Below are positions 1-64,000 of a stretch of 64,000 bases of DNA, in pieces. The stretch comes from Paracoccus ravus (GTDB lineage Bacteria > Pseudomonadota > Alphaproteobacteria > Rhodobacterales > Rhodobacteraceae). Every line of letters starts with the position of its first letter. Positions within the stretch are counted from its first letter, which is position 1. A model generated the notes under the pieces. It was given only the letters and a program-made list of their open reading frames with translations, ran no database searches and was not told where the DNA came from. A program made the translations under genes and the position numbers. The DNA lies in NCBI RefSeq assembly GCF_004522175.1, contig NZ_SDEB01000012.1, positions 1-64,000 on the forward strand, written 5' to 3'.

Positions 1-148
1 GTCGAAAAACTGACCGGCCGATGCCGCAACCCGTTCCTGCGAAAACAGCGGCCGAATTCGAGCCTTCACCTCACGTAGCGAGGACGCCCAAAGCTCAAGC
101 GTCTCTTCGACCGACAACCCCGCCTTCCATGATCCCTAACTTACTCAT
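1..148 (-). pseudogene. IS701-type transposase, N-terminus, apparent +1 frameshift
   Basis: From 129 down to 1 the minus strand reads WKAGLSVEETLELW and onward for 43 codons, matching from memory the conserved N-terminus of IS701-type DDE transposases. No usable start precedes it in that frame, because a TAG lies three codons upstream. An ATG at 148 opens a different frame (MSKLG...) that ends after 17 codons. Removing one G from the GGG at 134-136 would join the two as MSKLGSWKAGLSV. This indicates a single-base insertion that breaks the gene. A sequencing error or an unusual internal start is the alternative. The gene runs off the window, so its state beyond codon 48 is unknown. Confidence 0.6.
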
Positions 149-193
149 GATAGCGCATTGATTCAGAGTGACGCGAAAAATGCAACTGTAATG
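1..193 (-). mobile_element. End of an IS701-family insertion sequence
   Basis: The left edge carries one terminus of an insertion sequence. It consists of the 5' end of a transposase on the minus strand plus about 45 bp of non-coding end. The terminus probably lies at about 193, because the next four bases (194-197) are CTAG, which fits the YTAR target known for IS701-type elements. The rest of the element, its second inverted repeat and the second copy of the target lie outside the window. The exact boundary is inferred, since the other end cannot be seen. Confidence 0.6.
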
Positions 194-529
194 CTAGGCC
201 GGGGTCTGCTGGTGCTGCAAAATGCGCCAATCGCCATCGCGACGGATCCATGTCGTGGTGCAGAGCGCGCGATAGGTGTCCGCGCCGGCGCGGCGGGCGG
301 TTGCGCGATAAGCCAGCACGCAGACCTCGTCGGTTTCGATGCTGGCGCGGTCGGTCATGGTGACCTCTTGCCAGCGCGGGGCCGATGACAGGCTCTCGAC
401 CACCTTGCGCCGGGTGAGGATTCCCGCGGGCTGAAAGACCATCAGACAGCCGTCATCGAGCTTGCGCGCAGCCTCGGCGCTGCCTGCCAGCCAGAAGTCG
501 CGCTCTTCGCGCCAGAGGTCATCGGCCAT
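194..529 (-). CDS. NTF2-like / SnoaL-DUF4440 family protein
   Basis: A small protein of 111 aa. The C-terminal block (TTWIRRDGDWRILQHQQTP) is the typical last strand pair of DUF4440/SnoaL-like cone-fold proteins. The family includes polyketide cyclases, isomerases and binding-only members, so no reaction can be assigned. There is no signal peptide. The ATG at 529 follows the TGA of the TraB-like gene with no spacer, so the two are probably translationally coupled. The stop codon TAG (196-194) lies within the CTAG at which an IS element is inserted, so the protein is intact but the downstream sequence has been replaced. The fold is fairly certain and the function unknown. Confidence 0.75.
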   Translation of the reverse strand: MADDLWREERDFWLAGSAEAARKLDDGCLMVFQPAGILTRRKVVESLSSAPRWQEVTMTDRASIETDEVCVLAYRATARRAGADTYRALCTTTWIRRDGDWRILQHQQTPA

Positions 530-1561
530 TCATTTCTCCTCTGCTAGGATGGGCTGGATCGTCCAACCTGATTTTTGCAACAGCGACAAAACGCCGTTCC
601 GCCCCGGAAGGTGCAAAGCGCCGAAAGCCACGACGATTCCCTTGCCCTGTGCGGCCGCCTCGGTTGCGGCGGCCTCGATCGGTCCGATCCATCTCAGATT
701 GCGTTGGTCCATCAGCTTTTCCTGCGCAAAGCGCATCTGCCGGTCCACCTCGGCCCGGGGAAGGCCCGAATTCCTGTAGGCGTCATATCGGCCGAATTCC
801 CAGATGAGCCAGCTTTCCCCCGAGAAATACGCCTCGCTGAGCGTGACGGCATAATCATCGGCATGCTCCGCGGCAGGCATCGCGGCGCGGATCATGTCGA
901 TCTCTTCCTGGGGCGACATATCGGCAAAGAGGCTGAAGACCGTATCCCAAGGCTCGAGCGCGCGGACCGGGACATCGGCGCGCTCTGCCCGCGCGATCAT
1001 CTGGTGATCGAGCCCGCCGGTATCGCCTCTGGCCTTGGTCGCCTCGAGCATGCAGGGCGAGATCCCGAGCATCACCGAGACATACCAGGGCCGCATCCGG
1101 CTGGTCACGACCGCAGGCATACCCCGCGCCTCCATGGCAAGGCGCAGCGCCTTCCAATCCTCGGGGCCCATGCGCTCGGGCAAGGTCGGGCCCTTGGTAT
1201 CCATCATCAGCGAGGGATCGCTGGTCATGGCCGCGCCGAGCCGCTTTTCCTCCTCGGGTCCGGCCTCGACCAGGAGCGCGCCGGCGCGGTCGATCTCGGG
1301 GCCGATGAGCGCCATGATCGGCGCATGTCGGGGATCGTCGAAATGATAGGTCCCGACCAGCATGATGCGCTGCGCGCCCTTGCTCGCACGCCACATGATG
1401 CCCCGCGCGAAGGGCACTTTCGCGGAAATCGCCCGGATCTCGGCAAGCTCGGCGGCGGGCATCGTCGCGATCAGGTTGCGCCCGCGGCATTCCTGCGCCT
1501 GCGCAGGCAGCGCGGCGGCCAGCCCGAGGAGAAGGACGGAGAGCAATCGGCGCAATGGCAT
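530..1561 (-). CDS. TraB/GumN family protein, exported
   Basis: About 343 aa with an N-terminal signal peptide (MPLRRLLSVLLLGLAAALPAQA). The two hallmarks of the TraB/GumN (Tiki-related) fold are present: GTYHFDD near residue 70 and GALHLPG close to the C-terminus. These are the conserved His-bearing motifs thought to form a metalloprotease-like site; bacterial members are mostly uncharacterised. The ATG at 1561 was chosen because it starts the signal peptide and follows a GGGAAAG ribosome site; an in-frame GTG at 1612 would add 17 residues ahead of it. It lies 69 nt downstream of the glycosyltransferase gene on the same strand and runs directly into the NTF2-like gene. Confidence 0.85.
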   Translation of the reverse strand: MPLRRLLSVLLLGLAAALPAQAQECRGRNLIATMPAAELAEIRAISAKVPFARGIMWRASKGAQRIMLVGTYHFDDPRHAPIMALIGPEIDRAGALLVEAGPEEEKRLGAAMTSDPSLMMDTKGPTLPERMGPEDWKALRLAMEARGMPAVVTSRMRPWYVSVMLGISPCMLEATKARGDTGGLDHQMIARAERADVPVRALEPWDTVFSLFADMSPQEEIDMIRAAMPAAEHADDYAVTLSEAYFSGESWLIWEFGRYDAYRNSGLPRAEVDRQMRFAQEKLMDQRNLRWIGPIEAAATEAAAQGKGIVVAFGALHLPGRNGVLSLLQKSGWTIQPILAEEK

Positions 1562-1630
1562 AGAGGCACTTTCCCGGCAATTTCCGCCCAAGGATTGCAC
1601 GGGAGAAGTCACCGCGCCAATGCGGAAATG

Positions 1631-2929
1631 TCATGCAGGGCGTGGCAATTCCTGCGGCAGTGGCGCGCCTGCCAGCACCGCGCGCCAGATCCGCTCGACC
1701 TGGGCGGCCTTGGCGGACCAGGTGAAATCCTGCCGCACGCTCGCCCTTGCCTGCCCGGCCATCGCCTGCAGCACCGAGGGATCGGCGGCGATCGCCTCGA
1801 GCTGCGCCCGCAGCCCGGCGACGATCTCGTCGCGGCTGCCGAGGGGAATGCGCAGGCCGGTCGCCTCCGAGACCAGCTCGCCCGGCCCGGCATAATCGAC
1901 GATCACCGGCACCACGCCGAGCGCCATGGCCTCGAGCACGACGCCGCCGCCGAATTCTCGCACCGAGGGGAAGACCAGCAACTGCGCCTGCGCCGCGACC
2001 TTCTGGACCTCGAGATGCGCGAGCCAGCCATGGAAGCGCACGGCATCGGTCACGCCCTCGCGCGCGACGAGATCGCGCAAGGCCTCGGCCTGCGGCCCGT
2101 CGCCGATGATGTCGAGGCTGAGCGCGCCCGATCTCAGCAAGGGCAGCGCGGCCTCGATCGCCATGTCGGCCCCCTTGTAGGGCACGAGCCTGCCGATGAA
2201 GCAGCCGCGCAGGGGCAGCTGCCCGGGCTGCGGCGCGGTCAGGGCGAAACGCGCGGGATCGATGGCGTTCTCGGGCAGCCAGATGGTCTTGCCGCGATGG
2301 CGCGCCGGGATCTCGCTCAGGGTATGTTCCGAGCCGCAGATGATGGCGCTGGCCGCAGAGAGCGTCGCCCCCCTGCCCGGCAGCGCCTTGTAGGCCCCGC
2401 GGATATAGGAAAGCCATTCCTTCTCGCGCCGCCGCTCGGCATCGAAACCCTTGGGCCAGGGCACGCCGCCGTTCAGCGGACCCATGACGAAGGGCACGCC
2501 CGCCGCCTTGCAGCGCGCGGCGATCAGGCTGTTCGCGGTCGGCGTCAGCGGCGTGACGCGATGGACGATGTCATATTCCCCGGCCCTTATCGCCGCGCCG
2601 AACCGGCGCCAGACCAGCCGCTCGAAATAGCCGTAGCCGAGGGTGGTGACGGCGGTCTTCATCGTCCAGCCGACGCCCTTGCCCATGCTGAGCCGCTCGG
2701 CGAGTTGCCAGAGCGGCGCGGCCAGCTTCTCGCTGTCGATCGCGGTGAATTCGCGGCCCTCGACCAATCCCGCACGCAGGAAGGCGTCGCGGTTGCGGAT
2801 CTGGGTCACGATATGGATATCGGCGACCTCCCGCAGCGCATTGGCCAGGGACCAGCCGACAAGGGGAACCGAAACCCATTCCGGATTCGCCGCCTCGGCC
2901 AAGACAAGTGCCCGTATTCGTCCCGTCAA
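1631..2929 (-). CDS. Glycosyltransferase family 4 protein
   Basis: 432 aa with the two-Rossmann GT-B layout. The N-terminal acceptor half contains GPLNGGVPWP (about 150-159). The C-terminal nucleotide-sugar half contains FIGRLVPYKGADM (about 244-256) and the E-x7-E motif EFGGGVVLEAMALG (325-338), diagnostic of retaining GT4 enzymes. Family members transfer a sugar from a nucleotide donor onto polysaccharide or lipid acceptors; the acceptor cannot be inferred because no other polysaccharide genes are adjacent. It is transcribed away from groES, and their starts lie 192 bp apart. The ATG at 2929 is the only start that retains the first beta strand. Confidence 0.88.
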   Translation of the reverse strand: MTGRIRALVLAEAANPEWVSVPLVGWSLANALREVADIHIVTQIRNRDAFLRAGLVEGREFTAIDSEKLAAPLWQLAERLSMGKGVGWTMKTAVTTLGYGYFERLVWRRFGAAIRAGEYDIVHRVTPLTPTANSLIAARCKAAGVPFVMGPLNGGVPWPKGFDAERRREKEWLSYIRGAYKALPGRGATLSAASAIICGSEHTLSEIPARHRGKTIWLPENAIDPARFALTAPQPGQLPLRGCFIGRLVPYKGADMAIEAALPLLRSGALSLDIIGDGPQAEALRDLVAREGVTDAVRFHGWLAHLEVQKVAAQAQLLVFPSVREFGGGVVLEAMALGVVPVIVDYAGPGELVSEATGLRIPLGSRDEIVAGLRAQLEAIAADPSVLQAMAGQARASVRQDFTWSAKAAQVERIWRAVLAGAPLPQELPRPA

Positions 2930-3022
2930 GTCTCACCCCGGCCGATCCATGCCCCTCTGGCCTAGCTGGCCGCGGGAAAGGGCGTCAAGAAATTTGAACA
3001 TAAATTTCGTAAGGCTTGACCG

Positions 3023-3050
3023 TTGACACGAATTCGGACGCTGCCTAGAT
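3023..3050 (+). promoter_or_regulatory. groESL housekeeping promoter
   Basis: A perfect -35 TTGACA (3023-3028) and a -10 CTAGAT (3045-3050) are separated by 16 bp. This would start transcription at about 3057, just before the CIRCE repeat. HrcA bound to CIRCE would therefore block or destabilise the transcript start. Confidence 0.7.
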
Positions 3051-3060
3051 GTTCGGCCAC

Positions 3061-3085
3061 TGGCACTCATCAAGCTCGAGTGCCA
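3061..3085 (+). promoter_or_regulatory. CIRCE operator (HrcA binding site)
   Basis: The inverted repeat TGGCACTC-N9-GAGTGCCA matches the CIRCE consensus (GCACTC-N9-GAGTGC core) with perfect arms. It lies 36 bp before the groES start. This is the standard HrcA operator for heat-inducible groESL in many bacteria including alphaproteobacteria; the hrcA gene itself is not in the window. Confidence 0.93.
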
Positions 3086-3121
3086 ACAAAACACTGCAAC
3101 CTGTAACACCGGAGTGTTCAC

Positions 3122-3409
3122 ATGGCTTTCAAACCGCTGCACGACCGCGTTCTGGTCCGTCGCGTCCAGTCGGACGAGAAAACCAAGGGCGGCCTGATCA
3201 TCCCCGATAGCGCAAAAGAAAAACCCGCTGAAGGCGAAGTCGTCTCGGTCGGCGAAGGCGCGCGCAAGGATTCGGGCGAACTGATCGCACCGGCAGTTGC
3301 CGCCGGTGACCGCGTCCTGTTCGGCAAATGGTCGGGCACCGAAGTGACGATCGACGGCGAAGAGCTGCTGATCATGAAAGAAAGCGACATCCTGGGCGTC
3401 ATCGCCTGA
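3122..3409 (+). CDS. groES: Co-chaperonin GroES (Hsp10)
   Basis: 95 aa, the usual length. It begins [15 protein letters not shown] and has the mobile-loop segment with KTKGGLIIP (about 20-28), which docks onto GroEL. It forms the heptameric lid of the GroEL folding chamber in the cytoplasm. It is preceded by GGAGTG at a good ribosome-site distance and followed 38 bp later by groEL. Expression should be heat-inducible through HrcA/CIRCE immediately upstream. Confidence 0.98.
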
Positions 3410-3426
3410 TCTCCGCTTTCGCGTAA

Positions 3427-5085
<1,659 letters not shown>

Positions 5086-5113
5086 TCATCCGCTTGTCGC
5101 AAGACAGACGAGA

Positions 5114-5140
5114 GGGCCGTCCCAAAAGGGGCGGCCTTTC
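5114..5140 (+). terminator. Rho-independent terminator of groESL
   Basis: A 9-bp GC-rich stem (5115-5123 with 5128-5136, one G-T pair) with loop AAAA is followed by TTTCTC. It begins 29 bp after the groEL stop. Confidence 0.88.
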
Positions 5141-5181
5141 TCATATTCGGTACAAACTTAACCATTCACCAAGAAATATTT

Positions 5182-6006
5182 TTGTTTTCAGCATCATACG
5201 TAGGAAGATCAGTCGATCACAGAGTAAAGCTGTTGAGTGGTGATAAGTTGGCAGAACCGTATTTCCCCGCCCGACGACGTATGACGGAACTTCGCGCCGC
5301 ATTGCGCCGCAATCCGACATTCCGTCCCTCGCCAGAGTGCGATGCGGTCGCCCTCGCTTATTTTGACGATCTCGTGAAGAGCTTTCAACGTGACGCGAAA
5401 GATCGCGAGGCCGCACTTCAATATATCACCGCCATGATGGGGCGGATTGTAGAAAAGTACGCGAGGACAGGACATTCGTCAGGCGCATCCCCCACCCCGC
5501 GGCACTCAGCCACCACTCCCACTTCAGGCAGCGGACTGCCCGCGCAAGTGCCGCCGGCAGATCCGGGAGTCGATTTCCTAAAAAAATACCCGATCATCCC
5601 GGACAAGGCCCCGGTGCGTGGCAAGAGCAAGTTCGACGCAAATCTGCACGAGGTATCGGCCTTGAAGATGTTCGGCTACACGGTCGGTCAAAAGGGATGG
5701 TCAGACAAGCTGCGCAGCGAGTTTCTGACCGACTTCGTCGAAATGGAATTGCCCCTGATCGTCAGGAGGACATTTGGGGATCAATTCGGTCCGCCGCTCT
5801 CGGAAAAGAGAGTTCTCAAGGTGGCCAATGTGATTGCCGGCAACGCGAACATGTTTCTTCGCAACGACTGCAAGCGGTATGCTCAAGCCGTCGATGACTG
5901 GCGAACCGATCTTCAGTTTCTCAAGGAAAGTTATCGGTCCGCAACTGGCAAGATGCTCGCTCCGTGGCCGATCATCTTGACGCAGCCTCGACTGTCCTCT
6001 GGTTAG
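5182..6006 (+). CDS. Hypothetical protein with a conserved-looking C-terminal domain
   Basis: I do not recognise a named family. The frame is 274 aa from a TTG at 5182, or 241 aa from the ATG at 5281; neither start has a convincing ribosome site. Three parts are visible: a helical N-terminal segment (about 34-94); a Pro/Ser/Thr-rich linker (about 95-125); and a dense C-terminal domain from about 130, beginning FLKKYPIIPDKAPVRGKSKFD, with many aromatic and charged positions that look conserved. There is no signal peptide or membrane segment. The base composition is visibly less GC-rich than its neighbours and the upstream 60 bp are AT-rich, which suggests horizontal acquisition downstream of groESL. 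The coding call rests on the long open frame and protein-like composition. Confidence 0.65.
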   Translation: MFSASYVGRSVDHRVKLLSGDKLAEPYFPARRRMTELRAALRRNPTFRPSPECDAVALAYFDDLVKSFQRDAKDREAALQYITAMMGRIVEKYARTGHSSGASPTPRHSATTPTSGSGLPAQVPPADPGVDFLKKYPIIPDKAPVRGKSKFDANLHEVSALKMFGYTVGQKGWSDKLRSEFLTDFVEMELPLIVRRTFGDQFGPPLSEKRVLKVANVIAGNANMFLRNDCKRYAQAVDDWRTDLQFLKESYRSATGKMLAPWPIILTQPRLSSG

Positions 6007-6080
6007 ACGCGACACGCGAAACATCTTGGCGCGCCGGTTGAAGCCAGCGCGTCACCTTCGACGAGGTCCAATGACAAATC

Positions 6081-6101
6081 TGGCCGGCATTTGGCCGGCC
6101 A
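6081..6101. terminator. Hairpin between convergent genes, possible terminator
   Basis: A perfect 8-bp inverted repeat (TGGCCGGC, 5-nt loop ATTTG, GCCGGCCA) lies between the unknown gene and the ABC-F gene. No clear T tract follows on the plus side, and only GATTTGTC follows on the minus side. Its position makes termination plausible, but the signal is weak. Confidence 0.45.
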
Positions 6102-6121
6102 AAGCGCGGCGCGAAATCGCC

Positions 6122-7930
6122 TCAGCCGTCCTTTTCCGCGAGCTCCAGCCACTCCTCTTCGGCGGCGGCAAGGGCTGTCTGGCGTTCGGCCAAGCCTTCG
6201 CTCGCCTTCGCGAATTTTGCGGGGGCGCTGGAAAACAGGTCGGGCTGGGCGAGGAATTCGTTCAGCTTGCCGATCTCAGCCTCTAGCCGTTCCATAATGC
6301 TGGGCAAAGCCTCAAGGCGCTTTTTCTCGGTGAAGCTCAGGCTCGAACGCTCGGCTTGGGTCTTGGTCTCGGGCTTGGCAACAGCTGCAGCCGCAGGCTT
6401 GACCTCGACCTCGGGCGCGTCCTCGGGACGCTGGGCGCGGTAATCCGACCAGCCGCCGGGATAGATCACGGCACGGCCATCGCCCTCCATCGCCACGGTG
6501 GTCGTGGCGACGCGGTCGATGAAATCGCGGTCGTGGCTGACCAGCAGCACGGTGCCGTCATATTCGCCAAGGATGTCCTGTAGGAGGTCCAGCGTCTCGA
6601 CGTCCAGATCGTTGGTCGGTTCGTCCAGAACCAGCAGGTTCGAGGGTTTGGCCATGATCCGCGCCAGCAAAAGCCGCGCCTTTTCGCCGCCCGACAGGCT
6701 GCCGACCGGCGCACGCGCCTGCGCGTCGTCGAAGAGGAAATCTTTCAGATAGGCCACGACATGCTTCGGGTTGCCGCGCACCATGACCTGATCGTTCCGG
6801 CCCGAGACACTCATCGAGGGATCGCCGGTCAGCGCGTCCCAGAGCGTCACCGTCTCATCGATCGCGCTGCGGGCCTGATCGAAGATCGCGATATCCAGAT
6901 TGGTGCCGGTCTTGATCTCGCCCGAATCCGGGGCGATCTCGCCGGTCAGCATCTTGATCAGCGTGGTCTTGCCCGCGCCATTCGGGCCGACAAAGGCCAC
7001 GCGGTCGCCGCGCAACACGCGCAGATCGAAGGGCTTCAGGATCACGCGATCACCGAAGGACTTCGAGATGCCCTTGGCGTCGATCACGCGCTTGCCGGAT
7101 TGCTGGCCGGATTCCAACTCCATCGCCGCAGTGCCCTGACGACGGATCTGGTTCGCCCGCTCATCGCGCAGCGAGGCCAGCGCCCGCAGGCGGCCCTGAT
7201 TGCGCTTGCGCCGGGCGCTGATGCCCTCGACAGCCCAGCGGGCCTCGGCTTTGATCTTGCGGTCAAGCTTGTGGCGCGCCTCATCCTCGGCGGCCCAGAC
7301 GGTCTCGCGCCAATCCTCGAAATGCTCGAAGCCGCGTTCCTGACGGCGGATCTCGCTGCGGTCGATCCACAGCGTCGCGCGGGTCAAAGCACGCAGGAAG
7401 GCGCGGTCGTGGCTGATCAGCACGAAACCCGTGCGGGTCGTCGAAAGCTGTTCTTCCAGCCAGCCGATGGCCTCGATGTCGAGATGGTTCGTCGGCTCGT
7501 CGAGCAGCATCAGTTCCGGCGCTTCGGCGAGCAGCCGGGCCAAAGCGGCACGGCGACGCTCTCCGCCCGAGGCGGTGGCGACAATGCGATCGGGGTCGAA
7601 TTTCAGCCCCTCGGCCGCCATTTCGACGCGGTAATCCTCGCCGTCATGCAGGCCCGCGCGGGCGAAATCGCCCAAGGTGGCATAGCCCGACAGGTCAGGC
7701 TCTTGTTCCATATAGCCGACCTTGACGCCGGCGGGGGTGATGACCTCGCCCGAGTCCGGCTCGACCAGCCCGGCCATGACCTTCATCAGGGTCGATTTGC
7801 CCGAGCCGTTGCGGCCGACCAGCGCAAGGCGGTCGCCCTGCTGGACGGTCAGGTTCAGACCGTCAAAGACGGGATTGCCGCCGAAGGTCAGGGAAATGTC
7901 GGTGAGTTGCAAAAGGGGTGCGCGTGCCAT
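6122..7930 (-). CDS. uup: ABC-F family ATPase, Uup type
   Basis: 602 aa with two ABC domains in one chain and no membrane segments, the ABC-F layout. The first domain has Walker A GRNGSGKST (about 39-47), signature ASGGERRRAALARL and Walker [13 protein letters not shown]. The second has [23 protein letters not shown] and LLVLDEPTNDLD. A charged C-terminal region from about 530 with a predicted coiled coil (FTEKKRLEALPSIMERLEAEI) is typical of Uup rather than EttA. Uup-type proteins act on ribosomes or branched DNA intermediates and reduce precise excision of transposons. It converges on the unknown gene at 5182-6006. A second ABC-F gene of different subtype is at 50316. Confidence 0.9.
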   Translation of the reverse strand: MARAPLLQLTDISLTFGGNPVFDGLNLTVQQGDRLALVGRNGSGKSTLMKVMAGLVEPDSGEVITPAGVKVGYMEQEPDLSGYATLGDFARAGLHDGEDYRVEMAAEGLKFDPDRIVATASGGERRRAALARLLAEAPELMLLDEPTNHLDIEAIGWLEEQLSTTRTGFVLISHDRAFLRALTRATLWIDRSEIRRQERGFEHFEDWRETVWAAEDEARHKLDRKIKAEARWAVEGISARRKRNQGRLRALASLRDERANQIRRQGTAAMELESGQQSGKRVIDAKGISKSFGDRVILKPFDLRVLRGDRVAFVGPNGAGKTTLIKMLTGEIAPDSGEIKTGTNLDIAIFDQARSAIDETVTLWDALTGDPSMSVSGRNDQVMVRGNPKHVVAYLKDFLFDDAQARAPVGSLSGGEKARLLLARIMAKPSNLLVLDEPTNDLDVETLDLLQDILGEYDGTVLLVSHDRDFIDRVATTTVAMEGDGRAVIYPGGWSDYRAQRPEDAPEVEVKPAAAAVAKPETKTQAERSSLSFTEKKRLEALPSIMERLEAEIGKLNEFLAQPDLFSSAPAKFAKASEGLAERQTALAAAEEEWLELAEKDG

Positions 7931-7972
7931 GAGGCGCAGATATGCTGCACTGCGGCCTTGGTCAACGCCCGC

Positions 7973-8938
7973 TCACAGGCTTTGCACCAGTTCTCCGGCC
8001 AAGCCGTGCAATTCCTGCCGATAGCCCGTCCGGGCCGAGGGCTGGTCGGGGTCCGAGGTCATGGCGATGGCGACCGGCTCGTCTCCCGGAAAGACATAAA
8101 TCATCTGCCCGCCATAGCCCCAGCCATAGCGCACCTCGCGCCCGGCGATCCGGCTGATGAACCAGCCATAGCCATATTGCTCGCCGTTAAAGATCGAACG
8201 CGTGCGCGGCTGCCAGCTTGCCGAGATCCATTCGGGCGGGATCACCCCCCGCCCGCCCAGCGCATAGGCCGCGCCAAAGGCCAGCAGGCTGCGCGTCGAC
8301 ATCGCCATCTGGTTGCCGCCGAGATAGATGCCCTGCGGGTCCTGTTCCCATGCGGTGATGGCAAAGCCGGGGATCTTCAGCCAATCGCGGGCCAGAGCCA
8401 GCGCCGATTTGCCGCCGACCTTGGTCAGCATGGCCGAAACCAGATGCGAGGAGGCCGTGGAATACAGCATCCTTCCGCCCGGATCGGTCTCGAAGGGCGC
8501 AGCCAGCGCCGCGCGCACCCAATTGCTACTGCTGACCCAACGCCCGTAATTCGGCCCTGACTGGCGCTGCAGGCCCGCCTGCATCGACAAAAGATGACCG
8601 AGCGTCAGCTCATCCATGCGCGGATCGGGATCAGACGGCAGATCGCGCGCCAGCACCTCGGCCACCTTCTGATCCGGCCCCGAGAACAGCCCCTTCGCAA
8701 TTGCGATTCCCGCCAGAGCCGAGATCACCGATTTCGAGGCCGATTTGATATTCGTTGGCCGATCCGGTGCAAAGCCGCCATAGCCGCGCGCCGTAACCTC
8801 GGCCCCGCCTTGCCAGACGGCAATGGCGCGCAACTGCGCCATTGAACCGGCGCGGTCCAAGACCTGCGTGGCCGCCCGCGCCCCGCGCGCTGCCAGAATA
8901 AGGAAGGGGGCCGAAAGGATCAGGGAACGACGCTGCAT
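7973..8938 (-). CDS. Serine hydrolase, beta-lactamase/class C-like fold
   Basis: About 321 aa from the ATG at 8938, which opens a signal peptide (MQRRSLILSAPFLILAARGARA); an upstream ATG at 8968 would add 10 residues. The SxxK nucleophile motif is SASK (in IKSASKSVISAL), and a YST tripeptide stands where class C enzymes have YxN. A late GWGYGG segment may correspond to the KTG-like strand. These features place it with Pfam beta-lactamase (PF00144) periplasmic hydrolases, which include peptidases and esterases. A true beta-lactamase role is not supported. It diverges from dnaX. Confidence 0.8.
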   Translation of the reverse strand: MQRRSLILSAPFLILAARGARAATQVLDRAGSMAQLRAIAVWQGGAEVTARGYGGFAPDRPTNIKSASKSVISALAGIAIAKGLFSGPDQKVAEVLARDLPSDPDPRMDELTLGHLLSMQAGLQRQSGPNYGRWVSSSNWVRAALAAPFETDPGGRMLYSTASSHLVSAMLTKVGGKSALALARDWLKIPGFAITAWEQDPQGIYLGGNQMAMSTRSLLAFGAAYALGGRGVIPPEWISASWQPRTRSIFNGEQYGYGWFISRIAGREVRYGWGYGGQMIYVFPGDEPVAIAMTSDPDQPSARTGYRQELHGLAGELVQSL

Positions 8939-9020
8939 CTGCCGACTATGCCCGCTGCTATGGGACACGCCCCATCACATCTGCGTTGCCCGAAAAGCCG
9001 TCATCTTTCATGCCCAAAGG

Positions 9021-9049
9021 TTGCCGCCCTGCTTACCCGCGTCTAATGT
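9021..9049 (+). promoter_or_regulatory. Probable dnaX-ybaB-recR promoter
   Basis: TTGCCG (9021-9026) and TAATGT (9044-9049) are separated by 17 bp, 24 bp before the dnaX start. This is a good match to a sigma-70 promoter in an otherwise GC-rich region. Confidence 0.6.
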
Positions 9050-9073
9050 ATCGCGGCAGAGAAAAGGCGGACC

Positions 9074-10852
9074 ATGAGCGAAAGCGAAAAGACCTATCAA
9101 GTGCTGGCGCGGAAGTACCGCCCCGAGACCTTCGCTGATCTCGTGGGCCAAGACGCGATGGTGCGGACGCTGAAAAATGCCTTTGCCGCCGACCGCATCG
9201 CGCAGGCCTTCATCATGACCGGCATCCGCGGCACCGGCAAAACCACGACCGCCCGGATCATCGCCAAGGGTCTGAACTGCACCGGTCCCGATGGTCAAGG
9301 CGGTCCCACGACCGAACCCTGCGGCACCTGCGAGCATTGCGTCGCGATCAGCGCGGGTCGCCATGTCGATGTGATGGAGATGGACGCCGCCTCGCGCACC
9401 GGCGTGGGCGACATCCGCGAGATCATCGAAAGCGTCCATTACCGGGCGGCCTCGGCGCGCTACAAGATCTACATCATCGACGAAGTCCACATGCTCTCGA
9501 CCAGCGCCTTCAACGCGCTCCTAAAGACGCTTGAGGAACCGCCGCCGCATGTGAAATTCATCTTCGCCACCACCGAAATCCGTAAGGTTCCGGTCACCGT
9601 GCTGTCACGCTGCCAGCGTTTCGATCTGCGCCGGATCGAGCCCGAGGTCATGATTGCCCTGCTGCGCCGCATCGCCTCGGCGGAAAGCGCCGAAATCACC
9701 GATGATGCGCTGGCCCTCATCACCCGCGCCGCCGAAGGCTCGGCCCGCGACGCGACCAGCCTTCTGGATCAAGCGATCAGCCACGGGGCGGGCGAAACCA
9801 CCGCGCCGCAGGTCCGCGCCATGCTGGGCCTTGCCGACCGTGGCCGCGTGCTGGATCTGTTCGACATGATCCTGCGCGGCGCCGCCGCCGAGGCCTTGGC
9901 CGAACTTCAGGCGCAATATGCCGATGGTGCCGACCCGATGGCGGTGCTGCGCGATCTGGCCGAGATCACCCATTGGATCTCCATCGTCAAAATCACCCCC
10001 GAGGCGATCGACGACCCGACCATCGGTCCCGATGAGCGCGCCCGCGGTCAGGACATCGCCGCCCGCATCCCGATGCGCGCCCTGACGCGCCTGTGGCAGA
10101 TGCTGCTCAAGTCGCTGGAAGAGGTCGGCCAAGCGCCGAACGCAATGATGGCCGCCGAAATGGCGATCATCCGTCTGACCCATGTCGCCGACCTCCCCGA
10201 CCCCGAGGCGCTGATCCGCAAGGTCCAGACCTCGATCTCGGCGGGCGAGTTCAACCGCGCGCCCGCGGCCCCCGCGCAGCGTCCCGCAGACGCCCCACGC
10301 ATGGCCGCCCCCCGCGCCCCCATCGCGGCCCGTCCCGATGGTGGGGCGCTGGCAATCGCGGTCTCGCCCGATGCCCTCGCGGCCTTCCCGGACTTTGAGT
10401 CCGTCATCGATCTGATCCGCCGCATGCGCGACATGAAGCTGCTGCTCGATGTCGAGGACCACCTGCGCCTCGTCCGCTATTCGCCGGGCCGGATTGAATT
10501 CGAACCGAGTGACCGCGCCCCCCGCGACTTCCCCCAGCGTCTGGCAGAGCGTCTGCGCGGCTGGACCGGCGGGCAACGCTGGGCAGTTACCGTCGTCTCC
10601 GAGGGTGGCCAGCCCACGATCAGCGAACAGCGCGCCGCGCGTGAGGCCGCAGCCCGCGCCCGCGCGATGGAGAACCCGACCGTTCAGGCCATTTTCGCGG
10701 CCTTCCCGACGGCAAAAATCACCGCAATCCGTCCCGTTCCCGCCCCGCCAGCGGTTGAAAAGCCGGTGGGCGAGGATACATCCCCGCATGACCTGACCGA
10801 AGGCCCGGTGGCCGAGGTAGAGGAATGGGACCCCTTCGAGGACGAGGAATAA
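9074..10852 (+). CDS. dnaX: DNA polymerase III subunits gamma/tau
   Basis: 592 aa. This is the clamp-loader ATPase: Walker A GIRGTGKTT (50-58), a zinc site of Cys69, Cys83, Cys86 and Cys89, and Walker B IIDEVHML (134-141), with SRCQRFDLRR as the sensor region. A Pro/Ala-rich linker (about 395-425) leads to the C-terminal tau domains that contact the polymerase and helicase. I saw no A6G-type slippery site that would produce a short gamma form. It is the first gene of a dnaX-ybaB-recR unit, with only 3 nt before ybaB, an arrangement widespread in bacteria. Confidence 0.97.
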   Translation: MSESEKTYQVLARKYRPETFADLVGQDAMVRTLKNAFAADRIAQAFIMTGIRGTGKTTTARIIAKGLNCTGPDGQGGPTTEPCGTCEHCVAISAGRHVDVMEMDAASRTGVGDIREIIESVHYRAASARYKIYIIDEVHMLSTSAFNALLKTLEEPPPHVKFIFATTEIRKVPVTVLSRCQRFDLRRIEPEVMIALLRRIASAESAEITDDALALITRAAEGSARDATSLLDQAISHGAGETTAPQVRAMLGLADRGRVLDLFDMILRGAAAEALAELQAQYADGADPMAVLRDLAEITHWISIVKITPEAIDDPTIGPDERARGQDIAARIPMRALTRLWQMLLKSLEEVGQAPNAMMAAEMAIIRLTHVADLPDPEALIRKVQTSISAGEFNRAPAAPAQRPADAPRMAAPRAPIAARPDGGALAIAVSPDALAAFPDFESVIDLIRRMRDMKLLLDVEDHLRLVRYSPGRIEFEPSDRAPRDFPQRLAERLRGWTGGQRWAVTVVSEGGQPTISEQRAAREAAARARAMENPTVQAIFAAFPTAKITAIRPVPAPPAVEKPVGEDTSPHDLTEGPVAEVEEWDPFEDEE

Positions 10853-10855
10853 AAG

Positions 10856-11200
10856 ATGTTCAAAGGTTTGAGCGATATGGGCGATCTGTCGAAGATGATG
10901 GAGGCCGCCCAGCAGATGCAGACCAAGATGACCGAGATGCAGGAAGGGCTTAACCGCCTGACCGTCACCGGCGAGGCCGGCGGCGGGCTGGTCAAGGCAA
11001 CGGCCACCGCCAAGGGCGAGCTGACCGGCCTCGACATCGACCCCTCGATCTTCCGCTCGGAGGACAAGGAGGTGGTCGAGGACCTGATCCTTGCCGCCAT
11101 CAAGGACGCGCAGCGCCGCGCCACCGACAAATCCGCCGAGGAAATGGCGCGTCTGACCCGCGAAATGGGCTTGCCCGCCGATCTGAAGATGCCTTTCTGA
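10856..11200 (+). CDS. ybaB: YbaB/EbfC family nucleoid-associated protein
   Basis: 114 aa, typical of the family. Residues 5-40 form a Met/Gln-rich helix ([20 protein letters not shown]), followed by the conserved strand core ([22 protein letters not shown]). Family members are dimeric DNA-binding nucleoid proteins. The gene sits between dnaX and recR, 3 nt after dnaX and 1 nt before recR, the classical conserved context. Confidence 0.93.
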
Positions 11201-11201
11201 C

Positions 11202-11804
11202 ATGGCCTCTGGCCCCAGCGACAATATCGAGGCGCTGATCACGACAATGGCACGCCTGCCGGGGCTTGGCCCCCGTTCGGCGCGCCGCATCGTGCTGCAT
11301 TTGATCCGCAAGCGCGCGGGTCAGATGGCGCAGCTTGCGACGCTGATGTCGGGGGTCGCGGATTCTGCCCGCGAATGCCTGACCTGCGGCAATGTCACGC
11401 AATCCGAGATCTGCCCGATCTGTCAGGACCCCGCCCGCGCCACCGGTGAGATTTGTGTCGTGACCGATGTCGCCGATCTCTGGGCGCTGGAGCGGGGCCG
11501 CGCCTTCAAGGGCCGCTACCATGTCCTCGGCGGCAGCCTGTCCGCGCTGGATGAAATCGGCCCCGAGGATTTGCGCATCCCGCAACTCATTGCCCGCATC
11601 ACGGACGAAAGCGCCACCGAGGTGATCCTTGCCCTTTCGGCCACGATCGAGGGCCAGACCACCGCCCATTACATCGCCGAAGCCTTGGAAACGACCGGCG
11701 TTACCGTCACCGGTCTTGCCCAAGGCGTCCCGATCGGCGGGGAACTCGACTATCTCGACGACGGCACCATCACCGCCGCGCTCCGCGCCCGCCGCCGTAT
11801 CTGA
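11202..11804 (+). CDS. recR: Recombination mediator RecR
   Basis: 200 aa, full length. An N-terminal helix-hairpin-helix ([17 protein letters not shown]) is followed by a C4 zinc finger (CLTC...CPIC, about residues 60-75) and a Toprim domain ([16 protein letters not shown]). It works with RecF/RecO to load RecA on gapped DNA. It is the last gene of the dnaX unit; the repeat hairpin at 11841-11888 follows. Confidence 0.97.
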
Positions 11805-11840
11805 ATCGGAAAGGGCGCGGCCACGGCCGCACCCAGGTTC

Positions 11841-11888
11841 TTTCTTGCATAAATATCCCGCGGGGGTCCGGGGGCGCGAAGCCCCCGG
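11841..11888 (+). repeat. Intergenic repeat with hairpin, copy 1
   Basis: This 48-bp unit begins TTTCTTGCATAAATATCCCG and ends in a perfect 8-bp hairpin, CCGGGGGC-GCGAA-GCCCCCGG (11868-11888). A second copy lies on the opposite strand at 22543-22590, about 85% identical and with compensatory changes in the stem. It sits between the convergent recR and hsp20 genes, where it may end transcription, although no T tract follows. The unit resembles short palindromic repeats common between Rhodobacteraceae genes. Confidence 0.8.
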
Positions 11889-11896
11889 CTGCGATG

Positions 11897-12343
11897 TCAG
11901 GCGTCTAGCTTCTCGACCGATCTCACTGTTTTCGAGATCGCGATGCGGCGCGGTTTCAGCGCCTCGGGGATCTCGCGGATCAGGTCGATGTTCAGCATCC
12001 CGTCCTCATGGCTCGCACCATCGACGCGGACGTGATCGGCCAGCGTGAAACGGCGCTCAAAGGCGCGGGTGGCGATGCCGCGATGCAGGAAGGTCCGGCC
12101 TTCCTCTTCCGGCGATTTCCGGCCCGAGACGATCACCGCGCCGTCCTTGACCTCGACATTCAGGTCATCGGCACCAAAGCCCGCAACGGCGATCGAGATG
12201 CGATAGGCATTCTCGCCCGTCTTTTCGATATTATAGGGGGGATAGCTCGCGATATCGGCGGACAGAGCACGGTCCATGACATCAGCCATACGGTCGAAAC
12301 CGACCGAGGCACGATAAAGCGGGGTCAGATCAAAGTTGCGCAT
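11897..12343 (-). CDS. Small heat-shock protein, Hsp20/alpha-crystallin family (IbpA-like)
   Basis: 148 aa from the ATG at 12343, which has AAGGA eight bases upstream; an in-frame start at 12370 adds only nine residues. The N-terminus MRNFDLTPLYRASVGFDRM is the IbpA type. The alpha-crystallin domain spans about 32-125, including the IAVAGFGADDLNVEVKDG strand pair. It is an ATP-independent holdase that binds unfolding proteins. A CTTGAAA heat-shock-type promoter element lies about 110 bp upstream. It converges on recR and follows glcF on the same strand. Confidence 0.92.
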   Translation of the reverse strand: MRNFDLTPLYRASVGFDRMADVMDRALSADIASYPPYNIEKTGENAYRISIAVAGFGADDLNVEVKDGAVIVSGRKSPEEEGRTFLHRGIATRAFERRFTLADHVRVDGASHEDGMLNIDLIREIPEALKPRRIAISKTVRSVEKLDA

Positions 12344-12436
12344 TATCGCATCCTTCTTCAAGCGATACAAAGGCTTGCCCCCCTTATCGGGCGGGCAGGT
12401 CCGTCGGCGCCCTCGGGCCCTCCGACAGAGTTTAGC

Positions 12437-12462
12437 TAGGTATGCGCGGGCAACGTTTCAAG
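12437..12462 (-). promoter_or_regulatory. Candidate RpoH (sigma-32) promoter for hsp20
   Basis: On the minus strand CTTGAAA (12462-12456) is followed after a spacer by CATACCTA, resembling the CTTG-N16/17-CxTAT pattern of alphaproteobacterial heat-shock promoters. The -35 overlaps the glcF stop codon. The -10 match is only partial. Confidence 0.4.
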
Positions 12463-13738
12463 CCTCGGCCAAGGCGCGGGGCTTTGGCCCGCCGCTCGCC
12501 CAGTCGAGCAATTCGACCGTATGGACGACCGGCACCCCAGTGCCCGACCCGATCTGCATCATGCAGCCGATATTGCCCGCCGCAATGACCTGAGGCGCGG
12601 TCGCCTCAAGCGTCGCGACCTTGCGGCGCTTCAACTCTCCAGAGAGTTCAGGTTGCAGCAGGTTGTAAGTCCCCGCCGAGCCGCAGCAGAGATGCGGGTT
12701 TTCCGGCTCGACCACGGTAAAGCCCGCGCGCGTCAGCAGGGTTTTCGGCGTGGTCTTGATCTGCTGGCCATGCTGCAACGAACAGGCCGAGTGATAGGCC
12801 ACGCGCAGCCCCTCGCCCTGCCCCTCGGGCAGGCCGTGACGGTCGAAGAACTCGGTCACGTCACGGGTCAGGCGCGCGACCCGCTCGGCCTCGGGCTGCA
12901 TCGGATCGCCCGCGAAGATCTTGCCGTAATCCTTGATCGTCGTGCCGCAGCCCGAGGTATTGATGATGATCGCGTCCAACTCCCCGGCGGCAAGGAAGCT
13001 GCGGATCGTGGCGCGGGCCGAATGCAGGGCCTCTTCCTCGCGGCCCATGTGATGGGTCAGAGCGCCGCAACAACCGAAGCTTTCGGGGATCACCACCTCG
13101 CAGCCCGCGCGGCGCAGCAGGCGGATCGTCGCGTCGTTAATATCGGTGTTCAGCGCCCTTTGCGCGCAGCCGGGCATCATCGCGACGCGCGCCCGCCTCT
13201 CGCCGATGGGCGCAAAGACCTGCCCCTGATCGTTGCGACTGACCGAGGGGATCTGTTTCGGCGCCATCTCCAGCATCGCCCGCAGCCGCGCGTCGGGCAT
13301 CAGGCGCGCAAAGGGTCGCGCGATCTTGGCGCCCAGCAGCGCCAACCGAAAGCGGCCCTGATAGGGCAGCACTTTCGCCAGCATCCAGCGCAAAGCGCGA
13401 TCCTGCCACGGGCGGCGATAGGTCTTTTCGACATGGATGCGGGCATGGTCGATCAGGTGCATGTAATCGACGCCCGAGGGGCAGGTAGACATGCAACTCA
13501 GACACCCCAGACAGCGGTCCAGATGCTTGACGGTCTTTTCATCGGCATCGCGCCCGCTTTCGAGCATATCCTTGATCAGGTAGATCCGCCCCCTCGGGCT
13601 GTCGAGTTCGTCCCCCAGCACCTGATAGGTCGGGCAGGTCGCCGTGCAAAAGCCGCAATGGACGCAGGCGCGCAGGATCTTGTTCGAGCGCGCGACCAGC
13701 GGGTCTTGCAACTGCTCTTCGGTGAAGTTCGTCTGCAT
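12458..13738 (-). CDS. glcF: Glycolate oxidase iron-sulfur subunit
   Basis: 426 aa. Two 4Fe-4S ferredoxin motifs are present at the N-terminus (CVHCGFCTATCP and CLGCLSCMSTCP). Two CCG domains follow, with FGCCGALTHHMG and LCCGSAGTYNLL. It carries electrons from the flavoprotein subunits GlcD/GlcE to the quinone pool when glycolate is oxidised to glyoxylate. It is the last gene of glcDEF, with a 6-bp gap after glcE. Confidence 0.95.
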   Translation of the reverse strand: MQTNFTEEQLQDPLVARSNKILRACVHCGFCTATCPTYQVLGDELDSPRGRIYLIKDMLESGRDADEKTVKHLDRCLGCLSCMSTCPSGVDYMHLIDHARIHVEKTYRRPWQDRALRWMLAKVLPYQGRFRLALLGAKIARPFARLMPDARLRAMLEMAPKQIPSVSRNDQGQVFAPIGERRARVAMMPGCAQRALNTDINDATIRLLRRAGCEVVIPESFGCCGALTHHMGREEEALHSARATIRSFLAAGELDAIIINTSGCGTTIKDYGKIFAGDPMQPEAERVARLTRDVTEFFDRHGLPEGQGEGLRVAYHSACSLQHGQQIKTTPKTLLTRAGFTVVEPENPHLCCGSAGTYNLLQPELSGELKRRKVATLEATAPQVIAAGNIGCMMQIGSGTGVPVVHTVELLDWASGGPKPRALAEA

Positions 13739-13744
13739 GAAATC

Positions 13745-14773
13745 CTAGCTGGCAAAGATCCGGCGAGGGTCGAACCGCTCGCCAATGCTGGCATTGAGCC
13801 GCGCCACGACGGGGCTTGGCGCGGGAAGGGTCATCGCCTCGGCTCCGGTCACGCGGGTCGCATGACCCGACCACGCGGGCAGGTTCGGAACCTCTCCTGC
13901 GGGCAGCGCGACCCAGATCAGGCTGCCGCCCCAATCGACCGACAAGGGCTGCGGCAGGGTGGCCAGCAGCGCAGAGGCCTCGGAAGGACGACAGACGATC
14001 CGCCACAGATCGCCCTCGGGGGTAGTCGGGACCAGCCGCGACCAGCTTGCGCCGTCGCCCTCGGCTGCTTCGCCGAAAGCCGACAGCCGCTCGGTCAGGG
14101 CGCGGCTGCGGATGGCGACAGAGCCTTCCAAACCCTCGATCCGGATCAGCGCGCCCTGCCCCGGCAGCCACGCTGCGCCGGACACATCGTAAGGCCCGGT
14201 CAGCGCCGAGGTCAGCGCCTCAATCGCCGCCGAGGCATCGACTCCCGGCAGCGCCAAGGTCGCGGAACAGGGTGGCATGGGCGCGGTTTTCAGCGCGACC
14301 TCGGTCAGGACGCCCAAGCGGCCCCGCGATCCGGCCATCAACTTCACGAGATCGTAGCCGGTGACGTTCTTCATCACCCGCCCGCCATTCTTGACGACCT
14401 CGCCCTGCCCGTTGACATAGCGCACCCCGATCAGTGCATCGCGGCAAGCGCCGACCTGCACCCGTCGCGGACCCGAGGCATTGGCGGCAACCACGCCACC
14501 GATGGTCGAACCGGGGCGGGCGTCAGGCTCAAAACCCAGCATCTGCCCCTCGGCGGCCAGCGTGGCCTGCACCTCGGCCAAGGGCGTTCCCGCCCGCACC
14601 ACCAGCGTCAGCGCGGCGGGTTCATAGAGCACCACCCCGCGCAGACCCGAGACGTTCAGCCGCTCGCCCGTCCCTTCGCCCGGCAGCAAGCGCGTGCCGC
14701 CACCGATGGGCGACAACGGGGCGCGGGCCGATCGGATCAGCTGACAGACGTCATCTTCGGATTCAGGCCGCAT
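13745..14773 (-). CDS. glcE: Glycolate oxidase FAD-binding subunit
   Basis: 342 aa with one PCMH-type FAD-binding domain (IGGGTRLLPGEG near residue 22, GGVVAANASGPRRVQVG near 92-108). It lacks the long C-terminal FAD-oxidase domain of GlcD, as is normal for GlcE. It forms the glycolate dehydrogenase complex with GlcD and GlcF. Its start overlaps the end of glcD by 11 bp, indicating translational coupling. Confidence 0.93.
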   Translation of the reverse strand: MRPESEDDVCQLIRSARAPLSPIGGGTRLLPGEGTGERLNVSGLRGVVLYEPAALTLVVRAGTPLAEVQATLAAEGQMLGFEPDARPGSTIGGVVAANASGPRRVQVGACRDALIGVRYVNGQGEVVKNGGRVMKNVTGYDLVKLMAGSRGRLGVLTEVALKTAPMPPCSATLALPGVDASAAIEALTSALTGPYDVSGAAWLPGQGALIRIEGLEGSVAIRSRALTERLSAFGEAAEGDGASWSRLVPTTPEGDLWRIVCRPSEASALLATLPQPLSVDWGGSLIWVALPAGEVPNLPAWSGHATRVTGAEAMTLPAPSPVVARLNASIGERFDPRRIFAS

Positions 14774-16208
14774 TGCGGATACCCTCGCGGCGAGAGGCCG
14801 AGACGGCCAGCGGAAAGACCTTGGCCGCGTTCAACAGCCATTGCGGATCGAAAGCGTCCTTGACCCGCATCTGCGCCTCAAGGTCGATCTCGTTGAATTG
14901 GGTGGACATCAGCTCACGCTTCTCGACGCCGACGCCATGTTCGCCGGTCAGGCAGCCGCCGACCTCGACGCAGAGCTTGAGGATTTCGGCCCCCAAAGCC
15001 TCGCAGCGTTCCAGATCGCCGGGCTTGTTGGCATTATAAAGGATCAGCGGGTGCATATTGCCGTCGCCGGCATGGAAGACATTGGCGACTTCCAGCCCGA
15101 ACTCGCCCGAAAGCCGAGCAATGCCCGCCAGGACCTGCGGCAAGGTGCTGACCGGGATCGTCCCGTCCAGACACATGTAATCGTTGATCTGCCCCATCGC
15201 GCCAAAGGCCGATTTCCGGCCCAGCCAGATGCGGCGGGATTCGTCCTCGGACTGGCTTTCGCGGAACTCAATCGGCTCGAAACGTGCGGCGATGTCGCGG
15301 ATCAGGGCCAATTGCTCGTCGATCTCGGGGGGCGTGCCCTCGACTTCGATGATCAGCAATGCCTCGCAATCGGGGTAACCGGCATGAGCAAAGGCCTCGG
15401 TCGCCCGGATACAGGGGCGGTCCATGAACTCGATGGCGACGGGCAGAACGCCCGCGCGGATGATCGCCGCGACACAGGCCCCTGCGGTTTCCGAGGCGTC
15501 GAAGGCCACCAGAACGGGCCGGGCGCCCACGGGCTTGGGCAGGATGCGCAAACTCGCCTCGGTCACGATGCCAAGCTGGCCCTCGGACCCGCAAACCACA
15601 CCCAGCAGGTCCAAGCCCGGCGCTTCGCCCATCGGGCCACCCAGTTCGACGACCTCACCATCCATCAAGACGACTGTCACGCCCAGCAGGTTATTGGTGG
15701 TGACGCCATATTTCAGGCAATGCGCGCCGCCGGAATTCATACCGATATTGCCGCCAATCGCGCAGGCAAGCTGACTCGACGGATCGGGGGCATAGAAAAA
15801 CCCCTTGGCATCCACCGCGCCCGAGACGGACAGGTTCGTCCGCCCCGCCTGCACGCGGATGAACCGGTCATTATAATCGGTTTCCAGCACCGCATTCATG
15901 CGGGACAAACCGACGATCACCGCATCCGCCGTGGGCATCGAGCCGCCCGCAAGGCTGGTCCCCGCGCCGCGCGGCACAACTGGGACGCCCTCGTCGTGGC
16001 AGATGCGCAGGACAGCCGAAACCTCGGCAGTCGTTGCCGGCAAAACCACCGCCAAAGGCGGGCAGCGATAGGCGGAAAGCGCGTCACATTCATAGGCCCG
16101 CGTCTCGGCCGGATCGTCGATCACGGCAGTGGGAACGGCCTGACGCAGCTTTGCGGCAATGCTGGCGCGCCGCGCGATAATGCGCGGATCGGGAGAAGGC
16201 ATCTGCAT
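14763..16208 (-). CDS. glcD: Glycolate oxidase subunit D (FAD-linked)
   Basis: About 481 aa from the ATG at 16208, which follows GGGGGA by four bases. The open frame extends 74 codons further upstream, but that part is low-quality sequence with no ribosome site. The FAD-binding PCMH domain shows VVPRGAGTSLAGGSMP and GGNIGMNSGGAHCLKYGVT. The C-terminal domain has FHAGDGNMHPLI and GGCLTGEHGVGVEKRELM, the signature of GlcD and D-lactate dehydrogenases. It catalyses oxidation of glycolate (possibly also D-lactate) to the 2-oxoacid. It is first in glcDEF and diverges from the DUF599 gene. Confidence 0.95.
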   Translation of the reverse strand: MQMPSPDPRIIARRASIAAKLRQAVPTAVIDDPAETRAYECDALSAYRCPPLAVVLPATTAEVSAVLRICHDEGVPVVPRGAGTSLAGGSMPTADAVIVGLSRMNAVLETDYNDRFIRVQAGRTNLSVSGAVDAKGFFYAPDPSSQLACAIGGNIGMNSGGAHCLKYGVTTNNLLGVTVVLMDGEVVELGGPMGEAPGLDLLGVVCGSEGQLGIVTEASLRILPKPVGARPVLVAFDASETAGACVAAIIRAGVLPVAIEFMDRPCIRATEAFAHAGYPDCEALLIIEVEGTPPEIDEQLALIRDIAARFEPIEFRESQSEDESRRIWLGRKSAFGAMGQINDYMCLDGTIPVSTLPQVLAGIARLSGEFGLEVANVFHAGDGNMHPLILYNANKPGDLERCEALGAEILKLCVEVGGCLTGEHGVGVEKRELMSTQFNEIDLEAQMRVKDAFDPQWLLNAAKVFPLAVSASRREGIRNAA

Positions 16209-16335
16209 CAGATCCCCCCAACCGTGATGACACGGAATGCAGCCATTGCATCCTCCAAGGCAAAGACGACTTGACTTGATTAGCCCCGAGGCCAGTCTCT
16301 GGCAACCACAGAGCCGCAGCGATAATGAGCGTCGC

Positions 16336-17034
16336 ATGGAAAACACCCTGATCCCCGGCCCCTTCACCACCGCCGACGCCGCCGCCGTCGTCTGGCTGTT
16401 CTTCACATGGTATGCGGTGGGCTGGTTCACCGAGCACCCGCCAAAGGGCTATCCTTCGGTTTCGGTGCTGATGAAGGAATATCGCCGCGAATGGATGCGG
16501 CAATTCGTGACCCGCGATCCACGCATTTTCGACGGCAATATCCTGTCCTCATTGCGCGAGGGGACGGCGTTTTTCGCCTCGGCCTGCATGATCGCGATTG
16601 GCGGCGGCCTCGCGCTGATCGGCAATACCGATCAGCTTGCGGGCGTCGCGCGGCAATTCGATCTCGAACACGCCCCGGCGCTGAAATGGGAAATCAAGAT
16701 CGTCATCGCGCTGTTCTTTGTTGCGAACGCGCTCTTGCGCTTCATCTGGTCGCACCGGCTGTTCGGCTATTGCGCGATCATGATGGCGGCGGTCCCGAAC
16801 AAGTCCGACGATCCCCATGCCCTGCCCCGCGCCATGCAGGCGGCCGAGATAAATATCACCGCCGCCAAAAGCTTCAATTCGGGCCTGCGCTGCGTTTACT
16901 TCGCCTTAGGGGCCTTGGGATGGCTCGCCGGACCGCTCTGGCTCTTCATCGCGACCTCGACGGTTCTGGCCATGACCATCCGGAGGGAATGGGCCTCAGG
17001 CTCGCGCCGGGTAATCCTCGAACGCCTGCCCTGA
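16336..17034 (+). CDS. DUF599 family integral membrane protein
   Basis: 232 aa with four likely membrane segments: AAVVWLFFTWYAVGW, FFASACMIAIGGGLALIG, IKIVIALFFVANALLRFIW and a C-terminal pair around LGALGWLAGPLWLFIATSTVLAM. The family is widespread in proteobacteria and functionally unknown. The ATG at 16336 was preferred over the upstream in-frame start at 16237 because the extra residues look non-coding. The 3' end overlaps the convergent MFS gene by 39 bp, an unusually long tail-to-tail overlap. Confidence 0.85.
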   Translation: MENTLIPGPFTTADAAAVVWLFFTWYAVGWFTEHPPKGYPSVSVLMKEYRREWMRQFVTRDPRIFDGNILSSLREGTAFFASACMIAIGGGLALIGNTDQLAGVARQFDLEHAPALKWEIKIVIALFFVANALLRFIWSHRLFGYCAIMMAAVPNKSDDPHALPRAMQAAEINITAAKSFNSGLRCVYFALGALGWLAGPLWLFIATSTVLAMTIRREWASGSRRVILERLP

Positions 17035-18210
17035 GGCGCGCGCTTGCCACCAAGCAATGGCCAGCATCACCATGCCCGCAAGCGACAAGCCGACACCGAC
17101 CAGCCCCGAGCTACTCCAGCCCCAGCCCGCAGCCAGAGCCATGCCCGCAAGCCAAGGCCCCAACGCGTTCGCGGCGTTGAAGGCTGCGTGGTTCATCGCG
17201 GCGGCCATGGATTGCGCCTCTCCGGCGACCTCCATCAGGCGGGTCTGCAAGGGCACGGCCATGGAGGCACCGACGCCCACGATGAAGGACGAGGCGATCA
17301 TCAGGATCCAGTTCCCGACCGCCAGCGAGGCGAGCCCTTGGGTCAGCGCCATGAAGACCATCAGCACGAAAGCCGCCTTGAACTCGCCCAGCCGGATCGT
17401 CAGCTTGGCGGCGATGATGCTGCCCAAGGTCATGCCGACGCCGAAGGCCGAAAGCAGCGCCGCCACGGCCCATGAGGGCGGGTTCGTCGTCGCCAGCATC
17501 GCGGCGGAAAGATAGGAATAGACGGCGAAGACACCGCCGCAGCCAACCGCGCCGACGGCCAGCGTCAGCATCACGGCGGGGTTCTTCAGCGCCTTGAGTT
17601 CGGCCATTGGGTTGGCCTTGGCATTCGCGCCAACGCGCGGCGCGAGGCGCAGGATCAGCCAGCCTGCGATCAGCGCCAGAACACCCGGCAGCGCAAAGCC
17701 CCAGCGCCAGCCCATGCCCTGCCCCAGCACGCCCGCCAAAGGTACACCCGCGATATTGGCGATGGTCAGACCCAGCAAGACCTGCGTGACGCCCTTGGCG
17801 CGCTGCTCCTTGGGCAGAGCATCGGCGGCAAACAGCATCGCGACGCCCAAATAACCGCCATGCGGCAGACCGGCGAGGAAACGCGTGAAGACCAGCGTGC
17901 CATAGCCCGGCAGCACCGCCGCCAGCAGGTTCATCACGCCATAGACCGCGATCAGCGCCGCCAGATAGCGCCGACGCGGCAGCCGCGCCCCGATAATCGA
18001 GGTGATCGGCGCCCCCACGACCACGCCAAGCGCATAGGCGCTGATGACATGGCCCGCCTGCGGCTCGGTAATGGCCAGATCGCTCGCATACCAAGGCAGC
18101 AAGCCCATCGCCGCGAATTCCGAGGTGCCGATGGCAAAGGAGCCCAGCCCAAGGGCAAGGATGGCAAGTTTCAGGTTCGGCTGGGGCGGCATCGCGTCAC
18201 ATTCCGGCAT
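16996..18210 (-). CDS. MFS transporter, AraJ/YdhP-like drug/sugar exporter type
   Basis: 404 aa with 12 hydrophobic segments. The cytoplasmic loop after helix 2 contains GARLPRRRYLAAL (the G-x-R-x-R-R MFS motif A). The N-terminus LAILALGLGSFAIGTSEFAAMGLLP is the conserved start of the AraJ/YdhP/PbuE exporter group; the substrate is unknown. The start may be the ATG at 18210 or 18192. A perfect 12-bp palindrome lies 11 bp upstream of the first. Its tail overlaps the DUF599 gene by 39 bp. Confidence 0.87.
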   Translation of the reverse strand: MPECDAMPPQPNLKLAILALGLGSFAIGTSEFAAMGLLPWYASDLAITEPQAGHVISAYALGVVVGAPITSIIGARLPRRRYLAALIAVYGVMNLLAAVLPGYGTLVFTRFLAGLPHGGYLGVAMLFAADALPKEQRAKGVTQVLLGLTIANIAGVPLAGVLGQGMGWRWGFALPGVLALIAGWLILRLAPRVGANAKANPMAELKALKNPAVMLTLAVGAVGCGGVFAVYSYLSAAMLATTNPPSWAVAALLSAFGVGMTLGSIIAAKLTIRLGEFKAAFVLMVFMALTQGLASLAVGNWILMIASSFIVGVGASMAVPLQTRLMEVAGEAQSMAAAMNHAAFNAANALGPWLAGMALAAGWGWSSSGLVGVGLSLAGMVMLAIAWWQARASGQAFEDYPARA

Positions 18211-18221
18211 TTGAGGGGATT

Positions 18222-18233
18222 AACGTATACGTT
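18222..18233 (-). promoter_or_regulatory. Palindromic operator candidate upstream of the MFS gene
   Basis: AACGTATACGTT is a perfect 12-bp palindrome 11 bp before the first MFS start codon, within the likely promoter or leader. Its position suggests a repressor site. No regulator gene is adjacent, so the cognate protein is unknown. Confidence 0.5.
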
Positions 18234-18305
18234 GGCGATAACAGAATCGCCCTGCCCCCGTCTTCACCCGCCCAAGACAGGCCCGCCATGCGCTACGCGC
18301 AAGGC

Positions 18306-19088
18306 TTACTCAGCCCAATTGGGTTTTCTCTTTTCAAAGAACGCGTTGATACCTTCTTGTGCTTCCGCGCCTTCCCAGACGCGGACGAGCGCGTCGATGG
18401 TTGCTTCGATCACATCAGCGTCGATGCGGGGTCCGAGGCTGCGGGTCAGGCGCTTGGCCTCGGCCACCGCGCCCGGGGCGCAGGCGAGATAGGGCGCGAC
18501 CTCGGCCTCGATCGCGGCGTCAAGGATATCGGTGTCGGCGAGACCGGCAAGCAGATCCAGCCGCACCGCCTCGTCGGCGCTGAAGAGCCGCGCGGACATG
18601 AAGACGCGGCGCGCCTTGCCCTCGCCCAGCCGCGCGATGACATAGGGGCCGATGGTGGCGGGGATCAGACCAAGCCGGGTCTCGGTCAGGCCGAAGCGGG
18701 CCTCCGGGACCGCCACGGCCACGTCGCAGACCGAGATCATGCCGAGGCCGCCGCCGAAGGCATTGCCCTGCACCCTCCCGATCAGCGGTTTCGGCAGCGT
18801 GTTCAGCGCCTGCAGCATCAGCGCCAACTCCCGCGCCCCGGCGCGGCGGGTCGCGGCGTCCGCCGCCATCTGCGCCTGCATCCAGCCCAGATCGCCCCCG
18901 GCGCAGAAGCTTTTGCCCTCGGCGGCCAGCACCACGACGCGCACGGCGGGGTCAGCGCCCAGGCGGCCGGCGGCCTCGGTCAGCTCGGCGATCATCTGAG
19001 CGGAAAGCGCATTGTGCTTCTCGGGCCGCGCCAGCCACAGATGGGCCAAGCCGCGCGCGTCGGTTTCAATGCGGATCGTTTCCATCAT
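18306..19088 (-). CDS. liuC: Methylglutaconyl-CoA hydratase (enoyl-CoA hydratase family)
   Basis: 260 aa crotonase. GKSFCAGGDLGWM (about residues 88-100) and GNAFGGGLGMISVCDVAVA (about 130-148) form the oxyanion hole; GLIPATIGPYV follows. By position in the leucine operon it hydrates 3-methylglutaconyl-CoA to HMG-CoA; sequence alone shows only the superfamily. It overlaps the end of mvaB by 4 bp (ATGA) and is the last gene of the operon. Confidence 0.88.
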   Translation of the reverse strand: MMETIRIETDARGLAHLWLARPEKHNALSAQMIAELTEAAGRLGADPAVRVVVLAAEGKSFCAGGDLGWMQAQMAADAATRRAGARELALMLQALNTLPKPLIGRVQGNAFGGGLGMISVCDVAVAVPEARFGLTETRLGLIPATIGPYVIARLGEGKARRVFMSARLFSADEAVRLDLLAGLADTDILDAAIEAEVAPYLACAPGAVAEAKRLTRSLGPRIDADVIEATIDALVRVWEGAEAQEGINAFFEKRKPNWAE

Positions 19089-19942
19089 GCACCTCCTGCC
19101 CGAAGCGCGCGGGCGAATTCGGCAGCTTCAGTGATCACCGCCGGGTCAATCCCCGTCTCATAGCCCCGCGCGGCAAGATGCGCGGCAACGGCCTCGGTCG
19201 CGACATTGCCCCGTGCACCCGGCGCATAGGGACAGCCACCAAGCCCGCCGACGGCGGCGTCAAAGACCCGCAGCCCGCGCGCAAGGCTTGCGTCGATATT
19301 CTGCAACGCCCGGCCCGCCGTGTCGTGGAAATGCCCGGCCAGCCTGTCGGGCGGCAATTCGTCCAGAACAGCCGACAGCATCGCATCCACCGTCTCGGGG
19401 CGTCCCTGCCCGATCGTGTCGCCAAGGCTGACCTCGTAACAGCCCAGATCGCGCAGGGCGGCCACGACGCGGGCAACATTCCCGGGCGGCACCGGCCCGT
19501 CGAAGGGGCAATCCGTCACCACCGAGACATAGCCGCGCATGGGGATACCATCGGCCCGCGCGGCTTCGGCCAAAGGCGCGAAGCGTTCGAGGCTTTCGGC
19601 GATGGTCGCGTTCAGGTTCGCGCGTGAAAAACCCTCCGAGGCCGAGGCGAAGACCGCGACCTCATCCGCCCGCGCGGCGCGCGCCGCCTCGTAGCCCTTC
19701 ACATTCGGGGTCAGCACGGCGTAGCTCACGCCCGGTGCGCGGCTGATGCCCGCCATGACCTCGGCCGCATCGGCCAGTTGCGGCACCCATTTCGGGCTGA
19801 CAAAGCTCGTGACCTCGATGCGGCGGAACCCGGCGCGAGACAGCATGTCCACCAGCGCGATCTTGTCGGCAGCGGGGATCAGGCGCCTTTCGTTCTGTAG
19901 CCCGTCGCGTGGGCTCATTTCAAATATTTCAGCGCGTTGCAT
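19085..19942 (-). CDS. mvaB: Hydroxymethylglutaryl-CoA lyase
   Basis: 285 aa TIM barrel. The N-terminal metal and substrate site is EMSPRDGLQNE (residues 7-17). SLGDTIGQGRP and GHFHDTAGRALQN hold further metal ligands. GLGGCPYAPGARGNVATE carries the catalytic cysteine of the HMG-CoA lyase signature. It splits HMG-CoA into acetyl-CoA and acetoacetate, the final step of leucine degradation. Its start overlaps the preceding GST gene by 14 bp and its stop overlaps liuC by 4 bp, so expression is coupled on both sides. Confidence 0.95.
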   Translation of the reverse strand: MQRAEIFEMSPRDGLQNERRLIPAADKIALVDMLSRAGFRRIEVTSFVSPKWVPQLADAAEVMAGISRAPGVSYAVLTPNVKGYEAARAARADEVAVFASASEGFSRANLNATIAESLERFAPLAEAARADGIPMRGYVSVVTDCPFDGPVPPGNVARVVAALRDLGCYEVSLGDTIGQGRPETVDAMLSAVLDELPPDRLAGHFHDTAGRALQNIDASLARGLRVFDAAVGGLGGCPYAPGARGNVATEAVAAHLAARGYETGIDPAVITEAAEFARALRAGGA

Positions 19943-20600
19943 CGGGAAGCTCGTAAAAGTCGCGTTGATAGATCACCGGGGTTCCGGGCGCGGGTAGCGC
20001 CGCCTGAAACGCAGGGCGAGCGGCACAGCGGGCGGCATAAGCCGCAAGCGCCGGGCGGTCGTTGAGGCGCACGAAGCGCCCCGCGATCCAGACCGAATAG
20101 CCGACCTGACAATCGACGGCCGAGAATTTGCTCAGCAGCCAGTCCGAATTCTCGACATGCCTTTCGACCAGCGTCAGCGCGCGAGAGAGCCGCGCGGCTT
20201 CAAGCTTCATCACCGTCTGCGAGCGCTGCGAAGGCTCGCGCAGGAAGACATGCGATTGCGTCAGGTTCGCGACATGCTGGGCGAGGGTCTCGCCGAAATG
20301 CAGCCAGTCGAGCCATGCCAGCCGTCCCGCCTCGCCCGGCGCACGGCCCAGATGCGGCGCGCGGGTCTCGCACAGCCATTCGGTCATCGCCCCGGATTCG
20401 TGGATCACCACCGTCCCATCGCGCAGCGCGGGCACCCGGCCGACCGGATGGATCGCGTCATAGGGCGGTCGCCGCATCGAGCCATCGGTCATGCTCATCT
20501 CGACCAGATCGAATTCGCAGCCGATCTCGTGGAGCAGCCACAGGATCCGCATCGAGCGCGACAGCGGCACATGCCAGAGCGTCAGGTCAGGCATCGACAT
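19929..20600 (-). CDS. Glutathione S-transferase family protein in the leucine operon
   Basis: 223 aa. The thioredoxin-like N-terminus LTLWHVPLSRSMRILWLLHEIG ends in the usual cis-proline turn (GRVPALRDG) and the ESGAMTEWL glutathione-contact motif. An all-helical C-terminal domain follows, with the family N-capping region DCQVGYSVWIAGRF. The gene overlaps mccA upstream by 14 bp and mvaB downstream by 14 bp, so it is clearly part of this operon although no GST step is known in leucine degradation. It may scavenge reactive enoyl-CoA or aldehyde by-products; that role is inference. Confidence 0.88.
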   Translation of the reverse strand: MSMPDLTLWHVPLSRSMRILWLLHEIGCEFDLVEMSMTDGSMRRPPYDAIHPVGRVPALRDGTVVIHESGAMTEWLCETRAPHLGRAPGEAGRLAWLDWLHFGETLAQHVANLTQSHVFLREPSQRSQTVMKLEAARLSRALTLVERHVENSDWLLSKFSAVDCQVGYSVWIAGRFVRLNDRPALAAYAARCAARPAFQAALPAPGTPVIYQRDFYELPDATR

Positions 20601-22515
20601 CCTCTTCCAGCCGGATCAGCGCCGCGCCGGCCTCGACCTGATCGCCGGGCTGCGCCAGCACCTCGGCCACGCGCCCGTCGCGGGCGGCGGTCAGGCTGTG
20701 CTCCATCTTCATCGCCTCGAGGATCGCCAGCCGGTCGCCCGCCGCGACCTCCTGCCCGGGCGTGACGAAGACCGCCTTGACCAACCCCGGCATGGGCGAC
20801 AGCGTCAGCCCGCCGCCGACCTCATCTCCGCCACGCGCCAGCGGATCGAGCGGCACAAGGGTCAGCGAGCGCCCGCCGAAGACGCTGGTCCCGGCGGCAT
20901 GGCTCACGATGCGCGAACGCCGCGGCTTTCCATCGACCCACCAGCGCCCGCCCTCATGCCGGATCTCATGCGCGACGCCTTGCAACGTGACCCGGGCCGC
21001 TCCGGGGCCAAGGACCTCCAGCATCGCCTCGCCGCTCTCCCAAGAAATCGTCCGGCGCAAGGGCTGCCACAGGGTGATGCCGCCCCGGACCAGCGGATCG
21101 GCTAGCCCCGCCAGGCCCAGCACCGCTAATACCCGCGTCGCGGGATCGGGTTCCGAGGCCTCGGTCAGCGCGGCGAGGTCGCGGGCGATCAACCCGGTAT
21201 CGACCTCGCCTTGGCCGAAGCCCTCATGCCGGGTCAGCGCGATCAGGAAGTCGAGATTGGTGACCGAGCCCGCCACCTCGGTATCGCAAAGCGCTGCCTC
21301 CAAGGCGCGCAGCGCGATGGCGCGGGTCGCGCCATGCGTCACCACCTTCGCGATCATCGGGTCGTACCACGGGCTGATCGCATCCCCCGGACGCACGCCA
21401 GACTCGATGCGGGCCGCCGCGGGGAATTGCAGATGTGCCAGCGTGCCCGTCGCCGGCAGGAAGCCTGCCGGCACGTCCTCGGCGTAAAGCCGCGCCTCGA
21501 AAGCATGGCCCGAGATGCGCAGTTCCTCCTGCCGCGCGGGCAAGGGCTCGCCGCTCGCCACGCGCAGCTGCCATTCGACGAGATCGACGCCGGTGATCGC
21601 CTCGGTCACCGGATGCTCGACCTGCAGGCGGGTATTCATCTCCATGAACCAGAAGCCGTCCGGGCGCAGGCCGCGGCTGCCATCGACGATGAATTCGATG
21701 GTGCCGGCGCCGGAATAGCCAATGGTCTCGGCGGCGCGCACGGCGGCGGCGCCCATGGCGGCGCGCATCTCGGGCGTCATGCCGGGCGCCGGGGCTTCCT
21801 CGATCACCTTCTGGTGGCGGCGCTGGAGCGAGCAGTCGCGCTCGAAGAGGTGCACCGCGCGGCTGCCGTCGCCGAAGACCTGGACCTCGATATGGCGGGG
21901 CCGTTGGATGTATTTCTCGATCAGCACGGCGGGGTTGCCGAAAGCGGTCAGGGCCTCGCCCTGCGCCGAGGCGAGCGCATCGGCGAAATCGCCCGGCCGT
22001 TCGACCATCCGCATGCCCTTGCCGCCGCCGCCCGCCACCGCCTTGATGAGCACCGGATAGCCGATCGCCCCGGCCTGCGCGGCCAGGTGCCCGGGGTCCT
22101 GCTCCGCCCCGTGATAGCCCGGCACGACCGGGACGCCGGCCTCTTCCATCAGCGCCTTGGCCGAATCCTTGAGGCCCATTTTGCGGATCGCCTCGGCAGA
22201 GGGGCCGATGAAGACCAGCCCCGCCGCCCTGACCACATCGACGAAGTCGGGGTTCTCGCTGAGGAACCCATAGCCCGGATGGATTGCCTGCGCGCCGGTC
22301 TCCTTCGCCGCGGCGATGATGGCATCGCCCCGCAGATAGCTGTCGCGGGGCGCAGGGCCACCGATATGCACCGCCTCATCGGCCATGGCGACATGGCGGC
22401 TGGCGCGGTCGGCATCGGAATAAACCGCGACCGTGCGCACACCCAGGCGGCGGGCAGTGTCGATGACGCGGCAGGCGATCTCGCCACGATTGGCGATCAG
22501 GATCTTCTGGAACAT
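20587..22515 (-). CDS. mccA: Methylcrotonyl-CoA carboxylase biotin-containing alpha subunit
   Basis: 642 aa. The biotin carboxylase part (1-450) has the ATP-grasp loop GGGGKGMRMV, KYIQRPRHIEVQVFGDG and EMNTRLQVEHPVTE. A C-terminal biotinyl domain ends with EAMKMEHSL, where the lysine carries biotin. It carboxylates 3-methylcrotonyl-CoA together with mccB. Sequence alone does not separate it from propionyl-CoA carboxylase; the operon context (ivd, mvaB, liuC) does. It is separated from mccB by the macrodomain gene and repeat copy 2. The start ATG is at 22515. Confidence 0.93.
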   Translation of the reverse strand: MFQKILIANRGEIACRVIDTARRLGVRTVAVYSDADRASRHVAMADEAVHIGGPAPRDSYLRGDAIIAAAKETGAQAIHPGYGFLSENPDFVDVVRAAGLVFIGPSAEAIRKMGLKDSAKALMEEAGVPVVPGYHGAEQDPGHLAAQAGAIGYPVLIKAVAGGGGKGMRMVERPGDFADALASAQGEALTAFGNPAVLIEKYIQRPRHIEVQVFGDGSRAVHLFERDCSLQRRHQKVIEEAPAPGMTPEMRAAMGAAAVRAAETIGYSGAGTIEFIVDGSRGLRPDGFWFMEMNTRLQVEHPVTEAITGVDLVEWQLRVASGEPLPARQEELRISGHAFEARLYAEDVPAGFLPATGTLAHLQFPAAARIESGVRPGDAISPWYDPMIAKVVTHGATRAIALRALEAALCDTEVAGSVTNLDFLIALTRHEGFGQGEVDTGLIARDLAALTEASEPDPATRVLAVLGLAGLADPLVRGGITLWQPLRRTISWESGEAMLEVLGPGAARVTLQGVAHEIRHEGGRWWVDGKPRRSRIVSHAAGTSVFGGRSLTLVPLDPLARGGDEVGGGLTLSPMPGLVKAVFVTPGQEVAAGDRLAILEAMKMEHSLTAARDGRVAEVLAQPGDQVEAGAALIRLEEDVDA

Positions 22516-22542
22516 GCGGCGGCTCTTCTGGAGAGGGAGGCG

Positions 22543-22590
22543 GCGGGGGTTTCACACCCCCGCACCCCCGTGGGATATTTGGGCAAGAAA
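22543..22590 (-). repeat. Intergenic repeat with hairpin, copy 2 (inside the leucine operon)
   Basis: On the minus strand it begins TTTCTTGCCCAAATATCCCA and ends GCGGGGGT-GTGAA-ACCCCCGC (22563-22543), an 8-bp hairpin. Compared with copy 1 at 11841, the first stem pair is G-C instead of C-G and the last is T-A instead of C-G, so the pairing is kept. It lies between the macrodomain gene stop (22595) and the mccA start (22515), inside one operon, so it cannot be a simple end-of-operon signal. Confidence 0.82.
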
Positions 22591-22594
22591 GAAC

Positions 22595-23092
22595 TCATCC
22601 GCACGCCTCGGCAAGAATACGGGCGGTGGCGGCGTCATAGGCGACCAAGGTCACGGCGAGGTTCTCGCGAAAAGCGCGAATGCTTCGCACCGCGATCCGA
22701 GCCGCGCGATCCGCAGGGAAACCATAGATCCCGGTCGAAATGGCGGGAAAGGCAATGCTTGACAGGCTATGGTCAAGGGCGAGCGTCAGTGCATTGCGGT
22801 AACAGGCCGCGAGGAGATCATCCTCGCCCAGCGCCCCGCCGCGCCAGACCGGGCCGACGGCATGGATGACATGGCGGGCGGGCAGGTCATGGCCAAGGGT
22901 GATGCGGGCTTCGCCCGTCGGGCAGCCGCCAAGCTTGCGGCATTCTGCGATGAGGCCCGGCCCCGCCGCGCGATGGATCGCGCCATCGACCCCGCCACCG
23001 CCCAGAAGCGTCCGGTTCGCGGCATTGACGATGGCATCCAGCGCGAGGGTGGTGATGTCGCCTTGCCAGATGGTGATCGGCTGCGCGGCCAT
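22595..23092 (-). CDS. Macrodomain protein (O-acetyl-ADP-ribose deacetylase-like)
   Basis: 165 aa, a stand-alone macrodomain of the MacroD/YmdB type. [22 protein letters not shown] (about residues 17-38) contains the catalytic Asn and Asp and the ADP-ribose phosphate loop. [10 protein letters not shown] and [12 protein letters not shown] complete the pocket. Such enzymes hydrolyse O-acetyl-ADP-ribose or remove mono-ADP-ribose from proteins. It sits 3 nt after mccB and before mccA, embedded in the leucine operon. A link to deacylation chemistry and acyl-CoA flux is a reasonable inference. Confidence 0.93.
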
Positions 23093-23095
23093 GGG

Positions 23096-24696
<1,601 letters not shown>

Positions 24697-24700
<4 letters not shown>

Positions 24701-25155
24701 GGATCGCGCATGTTCCTGAGTTCGAGGGCCCGGCGGGCCGTATGTTCCAACTGGCAATAGAGGGTCGAGGTCGTCTGCATCGTGCCCCCCTCGTAGCGGA
24801 GGCCCTCGGCTTCGCAATCGGCGTCGCGCAGGCCGATCCAGGATTTCTGGGCCACCTTCAGCTTGTCGGCGATGCCCGGCCTGTCCTTGAAATGGTCCCG
24901 CGTCTCTTTGTATTCGCGGTTCAGGGCCTCATCCCATTCCTTCCGCTCGGCTTCGATGCAGGTGTTGATCTGCACGGTCGTCTCGCCGGTCCAAGCCTGG
25001 CAGGCGCGTGCCGCGATCCCGATACAATCGGCATCCGCGCGGCCGCGTGGCGCGTCACGAAGACAGATTTCGATCAGCGCGCCGTCGATCGGGCTGTCCT
25101 GCGCGAGGGCCGGAAATGGCAGGGTGAGAAGGAGCAGGGCAAAGGGTTTCAGCAT
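24697..25155 (-). CDS. LprI-like (DUF1311) exported protein in the leucine operon
   Basis: 152 aa with a clean signal peptide ([18 protein letters not shown]). Cysteine-rich repeats include [30 protein letters not shown] and [14 protein letters not shown], and the block [11 protein letters not shown] is diagnostic of DUF1311. LprI of mycobacteria inhibits lysozyme; most members are uncharacterised periplasmic proteins. Its stop overlaps the mccB start (ATGA), and it begins 20 bp after ivd, so it is co-transcribed and coupled with cytosolic leucine-degrading enzymes. Why an exported protein sits there is unclear. Confidence 0.87.
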
Positions 25156-25175
25156 AATCCATCCTCGGAATGGGA

Positions 25176-26336
25176 TCAGGCCAGTTCCATCAACTGGCGT
25201 CCGATTAGCATACGCCGGATTTCCGAGGTTCCCGCGCCGATTTCCATGAGCTTGGCGTCGCGGAAGAGCCGGCTCACCACAGAATCGTTGAGGAAGCCCG
25301 CGCCGCCCAGCGCCTGCACGGCCTGATGCGCCTGCACCATGGCCTGCTCGCTGGCGTAAAGCACCGCGCCCGCCGCGTCCTGTCGCGTCACCTTGCCCGC
25401 ATCGCAGGCCCTCGCCACCTCATAGACATAGGCCCGCGCCGTGTTCAGCGCGACATACATATCGGCGATCTTGCCCTGCATCAGCTGGAACGAGCCGATG
25501 GGCTGGCCGAACTGCTTGCGGTCGCGCAGATAGGGGACAACCTCGTCGAGACAGGCGGCCATGATCCCGGTGCCGATGCCGGATAGCACCAGCCGCTCGT
25601 AATCGAGGCCCGACATCAGCACGCGGACGCCTTTGCCCTCGGCCCCCAGCACGTTCTCGAAGGGCAGCTCGCAATCCTCGAAGATCAGCTCGCCCGTATT
25701 CGAGCCGCGCATCCCCAGCTTGTCGAAATGCGGGCTGGTGGAAAAACCCTTCATGCCGCGCTCGACGATGAAGGCGGTGATGCCCTTGCTGCCCGCCTCG
25801 GGATCGGTCTTGGCATAGACGACCAGCGTGTCGGCATCCGGCGCATTGGTGATCCAGTATTTATTCCCGTTCAGCACATAGCGGTCATTGCGCTTCTCGG
25901 CGCGCAGCTTCATGGACACGACATCGCTGCCCGCGCCTTCCTCGGACATGGCGAGCGCGCCGACTGCCTCGCCCGAGCAGAGCCTGGGCAAATATTTCGC
26001 GCGCTGTTCGTCCGTGCCGTTCAACTTGATCTGGTTCACGCAAAGGTTCGAATGCGCGCCGTAAGACAGGCTCACACTGGCCGAAGCCCGCGCGATTTCT
26101 TCGGTCACCACGACATGGGCCAGATAGCCCATGCCCGCCCCGCCCCATTCCTCGGAGACGGTGACGCCCAGAAGGCCCAGCTCGCCCATTTCGCGCCAAA
26201 GTTCATTCGGGAAAGCATTCGAGCGGTCGACCTCGGCGGCGATCGGCTTCACGCGTTCCTGCGCCCAGCGATGCACCATCTCGCGCAGCGCGTTCACATC
26301 CTCGCCCAGATCGAATTCCATCCCCGACGTGAACAT
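25176..26336 (-). CDS. ivd: Isovaleryl-CoA dehydrogenase
   Basis: 386 aa from the ATG at 26336, preceded by GGGAGG; 24 extra upstream codons are unlikely. The acyl-CoA dehydrogenase motifs are [20 protein letters not shown] and [12 protein letters not shown]. The catalytic base appears to be the Glu in [10 protein letters not shown], the position used by isovaleryl-CoA dehydrogenases, whereas the C-terminal position used by medium-chain enzymes is Gly ([10 protein letters not shown]). It oxidises isovaleryl-CoA to 3-methylcrotonyl-CoA with FAD, passing electrons to ETF. First gene of the leucine operon, with a palindromic operator candidate upstream. Confidence 0.95.
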
Positions 26337-26356
26337 GCGCCAACCCTCCCATTTAT

Positions 26357-26370
26357 TGAACAGTCGTTCA
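26357..26370 (-). promoter_or_regulatory. Operator candidate upstream of the leucine operon
   Basis: TGAAC-AGTC-GTTCA is a perfect 5-4-5 inverted repeat 20 bp upstream of the ivd start, in an AT-rich patch. The geometry resembles TetR-family operators of catabolic operons. No regulator gene is adjacent, so the regulator is not identifiable here. Confidence 0.5.
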
Positions 26371-26506
26371 TTTAACGTGTTTATGCGAAGCGAATCCCGA
26401 CGGGTCAAGGGCGATCGGCGCGCGATCGGCCCTTATGCGCCGAGGATGCGTTGACTTGCGCCATGGGGCAAGCGATCCAGACGGCGGAAAATCAAGGGAG
26501 ATGGCG

Positions 26507-27034
26507 ATGCTGGCGCGTTTGCTGATCGCCCGCCACGCACCGAAACTCGGGACCGGGCTTGCCGGGCGGCAGGATGTGGGGGCGGATTGCTCGGATCTCG
26601 CGGCACTTGGCTGGCTGCGGGACCGGATGCGGACAGATACGGTCTGGTCGAGCCCGGCTTTGCGCTGCCGCCAGACCAGTGCCGCCATGGGGTTTCAGCC
26701 CCAGCTTGTCCCCGATCTGTGGGAGCAGGACTTCGGGATCTACGAAGGCGCGAGCCTGCCCGACCTCGGGCCACTGGGTCACGCCGAGCTTGCCGCCTAT
26801 CGGCCCGAGGGCGGCGAAAGTTTTCTCGACATGACGGCGCGGGTGCAGCCCGTGCTGGAGGCCGCGCGGGGCGAGATCGCGATCATCGCCCATGCCGGGA
26901 CGGTGCGCGCGGCGCTCGCGCTGGCGGTCGGACCGGCGGCGCTGTCCTTTCTGGTCGCGCCGCTGTCTTTGACGATCCTGACCCGCTATCCGAATGGCTG
27001 GGGCGTGGATTGCGTCAATCGCAAGGCCCCGTGA
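26507..27034 (+). CDS. Histidine phosphatase family protein
   Basis: 175 aa. The phosphohistidine motif is present as LLIARHAP (RHA instead of the more usual RHG) at residues 5-12, and the second active-site histidine is in IIAHAGTVRAAL. This is the phosphoglycerate-mutase-like fold; family members include CobC alpha-ribazole phosphatase and SixA. The substrate is unknown and no cobalamin genes are adjacent. The ATG at 26507 was chosen because AAGGGAG stands six bases before it, while the ATG at 26501 abuts the ribosome site. It diverges from ivd and converges on hemC. Confidence 0.78.
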   Translation: MLARLLIARHAPKLGTGLAGRQDVGADCSDLAALGWLRDRMRTDTVWSSPALRCRQTSAAMGFQPQLVPDLWEQDFGIYEGASLPDLGPLGHAELAAYRPEGGESFLDMTARVQPVLEAARGEIAIIAHAGTVRAALALAVGPAALSFLVAPLSLTILTRYPNGWGVDCVNRKAP

Positions 27035-27035
27035 T

Positions 27036-27977
27036 TCAGCGCGGCTCGAAGAAACCGGCAGGCGCGCGGGACAAAAGCTCTTCGGCCAGATCGAGGCCCA
27101 TGTCCTTGCCATCGCCCAGCCCGCCCAGCCGCTCGGAGGCAATCACCTCGCCGCCATCGGGGCGCAGGATCTCGCCGCGCAGACGCAAGCGGTCGCCCTC
27201 GATCTCGGCAAGCCCAGCGATGGGGGTCTGGCAAGAGCCGTCGAGGCGCAGAAGGAAGGCGCGTTCGGCCTCGACCCGCAGCGCCGAAGGCGCGTGATTG
27301 ATCGCGGCAAGCAAGGTCGCGGCCCGCGCATCCGAGGCGCGGCGCTCGACGCCAATGCAGCCCTGCGCCACGGCGGGCAGCATCTCATCCGACTCGACCG
27401 CCCCGCGCGCGACATGGGTCAGGCCCAGCCGCGTCAGCCCCGCCATCGCGAGGAAAGTCGCGACCGCAACGCCGTCTTCCAGCTTTTTCAGGCGGGTCTG
27501 GACGTTTCCTCGAAACTCGACGAGCTTCAGATCCGGGCGACGCGCCGCCAATTGTGCGCGACGGCGCAGGCTCGACGAGCCGACCACCGCGCCTTGCGGC
27601 AGTTCCGCGATGCTGCCGTAAAGATTTGACACGAAAGCATCCCGCACATCCTCACGCGGCAGGTAGCAGTCGATCAGCAAACCCTCGGGTTGCAGGGTCG
27701 GCATGTCCTTCATCGAATGCACGGCGATGTCTATGGCGCCTTCGGTCAGCGCCTCCTCGATCTCGCGGGTGAACAGCCCCTTGCCGCCGATCTCTTTCAG
27801 CGGGCGGTCCAGCACGCGGTCGCCGGTCGTCTTGATGATGACGATCTCGAAGGCGGCCTCGGGCAGGCCATGCGCGGCCATCAGCCGGTCGCGGGTTTCA
27901 TGGGCTTGCGCGAGCGCCAGCGCCGAGCCGCGCGTGCCGATGCGAAGGGGGGTCCGGGGGTCAGGCATCTGGGTCAT
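27036..27977 (-). CDS. hemC: Hydroxymethylbilane synthase (porphobilinogen deaminase)
   Basis: 313 aa. LRIGTRGSALALAQA is the N-terminal signature. HSMKDMP places the catalytic Asp at residue 91, and DGSCQTPIAG places the Cys that anchors the dipyrromethane cofactor at about 249. It polymerises four porphobilinogens into hydroxymethylbilane for heme. The long open frame extends far upstream, but the ATG at 27977 is the natural start; upstream sequence overlaps hemE antisense. It diverges from hemE with a 75-bp spacer, so the two heme genes may share control. Confidence 0.97.
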   Translation of the reverse strand: MTQMPDPRTPLRIGTRGSALALAQAHETRDRLMAAHGLPEAAFEIVIIKTTGDRVLDRPLKEIGGKGLFTREIEEALTEGAIDIAVHSMKDMPTLQPEGLLIDCYLPREDVRDAFVSNLYGSIAELPQGAVVGSSSLRRRAQLAARRPDLKLVEFRGNVQTRLKKLEDGVAVATFLAMAGLTRLGLTHVARGAVESDEMLPAVAQGCIGVERRASDARAATLLAAINHAPSALRVEAERAFLLRLDGSCQTPIAGLAEIEGDRLRLRGEILRPDGGEVIASERLGGLGDGKDMGLDLAEELLSRAPAGFFEPR

Positions 27978-28052
27978 GGCCAAGGGCTTAGCGCCCCCCC
28001 GCGCCCTTGACAACGGGAACCCACGCGCCATGAAGGCATGAACGAGGTGAAC

Positions 28053-29081
28053 ATGTCCCAGAAGACCATTCTGCGTGCCCTTGCGGGCGAAACCCAGGCC
28101 ATTCCGCCTGTCTGGATGATGCGTCAGGCCGGGCGCTACCTGCCGGAATACCGCGCGACCCGCGCCGAGGCCGGCGACTTTTTGTCGCTGTGCTACAATC
28201 CCGACCTCGCCGCCGAGGTCACCCTGCAGCCGATCCGCCGCTATGGATTCGATGCCGCGATCCTGTTCGCGGACATCCTGCTGATCCCGCAGGCGCTGGG
28301 GCTGGACCTGTGGTTCGCGACCGGCGAGGGTCCGCGGCTCTCGACGATCACCCGCGCGCACGAGGTCGCCCGCCTGAAGCCCGTCGAGGCGATCCACGAA
28401 ACCCTTTCCCCGATCTACGAGACCGTACGCATCCTGTCGCGCGAGCTTCCGCGCGAGACCACGCTGATCGGCTTTGCCGGCGCGCCCTGGACGGTCGCGA
28501 CCTATATGATCGCCGGTCGCGGCACCCCGGACCAAGGCCCGGCCCATGCCTTCAAGGCGGCGGACCGCGCCGCCTTCACCCAACTTATCGAGCGCGTGAC
28601 CGAGGCGACCATCGCCTATCTCTCGGCCCAGATCGAGGCCGGGGCCGAGGTGGTGAAGCTCTTCGATAGCTGGGCTGGATCGCTGCAAGGCGCAGATTTC
28701 CACGATTTTGCGCTTCAGCCCGCGCAACGCATCATCGCCGCGCTGAAGACCCGCTACCCGCATATCCCGGTCATCGCCTTCCCGCGCGAGGCAGGTCCCC
28801 GCTATGCCGGGTTTGCCCGCGCCACCGGGGCGGATTGCGTGGCGCTCGACAATTCCGTCAGCGCCGACTGGGCGGCGGCCGAGGTCCAGAAGGATGGCTG
28901 TGTGCAGGGCAACCTCGACCCGAAGCTGCTGGTGTCCGGCGGGGCCGCGCTCGAAACCGAGACGCGCCGCGTGGTGCAGGCCTTCTCTAAGGGGCCGCAT
29001 ATCTTCAACCTTGGCCATGGCATCACTCCGGATGCCGATCCCGAGAATGTCGCGCGCATGATCGCGGCGATCCGGGGCTGA
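28053..29081 (+). CDS. hemE: Uroporphyrinogen decarboxylase
   Basis: 342 aa from the ATG at 28053, which has GAGG five bases upstream; an ATG at 28038 would add five residues. [13 protein letters not shown] is the N-terminal signature with the substrate arginines. FADILLIP carries the catalytic Asp. [13 protein letters not shown] is the second signature. It converts uroporphyrinogen III to coproporphyrinogen III, the substrate of HemF. It diverges from hemC and is followed 2 nt later by a transporter gene. Confidence 0.97.
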
Positions 29082-29083
29082 GC

Positions 29084-29956
29084 ATGTGGATCCTGGTCAC
29101 GCTGGTCGCGGCGGCGGCCCAGACGGCGCGAAATGCGGCCCAGCGCGGCCTCTCGGTCGAGATCGGCACGATGGGCGCGACCGCGATCCGCTTCATCTTT
29201 GGCCTGCCTTTCGCCCTGCTGTTCCTGCTGGTCTGGGGGTTGTGGCATCCGCTCCCCTTGCCCGGCGGTCAGGCGCTGGGATGGATCCTGCTCGGCGCGA
29301 TCAGCCAGATCGCGGCGACGGCGCTGATGCTCGCGACGATGAAGAGCCGGGGCTTCGGGGTCACCACGGCCTTGATCAAGACCGAACCGGTGACGCTTGC
29401 GATCAGCGGCGCGATCCTTTTGGCCGAACCTCTGGGGCCGGGCCGGATGCTCGCCATTGCAACCGCGACCCTTGGGGTCTTGCTGATGTCGGGGGCGGAT
29501 TGGCGGCGCGGCGGCATCCGCGCCGCGCTCTTTGGCATCCTGGCCGGGGGGCTGTTCGGGCTGTCCGCCCTGGGCTTCCGCGCCGGGCTACTTGCCTTGC
29601 CGCAGGGGAATTTCGTCACCCGCTCGGCCACGGGACTGGTAACCAGCCTCGCCATTCAGACGGTTCTGATGCTGGCATGGCTGGGGATTGCCGACCGCCC
29701 GGCCCTGCGCGGCATCCTGCGCCATCTGGGAGGATCTTTCCGCGCAGGGTTCCTCGGGGCCTTTGCCTCGCTGTTCTGGTTCTTTGGCTTCACCCTGACA
29801 TCGGCGGCGAATGTCCGCACCTTGGCGCTGATCGAGGTGCCCATGGCGCAACTCGTCTCGGGCCGGGTGTTTCGCGAAGGGGTGACGCCCCGGCAAATGG
29901 CCGGCATGGCGCTGATCGTCGCCGGCGTGGGCTTGCTGATCTGGGTCAGTGCGTAA
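29084..29956 (+). CDS. DMT superfamily (EamA) transporter
   Basis: 290 aa with ten hydrophobic segments in two repeats, the EamA layout. The second repeat contains FASLFWFFGFTLTSAANVRTLALIEVPMAQL, including the conserved small-residue loop. Members export small metabolites or amino acids; the substrate is unknown. The start lies 2 nt after the hemE stop, so it is likely co-transcribed with hemE. Its tail overlaps the convergent LysE gene by 11 bp. Confidence 0.85.
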   Translation: MWILVTLVAAAAQTARNAAQRGLSVEIGTMGATAIRFIFGLPFALLFLLVWGLWHPLPLPGGQALGWILLGAISQIAATALMLATMKSRGFGVTTALIKTEPVTLAISGAILLAEPLGPGRMLAIATATLGVLLMSGADWRRGGIRAALFGILAGGLFGLSALGFRAGLLALPQGNFVTRSATGLVTSLAIQTVLMLAWLGIADRPALRGILRHLGGSFRAGFLGAFASLFWFFGFTLTSAANVRTLALIEVPMAQLVSGRVFREGVTPRQMAGMALIVAGVGLLIWVSA

Positions 29957-30539
29957 GCACGGGCAGCATCGAGCCGACCAGAAGCAGCGCCATGACCCGG
30001 TTAAAGAGCCGCATCCGCCCCGGATTGGAGAGAAAGCCCCGCATCCCCTGACCCATCGCGGCCCAGACCGCGACCGAGGGCAGGTTGATCAGCGTAAAGA
30101 CCACCGCCACCCCCAGCACACCACCCGCGCCCGAGGAATAGGCCGAAAGCGCGCCCAGCCCCATCATCCATGCCTTGGGATTGACCCATTGAAAGGCACA
30201 GGCCGCCAGAAAGCTCATGGGCCGCGCCGTTTTCGGCATATCATCCGCATCCGGCGCGGCGGAATGCGCGATTTTCCAGGCAAGCCAGAGCACATAGGCC
30301 AGACTCACCCATTTCAACCCTTGCGCGAGTAGTGGAATCGCGGCGATGATCCTATCTATGCCCAGACCAAGCAAGGCGACCATGGCTCCGAAACCCAGCG
30401 CGACCCCCAGCATATGTGGTAAGCTGCGCCTTAGCCCGAAATTTGCACCCGAGGCCATCAGCATCAGATTATTCGGCCCCGGCGTGACCGAGGTGACAAA
30501 GGCAAAGGCGATAAGGGCAAGAACGACCTGCTGAGACAT
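29946..30539 (-). CDS. LysE family amino-acid exporter
   Basis: 197 aa from the ATG at 30539; nine further codons upstream to 30566 are less likely. Five to six membrane segments are visible. The family N-terminus FAFVTSVTPGPNNLMLMASGANFGLRRSLPHMLGV contains the PGPN motif shared by LysE/RhtB exporters. It probably exports an amino acid or analogue. It diverges from an Lrp/AsnC regulator, the same arrangement as in many Lrp-controlled exporters, so that regulator likely controls it. Confidence 0.9.
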   Translation of the reverse strand: MSQQVVLALIAFAFVTSVTPGPNNLMLMASGANFGLRRSLPHMLGVALGFGAMVALLGLGIDRIIAAIPLLAQGLKWVSLAYVLWLAWKIAHSAAPDADDMPKTARPMSFLAACAFQWVNPKAWMMGLGALSAYSSGAGGVLGVAVVFTLINLPSVAVWAAMGQGMRGFLSNPGRMRLFNRVMALLLVGSMLPVLTH

Positions 30540-30619
30540 GTGATTTCCGATTCGGCTACTGCGCAATTATATTCTTATCTGTCCGCAATTTCTGATTTAT
30601 TGTGGAAATGGAATTTGAA

Positions 30620-31084
30620 ATGGCACAACCAGAACCCGAAACTGACCCAATTTCTGCTCAAATATTGCAGATCCTCGCGCGCAATGGCCGCATCCCGAAT
30701 CAGCAGCTTGCCGCCGAGATCGGCTTGTCACCCTCGGCCTGCTTGCGCCGGGTGCAGGAGCTAGAGCGCCGTGGCGCGATCGCGGGCTATCGCGCCGTGA
30801 TCCATCCGGCAGCGCGCGAGGCCGGCTTTACCGCTTATGTCACCGTGGGCCTCGCGCGCCATTCCAACGAGGCGCAGCTGGCTTTCGAGCGCGCCTGCCT
30901 TGCCGCACCGCAGGTTCGCGAATGCCATAATATCACCGGTTCGGTCGAATATCTGCTGCGGGTCGAGGTGCGCGATCTCGAATCCTATCGCCGCTTCCAT
31001 AGCGATGTGTTGGGGGCCTTCCCGCAGATCGCGACCATCACCACCCATGTCGTGATGGGCTCGCCCAAAGATGAGCGGGCCTGA
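30620..31084 (+). CDS. Lrp/AsnC family transcriptional regulator
   Basis: About 154 aa from the ATG at 30620; ATG 30608 and GTG 30602 are in frame and also possible. The N-terminal HTH is ILQILARNGRIPNQQLAAEIGLSPSACLRRVQELE (about 15-49). The C-terminal RAM/ligand domain has AYVTVGLA, ECHNITGSVEYLLRVEVRDLESYRRF and TTHVVM. It senses an amino acid and likely controls the divergent LysE exporter. The 80-bp intergenic region is AT-rich with several TA steps, suited to overlapping promoters. Confidence 0.92.
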   Translation: MAQPEPETDPISAQILQILARNGRIPNQQLAAEIGLSPSACLRRVQELERRGAIAGYRAVIHPAAREAGFTAYVTVGLARHSNEAQLAFERACLAAPQVRECHNITGSVEYLLRVEVRDLESYRRFHSDVLGAFPQIATITTHVVMGSPKDERA

Positions 31085-31125
31085 TGCCCCTTTCGCGGGG
31101 GCGAGGCACGGGCTAACAGGGGGGC

Positions 31126-32661
31126 ATGACCCTGCCCAGCCTTTCCCCCGACCAGGCCGAAGCCTGGGATGCGCTTGCTGCCACACTCGCGGAAGCGGGC
31201 ATCGACCTGCATAGCGAGGAAGTCTCGCCGCCCTCGCCCGGCAAGGGCAAGGTGATGGCGGTGATCGGCAAGGCCGGTTCGGGCAAGACCTTGCTTCTGG
31301 CCGAGTTGACCAAGGCGCTGAAAGAGGCCGGGGCCGATATCATCTCGGGCGATTACGAGGGCAAGAAACGCAAGGACCGCCGCACCGTCGCGATCCTTGC
31401 CCCGACCAACAAGGCGGCCTTCGTCTTGCGGATGCGCGGCGTGCCCGCGACGACGATCCACCGCATCCTTTACACCCCGGTCTATGACCCGGAATATGAG
31501 CGCATCGCCGATTGGCTGACCGGCGCGGGCCCCCGCCCGGTCGTCGAGGGCGTAGTCGAAGGGCTGACCGATGCCGCTCTGGACCGCGCCAAGGCGTTTT
31601 ACGACCAACACGCCTCGATCCCCGGCGCTTTGGCGGCGGCGGGGCTGCGCGGCTCGGATTTCATCCGCGGCTGGAAGCGGCGCGAGGAAGGGCTGGATGT
31701 CGGGCTGATCGACGAGGCCTCGATGCTGGACGAACGCCAATTCGAGGATCTGCGCGAGATCTTCCCGGTGCTGATCCTGTTCGGCGACCCGGCGCAGCTG
31801 GCCCCTGTCGGGCAGTCGGGCGAGATGGTCTTCGACAAGCTGGCGAAGTCGCAGCGGCTGGAACTGTCGCGCATCCACCGCCAGACCGATGACAGCCCGA
31901 TCCTCGACCTCGCCCATGCTCTGGCCGATCCGCAGCTTGATTTCCCCGAATTCGAACGCATGGTCCGTGAAGCCGCCCAACGCGATGATCGCGTCGTCTG
32001 GGCCGAGCGCGTCGAGAGTGACCTGATGGCGCAAAGCCCGGTCCTGGTTTGGCGCAATGTCACGCGTGTGAAGCTGATCCAAGCCTTTCGTTCAGCCTAT
32101 GGCGCGCCGGGAGATGCGCTTTTGCCGGGCGAACCCCTGATCTGCGACGGGCTGGAACTGCCGCTCAAGCACCGCAAGAAGCGCATCGACCTCGAGGCCC
32201 GAGGCCTGATCAAGGGCGCGCAGGTGATCTATCTGGGACCGGGGCGCAAGCCCGGCTTCTCGCGCCTGCATGTCGTGGGGGCCGAAGACCCACGCCTGTC
32301 CGCCGCCTCGATCGTCAAGATCGAGATGCCCGATGTCGAAGAGCCCTTCATCCCCTATGCCGCGCGCATGGGCGCGACCTTCCTGCATGGCGCGGCGGTG
32401 ACGATCCACAAGGCGCAAGGTTCGCAATGGCCCGATGTGCAGGTGTTTGGCCCCGATATTTCCGCCGCCGCCTGGTCGGGCCGGACCGAGGCCGGCGTGC
32501 CCCTGTGGAAGCGCCTGACCTATGTCGCGATCACCCGCGCACAAGAACGGCTTTACTGGATCGTGCGCTCACGGCTCGCGCGGCCCAGCGCGCCGCTGGG
32601 CATAGATCATCTGGATAACGGCCCCGCGCCGCTGTCGCTTTCCGTCGAAACCGAGGACTAG
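31126..32661 (+). CDS. RecD-like / UvrD-type ATP-dependent DNA helicase
   Basis: 511 aa SF1 helicase. Walker A is IGKAGSGKTLLL (about 47-58). A Q/APTNKAAF segment (motif Ia) and the GLIDEASMLD Walker B are followed by GDPAQLAPVG (motif III), VTIHKAQGSQW (motif V) and YVAITRAQERLYWI (motif VI). This is the RecD/TraI-like helicase of many alphaproteobacteria, distinct from RecD of RecBCD because no recB or recC is nearby. It probably unwinds or processes DNA in repair. Its stop codon and that of the convergent EcsC gene are the two halves of one CTAG (32658-32661). Confidence 0.88.
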   Translation: MTLPSLSPDQAEAWDALAATLAEAGIDLHSEEVSPPSPGKGKVMAVIGKAGSGKTLLLAELTKALKEAGADIISGDYEGKKRKDRRTVAILAPTNKAAFVLRMRGVPATTIHRILYTPVYDPEYERIADWLTGAGPRPVVEGVVEGLTDAALDRAKAFYDQHASIPGALAAAGLRGSDFIRGWKRREEGLDVGLIDEASMLDERQFEDLREIFPVLILFGDPAQLAPVGQSGEMVFDKLAKSQRLELSRIHRQTDDSPILDLAHALADPQLDFPEFERMVREAAQRDDRVVWAERVESDLMAQSPVLVWRNVTRVKLIQAFRSAYGAPGDALLPGEPLICDGLELPLKHRKKRIDLEARGLIKGAQVIYLGPGRKPGFSRLHVVGAEDPRLSAASIVKIEMPDVEEPFIPYAARMGATFLHGAAVTIHKAQGSQWPDVQVFGPDISAAAWSGRTEAGVPLWKRLTYVAITRAQERLYWIVRSRLARPSAPLGIDHLDNGPAPLSLSVETED

Positions 32662-33482
32662 GCGCTGGCCCGCGTCACATCGCGGCCGGTCGAGCCGGGG
32701 CGGATCTGCTCCATGCGCAGCAAAAGCGCCTCGATCAGCGCTTCGCGCGGCAGGCCGGTTTCCTGCGACATGCGCAGCAAACCGAACTGGACGCGGGCAA
32801 TTTCCTGATAATAGCGGGTGAAATTGTAATTGATCGCCGCGCCCGCCACCGCGCCGAAGATCGGCACCGTCTGCGCCGCAAGCTTTTGCGCGAGCGAGGT
32901 GGAAAGCTTCGGCGCAACCCGCGCGATCAGCGTCTGGATGGTCTGGCCGGTGATCGACATGCGCGCCGCGAGCAGCCCCAGATCCGCGCCCTCATCCTTG
33001 GAAAGCGGCCCGGCCGAGGCGAAAATGCCCAGAGCCTCGCGCCGTGCCAGATCGCTATCCGGGTCCAGCCCATGCTCGGCGGCGATATCCATGATCGCCC
33101 GCAAGAGCAGCGTGACGGTGATCGGCAATTCCAGCGTGGCCCCGGCAATGCCCGCGAAACCGCCCACCGCGCCCGAGGTCGTCGACAGCATCCGGTTGAA
33201 CCAGTCGCCGCGCTCGGCCATTACGCCGCGAGAGCGCGAGGCCGCATCAAAGGCCCGGTTCAACGCCGCCAAGGTCAGCTTGTCCATGCGCGAGCGCACC
33301 GGCTTGGGCAGGCGCTCGATCATGCCTTCGGCCTTGTCGCCCACGGCATTCATCACCTCCATGGCGATGCCCCCGGCATGGAGATAGCGCCGCGCGAGGC
33401 GGTCTATCTCGGCGTGAATCGTGGGATCGGTGATCGGCGGCAGCACGGCTTGAGCGGTCGAAACTGGGCGATGATCGGACAT
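32658..33482 (-). CDS. EcsC family protein
   Basis: 274 aa from the ATG at 33482; the frame extends 19 codons upstream without support. Hydrophobic glycine-rich segments lie at about 95-130 (GAVGGFAGIAGATLELPITVTLLLRAI) and 200-225 (QTVPIFGAVAGAAINYNFTRYYQE). The second block, with the NYNFTRYYQEIAR motif, is characteristic of EcsC-like proteins. EcsC is named after the third gene of a Bacillus ABC transporter operon but stand-alone members in proteobacteria have unknown function. It shares the CTAG stop overlap with the helicase gene. Confidence 0.85.
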   Translation of the reverse strand: MSDHRPVSTAQAVLPPITDPTIHAEIDRLARRYLHAGGIAMEVMNAVGDKAEGMIERLPKPVRSRMDKLTLAALNRAFDAASRSRGVMAERGDWFNRMLSTTSGAVGGFAGIAGATLELPITVTLLLRAIMDIAAEHGLDPDSDLARREALGIFASAGPLSKDEGADLGLLAARMSITGQTIQTLIARVAPKLSTSLAQKLAAQTVPIFGAVAGAAINYNFTRYYQEIARVQFGLLRMSQETGLPREALIEALLLRMEQIRPGSTGRDVTRASA

Positions 33483-33621
33483 CCTGAGACACTGGCCTTT
33501 TCTGAAACGGCCCGGATTTGCGGGACCTAGGGGAAACATAGATGGGGCTTCAGGGGTTCCTTTTCACCCGCGCCTGAGCGGAAAAACGAAACCCTCCCTC
33601 CCGATGATGAAGGAACAGGAT

Positions 33622-34083
33622 GTGAGAACCATCGCCATAACAATATGTTCCACGCTGAGCGCTGTGGCGCTGCTGGCGCTGCCGGGCTTTGCGCAGGAGG
33701 TCCCGAACCTCGCCGATCTGGGCCGCGACCCCGCCTTGACCTCGGCCTTCGAGACGATGACCAAGGGTCGCCTTCTGCCGGCATGGCGCCGCGAAGGCAT
33801 GGTCACCAGCCCGGCGCAAAAGGTCCGTTTCGACGGCAGGGATTGGCTCGTCATGGCGGGCTGCAAGCCGCATCACTGTGCGGCTGATCAGATCGCCGTG
33901 ATCTGGTCGCCCGAGACCGGGGCCATGCATGGCGTTTTGTCCCAGACGCAGGCCGAGGGTCAGCAAATCCTGCATTGGTTGAATATCGGCGGCGGCGCGG
34001 AATCGATCGACGGCCGCACCATCCTGTTCGCAGCATTGACGGGCAGTCTTGCGAACCACCCGCAGGGCTTTGATTACGATTGA
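33622..34083 (+). CDS. Ivy-type lysozyme inhibitor, exported
   Basis: 153 aa. I place the start at GTG 33622 because AAGGA stands seven bases ahead and it gives the canonical signal peptide MRTIAITICSTLSAVALLALPGFAQ; the ATG pair at 33604/33607 has no ribosome site. The loop CKPHHC (about 79-84) followed by ADQIAVIWSPE is the lysozyme-inhibiting loop of the Ivy family (inhibitor of vertebrate C-type lysozyme). It acts in the periplasm against host or competitor lysozymes. Its tail overlaps the convergent acetyltransferase gene by 10 bp. Confidence 0.88.
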   Translation: MRTIAITICSTLSAVALLALPGFAQEVPNLADLGRDPALTSAFETMTKGRLLPAWRREGMVTSPAQKVRFDGRDWLVMAGCKPHHCAADQIAVIWSPETGAMHGVLSQTQAEGQQILHWLNIGGGAESIDGRTILFAALTGSLANHPQGFDYD

Positions 34084-34658
34084 GCCGAAAGCTTCTCGGA
34101 GGCGCGCGCCTCCGTCTCGGCGCGGCTTTCGCCTCGCGGAAGCCGATCCGCATCGACGGCGGCGGGGTGATCTGCCAACTGGCGCGTGACATGTCCGGTC
34201 ACGCCCGTCCAAGCGCCTGCGACCAGTTCCAGACCCAGCACACGGTCGGGATTGGTCGGAGGCGGCATCTCGACGCCTTCAAGCTTTTCAAAGCCGAAAC
34301 GACTGTAATAGGGCAGATCGCCGACCAGCATGACCCTTTGCCAGCCCAATTCGCGGGCCCGGGCAAGGCTCTCGCGCATCAGAAGCGCCCCCAGCCCCTC
34401 GCCCTGCGTGGTCGGGTGGACCGCGACCGGACCCAGCAGCAGCACCGCGTCATCCCCGATCCGGACCGGCCAATAGCGGATCGCACCGAGCAGCACCCCG
34501 GTCCCGTCGCGTAGCACCAGACACAGGTCCGAGACATGCGGCACGCCCTCTCGCAATCGGTATGAGGAAAGCGCCGTTCGGCCCGGCGCGAAGCACAGGT
34601 CCAGAAGTGCCTCGACTTCAGGCGTGTCGTGATCGGTCTCGGGGCAGAGTTGGTACAT
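34074..34658 (-). CDS. GNAT family N-acetyltransferase (YhbS-like)
   Basis: 194 aa from the ATG at 34658, which follows GGGAG by five bases. The acetyl-CoA core is LLGPVAVHPTTQGEGLGALLMRESL (motif A; Q/R-x-x-G-x-G/A) near 87-111, followed by LVGDLPYYSRFGFEKLEG, a YhbS-like block. Substrate unknown. A second, larger acetyltransferase with a similar core and GDPAYYRRFGF block is at 39162. It converges with the Ivy gene, overlapping by 10 bp. Confidence 0.85.
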   Translation of the reverse strand: MYQLCPETDHDTPEVEALLDLCFAPGRTALSSYRLREGVPHVSDLCLVLRDGTGVLLGAIRYWPVRIGDDAVLLLGPVAVHPTTQGEGLGALLMRESLARARELGWQRVMLVGDLPYYSRFGFEKLEGVEMPPPTNPDRVLGLELVAGAWTGVTGHVTRQLADHPAAVDADRLPRGESRAETEARASEKLSAQS

Positions 34659-34880
34659 CGAATCTCCCGCTGGGATGGTCCGGCACTGCTTGGCCCGACC
34701 GGAGCGCCCCGTTATCATGCGATCGGCATTGCGCAAACATCTGTTGCGCGCCAGCTTGACAAATTATTCGTGACGCCTTGGTAAAGCCCTGCCGCTTGAC
34801 GCGCGCCGGGCTGGCGGGCAGATCGTTGAGGTCACGCCGCGCGGCCGGGTCGCATCCGGCACAGGATCCGAGGAAACAGC

Positions 34881-35477
34881 ATGTTCTATCGCCCCGAGGC
34901 CGGTCACGGCCTGCCGCATAATCCGCTGAATGCCATCGTCGCCCCCCGGCCCATCGGCTGGATCTCGACCCGTGGCCATCTGGGCGACAATCTCGCGCCC
35001 TATTCCTTCTTCAACCTGACCGCCTATGTGCCCCCGCAGGTGATGTTCGCCTCGACCAATGCCAAGCCCGACCGGCCCGGCACCAAGGACAGCGTGGCCC
35101 AGATCGCCGAAACCCGGGTTTTCTGCGTCAATATTGCCGATGGCGCGATGCGCGATCAGGTCAATGCCAGTTCCGCCGCCCTGCCTGCCGGGGTCAGCGA
35201 ATTCGAGGCCGCAGGCATCGAGGCCGCCGAATGCGAGACTATCGACTGCCCGCGCGTGGCGGGGGCGGCCGCCGCGCTCGAATGCCGGATGACACGCATC
35301 ATCCGCCTCGCGGGGCAGGCCAATATCATGGTTCTGGGCGTCGTGACCGGCATCCATCTGCGCGAGGATTGCGTGATCGACGGTCGGTTCGATTTGCGCC
35401 GTAACGGCTGGCTGGCGCGCCTTGGTTACAAGGATTACACGGCCGTGACTGAAACTTTCGAAATGGAGCGACCCTGA
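34881..35477 (+). CDS. Flavin reductase-like (FMN-binding split barrel) protein
   Basis: 198 aa. [40 protein letters not shown] (about 17-56) is the FMN-binding part of the flavin-reductase domain. [17 protein letters not shown] and [18 protein letters not shown] complete the family. It reduces or binds FMN; some members act as partner of monooxygenases, but none is adjacent. GAGGAAACAGC precedes the ATG. Its stop overlaps the apt start by one base (TGATG), so the two are coupled. Confidence 0.85.
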
Positions 35478-36037
35478 TGGACAAACCGGCCAAGCGCAGC
35501 CGTGATACCCGCGAGGTCCGTGACTATATCCGCACGATCGTGGACTTCCCCAAGGAAGGCATCATCTTTCGCGACGTGACCACGCTTTTCGCCGATGCAC
35601 GCGGCTTCCGCATGGCGGTGGACCAGCTGCTTTCGCCCTATGCCGGCGAGCCGATCGACAAGGTCGTGGGCCTCGAGGCGCGCGGCTTCATCCTTGGCGG
35701 CGCGGTGGCGCATCAGCTTTCCGTGGGCTTCGTGCCGATCCGCAAGAAGGGCAAGCTGCCCGGCGCGGTCATCAGTCAAGCCTATGCGCTGGAATATGGC
35801 GAGGCTGTCGTGGAGATCCACAATGACGCGCTGAAGCCGGGCGATCGTGTGCTGATCGTCGATGACCTGCTGGCGACCGGCGGCACGGCGGCGGCGGGGA
35901 TCTCGCTTTGCGAGAAGCTTGGGGCCGAAGTGATCGGCTGCGCCTTTGTCATCGACCTGCCGGAACTGGGCGGTCGGGCGCTTCTGGAAGGCATGGGCCA
36001 CGAGGTCCATGCCCTGACCGCCTTCGACGGCGCCTGA
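35477..36037 (+). CDS. apt: Adenine phosphoribosyltransferase
   Basis: 186 aa. [19 protein letters not shown] (about 63-81) is the flexible loop and adenine pocket. [17 protein letters not shown] (about 125-141) is the PRPP-binding motif. It converts adenine and PRPP to AMP. It is coupled to the preceding flavin reductase gene and precedes ispH by 37 bp. Confidence 0.97.
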
Positions 36038-36074
36038 TCTTGCGGCGCACGGGACGGATCGCTAGGTGAGGGAC

Positions 36075-37025
36075 ATGGACAAGAAACCGCCTTTGACCCT
36101 TTACCTTGCCGCCCCGCGCGGCTTCTGCGCGGGCGTCGACCGCGCGATCAAGATCGTCGAGATGGCGCTGCAGAAATGGGGCGCTCCGGTCTATGTGCGC
36201 CACGAGATCGTGCACAACAAGTTCGTGGTGGACAGCTTGCGCGACAAGGGCGCGATCTTCGTCGAAGAACTGGACGAATGTCCGGATGACCGCCCGGTGA
36301 TCTTCTCGGCCCATGGCGTCCCAAAGGCCGTCCCCGCCGAGGCCCGCCGCCGCGAAATGGTCTATGTCGACGCGACCTGCCCCCTTGTCAGCAAGGTCCA
36401 TGTCGAGGCCGAGCGCCATCATGCCGCCGGCCTGCAAATGGTCATGATCGGCCATGAGGGCCATCCCGAGGTTCTGGGCACGATGGGCCAGCTTCCCGAG
36501 GGCGAGGTCCTGCTGGTCGAGACCGTCGAGGATGTGGCGGGCATCCTGCCCCGCGACCCCGAAAGGCTGGCCTTCATCACCCAGACGACGCTGTCGGTCG
36601 ATGACACGGCAGCCATTGTCGCGGCGCTTCAGGCTCGTTTCCCCGCCATTATCGGCCCGGCCAAGGAGGACATCTGCTACGCCACCACCAACCGTCAGGC
36701 CTCGGTCAAGGCGATTGCCGGGCAGATCGACGCGCTTTTCGTGATCGGCGCGCCGAACAGCTCGAATTCGCGCCGCCTCGTCGAGGTCGGCTCGGCGGCG
36801 GGCTGCGACTATTCCCAGCTTGTCATGCGCGCCGACCAGATCGACTGGCGCGCGATCGAGGGCATCCGCTCGGTCGGTGTCACCGCAGGTGCCAGCGCGC
36901 CGGAAGTGCTCGTCGACGAGGTCGTCGATGCTTTCCGCGACCGCTACGATGTGACCGTGGAACTGGTCGAGACCGCCCGCGAGAATGTCGAGTTCAAGGT
37001 TCCCCGCGTGCTGCGCGAGGCCTGA
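36075..37025 (+). CDS. ispH: 4-hydroxy-3-methylbut-2-enyl diphosphate reductase
   Basis: 316 aa from the ATG at 36075, two bases after GAGGG; an in-frame GTG three codons upstream is possible. The 4Fe-4S cysteines are in [10 protein letters not shown] (Cys18), [10 protein letters not shown] (Cys102) and [18 protein letters not shown] (about 127-131) carries the catalytic Glu and His. It makes isopentenyl and dimethylallyl diphosphate in the MEP pathway. Full length and intact. Confidence 0.96.
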
Positions 37026-37116
37026 AGCCCAAGATTTCAGCCGAGGGTCCTTTCTGCTATCCTGCCCTGCATCCGCCGCGACCATGCGGGTCGCGGCGCT
37101 CAGGGAGTGATCCGGC

Positions 37117-37452
37117 ATGACCGTCTATCTGATCGCTGAACTCAAAGTGACCGACGAGGCCTGGCTTCCGGGCTATGTGGCCCATGTCCATGAAATCGCC
37201 GCGCGGCATGGCGGCCGCTACCTGTCGCGCAGCACCAATATCGAGACGCTCGAAGGCGAGCCCCGCGATCTCACCGGCATCGCGCTGCTCGAATTCCCCT
37301 CGCGCGAGAATGTCATGGCCCTGATGCATGATCCGGAATATGCGCCCTATCGCGCCGCGCGCCACAAGGGCTCTGTGTCACATTACCGCCTGATCGATGA
37401 CAGCGATATCGCGGGCGCGATCCCCTATCTGGCCAAGCCCTGCTCCGCGTGA
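37117..37452 (+). CDS. DUF1330 family protein, paralogue 1
   Basis: 111 aa beginning MTVYLIAELKVTDEAWLPGY. The DUF1330 fold is a dimeric alpha+beta ferredoxin-like barrel. GRYLSRSTNIETLEGEP and the histidine-containing RHKGSVSHYRLID are the conserved blocks; biochemical function unknown. It is the first of two tandem copies, and the second is about 60% identical. A TATCCT element lies 54 bp upstream of the start. Confidence 0.9.
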   Translation: MTVYLIAELKVTDEAWLPGYVAHVHEIAARHGGRYLSRSTNIETLEGEPRDLTGIALLEFPSRENVMALMHDPEYAPYRAARHKGSVSHYRLIDDSDIAGAIPYLAKPCSA

Positions 37453-37471
37453 AGATCGCCCAATTGTCCAA

Positions 37472-37501
37472 TTGAAACAGATCTGCTTCGGCCACTATCC
37501 T
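37472..37501 (+). promoter_or_regulatory. Candidate promoter of DUF1330 paralogue 2
   Basis: TTGAAA (37472-37477) and TATCCT (37496-37501) are separated by 18 bp. The sequence around the -10, CTATCCTGCCC, also occurs upstream of paralogue 1 (37057-37067), so the regulatory region appears to have been duplicated along with the gene, although the upstream half has diverged. Confidence 0.45.
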
Positions 37502-37543
37502 GCCCAGGCCGCCGCGTGGCGGAACAAGGGGAGGAGAACCCGA

Positions 37544-37870
37544 ATGACTGTCTTTCTGATCGCCGAGGTGAAGGTGACCGATGACGCGTGGATTCCTGAA
37601 TATGCGGCCCGGGTCCATGACATTGCAGCCAAGCATAATGGCCGCTACCTGTCGCGCAGCGGCAGCATCGAGACGCTCGAAGGCGAAAAGACCGACGAGA
37701 CCCTGATCGCTCTGATCCAGTTCCCGACCCGGGATGACGCAATGGGCTTCGTCAATTGCGAGGAATACGCCCCCTTCGGCAAGGCCCGTCAGGAGGGCTC
37801 GGTCAGCCATTTCCGCCTGATCGACGATACCGACATCGCCGGCACGATCCCCTATCTGGCCAACCCCTGA
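37544..37870 (+). CDS. DUF1330 family protein, paralogue 2
   Basis: 108 aa from the ATG at 37544, preceded by GGAGGAG; the in-frame start 49 codons upstream overlaps paralogue 1 and is rejected. It starts MTVFLIAEVKVTDDAWIPEY and keeps GRYLSRSGSIETLEGEK and GSVSHFRLIDDTDIAG. It is clearly a tandem duplicate of the preceding gene, with the N- and C-terminal thirds best conserved and the middle diverged. No enzymatic function is known. Confidence 0.88.
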   Translation: MTVFLIAEVKVTDDAWIPEYAARVHDIAAKHNGRYLSRSGSIETLEGEKTDETLIALIQFPTRDDAMGFVNCEEYAPFGKARQEGSVSHFRLIDDTDIAGTIPYLANP

Positions 37871-37879
37871 CCCCCGCGC

Positions 37880-37901
37880 GGGCGGCTGGCTCTGGCCGCC
37901 C
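37880..37901 (+). terminator. Weak hairpin after the DUF1330 pair
   Basis: GGGCGGC and GCCGCCC form a 7-bp stem with an 8-nt loop shortly after the paralogue 2 stop. No T tract follows, so termination is uncertain. Confidence 0.35.
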
Positions 37902-37982
37902 ACGACCTTCCCGCCTATAGTGGCCGCCGACCCTCCCGGCGATTTGCGGGCAAGGGACGGCTTTCAGCAAACGGGACAGGAC

Positions 37983-38588
37983 ATGCGCCTTTATTCAATG
38001 CCTTCCTCGGGGAACAGCTACAAGGTCCGGCTGCTTCTGTCGCTTTTGGACCGCGATTGCGAAATGATCCCGGTCGAGTCGGACTCCCCCGCGATCGAGC
38101 AGGCCAAGGCCGCAGGTGCCCTGCCCTTCGGCAAGGCCCCGGTTCTGGAACTGGATGATGGCCGCTTGCTGCCGGAATCGAATGCGATCCTGTGCTGGCT
38201 GGGCGAAGGCACGGATTTCATCCCCGCCGATCCCTTCCTGCGCGCCGAGATGCTGTCTTGGATGTTCTGGGAGCAGAACCAGCATGAGGGCGTCATCGCC
38301 GTGCGCGGCGCGCTGCTTTTCTATCCTGCCCGCCGCCACCTCGCCACGCCCGAGCGCATGGCGGAACTTCTGGAACGCGGCCATGCTTTGCTCCAGATCA
38401 TGGAGAACCGCCTGACGGGTCGCGAATGGTTGGTCGGCGAGGCCGCGAGCGTCGCCGATATCTGCCTTTACGGCTACACCCATACCGCAGGCACGCGCAG
38501 CGGCTTTGATATGGACCGCTTCCCGGCCATCAACGCATGGATCGCGCGCATCGCCGCCCTGCCCGGCTATAAGGGCCTCGAGGCATGA
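37983..38588 (+). CDS. Glutathione S-transferase family protein
   Basis: 201 aa from the ATG at 37983; the upstream in-frame extension is unsupported. The thioredoxin-like part starts [23 protein letters not shown] and has the cis-Pro turn [11 protein letters not shown] and the glutathione-contact motif [14 protein letters not shown] helical C-terminal domain follows with [14 protein letters not shown]. It conjugates or reduces with glutathione; substrate unknown. Its stop overlaps rnhA (ATGA). Confidence 0.9.
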
Positions 38589-39052
38589 CGGCGCTTTACG
38601 CTTGGACCGACGGGGCCTGCAGCGGCAATCCCGGCCCCGGCGGCTGGGGGGTGCTGATGCGCGCCATGAATGGCGACGCGATCCTGAAAGAACGCGAGCT
38701 TTCTGGCGGCGAAGGTGACACAACCAATAACCGCATGGAGTTGATGGCCGCAATCTCGGCACTGGAGGTGCTGTCGCGCCCCAGCGAGATCACCATCACC
38801 ACCGACAGCGCCTATGTGAAGAACGGCGTCACGCAATGGATCCACGGCTGGAAGCGCAACGGCTGGCGCACCGCTGACAGGAAGCCCGTGAAGAATGCGG
38901 AACTCTGGCAGCGTCTTGATGCCGCGCAAGCCCGCCATACCGTGCATTGGGCATGGATCAAGGGCCATGCCGGGCATCCCGAAAACGAGCGCGCGGATGA
39001 ACTGGCCCGGGCCGGCATGGCGCCCTTCAAACCCGCCAAGGCCGTCGGCTGA
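38585..39052 (+). CDS. rnhA: Ribonuclease HI
   Basis: 155 aa. The catalytic carboxylates are in [10 protein letters not shown] (Asp9), NNRMELMAA (Glu52), [10 protein letters not shown] (Asp74) and NERADELA (Asp138), with the handle region [18 protein letters not shown]. It degrades the RNA of RNA-DNA hybrids. It overlaps the preceding GST gene by 4 bp and is probably translated by coupling. Confidence 0.97.
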
Positions 39053-39161
39053 CGACACGAGCGCGAGAAAAAGGAAAGCGATACCAGGCGGCTGCCCGGC
39101 GCATTGATCGCGGTGGTGCTTCTAGGCCACCCCTGCTAGCCTTTCCCCAAACGAAAGGACC

Positions 39162-39989
39162 ATGTCCATGAGCGGCTGCACCTGCGGGCATCACCATCAT
39201 CATCACGATCACCCCCATCAACACGCGGCAGAAGGCGTCGAGCTCGCGCTTGAGCCTCCGCTTGTCGCGCTTTCTGGTCATCTGATCTGCGCAGACATGG
39301 ATCAGATGCTGCTGGCGCTGGACCTGCTGCCCGATCATGTCAGCCTGAGCCGCGCCGAACCCGGCAATCTGCGTTTCGATCTGTCGCAGACCGAGGACCC
39401 GATGGTCTGGCGGCTGGACGAGCTCTTCGCCGATGCCGAGGCTTTTGCCGCGCATCAGACGCGCATGGCGGCCAGCGCATGGGGCGAGCGCAGCCGCGAC
39501 ATTGCCCGCGCCTTCGACCGCATCAATGTCTTGCCCCGCATTCGGCCTGAACATCCGCGAGAGGGCGCAGCTATTTCCGCCCTGCTGCGCCGCGCCTTTG
39601 ACGGCGAGGACGAGGCCCGGCTGGTCGAAAACCTGCGCGATCACGATGATCTCGCCTTATCACTTGTCGCGGATGTGGCGGGAACAATCATCGGACATGT
39701 CGCCATGTCGCCGCTCGGGGCCGAAGGACCGGCCTTCGCACTTGCCCCCGTCGCGGTCCATCCTGCGCTACAGGGTCGTGGCATCGGCGGAGCGCTTGTC
39801 CGCGCGGCCATTGCGACTGCGCCAGAGCACTCTATCGTCGTTCTGGGCGATCCTGCCTATTACCGGCGCTTCGGCTTTGCGCCGGTCGATCTGGCATCGC
39901 CCTATGCCGGGCCGCATCTGATGGCACGGGGGCCGGCGCTGCCCGCAGGCAGCACCATTACCCATGCTCGGGCCTTTTCCGGGCTTTAA
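39162..39989 (+). CDS. Fusion of a His/Cys-rich tail, monooxygenase-like domain and GNAT acetyltransferase
   Basis: 275 aa in three parts. Residues 4-21 (CTCGHHHHHHDHPHQH) form a metal-binding-like tail with two Cys and nine His. Residues about 28-125 resemble the dimeric ABM (antibiotic biosynthesis monooxygenase/quinol monooxygenase) fold. Residues about 126-275 are a GNAT domain with the acetyl-CoA motif AVHPALQGRGIGGALVRAAI and the block GDPAYYRRFGFAPVDL, closely like YhbS and like the separate GNAT at 34074. Substrates are unknown. The ABM assignment is less certain than the GNAT one. It converges with corC, the two stops sharing one TTAA. Confidence 0.8.
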   Translation: MSMSGCTCGHHHHHHDHPHQHAAEGVELALEPPLVALSGHLICADMDQMLLALDLLPDHVSLSRAEPGNLRFDLSQTEDPMVWRLDELFADAEAFAAHQTRMAASAWGERSRDIARAFDRINVLPRIRPEHPREGAAISALLRRAFDGEDEARLVENLRDHDDLALSLVADVAGTIIGHVAMSPLGAEGPAFALAPVAVHPALQGRGIGGALVRAAIATAPEHSIVVLGDPAYYRRFGFAPVDLASPYAGPHLMARGPALPAGSTITHARAFSGL

Positions 39990-40921
39990 CCCGCTTCGGC
40001 TGTGGGCATGCCTTCGGTCGGTTGCGCCTTGGTTTGGCGCAGCCGCACCCGTTTCACCCGACGCGGATCGGCCTCGATGATCTCGAATTCGACGCCGCTG
40101 TCATGGGGGATGACCTCGCCCCGCACCGGTACACGGCCGGTCAGCATGAAGATCAGCCCGCCCAGAGTGTCGATCTCTTCCTCGTCCGAGGACAGGCGCA
40201 GCCCGGTCTCGGCCTCGACATCCTCGAGGGCCGCGCGGGCCTGTACGATCCATTGCCCGGGCTTTTCGGCCATGAGCAAGCCGCCCTCGATCTCGTCATG
40301 CTCGTCGTCGATATCGCCGATGACCTGTTCGATCAGATCCTCGATCGTCACCAGACCGTCCACCCCGCCATATTCGTCGATCACCAGTGCCATATGGATC
40401 CGCTTTTGCTGCATCTGTTGGAGCAGCACGCCAATGGGCATCGAGGGGGGGACATAAAGCAGAGGACGCAGCAACGGCCGCAAGGCGAAACGCGCGGGCG
40501 CGGCGGCACCGAAACCATATTTCAGCGCGAGATCCTTGAGATGGATCAGCCCCAGCGGGCTGTCCAGCGTGCCCTTGAAGACCGGCACGCGCGAGAAACC
40601 ATGCTCGCGAAAGATTTCGACCAGTTCGGGCAATGCGGTATTGACCGGAACGGCAACGATCTCGGCCTTGGGAATGGCAACGTCATCGACGCGCATCCGG
40701 CGCAGATTGACCATGCCAAGCGCAGATTTGCTGGTTCCACTGGCCGAGGCCTCGCCCATCTCCGGTTCATCCGCCTCGCTGTCCCCGCCGCCGAAAGCGC
40801 CGAAAATGCGTCCCAGAAAGCCGCGCGATTGCGGAAGATCCCGCCCGTCGCCGCCGACGCCATCGGCCCATGAGGCGGGTTCAGCAGAAACGGGCGTGTC
40901 GGGACTTCGGTCGTTACTCAT
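39986..40921 (-). CDS. corC: CBS-domain hemolysin/CorC family protein
   Basis: 311 aa, soluble, lacking the DUF21 membrane domain of larger hemolysin-like proteins. Two CBS motifs (RMRVDDVAIPKAEIVAVPV and RPLLYVPPSMPIGVLLQQMQQ...IDEYGGVDGLVTIEDLIEQVIGDI) are followed by a C-terminal CorC/HlyC domain ending KRVRLRQTK. CorC is linked to magnesium/cobalt efflux. It follows ybeY with a 4-bp overlap (ATGA), as in E. coli ybeZ-ybeY-ybeX. Confidence 0.93.
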   Translation of the reverse strand: MSNDRSPDTPVSAEPASWADGVGGDGRDLPQSRGFLGRIFGAFGGGDSEADEPEMGEASASGTSKSALGMVNLRRMRVDDVAIPKAEIVAVPVNTALPELVEIFREHGFSRVPVFKGTLDSPLGLIHLKDLALKYGFGAAAPARFALRPLLRPLLYVPPSMPIGVLLQQMQQKRIHMALVIDEYGGVDGLVTIEDLIEQVIGDIDDEHDEIEGGLLMAEKPGQWIVQARAALEDVEAETGLRLSSDEEEIDTLGGLIFMLTGRVPVRGEVIPHDSGVEFEIIEADPRRVKRVRLRQTKAQPTEGMPTAEAG

Positions 40922-41439
40922 GTTTCCAGTTCCAGATAGGGATCGGAGATGCCCAGCTTGCCGAGGATCGAGCGCTCGGCATCCTCCATGGTCTCGGCAT
41001 CCTGATCGTCGATATGGTCATATCCCGCAAGATGCAGCATGGCATGCACAAGCAGATGTGTCGCGTGATCGGCAAAGGGCTTGCCCTGCGCCTCGGCCTC
41101 GCGCCAGCAGGTATCGAAGGAGATGGCGATATCTCCAAGCTCCTCGATCTCGGGTAGATGCGGAACCGCGCCGGGAGCCCGCGCATCGAATTCGATGGCG
41201 GGCCAACTCAGCACATTGGTGGGCTTGGGCTTGTCGCGGAATTCGGCATTCAAACCCGCGATGCGTTGATCGTCACAGCCCATGACCACGACCTGAAATT
41301 CGCTGAGACCCAGCCAGTCGCCGACGGCGCGAGCGGCGCGCTCGGACATGCCGGGCAGATCGACATCCTCCCAGCGCTCATCCTCGATCACCAGATCGAC
41401 AATGCCCCCGGTCTCTTCATCCTCGAAAGGATCACGCAT
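40918..41439 (-). CDS. ybeY: Endoribonuclease YbeY (rRNA maturation)
   Basis: 173 aa from the ATG at 41439. The metal-binding motif HAMLHLAGYDH (H-x3-H-x5-H) lies near residues 131-141. It matures the 3' end of 16S rRNA and is broadly conserved. The start overlaps the phoH end by 8 bp, and it is followed by corC with a 4-bp overlap; the three genes form a translationally coupled unit conserved across bacteria. Confidence 0.95.
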   Translation of the reverse strand: MRDPFEDEETGGIVDLVIEDERWEDVDLPGMSERAARAVGDWLGLSEFQVVVMGCDDQRIAGLNAEFRDKPKPTNVLSWPAIEFDARAPGAVPHLPEIEELGDIAISFDTCWREAEAQGKPFADHATHLLVHAMLHLAGYDHIDDQDAETMEDAERSILGKLGISDPYLELET

Positions 41440-42532
41440 CGCTTTGCCCCCCGGCGGTCGCGAAGCGCGGCTCGCGGCGCGGAATGCGCTGGCCACGCTC
41501 GTCGAAGGGCTCGCCCCGCGCCAGAGCCTGCTCGGCCTCGCTGTCATAGGCCTCGATGATGCGGGCGACCAGCGGGTGGCGCACGACGTCCTTGGCGGTG
41601 AAATAGCTGAAGCTGATGCCCTTGACGTCCTTGAGGATCTTCTCGGCATCGGTCAGGCCGGAATGCACCCCGCGCGGCAGGTCGATCTGGGTGCGGTCGC
41701 CGGTGATGACCATGCGCGAGCCCTCGCCCAGACGGGTCAGGAACATCTTCATCTGCATGGTGGTCGCGTTCTGCGCCTCGTCGAGAACGACGAAGGCGTT
41801 CGAGAGCGTGCGCCCGCGCATGAAGGCCAAAGGCGCGATCTCGATGCGCTTTTCCTCCATCAACTTCTGCATCTGCTTGCCGGGCAGGAAGTCGTTCAGC
41901 GCGTCATAGAGCGGCTGCATGTAAGGATCGACTTTTTCCTTCATATCGCCGGGCAGGAAGCCCAGACGCTCGCCGGCCTCGACGGCGGGGCGCGACAGGA
42001 TGATCTTGTCGACATGGCCGCCGATCAGCATGGTGACGCCGACCGCGACAGCCAGATAGGTCTTGCCCGTGCCTGCCGGGCCGATGCCAAAGGCCAATTC
42101 ATTGGCAAAAAGGTTTCGGACGTAGTCCTTTTGCGCCTCGGTGCGGGGCTCGACGGTTTTCTTGCGGGTCCGCAATTCGACATGGCCGGTCTGGAACATT
42201 TCCAGCTGTTCGGCGGGGCTCAGGCTTTCCTGCGCCGGTTCGGTGCCCATGCGAAGCGCGGCTTCGATCTCGGGCAGTTCAACATGGCGACCCTGTTCGA
42301 GACGGGCGTAAAGCCCGCGCAGAACCTGGGCCGCCTCGGCCTGAGCATCGGCCGGTCCGACGACGGAAAGCAGATTGCCGCGTCGAAGGATGTGGACCTT
42401 GAGGGCCTCCTCGATGCGCGCCAAATGACGGTCATGAGGGCCGCAAAGGTCGATCAGAAGCCTGTTGTCGTGGAACTCCAGCAGGGTTTCGCCAGCGGTC
42501 GTGGTCGCGGGGGCAGTCGGGGAAAGACCCAA
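41432..42532 (-). CDS. phoH: PhoH-like ATPase, TTG start
   Basis: 366 aa. Walker A is FGIGPAGTGKTYLAVAVGV (about 149-167) and Walker B VVLDEAQNAT; the KH-like N-terminal part precedes them. An in-frame stop lies four codons upstream and no ATG or GTG lies between, so TTG at 42532 is the only start that keeps the conserved N-terminus; GGAG stands six bases before it. A TTG start would keep expression low. PhoH proteins act with YbeY in RNA processing. It is first in the phoH-ybeY-corC unit. Confidence 0.94.
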   Translation of the reverse strand: MGLSPTAPATTTAGETLLEFHDNRLLIDLCGPHDRHLARIEEALKVHILRRGNLLSVVGPADAQAEAAQVLRGLYARLEQGRHVELPEIEAALRMGTEPAQESLSPAEQLEMFQTGHVELRTRKKTVEPRTEAQKDYVRNLFANELAFGIGPAGTGKTYLAVAVGVTMLIGGHVDKIILSRPAVEAGERLGFLPGDMKEKVDPYMQPLYDALNDFLPGKQMQKLMEEKRIEIAPLAFMRGRTLSNAFVVLDEAQNATTMQMKMFLTRLGEGSRMVITGDRTQIDLPRGVHSGLTDAEKILKDVKGISFSYFTAKDVVRHPLVARIIEAYDSEAEQALARGEPFDERGQRIPRREPRFATAGGQSDA

Positions 42533-42651
42533 ATTCGTCTCCGGTCAGAGTGCAGAAGTACAGGTTCATGGTCGCAACTGCGCGGGATTCGCACAAGACC
42601 TGCAGGCAGGCTGGCGCGCATTTGCGCAGGTGCTGTCGCATATATATGCAT

Positions 42652-43389
42652 TCAGTCTTGCGATTGCGACCCGATAGGCCGGGCGCGGCCTGCGACGAAA
42701 TCCTGCAGATATTCGTCTTGCGCGTGATCGATTTCACCCACCCCGCCCTGCCAGCGCACCCGACCCTGATCGAGCAGCGCGACCCGGTCGCCGATCGCGC
42801 GCACCGAGGTCATGTCATGGGTGATGGTAATTGCGCTCGCGCCGGTCTCATCGACAATGCCCCGGATCAGCGTGTTGATCGCCGCCGCCCGGATCGGGTC
42901 AAGACCCGTCGTCGGCTCGTCAAAAAAAATCACCGATGGATCGGCCGCTATGGCGCGCGCAAGCCCTGCGCGCTTTCGCATCCCACCGGACAGTTCCGCA
43001 GGGTAAAGATCCGCAACCTCGGGTCCAAGCCCGACGCGGGCCAGTTTCTCGAGCGCCACGGCGCGGGCACGCGCCGTGGGCATCACGCGTAGCAGGCGGA
43101 ACGCCACATTGCGCCAGATCGGCAGGCTGTCGAACAAAGCCGCGTTCTGAAACAGCATCCCGAACTCGTCCATGAATTCAGTGCGCCGCTGAGCCAAGGG
43201 CTTGCCGCGCCAAAGAATCTCGCCAGCATCGGGGGGCTCAAGCCCAAGGATGCAGCGCAGAAGCACCGATTTCCCGGTTCCCGAACCGCCGATCACCACA
43301 AGACTTTCGCCCTCAGCAAGCCGAAGATCGACCCCGTCCAGAACCCGTTTCGCGCCGAAGCTTTTCGTCAGCCCGCGAATTTCGATCAT
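42652..43389 (-). CDS. mlaF: Lipid-asymmetry ABC transporter ATPase (MlaF-like)
   Basis: 245 aa from the ATG at 43389. Walker A is IGGSGTGKSVLL (about 35-46), the signature LSGGMRKRAGLARAI and Walker B VIFFDEPTTGLDP; LSGGM and DPSV are the Mla-type pattern. It energises phospholipid transport between membranes. It starts at the base overlapping the mlaE stop (TGATG). No mlaD or mlaC follows here; the next gene downstream is phoH, after a gap of about 120 bp. Confidence 0.93.
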   Translation of the reverse strand: MIEIRGLTKSFGAKRVLDGVDLRLAEGESLVVIGGSGTGKSVLLRCILGLEPPDAGEILWRGKPLAQRRTEFMDEFGMLFQNAALFDSLPIWRNVAFRLLRVMPTARARAVALEKLARVGLGPEVADLYPAELSGGMRKRAGLARAIAADPSVIFFDEPTTGLDPIRAAAINTLIRGIVDETGASAITITHDMTSVRAIGDRVALLDQGRVRWQGGVGEIDHAQDEYLQDFVAGRARPIGSQSQD

Positions 43390-44147
43390 CAGAAGAAAAG
43401 CCCCGTCAGGATGAAATTCACCGCCAAGATACCGACCGAGGCTGCCACCACGGCATTCGTCGTCGCCCGACCGACGCCCGCTGCGCCATTCCCAGCGCGC
43501 ATGCCGAACCAGCACCCCGAAAGCGCCACGACCATCCCGAAAAACGCGCCCTTGACCAGCCCCGAGACGACGTCCCAGCCTTCGAGATAGGCCCAGCTAT
43601 TGCTGATATAGGTCGTCGAGTTGAAACCCAACGCATTCACCCCGATCAGCCAGCCGCCCATAATGCCGATGATGTCGCCGACGCCGACCAGCACGGGCAA
43701 GCACAGGATCGCCGCCCAGAGCCGGGGCGAGACGAGCCAGCCCACCGGATCTGTCGAGAGCGTCTCCAGCGCGTCGATCTGCTCGGTGACGCGCATGGTG
43801 CCAAGCTCGGCGGCAATCGCGCTCGCGACCCGCGCGGCGACCATGAGCCCGCCCAGAACCGGGCCAAGCTCGCGTGCCATGCCAATGGCGACAATCGCCG
43901 GAACCACGTCCGAGGCTTGGAAACGCTCGCCCCCGGAATGGATCTGCAGCGCCAAGGCCGCACCGGTAAACAGCGCCGTCAACCCGACGACCGGCAGCGA
44001 GAGCCAACCGATATGCAGCATCTGCCGCGCCAATTCCGAAGGGTGCGCCCCGACCCGCGCCAGCCCCTTGGCTGCAAAGATCGCGACACGACCCGTCATC
44101 CGGGTCAGGCCGATCCCTGCTCTGCCGATCAGGCGGATTGGGTTCAC
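43389..44147 (-). CDS. mlaE: MlaE family lipid ABC transporter permease, GTG start
   Basis: 252 aa with five to six hydrophobic segments and the family core GPVLGGLMVAARVASAIAAELGTMRVTEQIDALETLS. It is the membrane subunit of the MlaFEDB system. The GTG start overlaps the alr stop (GTGA), so the operon alr-mlaE-mlaF is translationally coupled. The association of alanine racemase with phospholipid transport genes reflects envelope functions. Confidence 0.94.
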   Translation of the reverse strand: MNPIRLIGRAGIGLTRMTGRVAIFAAKGLARVGAHPSELARQMLHIGWLSLPVVGLTALFTGAALALQIHSGGERFQASDVVPAIVAIGMARELGPVLGGLMVAARVASAIAAELGTMRVTEQIDALETLSTDPVGWLVSPRLWAAILCLPVLVGVGDIIGIMGGWLIGVNALGFNSTTYISNSWAYLEGWDVVSGLVKGAFFGMVVALSGCWFGMRAGNGAAGVGRATTNAVVAASVGILAVNFILTGLFF

Positions 44148-45166
44148 AGATAGGTCCGCGTGTAGCGGTGACCGAGCGAGGTCAGGATCTCATATCCGAT
44201 CGTGCCCGACAGATCCGCCAGCGCATCGACGCCCTGCGCGGCGTTCAGGATAGCGAGATCTTTCGGGACATCCGGCAGGTCAGTGACATCGACCGTGATC
44301 AGGTCCATCGAGATGCGACCGATCACCGGGCAAGCGCGCGTACCGCACCAAAGCTTCAACTCGCCCTGACGCGCCAAGGCGCGGGCCAGACCGTCGGCAT
44401 AGCCCGCGGCCACGGTCGCAATGCGCGAGGGACGCTGAGCCGTCCAGCTGTAGCCGTAACCCACGCCTTCGCCGGGACGAACCTCGCGGGTCTGGATCAC
44501 CGGCAAAGACAGCGTCACGACGGGCTTCGCATCTGCAAACGGCAAGCCGCCATACATGCCGATACCGGCACGGATGAGGTCGAAATGGAAATCCGGCCCC
44601 AATAGCACGCCCCCCGTCGCGGCAAGCGAACGCGGAGCGTCAACGCCCCCGGTCATCGCCCGGAAGGCCGCGAGTTGCGCCGCATTCGCCGCATGTTCCG
44701 GCTCATCGGCGCAGGCCAGATGCGACATGACAAGGCGCGGTCCGGCGGCGAGCGCCTCGCCACGGATCGCGGCCCATTCACCCGGCTCAAGGCCCAGACG
44801 GTTCATGCCGGTATCAAGCTGGATGCCGAACGGCCCGCGCGGACGCAAGGCCCGGTCGCGGAAGAACTGCTCGGGACTGTTCAAAAGCGGGATCAGACCG
44901 CTCAGGTCCTCGCCTTCCATATGGCCCGACAGCACGAAGATTTGTGCGTCATCCGCCAGCAGAGGCCGGATCGCACGCCCTTCGGCAGCCAAGGCGACGA
45001 AGAAATCACGCGCCCCTGCCTCGTAAAGTGCGGGTGCGACGCGATCTGCGCCAAGACCGTAAGCATCCGCCTTGACCACGGCCCCGGCGCGGGCATCGGG
45101 CGCAAGCCCGGCAAGGGCCTGCCAATTGGCCTGAATTGCCGCAAGATCAATGACGAGTCCCGACAT
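44144..45166 (-). CDS. alr: Alanine racemase
   Basis: 340 aa. AVVKADAYGLG (Lys32) carries pyridoxal phosphate, and VGYGYSWTA holds the second-face Tyr of the C-terminal domain; GRISMDLITVDVTD is the conserved end block. It supplies D-alanine for peptidoglycan. It lies 10 bp after gapR on the same strand and overlaps mlaE by 4 bp. Confidence 0.95.
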   Translation of the reverse strand: MSGLVIDLAAIQANWQALAGLAPDARAGAVVKADAYGLGADRVAPALYEAGARDFFVALAAEGRAIRPLLADDAQIFVLSGHMEGEDLSGLIPLLNSPEQFFRDRALRPRGPFGIQLDTGMNRLGLEPGEWAAIRGEALAAGPRLVMSHLACADEPEHAANAAQLAAFRAMTGGVDAPRSLAATGGVLLGPDFHFDLIRAGIGMYGGLPFADAKPVVTLSLPVIQTREVRPGEGVGYGYSWTAQRPSRIATVAAGYADGLARALARQGELKLWCGTRACPVIGRISMDLITVDVTDLPDVPKDLAILNAAQGVDALADLSGTIGYEILTSLGHRYTRTYL

Positions 45167-45176
45167 GCCAGCCTCC

Positions 45177-45428
45177 TCAGGCCATACCCAAAGCGGCCTT
45201 GTACATCTCGAGAATGGCTTCTTCCTCGGCGATATCGTTCTGGTCGCGCTTGCGCAAAGCGATGACCTTTTTCATCACCTTGGTGTCGTAACCGCGCGCC
45301 TTGGCCTCGGCCATCAGCTCTTTCTGGCGTTCGGAGACGTCTTTCTTTTCGGCCTCAAGCTGCTCGAACTGCTCGATGAACTGGCGCAGCTCACCAGCTG
45401 CGATGCCATAGGCGTTGTCGTCACTCAT
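45177..45428 (-). CDS. gapR: GapR-like (DUF2312) DNA-binding protein
   Basis: 83 aa. It is a basic, highly helical protein (LRQFIEQFEQLEAEKKDVSERQKELMAEAKARGYDTKVMKKVIALRKRDQ is the helical core). This is the alphaproteobacterial DUF2312 family, whose Caulobacter member GapR binds overtwisted AT-rich DNA and assists replication and chromosome structure. It precedes alr. Confidence 0.93.
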   Translation of the reverse strand: MSDDNAYGIAAGELRQFIEQFEQLEAEKKDVSERQKELMAEAKARGYDTKVMKKVIALRKRDQNDIAEEEAILEMYKAALGMA

Positions 45429-45532
45429 GGTCGGCTCCTTTGTGCGTGGAAGCGGAATAGGCGGTCTTGCGAGCTAGTGCAATCACCGCTAGTCCCGGCA
45501 GATCATCACGAGTGCATCGGGGACGAGCGGAA

Positions 45533-45757
45533 ATGACGATCTGGGACGGGCTGATCTGGGGTGGCACGGCGCTGACGGCGCTGGGTCTTGCGGCACTTTG
45601 CTGGTGCATCATGACGGCTGCGCGCGCCAAGGGCCTCAAGGATGACGAGGCGATGCGCCAGATCATGCGCCGTGTCGTCGCCGTGAACATGGCGGCGCTG
45701 GCCGGATCGGTCTTTGGCCTGATGTTCGTGATCCTCGGCATCATTCTGGGCAAGTAA
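45533..45757 (+). CDS. Small membrane protein of unknown function
   Basis: 74 aa from the ATG at 45533; a longer frame to 45467 is unlikely. Two membrane helices ([22 protein letters not shown] and [23 protein letters not shown]) are separated by a charged cytoplasmic loop [16 protein letters not shown] recognise a common Rhodobacteraceae small-protein style but no named function. It is followed 1 bp later by dtd, so the two are co-transcribed. It diverges from gapR. Confidence 0.78.
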
Positions 45758-45758
45758 A

Positions 45759-46208
45759 ATGCGGGCATTGATCCAGCGCGTCGCCGAGGCCGAGGTCAAG
45801 GTTGCGGGCGAAAGCATTGGCAGCATCGGGCCGGGGCTTTTGGTCCTCGTCTGCGCCATGCAGGGCGACCCCGACGACACGCCCGCCAAACTCGCCGCCC
45901 GCGTGGCCAAACTGCGCATCTTCCGTGACGAGGCCGATAAGATGAACCGGTCGGTAGCGGATATCGGCGGCTCGGTTCTGGTCGTGAGCCAGTTCACCTT
46001 GGCTGCCGATACCCGTACCGGCAACCGCCCCGGATTTTCCACCGCCGAGGCCCCCGCGCGCGGTGAGGTGCTTTACCTTCGCTTTGCCCAAAGCCTGCGC
46101 GATCTGGGCCTTCCCGTTGCAACCGGCAGATTCGGCGCGGATATGAAAGTGTCGCTCGTCAATGACGGGCCGGTGACGATCTGGATGGATTCCGCAGACC
46201 GCGCTTGA
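45759..46208 (+). CDS. dtd: D-aminoacyl-tRNA deacylase
   Basis: 149 aa. It begins [38 protein letters not shown] is the catalytic region and [10 protein letters not shown] contains the Gly-cisPro chirality filter. It removes D-amino acids from tRNA. The neighbouring alr makes D-alanine but lies in the opposite orientation, so any link is only thematic. Confidence 0.95.
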
Positions 46209-46428
46209 CTTTTTGCGCCCCTGCCCTCATCTGCAACGGATTGCCGCCTGCTGCCGCGTGAGCAGCCGACGCCTTATTCGCGTCAGGTCGGCCCCTGTTT
46301 TCAGTTTCCCATTCACGCGGGGAGGCTTGCGGGCACGCGTATCGCGCCCGCCCCCTCGCAACCGCCGCGCTTTGGTCGCGGCCATATGCCATGTGCGCCG
46401 ATACGCGGGCGACTGGCTGAAAGACGAC

Positions 46429-47871
46429 ATGACCAACGACACGCCGCGCCCGAACCGCTCGGGCAAACCCCGCCATCATGGCGAGAACAAGACCCGTAGC
46501 GATCACGGCGGTAAGCCGCCCTTCCATCGCGACGGCAAGCCGAAACCCAATCCGAACCACCGTCGGATGCGCTCGGAACCGGAAGAGAAATTCATCCGCC
46601 GCGCCATTCCCGATATCGACACGCCCTTTACCCGCATGGGTATTGACGCGCGCGTTGCGATCAACCTGCCGCCGATGGGCATCGAGGCTCCCTCGCCCAT
46701 TCAGGAAAAATCCATCCCCGGCATCGTCGAGGGCCGTGACCTTCTGGGCCTCGCCCAGACCGGCACCGGCAAGACGGCGGCCTTTGGCTTGCCGATGCTG
46801 ACGCGCCTTCTGAACATTGGCCGCAAGCCCGAGCCCAAGACCTGCCGCGCGCTGATCCTTGCGCCGACGCGCGAATTGGCCACCCAGATCGCCGAGAATA
46901 TCGACGCCTATGCCGCCGGCACGGCGATCCGTCAGTTCCGCGTCGTCGGCGGTGCCTCGATCAACGTGCAGACCATGCGGATGGAGCGCGGCGTCGATGT
47001 GCTGATCGCCACCCCCGGCCGTCTGATCGACCTGATCGAGCGTGGCGCGATCGACCTGTCGCAGACCAAATATCTGGTCCTCGACGAGGCCGACCAGATG
47101 CTGGATATCGGCTTCATCCACGCGCTGCGCCGCATCGCCAAGATGCTGCCGCGCGAGCGTCAGACGCTGCTGTTCTCGGCCACCATGCCGAAGCTGATGG
47201 AAGAACTGGCCGAGAGCTACCTGACCGATCCGCTGAAAGTCGCCGTGAACCCTCCGGGTCAGGCCGCTGCCAAGATCGAACAGGGCGTGCATTTCGTGAA
47301 CCAAGGCGAGAAAGCGACGCTTCTGGCCGAATATCTCGCCAAGCACCGCGACGAGTTGGCGATCGTCTTTGGCCGCACCAAGCACGGTTCCGAAAAGCTG
47401 TCGAAGCTGCTCGAGAAATGGGGCTTCAAGGTCGCCGCGATCCACGGCAACAAGAGCCAAGGCCAGCGCGAACGCGCGCTTGCGGGCTTCCGTGCCGGTG
47501 ACACCAAGGTTCTGGTCGCGACCGACGTGGCGGCACGCGGCATCGACATCCCCGAAGTCGCGCATGTCTATAACTACGACCTGCCGAACGTCGCGGAAAA
47601 CTACGTCCACCGCATTGGCCGCACCGCGCGCGCCGGTCGTGACGGCCGCGCCATCGCCTTCTGCGCCCCCGCCGAAATGGGCGAGTTGCGCGCCATTGAA
47701 AAAGCGATGAAAGCCGCGATCCCGGTCGTCGGCGGTGAAGTGCCCTTCGAGGCCAGCAAGATCCGCGAGCGCGGCGGCCCGGCTGGCCGTCCCGGCAACA
47801 ATGCCCAAGGCGCGCGCAAACGTCCGGCGCGTCGCCCCTCGCGTGCGCCGAAATCGGCACAGCGCGACTGA
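46429..47871 (+). CDS. DEAD-box RNA helicase, RhlE type
   Basis: 480 aa from the ATG at 46429 (MTNDTPRPNRSGKP). An in-frame extension to 46213 would add 72 Arg-rich residues that look non-coding. Q motif and motif I are FTRMGID...AQTGTGKTAAFGLPML; then PTRELA, VLDEADQMLD, SAT and HRIGRTARAGRDG. A Lys/Arg-rich tail ends the protein. It remodels RNA, probably in ribosome assembly or cold adaptation. A 220-bp upstream stretch between dtd and this gene holds no other gene I can support. Confidence 0.9.
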   Translation: MTNDTPRPNRSGKPRHHGENKTRSDHGGKPPFHRDGKPKPNPNHRRMRSEPEEKFIRRAIPDIDTPFTRMGIDARVAINLPPMGIEAPSPIQEKSIPGIVEGRDLLGLAQTGTGKTAAFGLPMLTRLLNIGRKPEPKTCRALILAPTRELATQIAENIDAYAAGTAIRQFRVVGGASINVQTMRMERGVDVLIATPGRLIDLIERGAIDLSQTKYLVLDEADQMLDIGFIHALRRIAKMLPRERQTLLFSATMPKLMEELAESYLTDPLKVAVNPPGQAAAKIEQGVHFVNQGEKATLLAEYLAKHRDELAIVFGRTKHGSEKLSKLLEKWGFKVAAIHGNKSQGQRERALAGFRAGDTKVLVATDVAARGIDIPEVAHVYNYDLPNVAENYVHRIGRTARAGRDGRAIAFCAPAEMGELRAIEKAMKAAIPVVGGEVPFEASKIRERGGPAGRPGNNAQGARKRPARRPSRAPKSAQRD

Positions 47872-47881
47872 ACAATGCGTG

Positions 47882-47910
47882 AGCCGCCGCGTGATCCTCG
47901 CGCGGCGGCT
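47882..47910 (+). terminator. Hairpin after the DEAD-box gene
   Basis: A perfect 10-bp stem, AGCCGCCGCG with CGCGGCGGCT around a 9-nt loop, lies just after the stop. Only a short T run follows. It could end transcription before tdk (47945) or protect the 3' end. Confidence 0.5.
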
Positions 47911-47944
47911 TGCGACCTCGTTCCGGCCAAGGCTATCTGCCGCC

Positions 47945-48520
47945 ATGGCCAAGCTTTATTTCCATTACTCGACGATGAACGCGGGCAAGAGCACGCTCTT
48001 GCTGCAGGCGTCCTATAACTACCGCGAACGCGGAATGAAGACGCTGCTGCTGACAGCCGCCTTCGACGACCGCGCGGGCAAGGGCACCATCGGCAGCCGC
48101 ATCGGCATTGCCGAGCTTGCCACCTCTTTCTCCACCGAGACCGATCTATTCGCCCTGATCGAGGGCCAAGGCCGCGACTGCGCCTGTGTCTTTGTCGATG
48201 AGGCACAGTTCCTGACCAAGGCTCAGGTCTGGCAGCTTGCCCGCGTTACCGATGATCTTGGCTTGCCGGTCATGTGCTACGGCTTGCGCGTCGATTTCCG
48301 TGGCCAATTGTTCCCCGGCTCGGCGGCGCTGCTCGCATGGGCCGATGACATGCGCGAGGTCCGCACCATTTGTCATTGCGGTCGCAAGGCCACGATGGTC
48401 ATGCGTCAGGACGATCAGGGCCGCGTGCTGCATGAGGGCGCGCAGGTCCAGATCGGCGGCAATGAAACCTACGTCTCGCTCTGCCGCCGCCATTGGCGCG
48501 AAGTCATGGGAGAATGCTGA
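47945..48520 (+). CDS. tdk: Thymidine kinase
   Basis: 191 aa from the ATG at 47945. The P-loop is YSTMNAGKSTLLLQ (about 9-22), Walker B VFVDEAQFL. A zinc site is suggested by ICHCGRKATMVMR and the C-terminal SLCRRHW. It phosphorylates thymidine for salvage. Its stop overlaps the start of the b561-YceI gene by one base (TGATG). Confidence 0.94.
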   Translation: MAKLYFHYSTMNAGKSTLLLQASYNYRERGMKTLLLTAAFDDRAGKGTIGSRIGIAELATSFSTETDLFALIEGQGRDCACVFVDEAQFLTKAQVWQLARVTDDLGLPVMCYGLRVDFRGQLFPGSAALLAWADDMREVRTICHCGRKATMVMRQDDQGRVLHEGAQVQIGGNETYVSLCRRHWREVMGEC

Positions 48521-49710
48521 TGACTGCCCGAAATACCCCCCGCGCCTATGGCTGGGTCGCGCGCCTGTTCCATTGGAGCGTGGCCGCCCTGATCTTTGCG
48601 GCGATCGGGCTGGGGTTTTACGCAAACAACCTGCCCACCGGCTCCGAGGCCGAATTGCAAGCGGTCTTCGCGACTTTCTCATGGCACAAAACCGTGGGCG
48701 TGACGGTGTTGGCGCTGGCTGTGCTGCGAATCTTGTGGACGATGACCCAGCCCAAACCCCGCCCCCTGCATCCGGGGCGCAAGCTTGAGCTTTTCGCGGC
48801 CGAGATGGTTCATTGGGCTTTGTGGATCGGCATGGTGATCATGCCGCTGACCGGTTGGATCATCCACTCGGCCGCGCCGGGGGGCTTCTCGCGCATCCTC
48901 TGGCCGATTGGCCAACGCCTGCCCTTCATCCCCGAGGATGCCGAGCTGGCCAAATCCATTGGCCATTTTCATGAAACCGGCTGGTGGGTGCTGGCGGGAC
49001 TGATCGTGTTGCATGTCGCCGGGGCGCTGAAACATGCGCTGATCGACCGCGACGGCACTTTGGCGCGCATGGCAGGCCCCGCCGACCGCGCGCCGGAACC
49101 GCCGCAATCCCATGCTTCGCCTTTATCTCATCTTCTGCCCATTCTGGCCGCGCTCGCGATCTGGACCGGAACGGCACTGATCCCCGCCGAGCAGGCCCAA
49201 GAACCCCTCACCACGGCCGCGCAGCCCGCCTCGGGCTGGGCGGTCCAGCAAGGCACGCTGGGGATCGAGGTGGCGCAAGGCGGCGCGCCGATTTCGGGGC
49301 AATTCGCCTCGTGGCAGGCAGCTATCGACTATGATCCGACCGCCAAGACCGGCCATGTCGCGGTCAGCATCGATATCGCCTCGCTGACGCTGGGCGCGGT
49401 CAGCGACAATGCCAAGGGGCCGGACTTCCTGAACGCCCCCGCCTTTCCGACTGCCAAGTTCGAGGGCGACATACAGCCCCCGGCCTCCGAAGGCGCGCCG
49501 CATATCGCGCGGGGCACGCTGACCATCGCGGGCAAGACCATCCCGGCGGAACTGCCCTTCTCGCTGGAGATCAACGGCAGCGAGGCCAAGGCCAAAGGCG
49601 AGATGAAGGTCGACCGGCGCGATTTCGGCATTGGCGCGGGCTATGCTGATGAAAGCACGGTGGGCTTTCCGGTCACGATCCGCTTCGATCTGACCGCCAC
49701 GCAGCAATAG
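48520..49710 (+). CDS. Cytochrome b561-YceI fusion protein
   Basis: 396 aa. Residues about 15-185 form a four-helix cytochrome b561 (CybB-like) domain with candidate heme His in LFHWSV, TFSWHKTVG, MVHWALW, GHFHETGWW and LHVAGALKHALI. A further membrane segment (LLPILAALAIWTGTALIP) leads to a periplasmic YceI-like lipid-binding domain (about 235-396), with ISGQFASWQAAIDYDP and DFLNAPAFPTAKFEGDI. YceI domains bind isoprenoids such as quinones, so the fusion suggests quinone handling by the b-type cytochrome. The gene starts on the last base of tdk. Confidence 0.9.
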   Translation: MTARNTPRAYGWVARLFHWSVAALIFAAIGLGFYANNLPTGSEAELQAVFATFSWHKTVGVTVLALAVLRILWTMTQPKPRPLHPGRKLELFAAEMVHWALWIGMVIMPLTGWIIHSAAPGGFSRILWPIGQRLPFIPEDAELAKSIGHFHETGWWVLAGLIVLHVAGALKHALIDRDGTLARMAGPADRAPEPPQSHASPLSHLLPILAALAIWTGTALIPAEQAQEPLTTAAQPASGWAVQQGTLGIEVAQGGAPISGQFASWQAAIDYDPTAKTGHVAVSIDIASLTLGAVSDNAKGPDFLNAPAFPTAKFEGDIQPPASEGAPHIARGTLTIAGKTIPAELPFSLEINGSEAKAKGEMKVDRRDFGIGAGYADESTVGFPVTIRFDLTATQQ

Positions 49711-49712
49711 AA

Positions 49713-49742
49713 AAAGGGCCGCCCGTTATGGGGCGGCCCTTT
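49713..49742. terminator. Bidirectional terminator between b561-YceI and ndk
   Basis: A perfect 12-bp stem, AAAGGGCCGCCC with GGGCGGCCCTTT around loop GTTATG, with A tracts on the left and T tracts on the right. It serves both the plus-strand b561-YceI gene and the minus-strand ndk gene. Confidence 0.9.
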
Positions 49743-49766
49743 CCATTTCCGGGGAACGAGACGGGA

Positions 49767-50189
49767 TTAACCGACCAGTTCGAGACCCGAGAAGAAGAAG
49801 GCGATCTCGCGGGCAGCTGCTTCCGGGCTGTCCGAACCGTGGACCGAGTTCTCGCCAACCGACAGAGCGAACTCTTTGCGGATGGTGCCTTCGTCAGCGT
49901 TCGCCGGGTTGGTGGCGCCCATGACTTCGCGGTTTTTCAGGATGGCGCCTTCGCCTTCCAGAACTTGCACGACGACCGGCTCGGACACCATGAATTCGGT
50001 CAGCTCACCGAAGAAGGGGCGCTCTTTGTGCTCGGCATAGAACTGACCGGCTTGAGCCAGGGTCAGTTGGATGCGCTTTTGTGCGACGATGCGCAGGCCG
50101 GCATCTTCGAACTTGGCGTTGATCTTGCCGGTCAGGTTGCGCTTGGTGGCGTCGGGTTTGATGATCGAAAGCGTGCGTTCGGTCGCCAT
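49767..50189 (-). CDS. ndk: Nucleoside-diphosphate kinase
   Basis: 140 aa from the ATG at 50189, preceded by [18 protein letters not shown] contains the phosphorylated histidine. It transfers gamma phosphate among nucleoside triphosphates. The long frame extending upstream to 51200 is an antisense shadow of the ABC-F gene and is rejected. It diverges from the ABC-F gene. Confidence 0.97.
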
Positions 50190-50212
50190 GTCAGATGTCC
50201 TTTTACAAATGA

Positions 50213-50226
50213 GGGCCAGATGGCCC
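50213..50226 (-). promoter_or_regulatory. Palindrome upstream of ndk
   Basis: GGGCCA-GA-TGGCCC is a 6-2-6 inverted repeat, 24 bp upstream of the ndk start. It could be an operator or an element of the ndk leader; no known regulator can be named. Confidence 0.3.
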
Positions 50227-50315
50227 CGAAATCCGCGCCCGGTTAGCACGCGCGGCCTGCGATGAAAAGCGGGCGCGGCATTGACGACCGCCCCGCCTTG
50301 CTCCATGCCGTGCGA

Positions 50316-52163
50316 ATGCTGCGCATTGATGACATCAACTATTCCATTGCCGGTCGGCCGCTCTTCGAGCAGGCCTCGGCTTCCATTCCCTATGGCCATA
50401 AGGTTGGCCTTGTCGGCCCGAACGGGGCAGGCAAGACGACGCTGTTCAAGCTGATCCGGGGCGAGCTGTCGCTGGACGCGGGCTCGATCAGCCTGCCGAC
50501 GCGCGCGCGCATCGGCGGCGTCGCGCAGGAAGCCGCAGGGACCGATATCAGCGTGCTGGACACGGTGCTTGCCGCCGATACCGAACGCGCCAGCCTGATG
50601 GCCGAATCCGAACATGCGACCGATCCGATCCGCATCGGCGAAATCCATGCCCGCCTTGCCGATATCGACGCTTGGTCCGCCGAAGGGCGCGCCGCCGCGA
50701 TCCTGAAGGGGCTTGGCTTCTCGACCGAGGATCAGGCCCGCCCGACCAGCGATTATTCGGGTGGCTGGCGGATGCGGATGGCGCTCGCTGGGGTGCTGTT
50801 TGCGCAGCCTGACCTGCTGCTGCTCGACGAACCGACCAACTATCTGGATCTTGAAGGCGCGCTCTGGCTGGAAAGCTACCTGCAACGCTATCCCCATACC
50901 GTCATCGTCATCAGCCACGACCGCGACTTGTTGAACCGCGCCGTGGGACACATCCTGCATGTCGAAGATCGCAAGTTGACGCTTTATACCGGCGGCTACG
51001 ACACCTTTGCCCGCACCCGCGCCGAAAAACGCGCCCTGCAAGCCGCCGAGGCCAAGAAACAGGACGCCCGCCGCGCGCATCTGCAAAGCTTTGTCGACCG
51101 TTTCCGCGCCAAGGCCAGTAAGGCCGTTCAGGCGCAGGCCCGGATCAAGATGCTGGCCAAGATGGAGCCGATCACCGCCCCCGAAGAGGCCAAGTTCCAC
51201 CGCTTCACCTTCCCCCAGCCCGACCAGCTGTCGCCGCCCATCATCTCGATGGAGGGTCTGGCGGTTGGCTATGATGGCCGCGCGATCTTGCGCAAGCTGA
51301 ACCTGCGGATCGATCAGGACGACCGGATCGCGCTTCTAGGCCGCAATGGTCAGGGCAAATCGACGCTGTCGAAGCTGCTGGCCGAACGGCTTGAGCCGCT
51401 TGAGGGCAAGATTGCCCGCTCCAACAAGTTGCGCATCGGCTATTTCGCGCAGCATCAGGTCGATGAATTGCATCTGGAGGAAACGCCTCTGGATCACGTC
51501 CGCAGTTTGCGCCCGCATGAAAGCCCCGCCAAGCAACGGGCACGCCTTGCCGGATTCGGCCTGATGGAGGCCCAGGCCACGACCAAGGTCGGCGCACTTT
51601 CGGGTGGCCAAAAGGCACGGCTGTCGCTGCTCTTGGCGACGATCGATGCGCCGCATCTGCTGATCCTCGACGAACCGACCAACCACCTCGATATCGAAAG
51701 CCGCGAGGCCCTGACCGAGGCGCTGAACGATTATACCGGCGCCGTGGTTCTGGTCAGCCACGACATGCACCTGCTGAGCCTCGTCGCCGAACGTCTCTGG
51801 CTGGTCGATCAGGGCGATGTTCAGCCTTGGCAGGGCGATCTGGACGACTACCGCCGGATGCTGCTCGCGGGCGACGAAAAGCCGGTCGCGAAAGCGGAGG
51901 AAAAGCCCGCGCCCAAACGCCCCTCGCGCGACAAGATCCTTGAACTGCGCGCCGAGGTCCGCAAGGCCGAAGAGCGCATCGAGAAGCTGACAGAGATGAC
52001 GAAGAAGCTCGACGCGATTCTCGCCGATCCCGCGACCTATGAGGATTCGCTTCGGGCAAAGCAGTTGGGCCGCAAACATGCCGAGGCCGTCGATGCCATG
52101 CAGCGCGCCGAAAGCCTGTGGGTGCAGGCGCTGGAAAAGCTGGAGCAGGCCGAGCGAACCTGA
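50316..52163 (+). CDS. ABC-F family ATPase, YheS/EttA-like
   Basis: 615 aa from the ATG at 50316, the natural start ([20 protein letters not shown]); 18 codons upstream are unlikely. Two ABC domains: Walker [12 protein letters not shown] and [11 protein letters not shown], signatures [13 protein letters not shown] and [14 protein letters not shown], Walker [15 protein letters not shown] and [45 protein letters not shown] linker separates them, and a charged C-terminal coiled coil follows. These resemble YheS, which rescues ribosomes stalled on proline-rich or charged stretches. The other ABC-F here is Uup-like at 6122. Confidence 0.88.
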
Positions 52164-52263
52164 AAGCCACACATTGGAATAATCGCCTGCCCCCATCTGT
52201 TCACGGGTTGAGGGCAGGATAAAGTTTCGTCAATAGCTTGCGGCAACTAGCTCCCCGGATTCG

Positions 52264-53013
52264 ATGATGCGCTGCCTGTTTGCGATTGCCCTGATGACGA
52301 CCTCTGCCCTTGCCGCGCCTGCCAGCGCGCAATGGATCAATAATATCAGCGAGGCGTCCTTCGATGTCGGCGCGGGGATCAGCTATGGCCCCGGCTATTT
52401 CGGCGATGACGAGACTGAGCTTGGCCCCTGGGGCACGATGCGCAACCTGACGCTCGGCACCGAAACCGGCGAGGAAAAGCAGGGTTTCTCGCTTATCCCC
52501 TCCTTCGGCTATATCGGCGACCGCAAGGCCGATGATCACGACGAGCTTGAGGGTCTGGATGACATCGACTGGACCGGCGAGATCGGGCTGCGCGTGAACT
52601 ATGTCTCGGGCCCGGCGATGAGCTACGGCGCGGTCCGCCTCGGCGTCGGCGGCCATGACGGGCTGGTGGGTGAAATCGGGACGAAATACCGCTTCATCGT
52701 GAATGACAAGCTGACGCTCTGGACCGCGGCCGAGCTGCAACTGGGCGATGACGAATTCACCGATACCTATTTCGGCGTCAGCCCCGACGAATCGGCGGCA
52801 AGCAATTTCCGCGAATATGATCCTTCGGGCGGCATCTATGGCGCGAATATCAGCCTCGAGGCGCGCTACGCCCTGACGCCCAAGACCTCGATCCTGGGCA
52901 AGGTCACCTATGGACGGCTTCTGAACGACGCCGGCGACAGTCCCATCGTGCAAGAGCGCAACCAGCCCGAGATCAATCTGGGCATCGCGCGGCGGCTGAA
53001 TTTCCGCTTTTGA
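52264..53013 (+). CDS. MipA/OmpV family outer membrane protein
   Basis: 249 aa with a signal peptide (MMRCLFAIALMTTSALAAPASA). Alternating strands and the C-terminal aromatic end (RRLNFRF) are typical of outer-membrane beta barrels; the family block VGAGISYGPGYFGDDETELGPWG near the N-terminus is shared by MipA/OmpV. MipA of E. coli tethers murein-synthesis enzymes. It lies downstream of the ABC-F gene and upstream of sufT on the same strand, with its own gap of 100 bp. Confidence 0.86.
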   Translation: MMRCLFAIALMTTSALAAPASAQWINNISEASFDVGAGISYGPGYFGDDETELGPWGTMRNLTLGTETGEEKQGFSLIPSFGYIGDRKADDHDELEGLDDIDWTGEIGLRVNYVSGPAMSYGAVRLGVGGHDGLVGEIGTKYRFIVNDKLTLWTAAELQLGDDEFTDTYFGVSPDESAASNFREYDPSGGIYGANISLEARYALTPKTSILGKVTYGRLLNDAGDSPIVQERNQPEINLGIARRLNFRF

Positions 53014-53057
53014 TCAAGGCCAGGATGCGCACTGGACCCCGGCGGCCCAGAGTCCTA

Positions 53058-53063
53058 TATAAT
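53058..53063 (+). promoter_or_regulatory. Strong -10 element upstream of sufT
   Basis: TATAAT lies 27 bp before the sufT ATG. The best -35 candidates upstream are weak (TGGACC at a long spacing), so this is a partial promoter call. Confidence 0.4.
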
Positions 53064-53089
53064 CATCAACGATTGACAGGACGCGCCGC

Positions 53090-53449
53090 ATGACGACTGA
53101 AACCCTCCAGGAGGGCGATCCGCTGATTGCCCCTTCGACAACTGATCATCCGCTTTACGATTCAGTCGTCGAAGCCTGCAAGACGGTTTATGATCCGGAA
53201 ATTCCGGTAAACATCTTTGACCTCGGGCTGATCTACACGATCGCCATCGATCCCGAAAACGCGGTGCGAGTCGTGATGACCCTGACCGCGCCGGGCTGCC
53301 CCGTCGCGGGCGAGATGCCCGGTTGGGTCGCCGATGCCGTCGAAGCGCTGCCCGGCGTCAAGCAGGTCGATGTCGAGATGACCTTTCAACCCCAATGGGG
53401 CATGGACATGATGTCCGACGAAGCGCGGCTGGAGCTTGGATTCATTTGA
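53090..53449 (+). CDS. sufT: SufT-like (MIP18 family) iron-sulfur assembly protein
   Basis: 119 aa. The MIP18 domain shows VYDPEIPVNIFDLGLIYTIAID and the reactive Cys in TLTAPGCPVAGEMPGW. It helps mature iron-sulfur proteins. No other suf gene is in the window. It is followed immediately by an acetyltransferase gene sharing 4 bp. Confidence 0.92.
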   Translation: MTTETLQEGDPLIAPSTTDHPLYDSVVEACKTVYDPEIPVNIFDLGLIYTIAIDPENAVRVVMTLTAPGCPVAGEMPGWVADAVEALPGVKQVDVEMTFQPQWGMDMMSDEARLELGFI

Positions 53450-53994
53450 CCGCGCGCGAGGATATGCTGGCCGGGCATCCCTATGAGCCCGGCGATGGTG
53501 AGTTGGTCACCATGCGCAAGACTGCGCAGGGGCTGATGCGGGATTACAATCAGACCATTGTCGGCGACAAGACCCGGGCGCGCACGCTGACCCAGCTTCT
53601 GGGAACCTGGAATGGCGCGGTCATCCGCGTGCCGTTTGCGGTTGACTACGGCAAGCATATCCATTTCGGACCCGACTGCTTTGTGAATTACGGCTGCGTC
53701 TTTCTCGATGTCTGCGAAATCCGCATCGGCGCGCGCTGCCAGTTCGGACCGATGGTCCAGGTTCTGACGCCCGATCATCCGCGTGACGCGGACAAGCGTC
53801 GGCGCGGGATCGAATATGGCGCGCCCATCACGATCGGAGACGATGTCTGGGTCGGCGGCGGCGCGATCATCCTGCCCGGCATCACCGTCGGAAATGGCGC
53901 GATCATCGGCGCGGGCTCGGTCGTGACCCATGACGTTCCGCCGGGAGCCACGGTCGCCGGAAACCCGGCCCGCATCGTCAAGCAGGCCGAATAA
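53446..53994 (+). CDS. Left-handed beta-helix O-acetyltransferase (Maa/NodL-like)
   Basis: 182 aa from TTG at 53446, whose reading overlaps the sufT stop (TTGA); ATG 53464 is the next option and removes only six residues. Typical family start LTAREDMLAGHPYEPGD precedes hexapeptide repeats (CEIRIGARCQFGPMV, APITIGDDVWVGGGAIILPGITVGNGAIIGAGSVV). The catalytic histidine is in LTPDHPRD. It probably acetylates a sugar with acetyl-CoA. Coupled to sufT, an unusual partner. Confidence 0.88.
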   Translation: MTAREDMLAGHPYEPGDGELVTMRKTAQGLMRDYNQTIVGDKTRARTLTQLLGTWNGAVIRVPFAVDYGKHIHFGPDCFVNYGCVFLDVCEIRIGARCQFGPMVQVLTPDHPRDADKRRRGIEYGAPITIGDDVWVGGGAIILPGITVGNGAIIGAGSVVTHDVPPGATVAGNPARIVKQAE

Positions 53995-54000
53995 GCCTTT

Positions 54001-54029
54001 GCCGCGCCGGGATTCCGGGCGCGGCTTTT
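54001..54029. terminator. Terminator between the acetyltransferase and hemF
   Basis: An 8-bp stem GCCGCGCC with GGCGCGGC around an imperfectly paired loop is followed by TTTTC. It serves the plus-strand acetyltransferase gene and may also affect hemF on the other strand. Confidence 0.75.
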
Positions 54030-54033
54030 CTCG

Positions 54034-54894
54034 TTACGCCCATTTCGCCAGCGGCGGCAGGCTCATCAGCACAGCCTCGGGGTCATGGCCGGTTGCCAGT
54101 CCGAATTTCGTTCCGCGATCATAAACGAGATTATATTCGGCATAGAGACCGCGATGGATCAGCTGCGCCTCGCGCTCGGCGGGGCTCCAGCCCTGCGCCA
54201 TCCGACGCTCGGCCAGCGGCAGGAACGCGGGCAGGAACGCCTCACCCACCGCTTTGGTAAAGGCAAAATCCGCCTGCCAGTCACCGCTGTTCAGGTCATC
54301 GTAAAAGATCCCGCCCACGCCCCGCGCGCGGCCACGATGCGGGATAAAGAAATACTCATCCGCCCAAGCCTTGAAACGATCATAGTAATCGGCCCCGTGC
54401 GGCGCGCAGCAATCGCGAAGCGTGGCGTGGAAATATTGAGTATCCTCAGCATATTCAAGGCAAGGGTTCAGGTCGGTTCCACCCCCGAACCACCACGCGC
54501 CCGGCGTCCAGAACATCCGCGTGTTCATATGAACCGCCGGCGCATGCGGGTTGCGCATATGCGCCACAAGGCTGACCCCCGAGGCCCAGAAGCGCGGATC
54601 CTCGTCAATCCCCGGCACACCGCGAGCGGCCATCGCCGCCCGGGCCGGGGGCGCCAATTCGCCGTGAACCGCCGACCAGTTCACCCCTACCTTTTCAAAG
54701 GCGCGGCCCTCGCGCATGACTGACATCAGCCCTCCGCCACCGCCTTCGGCGCGGCTGGTCTCGCGGATCTCGAAGCGGCCGGGCGCGGCGTCACCCGGGG
54801 CGCGTTCTTCCAGCGACTCAAAGGCCGTGACGATCCGATCGCGCAATGCCCGAAACCACGAGGCCGCCATGTCACGTTCCGCCTGCATCTGCAT
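54034..54894 (-). CDS. hemF: Oxygen-dependent coproporphyrinogen III oxidase
   Basis: 286 aa from the ATG at 54894, which has AAGGA upstream; other in-frame starts at 54912 and 54960 are possible. Family blocks: MNTRMFWTPGAWWFGGGTDLNPCLEY, FFIPHRGRARGVGGIFYDDLN and LIHRGLYAEYNLVYDRGTKFGLATG. It converts coproporphyrinogen III to protoporphyrinogen IX using O2. hemC and hemE are elsewhere in the window. I saw no FNR-type box upstream. Confidence 0.96.
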   Translation of the reverse strand: MQMQAERDMAASWFRALRDRIVTAFESLEERAPGDAAPGRFEIRETSRAEGGGGGLMSVMREGRAFEKVGVNWSAVHGELAPPARAAMAARGVPGIDEDPRFWASGVSLVAHMRNPHAPAVHMNTRMFWTPGAWWFGGGTDLNPCLEYAEDTQYFHATLRDCCAPHGADYYDRFKAWADEYFFIPHRGRARGVGGIFYDDLNSGDWQADFAFTKAVGEAFLPAFLPLAERRMAQGWSPAEREAQLIHRGLYAEYNLVYDRGTKFGLATGHDPEAVLMSLPPLAKWA

Positions 54895-54975
54895 CGCCCG
54901 ATTTCCTTGCATTCGTGAGTTGCCGGATTTCCTGCCCGGCCATATCCTTGCTGCAAACAACTAGAGATAGACCCC

Positions 54976-55386
54976 ATGTCTCGCAACCTGATCCTTGGCC
55001 TGCTACCTGCGCTGGCGCTTGCGGCCTGTGGCACCCCCCAGGAGCGCTGCATCAGCCGCAACACCAGCGAATACCGGGCGGTATCTAGTCTTTTGGCCGA
55101 GGTCGAGGGCAATCTCGCCCGCGGCTATGCCTGGGCAGAACGCGAGGTCACGCATACGATCTGGACCGACTGCCGCTATGTCGTCTATGACCGCGATGGA
55201 GACCGTTACATCTCGTATCGGCCATGCCTGCGCGATGTGACCGATACCGAACGCTACCGTGTTCCGATCGACCCGGCCGCCGAAGAGCGCAAAAGGGACA
55301 ATCTGGCCGAGCGCAAACGCGCGTTGACCGCCTCGGCCCGACAGGCGGTCGATGCCTGCAAGGCCGCCTATCCCGAGGAAGGCTAG
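54976..55386 (+). CDS. Small lipoprotein of unknown function
   Basis: 136 aa. The lipobox is ALALAAC with the lipidated Cys at about 18, after MSRNLILGLLPALALAA. The mature part has an N-terminal coil (RAVSSLLAEVEGNLARGYAW), two conserved-looking Cys, and a Lys/Arg-rich C-terminal half. It anchors to the inner leaflet of the outer membrane or the outer face of the inner membrane. I do not recognise its family. Its stop shares a CTAG with the SDR gene stop. Confidence 0.8.
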   Translation: MSRNLILGLLPALALAACGTPQERCISRNTSEYRAVSSLLAEVEGNLARGYAWAEREVTHTIWTDCRYVVYDRDGDRYISYRPCLRDVTDTERYRVPIDPAAEERKRDNLAERKRALTASARQAVDACKAAYPEEG

Positions 55387-56195
55387 AACACCCCCGGCGC
55401 CATCGGATCCCCCAGGCTGCGTCCGCCATCGACGCGCAGGATCTGGCCGGTGATGAAGGCCGCGCCTTCGCTGGCGAGAAATTGCACCGTCGCGCCCAAC
55501 TCGTCCACGCCCGCGATCCGGCCCAGAGGGGTCGCCGCGACCAGCTTGTCGCGCAGCTTGGGGTCTTCGCGCAGGTTCAATTGCAGATGATTCGACATGA
55601 TCGAGCCAAAAGCCACGCCATTCACCCGGATGCGCTTATGCGCCAACGCCATGGCAAGAGATCTGGTCGCCTGCGCCTGTGCGGCGCTGGCAATCGAATA
55701 GGCCAGCATTTGCGGCTGCGCCAGATCCGTGACCAGCGAGGTGAGGTTGATGATGGCACCGTTCTGCAAGGCCTGCGCATCCGATTCGCTCTCGGCCTGC
55801 GCCACCATGCGTTTTGCGACCATTTGCGACAGCTTCAGGCCCGCGGTCATGTTTTCGCGCATCATCGCGCCCAGCAATTCGTCATCCACCGCAAGCGGAT
55901 CACAGGATTGCACGACACGATGGGCGTTCACCAACACGTCGATCCGATCAAAGGCGTCGATCGTCGCCGAAACCAGATTTGCATGTGTCAGTTTCTGTGA
56001 CAGATCTCCGGCAAAGGCACGTATCGGCCCATCCGAGCGCGACTCGTCGCCCAGCTCGGCCTCGAGCGCGGCCTCGTCACTGTCGGCGAACATGACATTC
56101 GCCCCGGCTGCGGCCAGATGGCGGGCAATGGCGAGGCCAAGACCACGCCCCGCACCGGTCACGATCGCCGTCTTTCCCTGAACGGAAAGGCTCAT
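55383..56195 (-). CDS. SDR family protein lacking the catalytic Lys
   Basis: 270 aa Rossmann-fold short-chain dehydrogenase/reductase with the nucleotide loop TGAGRGLGLAIARHLA (13-28) and C-terminal block LRVDGGRSLGDP. The catalytic tetrad is degenerate: Ser153 (INLTS) and Tyr166 are present, but YSIAS stands where YxxxK is required, so Lys is replaced by Ser170, and NNAG is NAHR. It may be non-catalytic or use a different mechanism. It overlaps the RsmC-like gene by 4 bp (ATGA). Its stop shares a CTAG with the lipoprotein gene. Confidence 0.87.
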   Translation of the reverse strand: MSLSVQGKTAIVTGAGRGLGLAIARHLAAAGANVMFADSDEAALEAELGDESRSDGPIRAFAGDLSQKLTHANLVSATIDAFDRIDVLVNAHRVVQSCDPLAVDDELLGAMMRENMTAGLKLSQMVAKRMVAQAESESDAQALQNGAIINLTSLVTDLAQPQMLAYSIASAAQAQATRSLAMALAHKRIRVNGVAFGSIMSNHLQLNLREDPKLRDKLVAATPLGRIAGVDELGATVQFLASEGAAFITGQILRVDGGRSLGDPMAPGVF

Positions 56196-57211
56196 CTCTT
56201 GCGTCCCCTTGGCATGGGTTTGCGCGCGCCAGGACGCTGCGCCCCGGTCGCGGTCAGGATCTTGAAGCGGGAATCGCCGCCCAGCTCGGCCACATCGGCA
56301 AAGACTTCGCGCAGGGTCTGCTCATAGGGAAGATGGCGGTTTGCCACCATCCAGAGCCGCCCTGCCCCCGTCAGCAGGCGTGCGGCGGCACGGATAAAAT
56401 CCGCACCAAGGCGCGGATCTGCGGCCCGCCCCTCATGGAAGGGCGGATTCATCACCACTCCATTCACCGGCTCGGGCAGCTTGAAGTCGCGAGCATCAGC
56501 CCAATGGAACTGGGCGCGCGGATCGGTGACGTTGCGCCGCGCGCAATCCAGCGCGACGGCATCGGCCTCGACCAGATGCAGGACACCGACGCCCGGACGT
56601 TGCAGGATCTGGGCCGAAAGCCAGCCCCAGCCCGCGCCGAGATCCACCACGCGGCTCGGCAGCTTTTCAGGCAAATGCGCGGCCAGGGCCTGCGAGGCAG
56701 GATCGGGGCCATCCGCCGAAAACACGCCCGCGCGGGTCACGAATCCGGGCGCGGCCTCGATGTCACGTGCCGCCCAGTTTTCCGGAACCCAGCCCGCATC
56801 GGGCAGGGTCACGCGAAAGATCTTGCCATGCGCGCGGGATTGCACCTCATCGACCGGGGCCAAGGCGCGCAATTCCTTCAGGATCGCATCGATACCGTCG
56901 GTCTTTTGTCCGTCGATCCAGAGCGAGGCCCCGGACGGCAGATGCGCCGCCGCCTCGGCGATCCGGGCATGCGCCTCGGCCTTGGCGCGGGGCAGGAAGA
57001 CGAGACCCAGATCGAACTGGCCCTCGACCTCGGTCACCGGCGCAAAGCCCTGCGCCTTCAGCGCCACGACATCGGGATACAAGCGCTGCACGGCCTGCAC
57101 ACGCGCCGGATCAAGAAAATTCAAATCGCTCGTCGCGCCTGCGCCAATCAGCAACAGACGGCCCTCGGGCGGCACGCCGCCGAACACGAGCTCCAGTCGG
57201 GAACCTGCCAC
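56192..57211 (-). CDS. Class I SAM methyltransferase, RsmC-like
   Basis: 339 aa. The C-terminal half has the SAM motif VVDLGAGWGWLSAQIL (about 190-205) and the NPPF catalytic motif (VMNPPFHEG) of N6-adenine/N2-guanine RNA methyltransferases; the N-terminal half is a degenerate copy. This two-domain layout matches RsmC/RlmG, which make N2-methylguanosine in rRNA. Which rRNA position is modified cannot be decided from sequence. It begins 3 nt after clpS and overlaps the SDR gene. Confidence 0.85.
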   Translation of the reverse strand: MAGSRLELVFGGVPPEGRLLLIGAGATSDLNFLDPARVQAVQRLYPDVVALKAQGFAPVTEVEGQFDLGLVFLPRAKAEAHARIAEAAAHLPSGASLWIDGQKTDGIDAILKELRALAPVDEVQSRAHGKIFRVTLPDAGWVPENWAARDIEAAPGFVTRAGVFSADGPDPASQALAAHLPEKLPSRVVDLGAGWGWLSAQILQRPGVGVLHLVEADAVALDCARRNVTDPRAQFHWADARDFKLPEPVNGVVMNPPFHEGRAADPRLGADFIRAAARLLTGAGRLWMVANRHLPYEQTLREVFADVAELGGDSRFKILTATGAQRPGARKPMPRGRKR

Positions 57212-57214
57212 GTT

Positions 57215-57532
57215 CTACTCTTTTTCCATGGTACATTGCAGCGGATGCTGCTGGCGGCGGGCAAGCTCCATCACTTGCGCCACCTTGGTTTCGGCGATTT
57301 CATGCGAGAAGACACCGACAACGGCCACCCCCTTGCGATGCACGGTCAGCATGATCTCGATCGCCTGGGCGTGGGTCATGTTGAAAAGCCGTTCGAGCAC
57401 ATGAACGACGAACTCCATCGGGGTGAAATCATCGTTCAGCAGCAGCACCTTATACATCGGAGGGCGCTGCGTGCGCGGCTTTGTCTTGACCGCAAGATCG
57501 ACATCCTCACGGTCATGGGGAAGATTGGACAT
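57215..57532 (-). CDS. clpS: ATP-dependent Clp protease adaptor ClpS
   Basis: 105 aa from the ATG at 57532; an upstream start adds 31 residues without family support. [62 protein letters not shown] contains the N-degron-binding pocket (Asn-Asp, Met and His positions). It delivers N-end-rule substrates to ClpA. clpA is not in the window. Confidence 0.95.
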
Positions 57533-57769
57533 GAACGGATCTGTCACTTCGGCTGCAAACGGGGTGGTTCGGATCAGATCCCGAATATAGGAAATTTCCT
57601 GGCCGATGTAAGCCCCAGTTCGCAATGCGAAACCTGCCCAGCGTGCAGGCAGTCGCCGGAATCGCCCTAAAGTTAAGGTTTTCTCACTGTGACAGGCGTG
57701 ATATTGTCCGGTTGTTAATCAAAGGTCGGCAAGCTGAACCGACCGTTACAGGCAGAAGAGACCGGGACA

Positions 57770-59377
57770 GTGAGCAGAATCACAAATCGAGTCCGACTCG
57801 GACTGATCGTGCTATTGGCATGGGCGCTTCCCATGTCGGTTGCTGCGGCCCCCTTTGCCGCTTTCGTAATGGACGCGCGCAGCGGTAAGGAAATCTATGC
57901 GCAGAACGCGGATACGCGCCTGCATCCTGCCTCGCTGACCAAGATGATGACGCTCTATATGGCCTTCACCGCGATCGAGCGGGGCCAGGTGCGGCTCGAT
58001 TCCAAATTCACCGTCACCAATCATGCCGCGGGCCAGCCGCCCTCTAAACTGGGGCTGAAGCCGGGTCAGAGGATCGAACTGCGCTACCTGATCCGCGCTG
58101 CAGCCGTGAAATCCGCCAATGACGCCGCTACCGCCATCGGTGAGGGGCTTGCCGGCTCAGAGCCCAAATTCGCGGCGCAGATGACCGCGATGGCCCGCGC
58201 ATTGGGGATGCGCAACACGAATTTCCGCAATGCCAATGGCCTGACCGCCGAGGGGCATTATTCCAGCGCCCGCGACATGAGCCTGCTGGGCCGCAGGCTG
58301 TTCTATGATTTCCCGCAATATTACTCGATCTTTTCCCGCCGCTCGGCCGATGCCGGGATTGCAACGGTCTCCAGCACGAACAAGCGCTTTCTCGACGCCT
58401 ATGAGGGCGCGGACGGGATCAAGACCGGTTATACCCGCGCGGCAGGCTTCAACCTGACGGCCTCGGCGAAACGCGGTTCGAAACGCATCATCGCGACTGT
58501 CCTTGGCGGGACTTCGACCGCGCATCGCAATAGCGTGATGGCGCAGCTTCTCGATGCCGGCTTCGGCAGCGCGCCCAAGAATGTCCGCGAGGTCAGACCT
58601 GCGACGCCGGATCTGCTGATGGTCGATCGTCAGGTGGCCCGCCGCGTCCAGGTGGCGCGAAGCGAAAAGGTTGTGCCCGCCGCCGCTTCGGCGGCGCAGC
58701 TTTCGACCTCGGCCCGGCCGGTCAGCCGCGCCTCCAGCGCGACGGTTCTGGTCACGCCTGCAGCGATTGCCGCCGCGGTCACCAAGGCGCAGGCCACCGC
58801 CCGCCAGTCCGGTAGCGACACGGGCGCGCGCCCGATCCGCAAACCCGGCGTGCCGCTGACCACGGCCTCGACCAAGGGCAGCGACGATCTGGGAAGCCCG
58901 AGCACCCGCCCCGCGACCCGCCCCGAGGGGGACGCGGCAAGCGATACCGGATCGGTCTCCCGGCCGGTGCCGGCGCCCCGTCGCGATCAGTCGGCCAGCC
59001 TGGCCAGGCCCGCGACCGCATCGCTCTTTCTTTTGAGCGCGGCGCCGCCCGCCAGTGAAAACGGCATTATCCTGACCACTGCGGATGCCGATGATCCGGC
59101 CACGCCCGAGGCGATGCGCGTCATTCGCCGGGATGCAACCGGCGGGGCCGATCACGCGATTTCTCTCGGTCGCTTTGCCTCGCGCACGGAGGCCGAGCAG
59201 GTGCTGCTGCGCGCGGGTCTGCAGGAAAGCGCCTCTCTGGGTCACGCGGCCAGCCATATCGACGAGACGCGCCAGGGATATGAGGCGCGTTTCGCCGGGC
59301 TTTCGCCGGAAATGGCGCGGATCGCCTGTGACCGGCTCGCCGCGCGTCATCTGAGCTGCACGGTCGATACGCCCTGA
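57770..59377 (+). CDS. D-alanyl-D-alanine carboxypeptidase with SPOR-like tail, GTG start
   Basis: 535 aa. A signal peptide (LGLIVLLAWALPMSVAAA) is followed by the DacA-type transpeptidase domain with SLTK (Ser55, Lys58), SAN (115-117) and KTG (218-220). A long Ala/Thr/Ser/Arg/Pro-rich linker (about 290-450) leads to a C-terminal SPOR-like domain (about 460-535, ISLGRFASRTEAEQVLLRAG), which in other proteins binds denuded septal peptidoglycan. It trims stem-peptide D-Ala in the periplasm, perhaps at division sites. GTG start; no strong promoter recognised in the AT-richer 140 bp upstream. Confidence 0.9.
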   Translation: MSRITNRVRLGLIVLLAWALPMSVAAAPFAAFVMDARSGKEIYAQNADTRLHPASLTKMMTLYMAFTAIERGQVRLDSKFTVTNHAAGQPPSKLGLKPGQRIELRYLIRAAAVKSANDAATAIGEGLAGSEPKFAAQMTAMARALGMRNTNFRNANGLTAEGHYSSARDMSLLGRRLFYDFPQYYSIFSRRSADAGIATVSSTNKRFLDAYEGADGIKTGYTRAAGFNLTASAKRGSKRIIATVLGGTSTAHRNSVMAQLLDAGFGSAPKNVREVRPATPDLLMVDRQVARRVQVARSEKVVPAAASAAQLSTSARPVSRASSATVLVTPAAIAAAVTKAQATARQSGSDTGARPIRKPGVPLTTASTKGSDDLGSPSTRPATRPEGDAASDTGSVSRPVPAPRRDQSASLARPATASLFLLSAAPPASENGIILTTADADDPATPEAMRVIRRDATGGADHAISLGRFASRTEAEQVLLRAGLQESASLGHAASHIDETRQGYEARFAGLSPEMARIACDRLAARHLSCTVDTP

Positions 59378-59440
59378 TTTCCGCGGAGATTCAGCACAAG
59401 CCGCAGGGCTATCCCGGCCGTTAGGCCAAGCCATGCGCTT

Positions 59441-59602
59441 TCAGGGCCGGGGTCGGTCATCCCAATCCTTGCTGAGGATGCGTTCCGCATCACCCTTGGG
59501 ATCCTCGAACTGCCGCCCGCGCAAGGCCCATAGAAACGCCCCCAGCCCAAGAGCCCCCAGGCCCAGCGAAACAGGAATGAGGATCGCGAGTATCTCCATC
59601 AT
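59441..59602 (-). CDS. ccoS: cbb3 oxidase maturation protein CcoS
   Basis: 53 aa (52 if the second ATG is used). MEILAILIPVSLGLGALGLGAFLWALRGRQ is one membrane helix, and FEDPKGDAERIL is the conserved CcoS end motif. The gene overlaps the spacer after ccoI, where the stop TAG and the AGGAGG ribosome site are contiguous (TAGGAGG). CcoS is needed for heme or copper loading of the cbb3 oxidase. It is the last of ccoGHIS. Confidence 0.92.
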   Translation of the reverse strand: MMEILAILIPVSLGLGALGLGAFLWALRGRQFEDPKGDAERILSKDWDDRPRP

Positions 59603-59608
59603 CTCCTC

Positions 59609-61798
59609 CTATCGCAGGCGCAGCGCGTTCAGCGTGACGCTGACTGAACTCAGCGACATGGCCAGCGCCGCCATCAGCGGTGTCGCAAAGCCCGCGATCG
59701 CAAAGGGCACCGCGACGATATTGTAAACAATCGAGATGGCGAAATTCTCCTTGATCCGGCGGCGCGCCTTGCGGGACAGCTCCAGCGCCTCGCTAACCGG
59801 ACCAAGGCCGCTGCCGAGCATCACGATATCCGATGCGACACGGGCCGCATCCAGAGCCGAGGCAGGCGAGATCGAGACATGCGCCATGCTGAGCGCCGCG
59901 GTGTCATTGAGGCCATCTCCGACCATCAGCACCCGCGAGACGCCTTGCGACAAATCCTCCACCCGCGCGGCCTTGTCCTCGGGCCGCATCCCAGCCTGCC
60001 ATTCCTCGATGCCCAGTCTTGCGGCGATATCGGCCACGACGGACGCGCGGTCGCCGGAAAGCAGCAGGACGCGGCGTCCGGACTCGCGGATCGCGGCGAC
60101 GCATTCCTCTGCGCCGGGCCGCAACCGGTCGGTGAATTCCAGCCGGACCGGCGCGCCGGCACCCAGCCGGAACCAGCTCGCCGAGCGCGCGGTCGCGCCA
60201 TCCTCGCCGCCGCTCCATTCGGCTCGCCCCAGACGAAGCCGGCGATGCGCGAATCTGCCCTCGATGCCCAGCCCCGGACGTTCCGCGATCTCGGCAACCG
60301 CCGCCGGCAGGACCCCGGCATCACCAAGCGCGCGCGCCAGGGCCTGGGCGAGCGGATGGGACGATGCCTGCGCCAGCCCCAGCGCCATGGGACGCCATGC
60401 CTCGGGCAGAGGGTCCAGCGACACCAGTTGCGGAAGTCCCTGCGTCAGCGTGCCGGTCTTGTCGAAAACGACCGTATCGACCTCTGCCAGCCGCTCGAGT
60501 GCCGTGCCGTCCTTGATCAACATGCCCCGGCGAAACAGCCGTCCCGAGGCTGCGGTAATGACGGCCGGAACCGCCAGACCCAGGGCGCAGGGGCAGGTGA
60601 TGATCAGAACCGCCGCCGCGATATTCACCGCATGGCGCAGGTCGCCGCTGGCCCAGAACCATCCCAGAAAGCTGGAGAGTGCCAGCAGATGGACCGCGGG
60701 CGAGTAAAGCCGCGACGCCCTTTCGGCCAAGGAAGTATATCGCCCCCGTGCCGATTCCGCCGCGGCCACCAGCGCGGCGAGCCGCGCGAGGGAGCTGTCC
60801 CGACCCGCAGCAGTCACCCGCAGCACCAGCGGTCCGGTCAGGTTCACCTCTCCGGTCGAAAGCGCAATGCCGGGCCGGACCGCGACCGGCAGGCTTTCCC
60901 CGGTCAGAAGGCCGCGGTCGATCTCGCTTTCGCCCACGGCGATCTCGCCATCGGCGGGAACGCGCGCGCCGGGCCGGATCCGGATCAGATCGCCGGGGAG
61001 AAGCTCTGCGACCGGCACGACCTCATCCGCGCCTTGCGTCAGGCGAAAAGCCCGTGGCACCTCCAGCGCGGTCAGTTCTTCGGCGGCAGAGCGCGCCACG
61101 GCGCGGGTCCGATAGTCCAGATAGCGGCCGACCAGCAGAAAGAAGCACAACATGACCGCCGCATCGAAATAGGCATGCTGCCCGGAATGCAGCGTCTCAT
61201 AAACCGAGATCGCACTCGCCAGCAGCAAAGCCAGCGAGATCGGGACATCCATGCCCAACCGTCCCGCCCGCAGTGCCCGCCATGCGCTGGCGAAAAAGGG
61301 CTGGCCCGCGAAAGCGACGGTGGGCAGGGCGATCGCGCCGGAAATGAGGTGAAAAAGGTCGCGCGTGGCATGCTCGGCCCCGGACCACACGGCGACCGAG
61401 AGGATCATGATATTCATCATGGCAAAGCCCGACACGCCGATCCGCATCAGGATATCGCGGCCCTGCCGGTCGCTGGTCGAGGCGGCCAACGCTGCCGGGT
61501 CGAGCTCATGCGCCTCGTAGCCTACCGCCTCGACCACCGGGATCAGGTCCTGGGCCGCGAGTCCGGGCGCGTCAATCAGGGCGCGGCGCAGCGTCAGGTT
61601 CACCCGGGCATGGCGCACCCCCGGATGGGCCGTCAGCGCGCGCTCGACATCCGAGATGCAGGTCGCGCAATGGATCGTCGGCAAGGACAGGATCAGATCC
61701 GCTGGTCCCGTCTTTTCGGCGATCCTTTGCGCCAGAGGGGCCGCGTCACAGGCCGGGCAAGCCGAGAGGCGGGCATCATGCAGGCTCGCGTCGCTCAT
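59609..61798 (-). CDS. ccoI: Copper-translocating P-type ATPase CcoI
   Basis: 729 aa. An N-terminal copper-binding domain has HCATC (Cys44, Cys47), preceded by an extra CPAC (14-17). The membrane region bears CPC in TCPCALGLA; DKTGTLT is the phosphorylation site and GDGLNDTAALSMA the hinge. Eight membrane segments are visible. It exports copper from the cytoplasm for cbb3 oxidase assembly. It overlaps no gene but lies 1 bp after ccoH. Confidence 0.96.
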   Translation of the reverse strand: MSDASLHDARLSACPACDAAPLAQRIAEKTGPADLILSLPTIHCATCISDVERALTAHPGVRHARVNLTLRRALIDAPGLAAQDLIPVVEAVGYEAHELDPAALAASTSDRQGRDILMRIGVSGFAMMNIMILSVAVWSGAEHATRDLFHLISGAIALPTVAFAGQPFFASAWRALRAGRLGMDVPISLALLLASAISVYETLHSGQHAYFDAAVMLCFFLLVGRYLDYRTRAVARSAAEELTALEVPRAFRLTQGADEVVPVAELLPGDLIRIRPGARVPADGEIAVGESEIDRGLLTGESLPVAVRPGIALSTGEVNLTGPLVLRVTAAGRDSSLARLAALVAAAESARGRYTSLAERASRLYSPAVHLLALSSFLGWFWASGDLRHAVNIAAAVLIITCPCALGLAVPAVITAASGRLFRRGMLIKDGTALERLAEVDTVVFDKTGTLTQGLPQLVSLDPLPEAWRPMALGLAQASSHPLAQALARALGDAGVLPAAVAEIAERPGLGIEGRFAHRRLRLGRAEWSGGEDGATARSASWFRLGAGAPVRLEFTDRLRPGAEECVAAIRESGRRVLLLSGDRASVVADIAARLGIEEWQAGMRPEDKAARVEDLSQGVSRVLMVGDGLNDTAALSMAHVSISPASALDAARVASDIVMLGSGLGPVSEALELSRKARRRIKENFAISIVYNIVAVPFAIAGFATPLMAALAMSLSSVSVTLNALRLR

Positions 61799-61799
61799 C

Positions 61800-62264
61800 T
61801 CATTTCACCCGGCTGCCGTGATAATGATCTATGCGCTGCCGGAACTCGGTCCCGTCCAGCGCCGTCGCGCGCAGATGGATGTTCCAGACCCCGGGCGCGA
61901 GATCAAGGGCTGTGACGAACAGCCCGCCGCGAGCGACGAATTCGGGATGCAGATCGTCGCGGACATAAGTCGGCCGTCCCACGGTCACGTCAAGCGACCT
62001 GACCCGGACGGGAAAGCCCTGTGCATCGCGAATCGCAAGGGTCATTTCGGCACCGTCATAGCTTGCATCGACCCGCCAGCCGAGCGCCTGCTGGGACTGT
62101 CTGTCGCGGTCGAAACGCTGCGAGGCGACATAGCTGTTGGCCGTTTCGAGGCCGGGAAAGGTGCCCACAGCCTTGATCGCCATGAAGAGGTTGACGGCGA
62201 TGATCGTTCCAAAGGCGGTCAGCGTGATCGCCAGCACATGCCTGCCTCTGAGTTGTCCGCGCAT
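61800..62264 (-). CDS. ccoH: cbb3 oxidase assembly protein CcoH (FixH family)
   Basis: 154 aa from the ATG at 62264, whose first base is the last base of the ccoG stop (TGATG). One N-terminal membrane segment (HVLAITLTAFGTIIAVNLFMAI) is followed by a periplasmic domain with YVASQRFDRDRQSQQALGW, the FixH signature. It is required for cbb3 assembly. Confidence 0.93.
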   Translation of the reverse strand: MRGQLRGRHVLAITLTAFGTIIAVNLFMAIKAVGTFPGLETANSYVASQRFDRDRQSQQALGWRVDASYDGAEMTLAIRDAQGFPVRVRSLDVTVGRPTYVRDDLHPEFVARGGLFVTALDLAPGVWNIHLRATALDGTEFRQRIDHYHGSRVK

Positions 62265-63721
62265 CACTCGCCCCTTCCGTGGAAAACGGTTTCAATCTGC
62301 GCGGTCACGCCATCCCCGAGATCCTCGACCCAGAGGATCAGTTCCGCCTGCCCGCCCTGCGCCAGGACGGAATCCGGGGCGGCCGTCACGTAAAGCCTCT
62401 GGCCGTGGGTCGCATCGGCCGCCACCGGGATCGTGGTCGTCGCCACCCCTTCGAGTTGCAATTCCGTGCCGGGAAGGACTGCGCCCGTGGAATCGGTGAC
62501 CCGGAGGCGGAACTCGTGTCGATCCCCCTGCTTGTTGCGCAGCCGCAATTCATAGGTATTGCGGATTGCCCCATCCGACATGGTCACGAAAAGCGGGTTG
62601 CGGACCGGCGTCACGTTCAGATCAAAGGGCGAGCGCATGAACAGCGCAAAAATCATTGCGATGCCGATCCCGGCCCAGAGCGTGAAGTAAAGCAAGGTCC
62701 TGGGCCGCAGCATGTGACGGATGACCGGTTTCGGCTTTTCGCCCGCGCGTTCGGCCGTCTCGTCCTTCAGCGCCATATAGTCGATCAGGCCGCGGGGCTT
62801 GCCGATCTTGGCCATGACATCGTCGCAGGCATCAATGCAAAGCGCGCAGGTGATGCATTCCATCTGCTGGCCCTCGCGGATGTCGATGCCCATCGGACAG
62901 ACATTCACGCAGGCGAGGCAGTCGATGCAATCGCCCTTTTCCCCGCCATCCGAGCGTGTCGGCTCATCCTTGCGGATCTTGCCGCGCGGTTCGCCGCGCC
63001 AGTCGCGATAGGCGACGGTCAGCGTGTCCTCGTCCATCATCGCGGCCTGGATGCGCGGCCAGGGGCAGGCATAGATGCAGATCTGCTCGCGGGCGAAGCC
63101 GCCAAAGATGAAGGTCGTCGCCGTCATCACCGCCATGGTGATATAGGCGACGGGATGGGCCTGACCCGTGAAGAGGTTGCGCAGCAGCGTCGGCGCATCG
63201 GTGAAGTAGAATATCCACGCGCCCCCGGTCATCACCGCGATCAGCAGCCAGACTGTCCATTTGGTCAGCCTCAGGCGCAGCTTGCGCGCGTCCCAGGGCG
63301 CGTTCCACAGGCGGATGCGGGCATTGCGGTCGCCGTCCACCCAGCGTTCGGTCAGGATGAAAAGATCGGTCCAGACAGTCTGCGGACAGGTATAGCCGCA
63401 CCAGACCCGGCCGAATGCGGATGTGAAGAGGAAAAGACCAAGCCCCGCCATGACGAGAAGGCCGGCCACGAAATAGAATTCATGCGGCCAGATCTCGATC
63501 CAGAAAAAGAAAAAGCGGCGGTTCGCCAGATCCACCAGAACCGCCTGATCCGGCAGGCTGGGGCCGCGATCCCATCTGATCCAGGGCGTGACGTAATAGA
63601 TCCCCAGCGTCACCGCCATGATGATCCATTTCAGATTGCGGAACCAGCCTTGGACGCGCCGGGGAAAGATCGGTTCGCGGGCGGCATAGAGGCGTGGCGG
63701 GTCAATGTCGGATTGCGACAT
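62264..63721 (-). CDS. ccoG: cbb3 oxidase accessory protein CcoG (cupric reductase)
   Basis: 485 aa from the ATG at 63721, preceded by AGGAG. Five membrane segments are visible. Two redox Cys motifs lie in the membrane part (WCGYTCPQTVW and CIYACPWPRIQ), and two 4Fe-4S ferredoxin motifs follow (CIDCLACVNVCP and CITCALCIDAC). A C-terminal Ig-like FixG domain ends the chain. Work on CcoG established cupric reductase activity linked to cbb3 copper delivery. It follows ccoP after a 159-bp spacer holding a large inverted repeat. Confidence 0.96.
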   Translation of the reverse strand: MSQSDIDPPRLYAAREPIFPRRVQGWFRNLKWIIMAVTLGIYYVTPWIRWDRGPSLPDQAVLVDLANRRFFFFWIEIWPHEFYFVAGLLVMAGLGLFLFTSAFGRVWCGYTCPQTVWTDLFILTERWVDGDRNARIRLWNAPWDARKLRLRLTKWTVWLLIAVMTGGAWIFYFTDAPTLLRNLFTGQAHPVAYITMAVMTATTFIFGGFAREQICIYACPWPRIQAAMMDEDTLTVAYRDWRGEPRGKIRKDEPTRSDGGEKGDCIDCLACVNVCPMGIDIREGQQMECITCALCIDACDDVMAKIGKPRGLIDYMALKDETAERAGEKPKPVIRHMLRPRTLLYFTLWAGIGIAMIFALFMRSPFDLNVTPVRNPLFVTMSDGAIRNTYELRLRNKQGDRHEFRLRVTDSTGAVLPGTELQLEGVATTTIPVAADATHGQRLYVTAAPDSVLAQGGQAELILWVEDLGDGVTAQIETVFHGRGE

Positions 63722-63808
63722 GTCTGGCTCCTGTGGCGGGCCGTTCGGGACCTGCCCCGCTTGGCTCGCCGTGATCCGCGCCCGGCCGGGCGCAGCAGTT
63801 TCGGTTTC

Positions 63809-63852
63809 GACACCGACCCCGGGATGAAGCGCGTGATGCCGGGGCCGGTGTC
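63809..63852 (-). promoter_or_regulatory. Large inverted repeat in the ccoP-ccoG spacer
   Basis: Arms of 14 bp (63809-63822 and 63839-63852; GACACCGACCCCGG and CCGGGGCCGGTGTC) with a 16-nt loop. In the minus-strand transcript the one imperfect position is a G-U pair, while in plus-strand RNA it would be A-C. No T tract follows, so this looks more like an RNA stability or processing element between ccoNOQP and ccoGHIS than a terminator. Confidence 0.6.
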
Positions 63853-63880
63853 TCCCCGCCAAGGAGGCGGGGGTCGGTGT

Positions 63881-64000
63881 TCACTCGCCGCCGCCCAAGG
63901 CGTGGACATAGGCGGCCACGGCGCGGATATCGGCTTCTGACAGACGGTCGGCCCATGCCGGCATGACGCCATACGGGCCGTCATGGACAATGCGGGTAAT
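63881..64000 (-). CDS. ccoP: cbb3 oxidase subunit CcoP, C-terminus (partial)
   Basis: Only the last 39 codons are inside the window; the gene continues past 64000. The peptide includes [30 protein letters not shown], in which the MPAW methionine is the sixth heme ligand of a class I cytochrome c and the helix matches the end of CcoP. The diheme CcoP transfers electrons to CcoN. Its position directly before ccoG confirms the identity. Confidence 0.88.

Follow-up and report, generated by a model that had tools for sequence, protein, structure and literature searches.

A dispersed hairpin-and-box unit at gene ends of Paracoccus and other Rhodobacteraceae

Two similar short sequences lie on opposite strands of a 64,000-nt stretch of the Paracoccus ravus genome (contig NZ_SDEB01000012.1, positions 1 to 64,000; hereafter, the window). 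They raise the question of what kind of element they represent: a terminator, a mobile repeat, or a unit with a function of its own. The initial annotation took them for members of a dispersed family with compensatory pairing, and this view was borne out by further copies and by covariation among them. We describe the anatomy of the unit, its internal contacts, and its distribution, and we weigh the possible readings against each other.

Anatomy of the unit and its two copies in the window

Read hairpin-first, the unit consists of a G-run (G1), a loop, a C-run (C1), an optional second hairpin, a second C-run (C2), a linker of 1–4 nt, GGRTATTT, three free bases, and a box. Copy 1 occupies 11837..11889 with the minus strand as its sense strand (72.7 bits against the covariance model, with E = 2.8e-20 for the window search). 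Copy 2 occupies 22542..22594 with the plus strand as its sense strand (72.5 bits, E = 3.2e-20); both copies are among the model's own 27 sequences. In copy 1, hairpin A (11868..11888, minus) is formed by the 5′ arm CCGGGGGC (11888–11881), the loop (11880–11876), and the 3′ arm GCCCCCGG (11875–11868), its pairs covarying in a 15-copy alignment (A2). The second C-run (11866–11862) and the linker GCG (11861–11859) follow (together 11859..11866, minus), the linker being complementary to the loop bases CGC at 11878–11876. The right part (11840..11858, minus) is composed of GGATATTT, the free triplet ATG, and the box CAAGAAAG, and is one of 21 exact copies in the genome. Copy 2 repeats this arrangement on the plus strand: hairpin A with covarying pairs (GCGGGGGT, loop, ACCCCCGC; 22543..22563), the second C-run (22565–22569) with the linker GTG (22570–22572; together 22565..22572) complementary to the loop bases CAC at 22553–22555, and a right part (22573..22591, found by the exact-pattern genome search) of GGATATTT, the free triplet GGG, and CAAGAAAG.

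Hairpin A of copy 1 lies 8 nt from the stop codon of an hsp20-family gene (11897..12343, minus; PF00011 and a gene call), and the convergent recR (11202..11804, plus; TIGR00615, above cut-off) is on its box side. Copy 2 is in the reversed orientation, with the start of a biotin-carboxylase gene (21073..22515, minus; PF00289, PF02785, PF02786; 5′ part read) on its hairpin side and the 3′ end of a macro-domain gene (22595..23092, minus; PF01661) on its box side. The window contains no detected tRNA or tmRNA and no Rfam 15 covariance-model match at gathering score. Up to E 10, the region around copy 1 yielded only three weak, unrelated Rfam matches.

Over the 53-nt unit, the two copies differ at eight positions, two in the free triplet and six in three compensated pairs. 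Both compensated stem pairs of the initial annotation are real; the third, missing there, is the loop–linker pair, G:C in copy 1 and A:T in copy 2. The places and strands given earlier were also correct, with 40 of 48 positions identical (83%) where about 85% had been stated. The span 11841–22590 holds true as far as its ends carry the two copies, which are separate and do not make up a single feature.

The pattern GGATATTTNNNCAAGAAAG occurs exactly 21 times in the 4.2-Mb genome. Allowing up to one mismatch gave 22 occurrences versus 0 for the reversed control pattern, and up to two mismatches gave 23 versus 3. Conservation of the 5′ part, from TTTCTTGC to AAATATCCC, had been noted from the two copies and extends to 16 fixed bases in all 21. 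The free triplet took 15 different forms among these exact copies by manual count while the box remained fixed; loops and second hairpins vary among copies as well. In all 15 rows of A2, the stem lies 11 nt from RTATTT and there is no U-run; the 11-bp spacing of the conserved halves is about one helical turn. C1 and C2 were of equal length in 121 of 135 copies (shuffle mean 59, maximum 78), with stem A and C2 of the script-found copies being chosen as runs by the script itself. G1:C2 was rejected as the main hairpin and G1:C1 was preferred, because the two copies of the window lose 8.4 and 6.4 kcal/mol when C1 is blocked. By eye, a hairpin of the form NNNC..GNNN, in which the box pairs with a downstream segment, was seen at hslV–hslU of several species and in a few copies of the present genome; most copies do not show it.

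Predicted contact between loop and linker

The script found 144 copies; removal of seven with linkers not ending in GG and of two duplicates left 135. In 123 of these, bases of the linker were complementary to a part of the loop, as compared with a mean of 88.7 (maximum 100) in 2000 shuffles and 99.5 (maximum 109) in length-matched shuffles. These shuffle figures are not probabilities, since related copies sit among the 135. The conservative count, taking each loop–linker combination once, gave 32 of 44 complementary versus 21.2 (maximum 27), and linkers of at least 2 nt gave 48 of 60 versus 24.8 (maximum 34). For a 5-nt loop with a 1-nt linker, a middle C occurred with G 47 times and a middle T with A 19 times, with no exceptions. 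The alignment A2 draws 15 copies from the 135; of its cells, 99.4% were paired, and the covariation value was 0.384 versus 0.146 when shuffled and at most 0.114 when slid. The structure stood out less or not at all in two other shuffle measures: 20 of 500 shuffles reached the observed number of pairs changed on both sides, and 499 of 500 reached that of further pair types. A loop complementary to, and covarying with, a downstream strand is the pattern of an H-type pseudoknot, and from the sequence comparison the contact appears to be pseudoknot- or triplex-like.

This contact bears on whether the copies could be ordinary intrinsic terminators sharing their sequence by descent. The likeness to Rho-independent terminators lies in the GC hairpin right after the stop codon and a weakly T-containing stretch downstream, and a conventional terminator sometimes adjoins the unit by eye. 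However, no U-run directly follows the GC hairpin in any A2 row, and a second C-run with its linker precedes ATATTT. The family is also set apart by the loop–linker covariation, with its predicted tertiary contact, and by the species-specific box that lies 3 nt further on, in keeping with the earlier suspicion that the unit was more than a terminator. Second hairpins contained 2 G·U pairs in 284, as against 36 in 625 for terminator-like hairpins of the ordinary kind at the same loci (p = 1.2e-4); the count covers the second hairpin, as the G- and C-runs of stem A were forced by the script. Ordinary terminators related by descent are an improbable explanation.

The near-lack of G·U pairs is unlike a plain RNA stem; it points to DNA and counts against a gene-end RNA element. 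The unit could act as a hairpin or triplex in single-stranded or extruded DNA, the box being a putative site for a DNA-binding protein in chromosome organisation, replication, or recombination, and gene ends being the spot of least harm. The second C-run is indeed made up of C in those first-form copies that were read, which a triple helix would require, and the one-turn spacing of the halves and the existence of reversed copies agree with action in DNA. Against it stand the orientation bias relative to genes described below and the few non-Watson–Crick loop–linker pairs, which by eye are sense-strand G·T in four copies (L101, L241, L422, and L427) and A·C in one (L426). In addition, among 59 copies the second hairpin folded better in the sense than in the antisense RNA in 27, worse in 12, and equally well in 20. 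We regard a DNA-level element as possible, but doubtful.

Spread, placement, and boxes

The genome-wide covariance-model search proposed in the initial annotation returned 28 matches in this genome. Among 11 other Rhodobacteraceae, eight had 42–102 matches and the rest had 3, 13, and 1, so that the range over the 12 genomes was 1–102, with the best 150 candidates scored per genome. Four other alphaproteobacteria gave 1, 0, 0, and 0 matches. Across 289 genomes of the class, the first-form pattern hit 22, of which 20 were outside the family with 1–2 hits each, while its reversed control hit nine (manual count). Of the places listed, G404 alone looks like the whole anatomy, its upstream side being the only one read. 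Overall, it is well supported that the dispersed unit forms a constrained family. Genome G206, among the closest relatives by hslV–hslU and recR–hsp20, had three matches, as against 28 in the present genome, and its unit is broken at both of these sites, which is what the loss of a putative reader would lead one to expect.

The hairpin follows a gene's stop codon in 89 copies and faces a start in 29 (118 usable copies, crude gene calls). Of 137 copies, 15 inside a called ORF and four without a usable left gene were excluded from this comparison. The initial annotation had read the unit box-first; by these crude calls, it mostly lies hairpin-first. The palindromic stem-loop is repeated mainly at extragenic positions, given these 15 of 137 inside crudely called ORFs. 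Among Paracoccus loci, the position is kept at hslV–hslU in 21 of 30 and at recR–hsp20 in 17 of 24 when counted by script, or 20 of 24 when counted by eye, and the boxes differ. Among annotated plasmid places, 5 of 10 are in reverse orientation, three of those five being one site.

Such retention bears on whether the family is a REP- or MITE-like repeat, mobile now or formerly and spread by a non-RAYT transposase. The dispersal of the copies and their inverted pairs would suit this origin, as would the differences in copy number and version between genomes. The GTAG/CGTC super-families of REPs (PMC3733652) are likewise short, dispersed extragenic palindromes, sometimes in inverted pairs and many downstream of genes. 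GT pairing is described as often observed in GTAG stems (PMC3733652), whereas the window family has few G·T pairs, a loop–linker contact, a box 3 nt past GGRTATTT, and no RAYT. A GTAG/CGTC-type tetranucleotide within 8 nt of the hairpin foot on either strand was present in only 12 of 135 copies (CGTC 9, GACG 2, GTAG 1). The RAYT link suggested at the outset fell away, with Y1_Tnp (PF01797) in none of 16 genomes, element-rich ones included, and in 5 of 14 control genomes. Orthologous sites are retained throughout the genus even though their boxes change, the box is fixed among copies whose triplets, loops, and second hairpins vary, and one Paracoccus-type pattern had no match in viral contigs. 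We therefore consider a mobile repeat unlikely.

Even at a single orthologous site, different species carry different boxes. The box is near-uniform in some genomes, and others carry two or more. In G208, the box was CACAAAA in 31 of 37 places, and in G051, it was CCAGAATGAA in 14 of the 15 read. Among the listed places of G243, CAAGAAA accompanies ATATTT in 44 of 49 cases, and a different box accompanies GTATTT in 16 of 16; G255 has one box with both cores. Of the 12 Paracoccus genomes in which both compared sites could be read, only three had the same box at both. By eye, four of the remainder differed in the box and in R of the core, and five in the box with the core unchanged. Near-uniformity of the box in most genomes is not borne out by this count, and the 9 of 12 genomes that differ between the two sites, together with G255, speak against a strict rule.

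Species-specific words recall the DNA uptake sequences of Neisseria and Haemophilus, short words that frequently form inverted pairs at the ends of genes and are present in hundreds to thousands of copies. A translocation or uptake tag whose versions mark self DNA would account for the short species-specific word, for the inverted pairs at convergent gene ends, and for the resemblance to the uptake dialects of Neisseriaceae. The copy numbers of the window family are far lower, a structured half is kept, and no functional link was found for such a tag. Among all readings, this one is very improbable.

A possible role at the 3′ end of messages

As our preferred reading, held tentatively and with less than even confidence, we propose a structured gene-end element, mostly in the 3′-UTR, whose right half is read by a putative lineage-specific factor and which sets the 3′ boundary of the message. 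In the left module, the GC hairpin and the second C-run of the same length would be closed by the contact of the linker with the loop as a pseudoknot or triple helix, giving a very stable plug right behind the stop codon. The module to the right, GGRTATTT-NNN-box, would be recognised in trans by one or a few factors that are specific to the lineage and are most likely proteins. Jointly, the modules may set the boundary of the upstream message, either by stopping RNA polymerase or by a cut at the A/U-rich step followed by a block of 3′–5′ decay. This role could extend between same-strand neighbours, such as hslV–hslU, serC–serA, and fabD–fabG. RNase E sites of R. sphaeroides are described as AU-enriched (PMC6238624), and RUAUUU would fit such sites. 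The 29 of 118 copies and 5 of 10 plasmid places that are reversed, the lack of a long U-run, and the limited uniformity of the box count against this reading.

A stabilising intercistronic hairpin was reportedly described in the puf operon by Klug in 1987. The window family resembles such hairpins in its location between neighbouring genes and in the proposed 3′-end protection. In contrast, a scan of 30 loci, as far as these extend towards the pufA–pufL gap, gave no window-type element on the upstream side of the reaction-centre genes. One locus (L346) has a second-form copy near the downstream end of the reaction-centre locus.

No description of the hairpin-box element was found in the open-licence literature searched. 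Rhodobacteraceae include well-studied bacteria (Rhodobacter, Paracoccus, the Roseobacter group), and a structured element with tens of copies per genome at their housekeeping gene ends appears to be undescribed. It is conceivable, at a speculative level, that gene ends in Rhodobacteraceae are marked by a dedicated two-part system: a pseudoknot or triplex plug and a word that one or a few rapidly evolving factors recognise, with the sites following the change or loss of the factor. If so, a factor changing its word would take many orthologous sites along, its loss (perhaps in G206) would lead to genome-wide decay of the sites, and some genomes, such as G243, would run two words in parallel. The genomes that lost the element offer a clear comparison path to the putative factor. 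If the box is indeed read by a factor, the family would be a natural experiment in word replacement at many sites, and may lead to a new mechanism by which mRNA 3′ ends are made or protected.

Structure of the unit and loop–linker pairing

The element is a repeat of about 53 nt, with copy 1 at 11837–11889 (minus strand) and copy 2 at 22542–22594 (plus strand). The initial annotation had reported two similar stretches on opposite strands here, and its positions, strands and identity (40 of 48 positions) were reproduced. Read hairpin-first, the unit starts with a G-run (4–7 nt), a loop and a C-run. A second C-run comes next, set off by either a second hairpin or some 3 nt, and is followed by a linker (mostly 1–4 nt), GGRTATTT, three free bases and a short word, the box. 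In a second form of the element, CTCCGGCGGG precedes RTATTT. The window copies differ at 8 positions over the 53-nt unit: two lie in the free triplet, and six make up three compensated pairs, which occupy columns 2:22, 9:15 and 13:30 of a 15-copy alignment. The third pair, missed by the initial annotation, joins a hairpin loop base with a base downstream of the hairpin.

Pairing was examined in 135 copies (144 collected by script, less 7 dropped and 2 duplicates). The linker was complementary to part of the loop in 123 of them, as against shuffle maxima of 100, or 109 within equal lengths. Fitting loop–linker examples are TTTCACA-GTG, CTTCGCG-GCG, CTTTGCG-GCA, TTTTCCA-GGA, CTGTCTG-GA, CTGTTTG-AA, CTTTG-A and CTCTG-G; the 12 non-fitting copies include CTTAACG-GTG, CTGTCCG-GC and CTTTG-TCA. 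Of the 44 distinct loop–linker combinations, 32 fit (shuffle maximum 27). Where the loop had 5 nt and the linker a single base, C in the middle of the loop went with a G linker 47 times and T with an A linker 19 times, with no other combination. The two C-runs had equal length in 121/135 copies (shuffle mean 59, maximum 78). The proposed covariation test was run on 15 copies: an explicit pseudoknot left 99.4% of cells paired, and none of 500 shuffles reached the observed value for paired cells, for cells changed on both sides or for the covariation score. The count of pairs with both sides changed exceeded 480 of the 500, and further pair types were unremarkable relative to the shuffles. Because the second C-run would lie alongside the G-run of hairpin A, the data are compatible both with a C·G-C triple helix and with an H-type pseudoknot whose loop is C-rich.

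Copy number and gene context

GGATATTTNNNCAAGAAAG occurs exactly 21 times in the genome, with one more place at 1 mismatch and one at 2; the reversed control pattern matched three times at up to 2 mismatches and never at up to 1. Fifteen distinct free triplets were found among the 21 exact copies. The genome-wide search suggested by the initial annotation used a covariance model of 27 of the 135 copies, both window copies included, with hairpin A as its sole structure. At E ≤ 0.01, with the best 150 candidates scored per genome, it returned 28 copies in Paracoccus ravus. The window copies matched at E 2.8e-20 and 3.2e-20, and no other match in the window fell below E 0.01. At the same settings, eleven other Rhodobacteraceae gave 3 (genome G206), 65, 102, 42, 53, 91, 49, 53, 51, 13 (G003) and 1 (G038) copies, and four other alphaproteobacteria 1, 0, 0 and 0. 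The first-form pattern was present in 78 of 198 family genomes, at up to 89 per genome (reversed control: 1 match in 8 genomes), and the second-form pattern in 62, at up to 71 (control: none). An uptake tag is a less likely reading of the element.

By crude gene calls, which gave a usable left gene in 118 of 137 copies, the hairpin followed a stop in 89 and pointed towards the start of a gene in 29 (by form, 42:10 for the long first form, 34:16 for the short first form and 13:3 for the second form); nine copies lay between two gene starts. Window copy 2 is of the reversed kind. Thirteen plasmid stretches were named, 3 without annotation; the 10 usable ones comprised 4 hairpin-first copies at a gene end, 5 reversed copies (three of them one hydantoinase site) and 1 between divergent genes. 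Hairpin-side neighbours in Paracoccus ravus include hsp20, hslV (then hslU), serC (then serA), fabD (then a fabG-like SDR gene), and genes for ribonucleotide reductase, PEP carboxykinase and an RNB-domain ribonuclease. Plain terminators are a less likely explanation of the element.

Some loci were more elaborate. L037 (genome copy C12:234662) has a tandem hairpin: an extra G-run/C-run hairpin, without its own box, precedes a complete element by 36 nt. At L031/L032, L038/L039 and L250, inverted elements face one another, their boxes lying about 20 nt apart and forming a palindrome; both L250 copies carry the same unusual box. At L035 and L044, by eye, the box adjoins an ordinary downstream hairpin that has a T-run, and the A-rich box stands as the upstream A-tract of that hairpin.

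Box words within and between genomes

At orthologous Paracoccus sites the unit was retained and the box differed between species. The hslV–hslU element was present in 21 of 30 Paracoccus loci retained from 61 genomes, and the recR–hsp20 element in 17 of the 24 retained Paracoccus loci with hsp20 after recR by script, or 20 by eye, since the script misses AGTATTT cores (own genome included in both). By eye, the free triplet and first box bases of seven hslV–hslU loci (L316–L320, L322, L323) could pair with a downstream stretch as a hairpin.

In some genomes the box is nearly uniform. CAAGAAAG is the near-uniform box of Paracoccus ravus; G208 had CACAAAA in 31 of 37 places, and G051 had CCAGAATGAA in 14 of the 15 best-scoring copies read. 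Among the matches listed for G243, CAAGAAA stood in 44/49 ATATTT places and another box in all 16 GTATTT places (Fisher p 3e-11). Two box classes coexist in G243 and track the variable base of RTATTT, A with CAAGAAAG and G with others, which suggests two factors recognising the box. In G203, 9 of 15 copies read carried CCAAGATGA and 2 carried CGAAAGAGAA. G132 had a single box in all 20 second-form places among the matches listed, and of the 5 first-form copies read, 4 carried a different one. Twelve Paracoccus genomes were readable at both hslV–hslU and recR–hsp20: the box was the same in three (G000, G229, G255), differed together with the variable core base in four (G201, G235, G253, G254), and differed with the same core in five (G202, G203, G220, G221, G239). 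The single box of G255 occurs with both cores. The mixtures in G203, in G132 and between the two sites therefore indicate that several words can coexist in one genome.

Proposed function and a candidate loss line

The best-supported reading is a candidate gene-end element, comprising a stable plug and a word for one or a few putative lineage-specific factors. A role at the DNA level is the main rival. Thirty-three second hairpins had G·T at 2 and A·C at 5 of 284 pairs, as compared with 36 and 12 of 625 in 64 ordinary terminator-like hairpins from the same loci; the rarity of G·T (Fisher p = 1.2e-4) argues against a simple RNA stem. Pointing the opposite way are the G·T loop–linker pairs (noticed by eye in 4 copies, with A·C in 1), slightly favoured sense-RNA folding of 59 second hairpins (27 better, 12 worse, 20 equal), and the oriented unit.

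A REP/RAYT repeat, as the initial annotation suggested, is less likely. The element resembles REP in habit, yet a GTAG/CGTC-type tetranucleotide lay within 8 nt of a hairpin foot in only 12 of 135 copies, and a search of 16 genomes gave no RAYT (Y1_Tnp), as against matches in 5 of 14 control genomes. Rfam gave no match within the window, and no description was found in the literature searched (paper listings, and terms within full texts including PMC6238624). As far as searched, it is an undescribed variant, REP-like in habit yet failing the two defining marks of REP.

As a gene-end element, the plug and the read box would help to form 3' ends or to protect them. In Rhodobacter sphaeroides, RNase E sites are described as AU-enriched (PMC6238624), and RUAUUU would suit such sites. 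G206, among the closest relatives by the hslV–hslU and recR–hsp20 loci, has 3 model matches (best 150 candidates scored); its box is gone at the hsp20 site and its hslV–hslU site is degenerate. This looks like decay following loss of the putative factor recognising the box, and G206 may be a natural loss line for identifying that factor.
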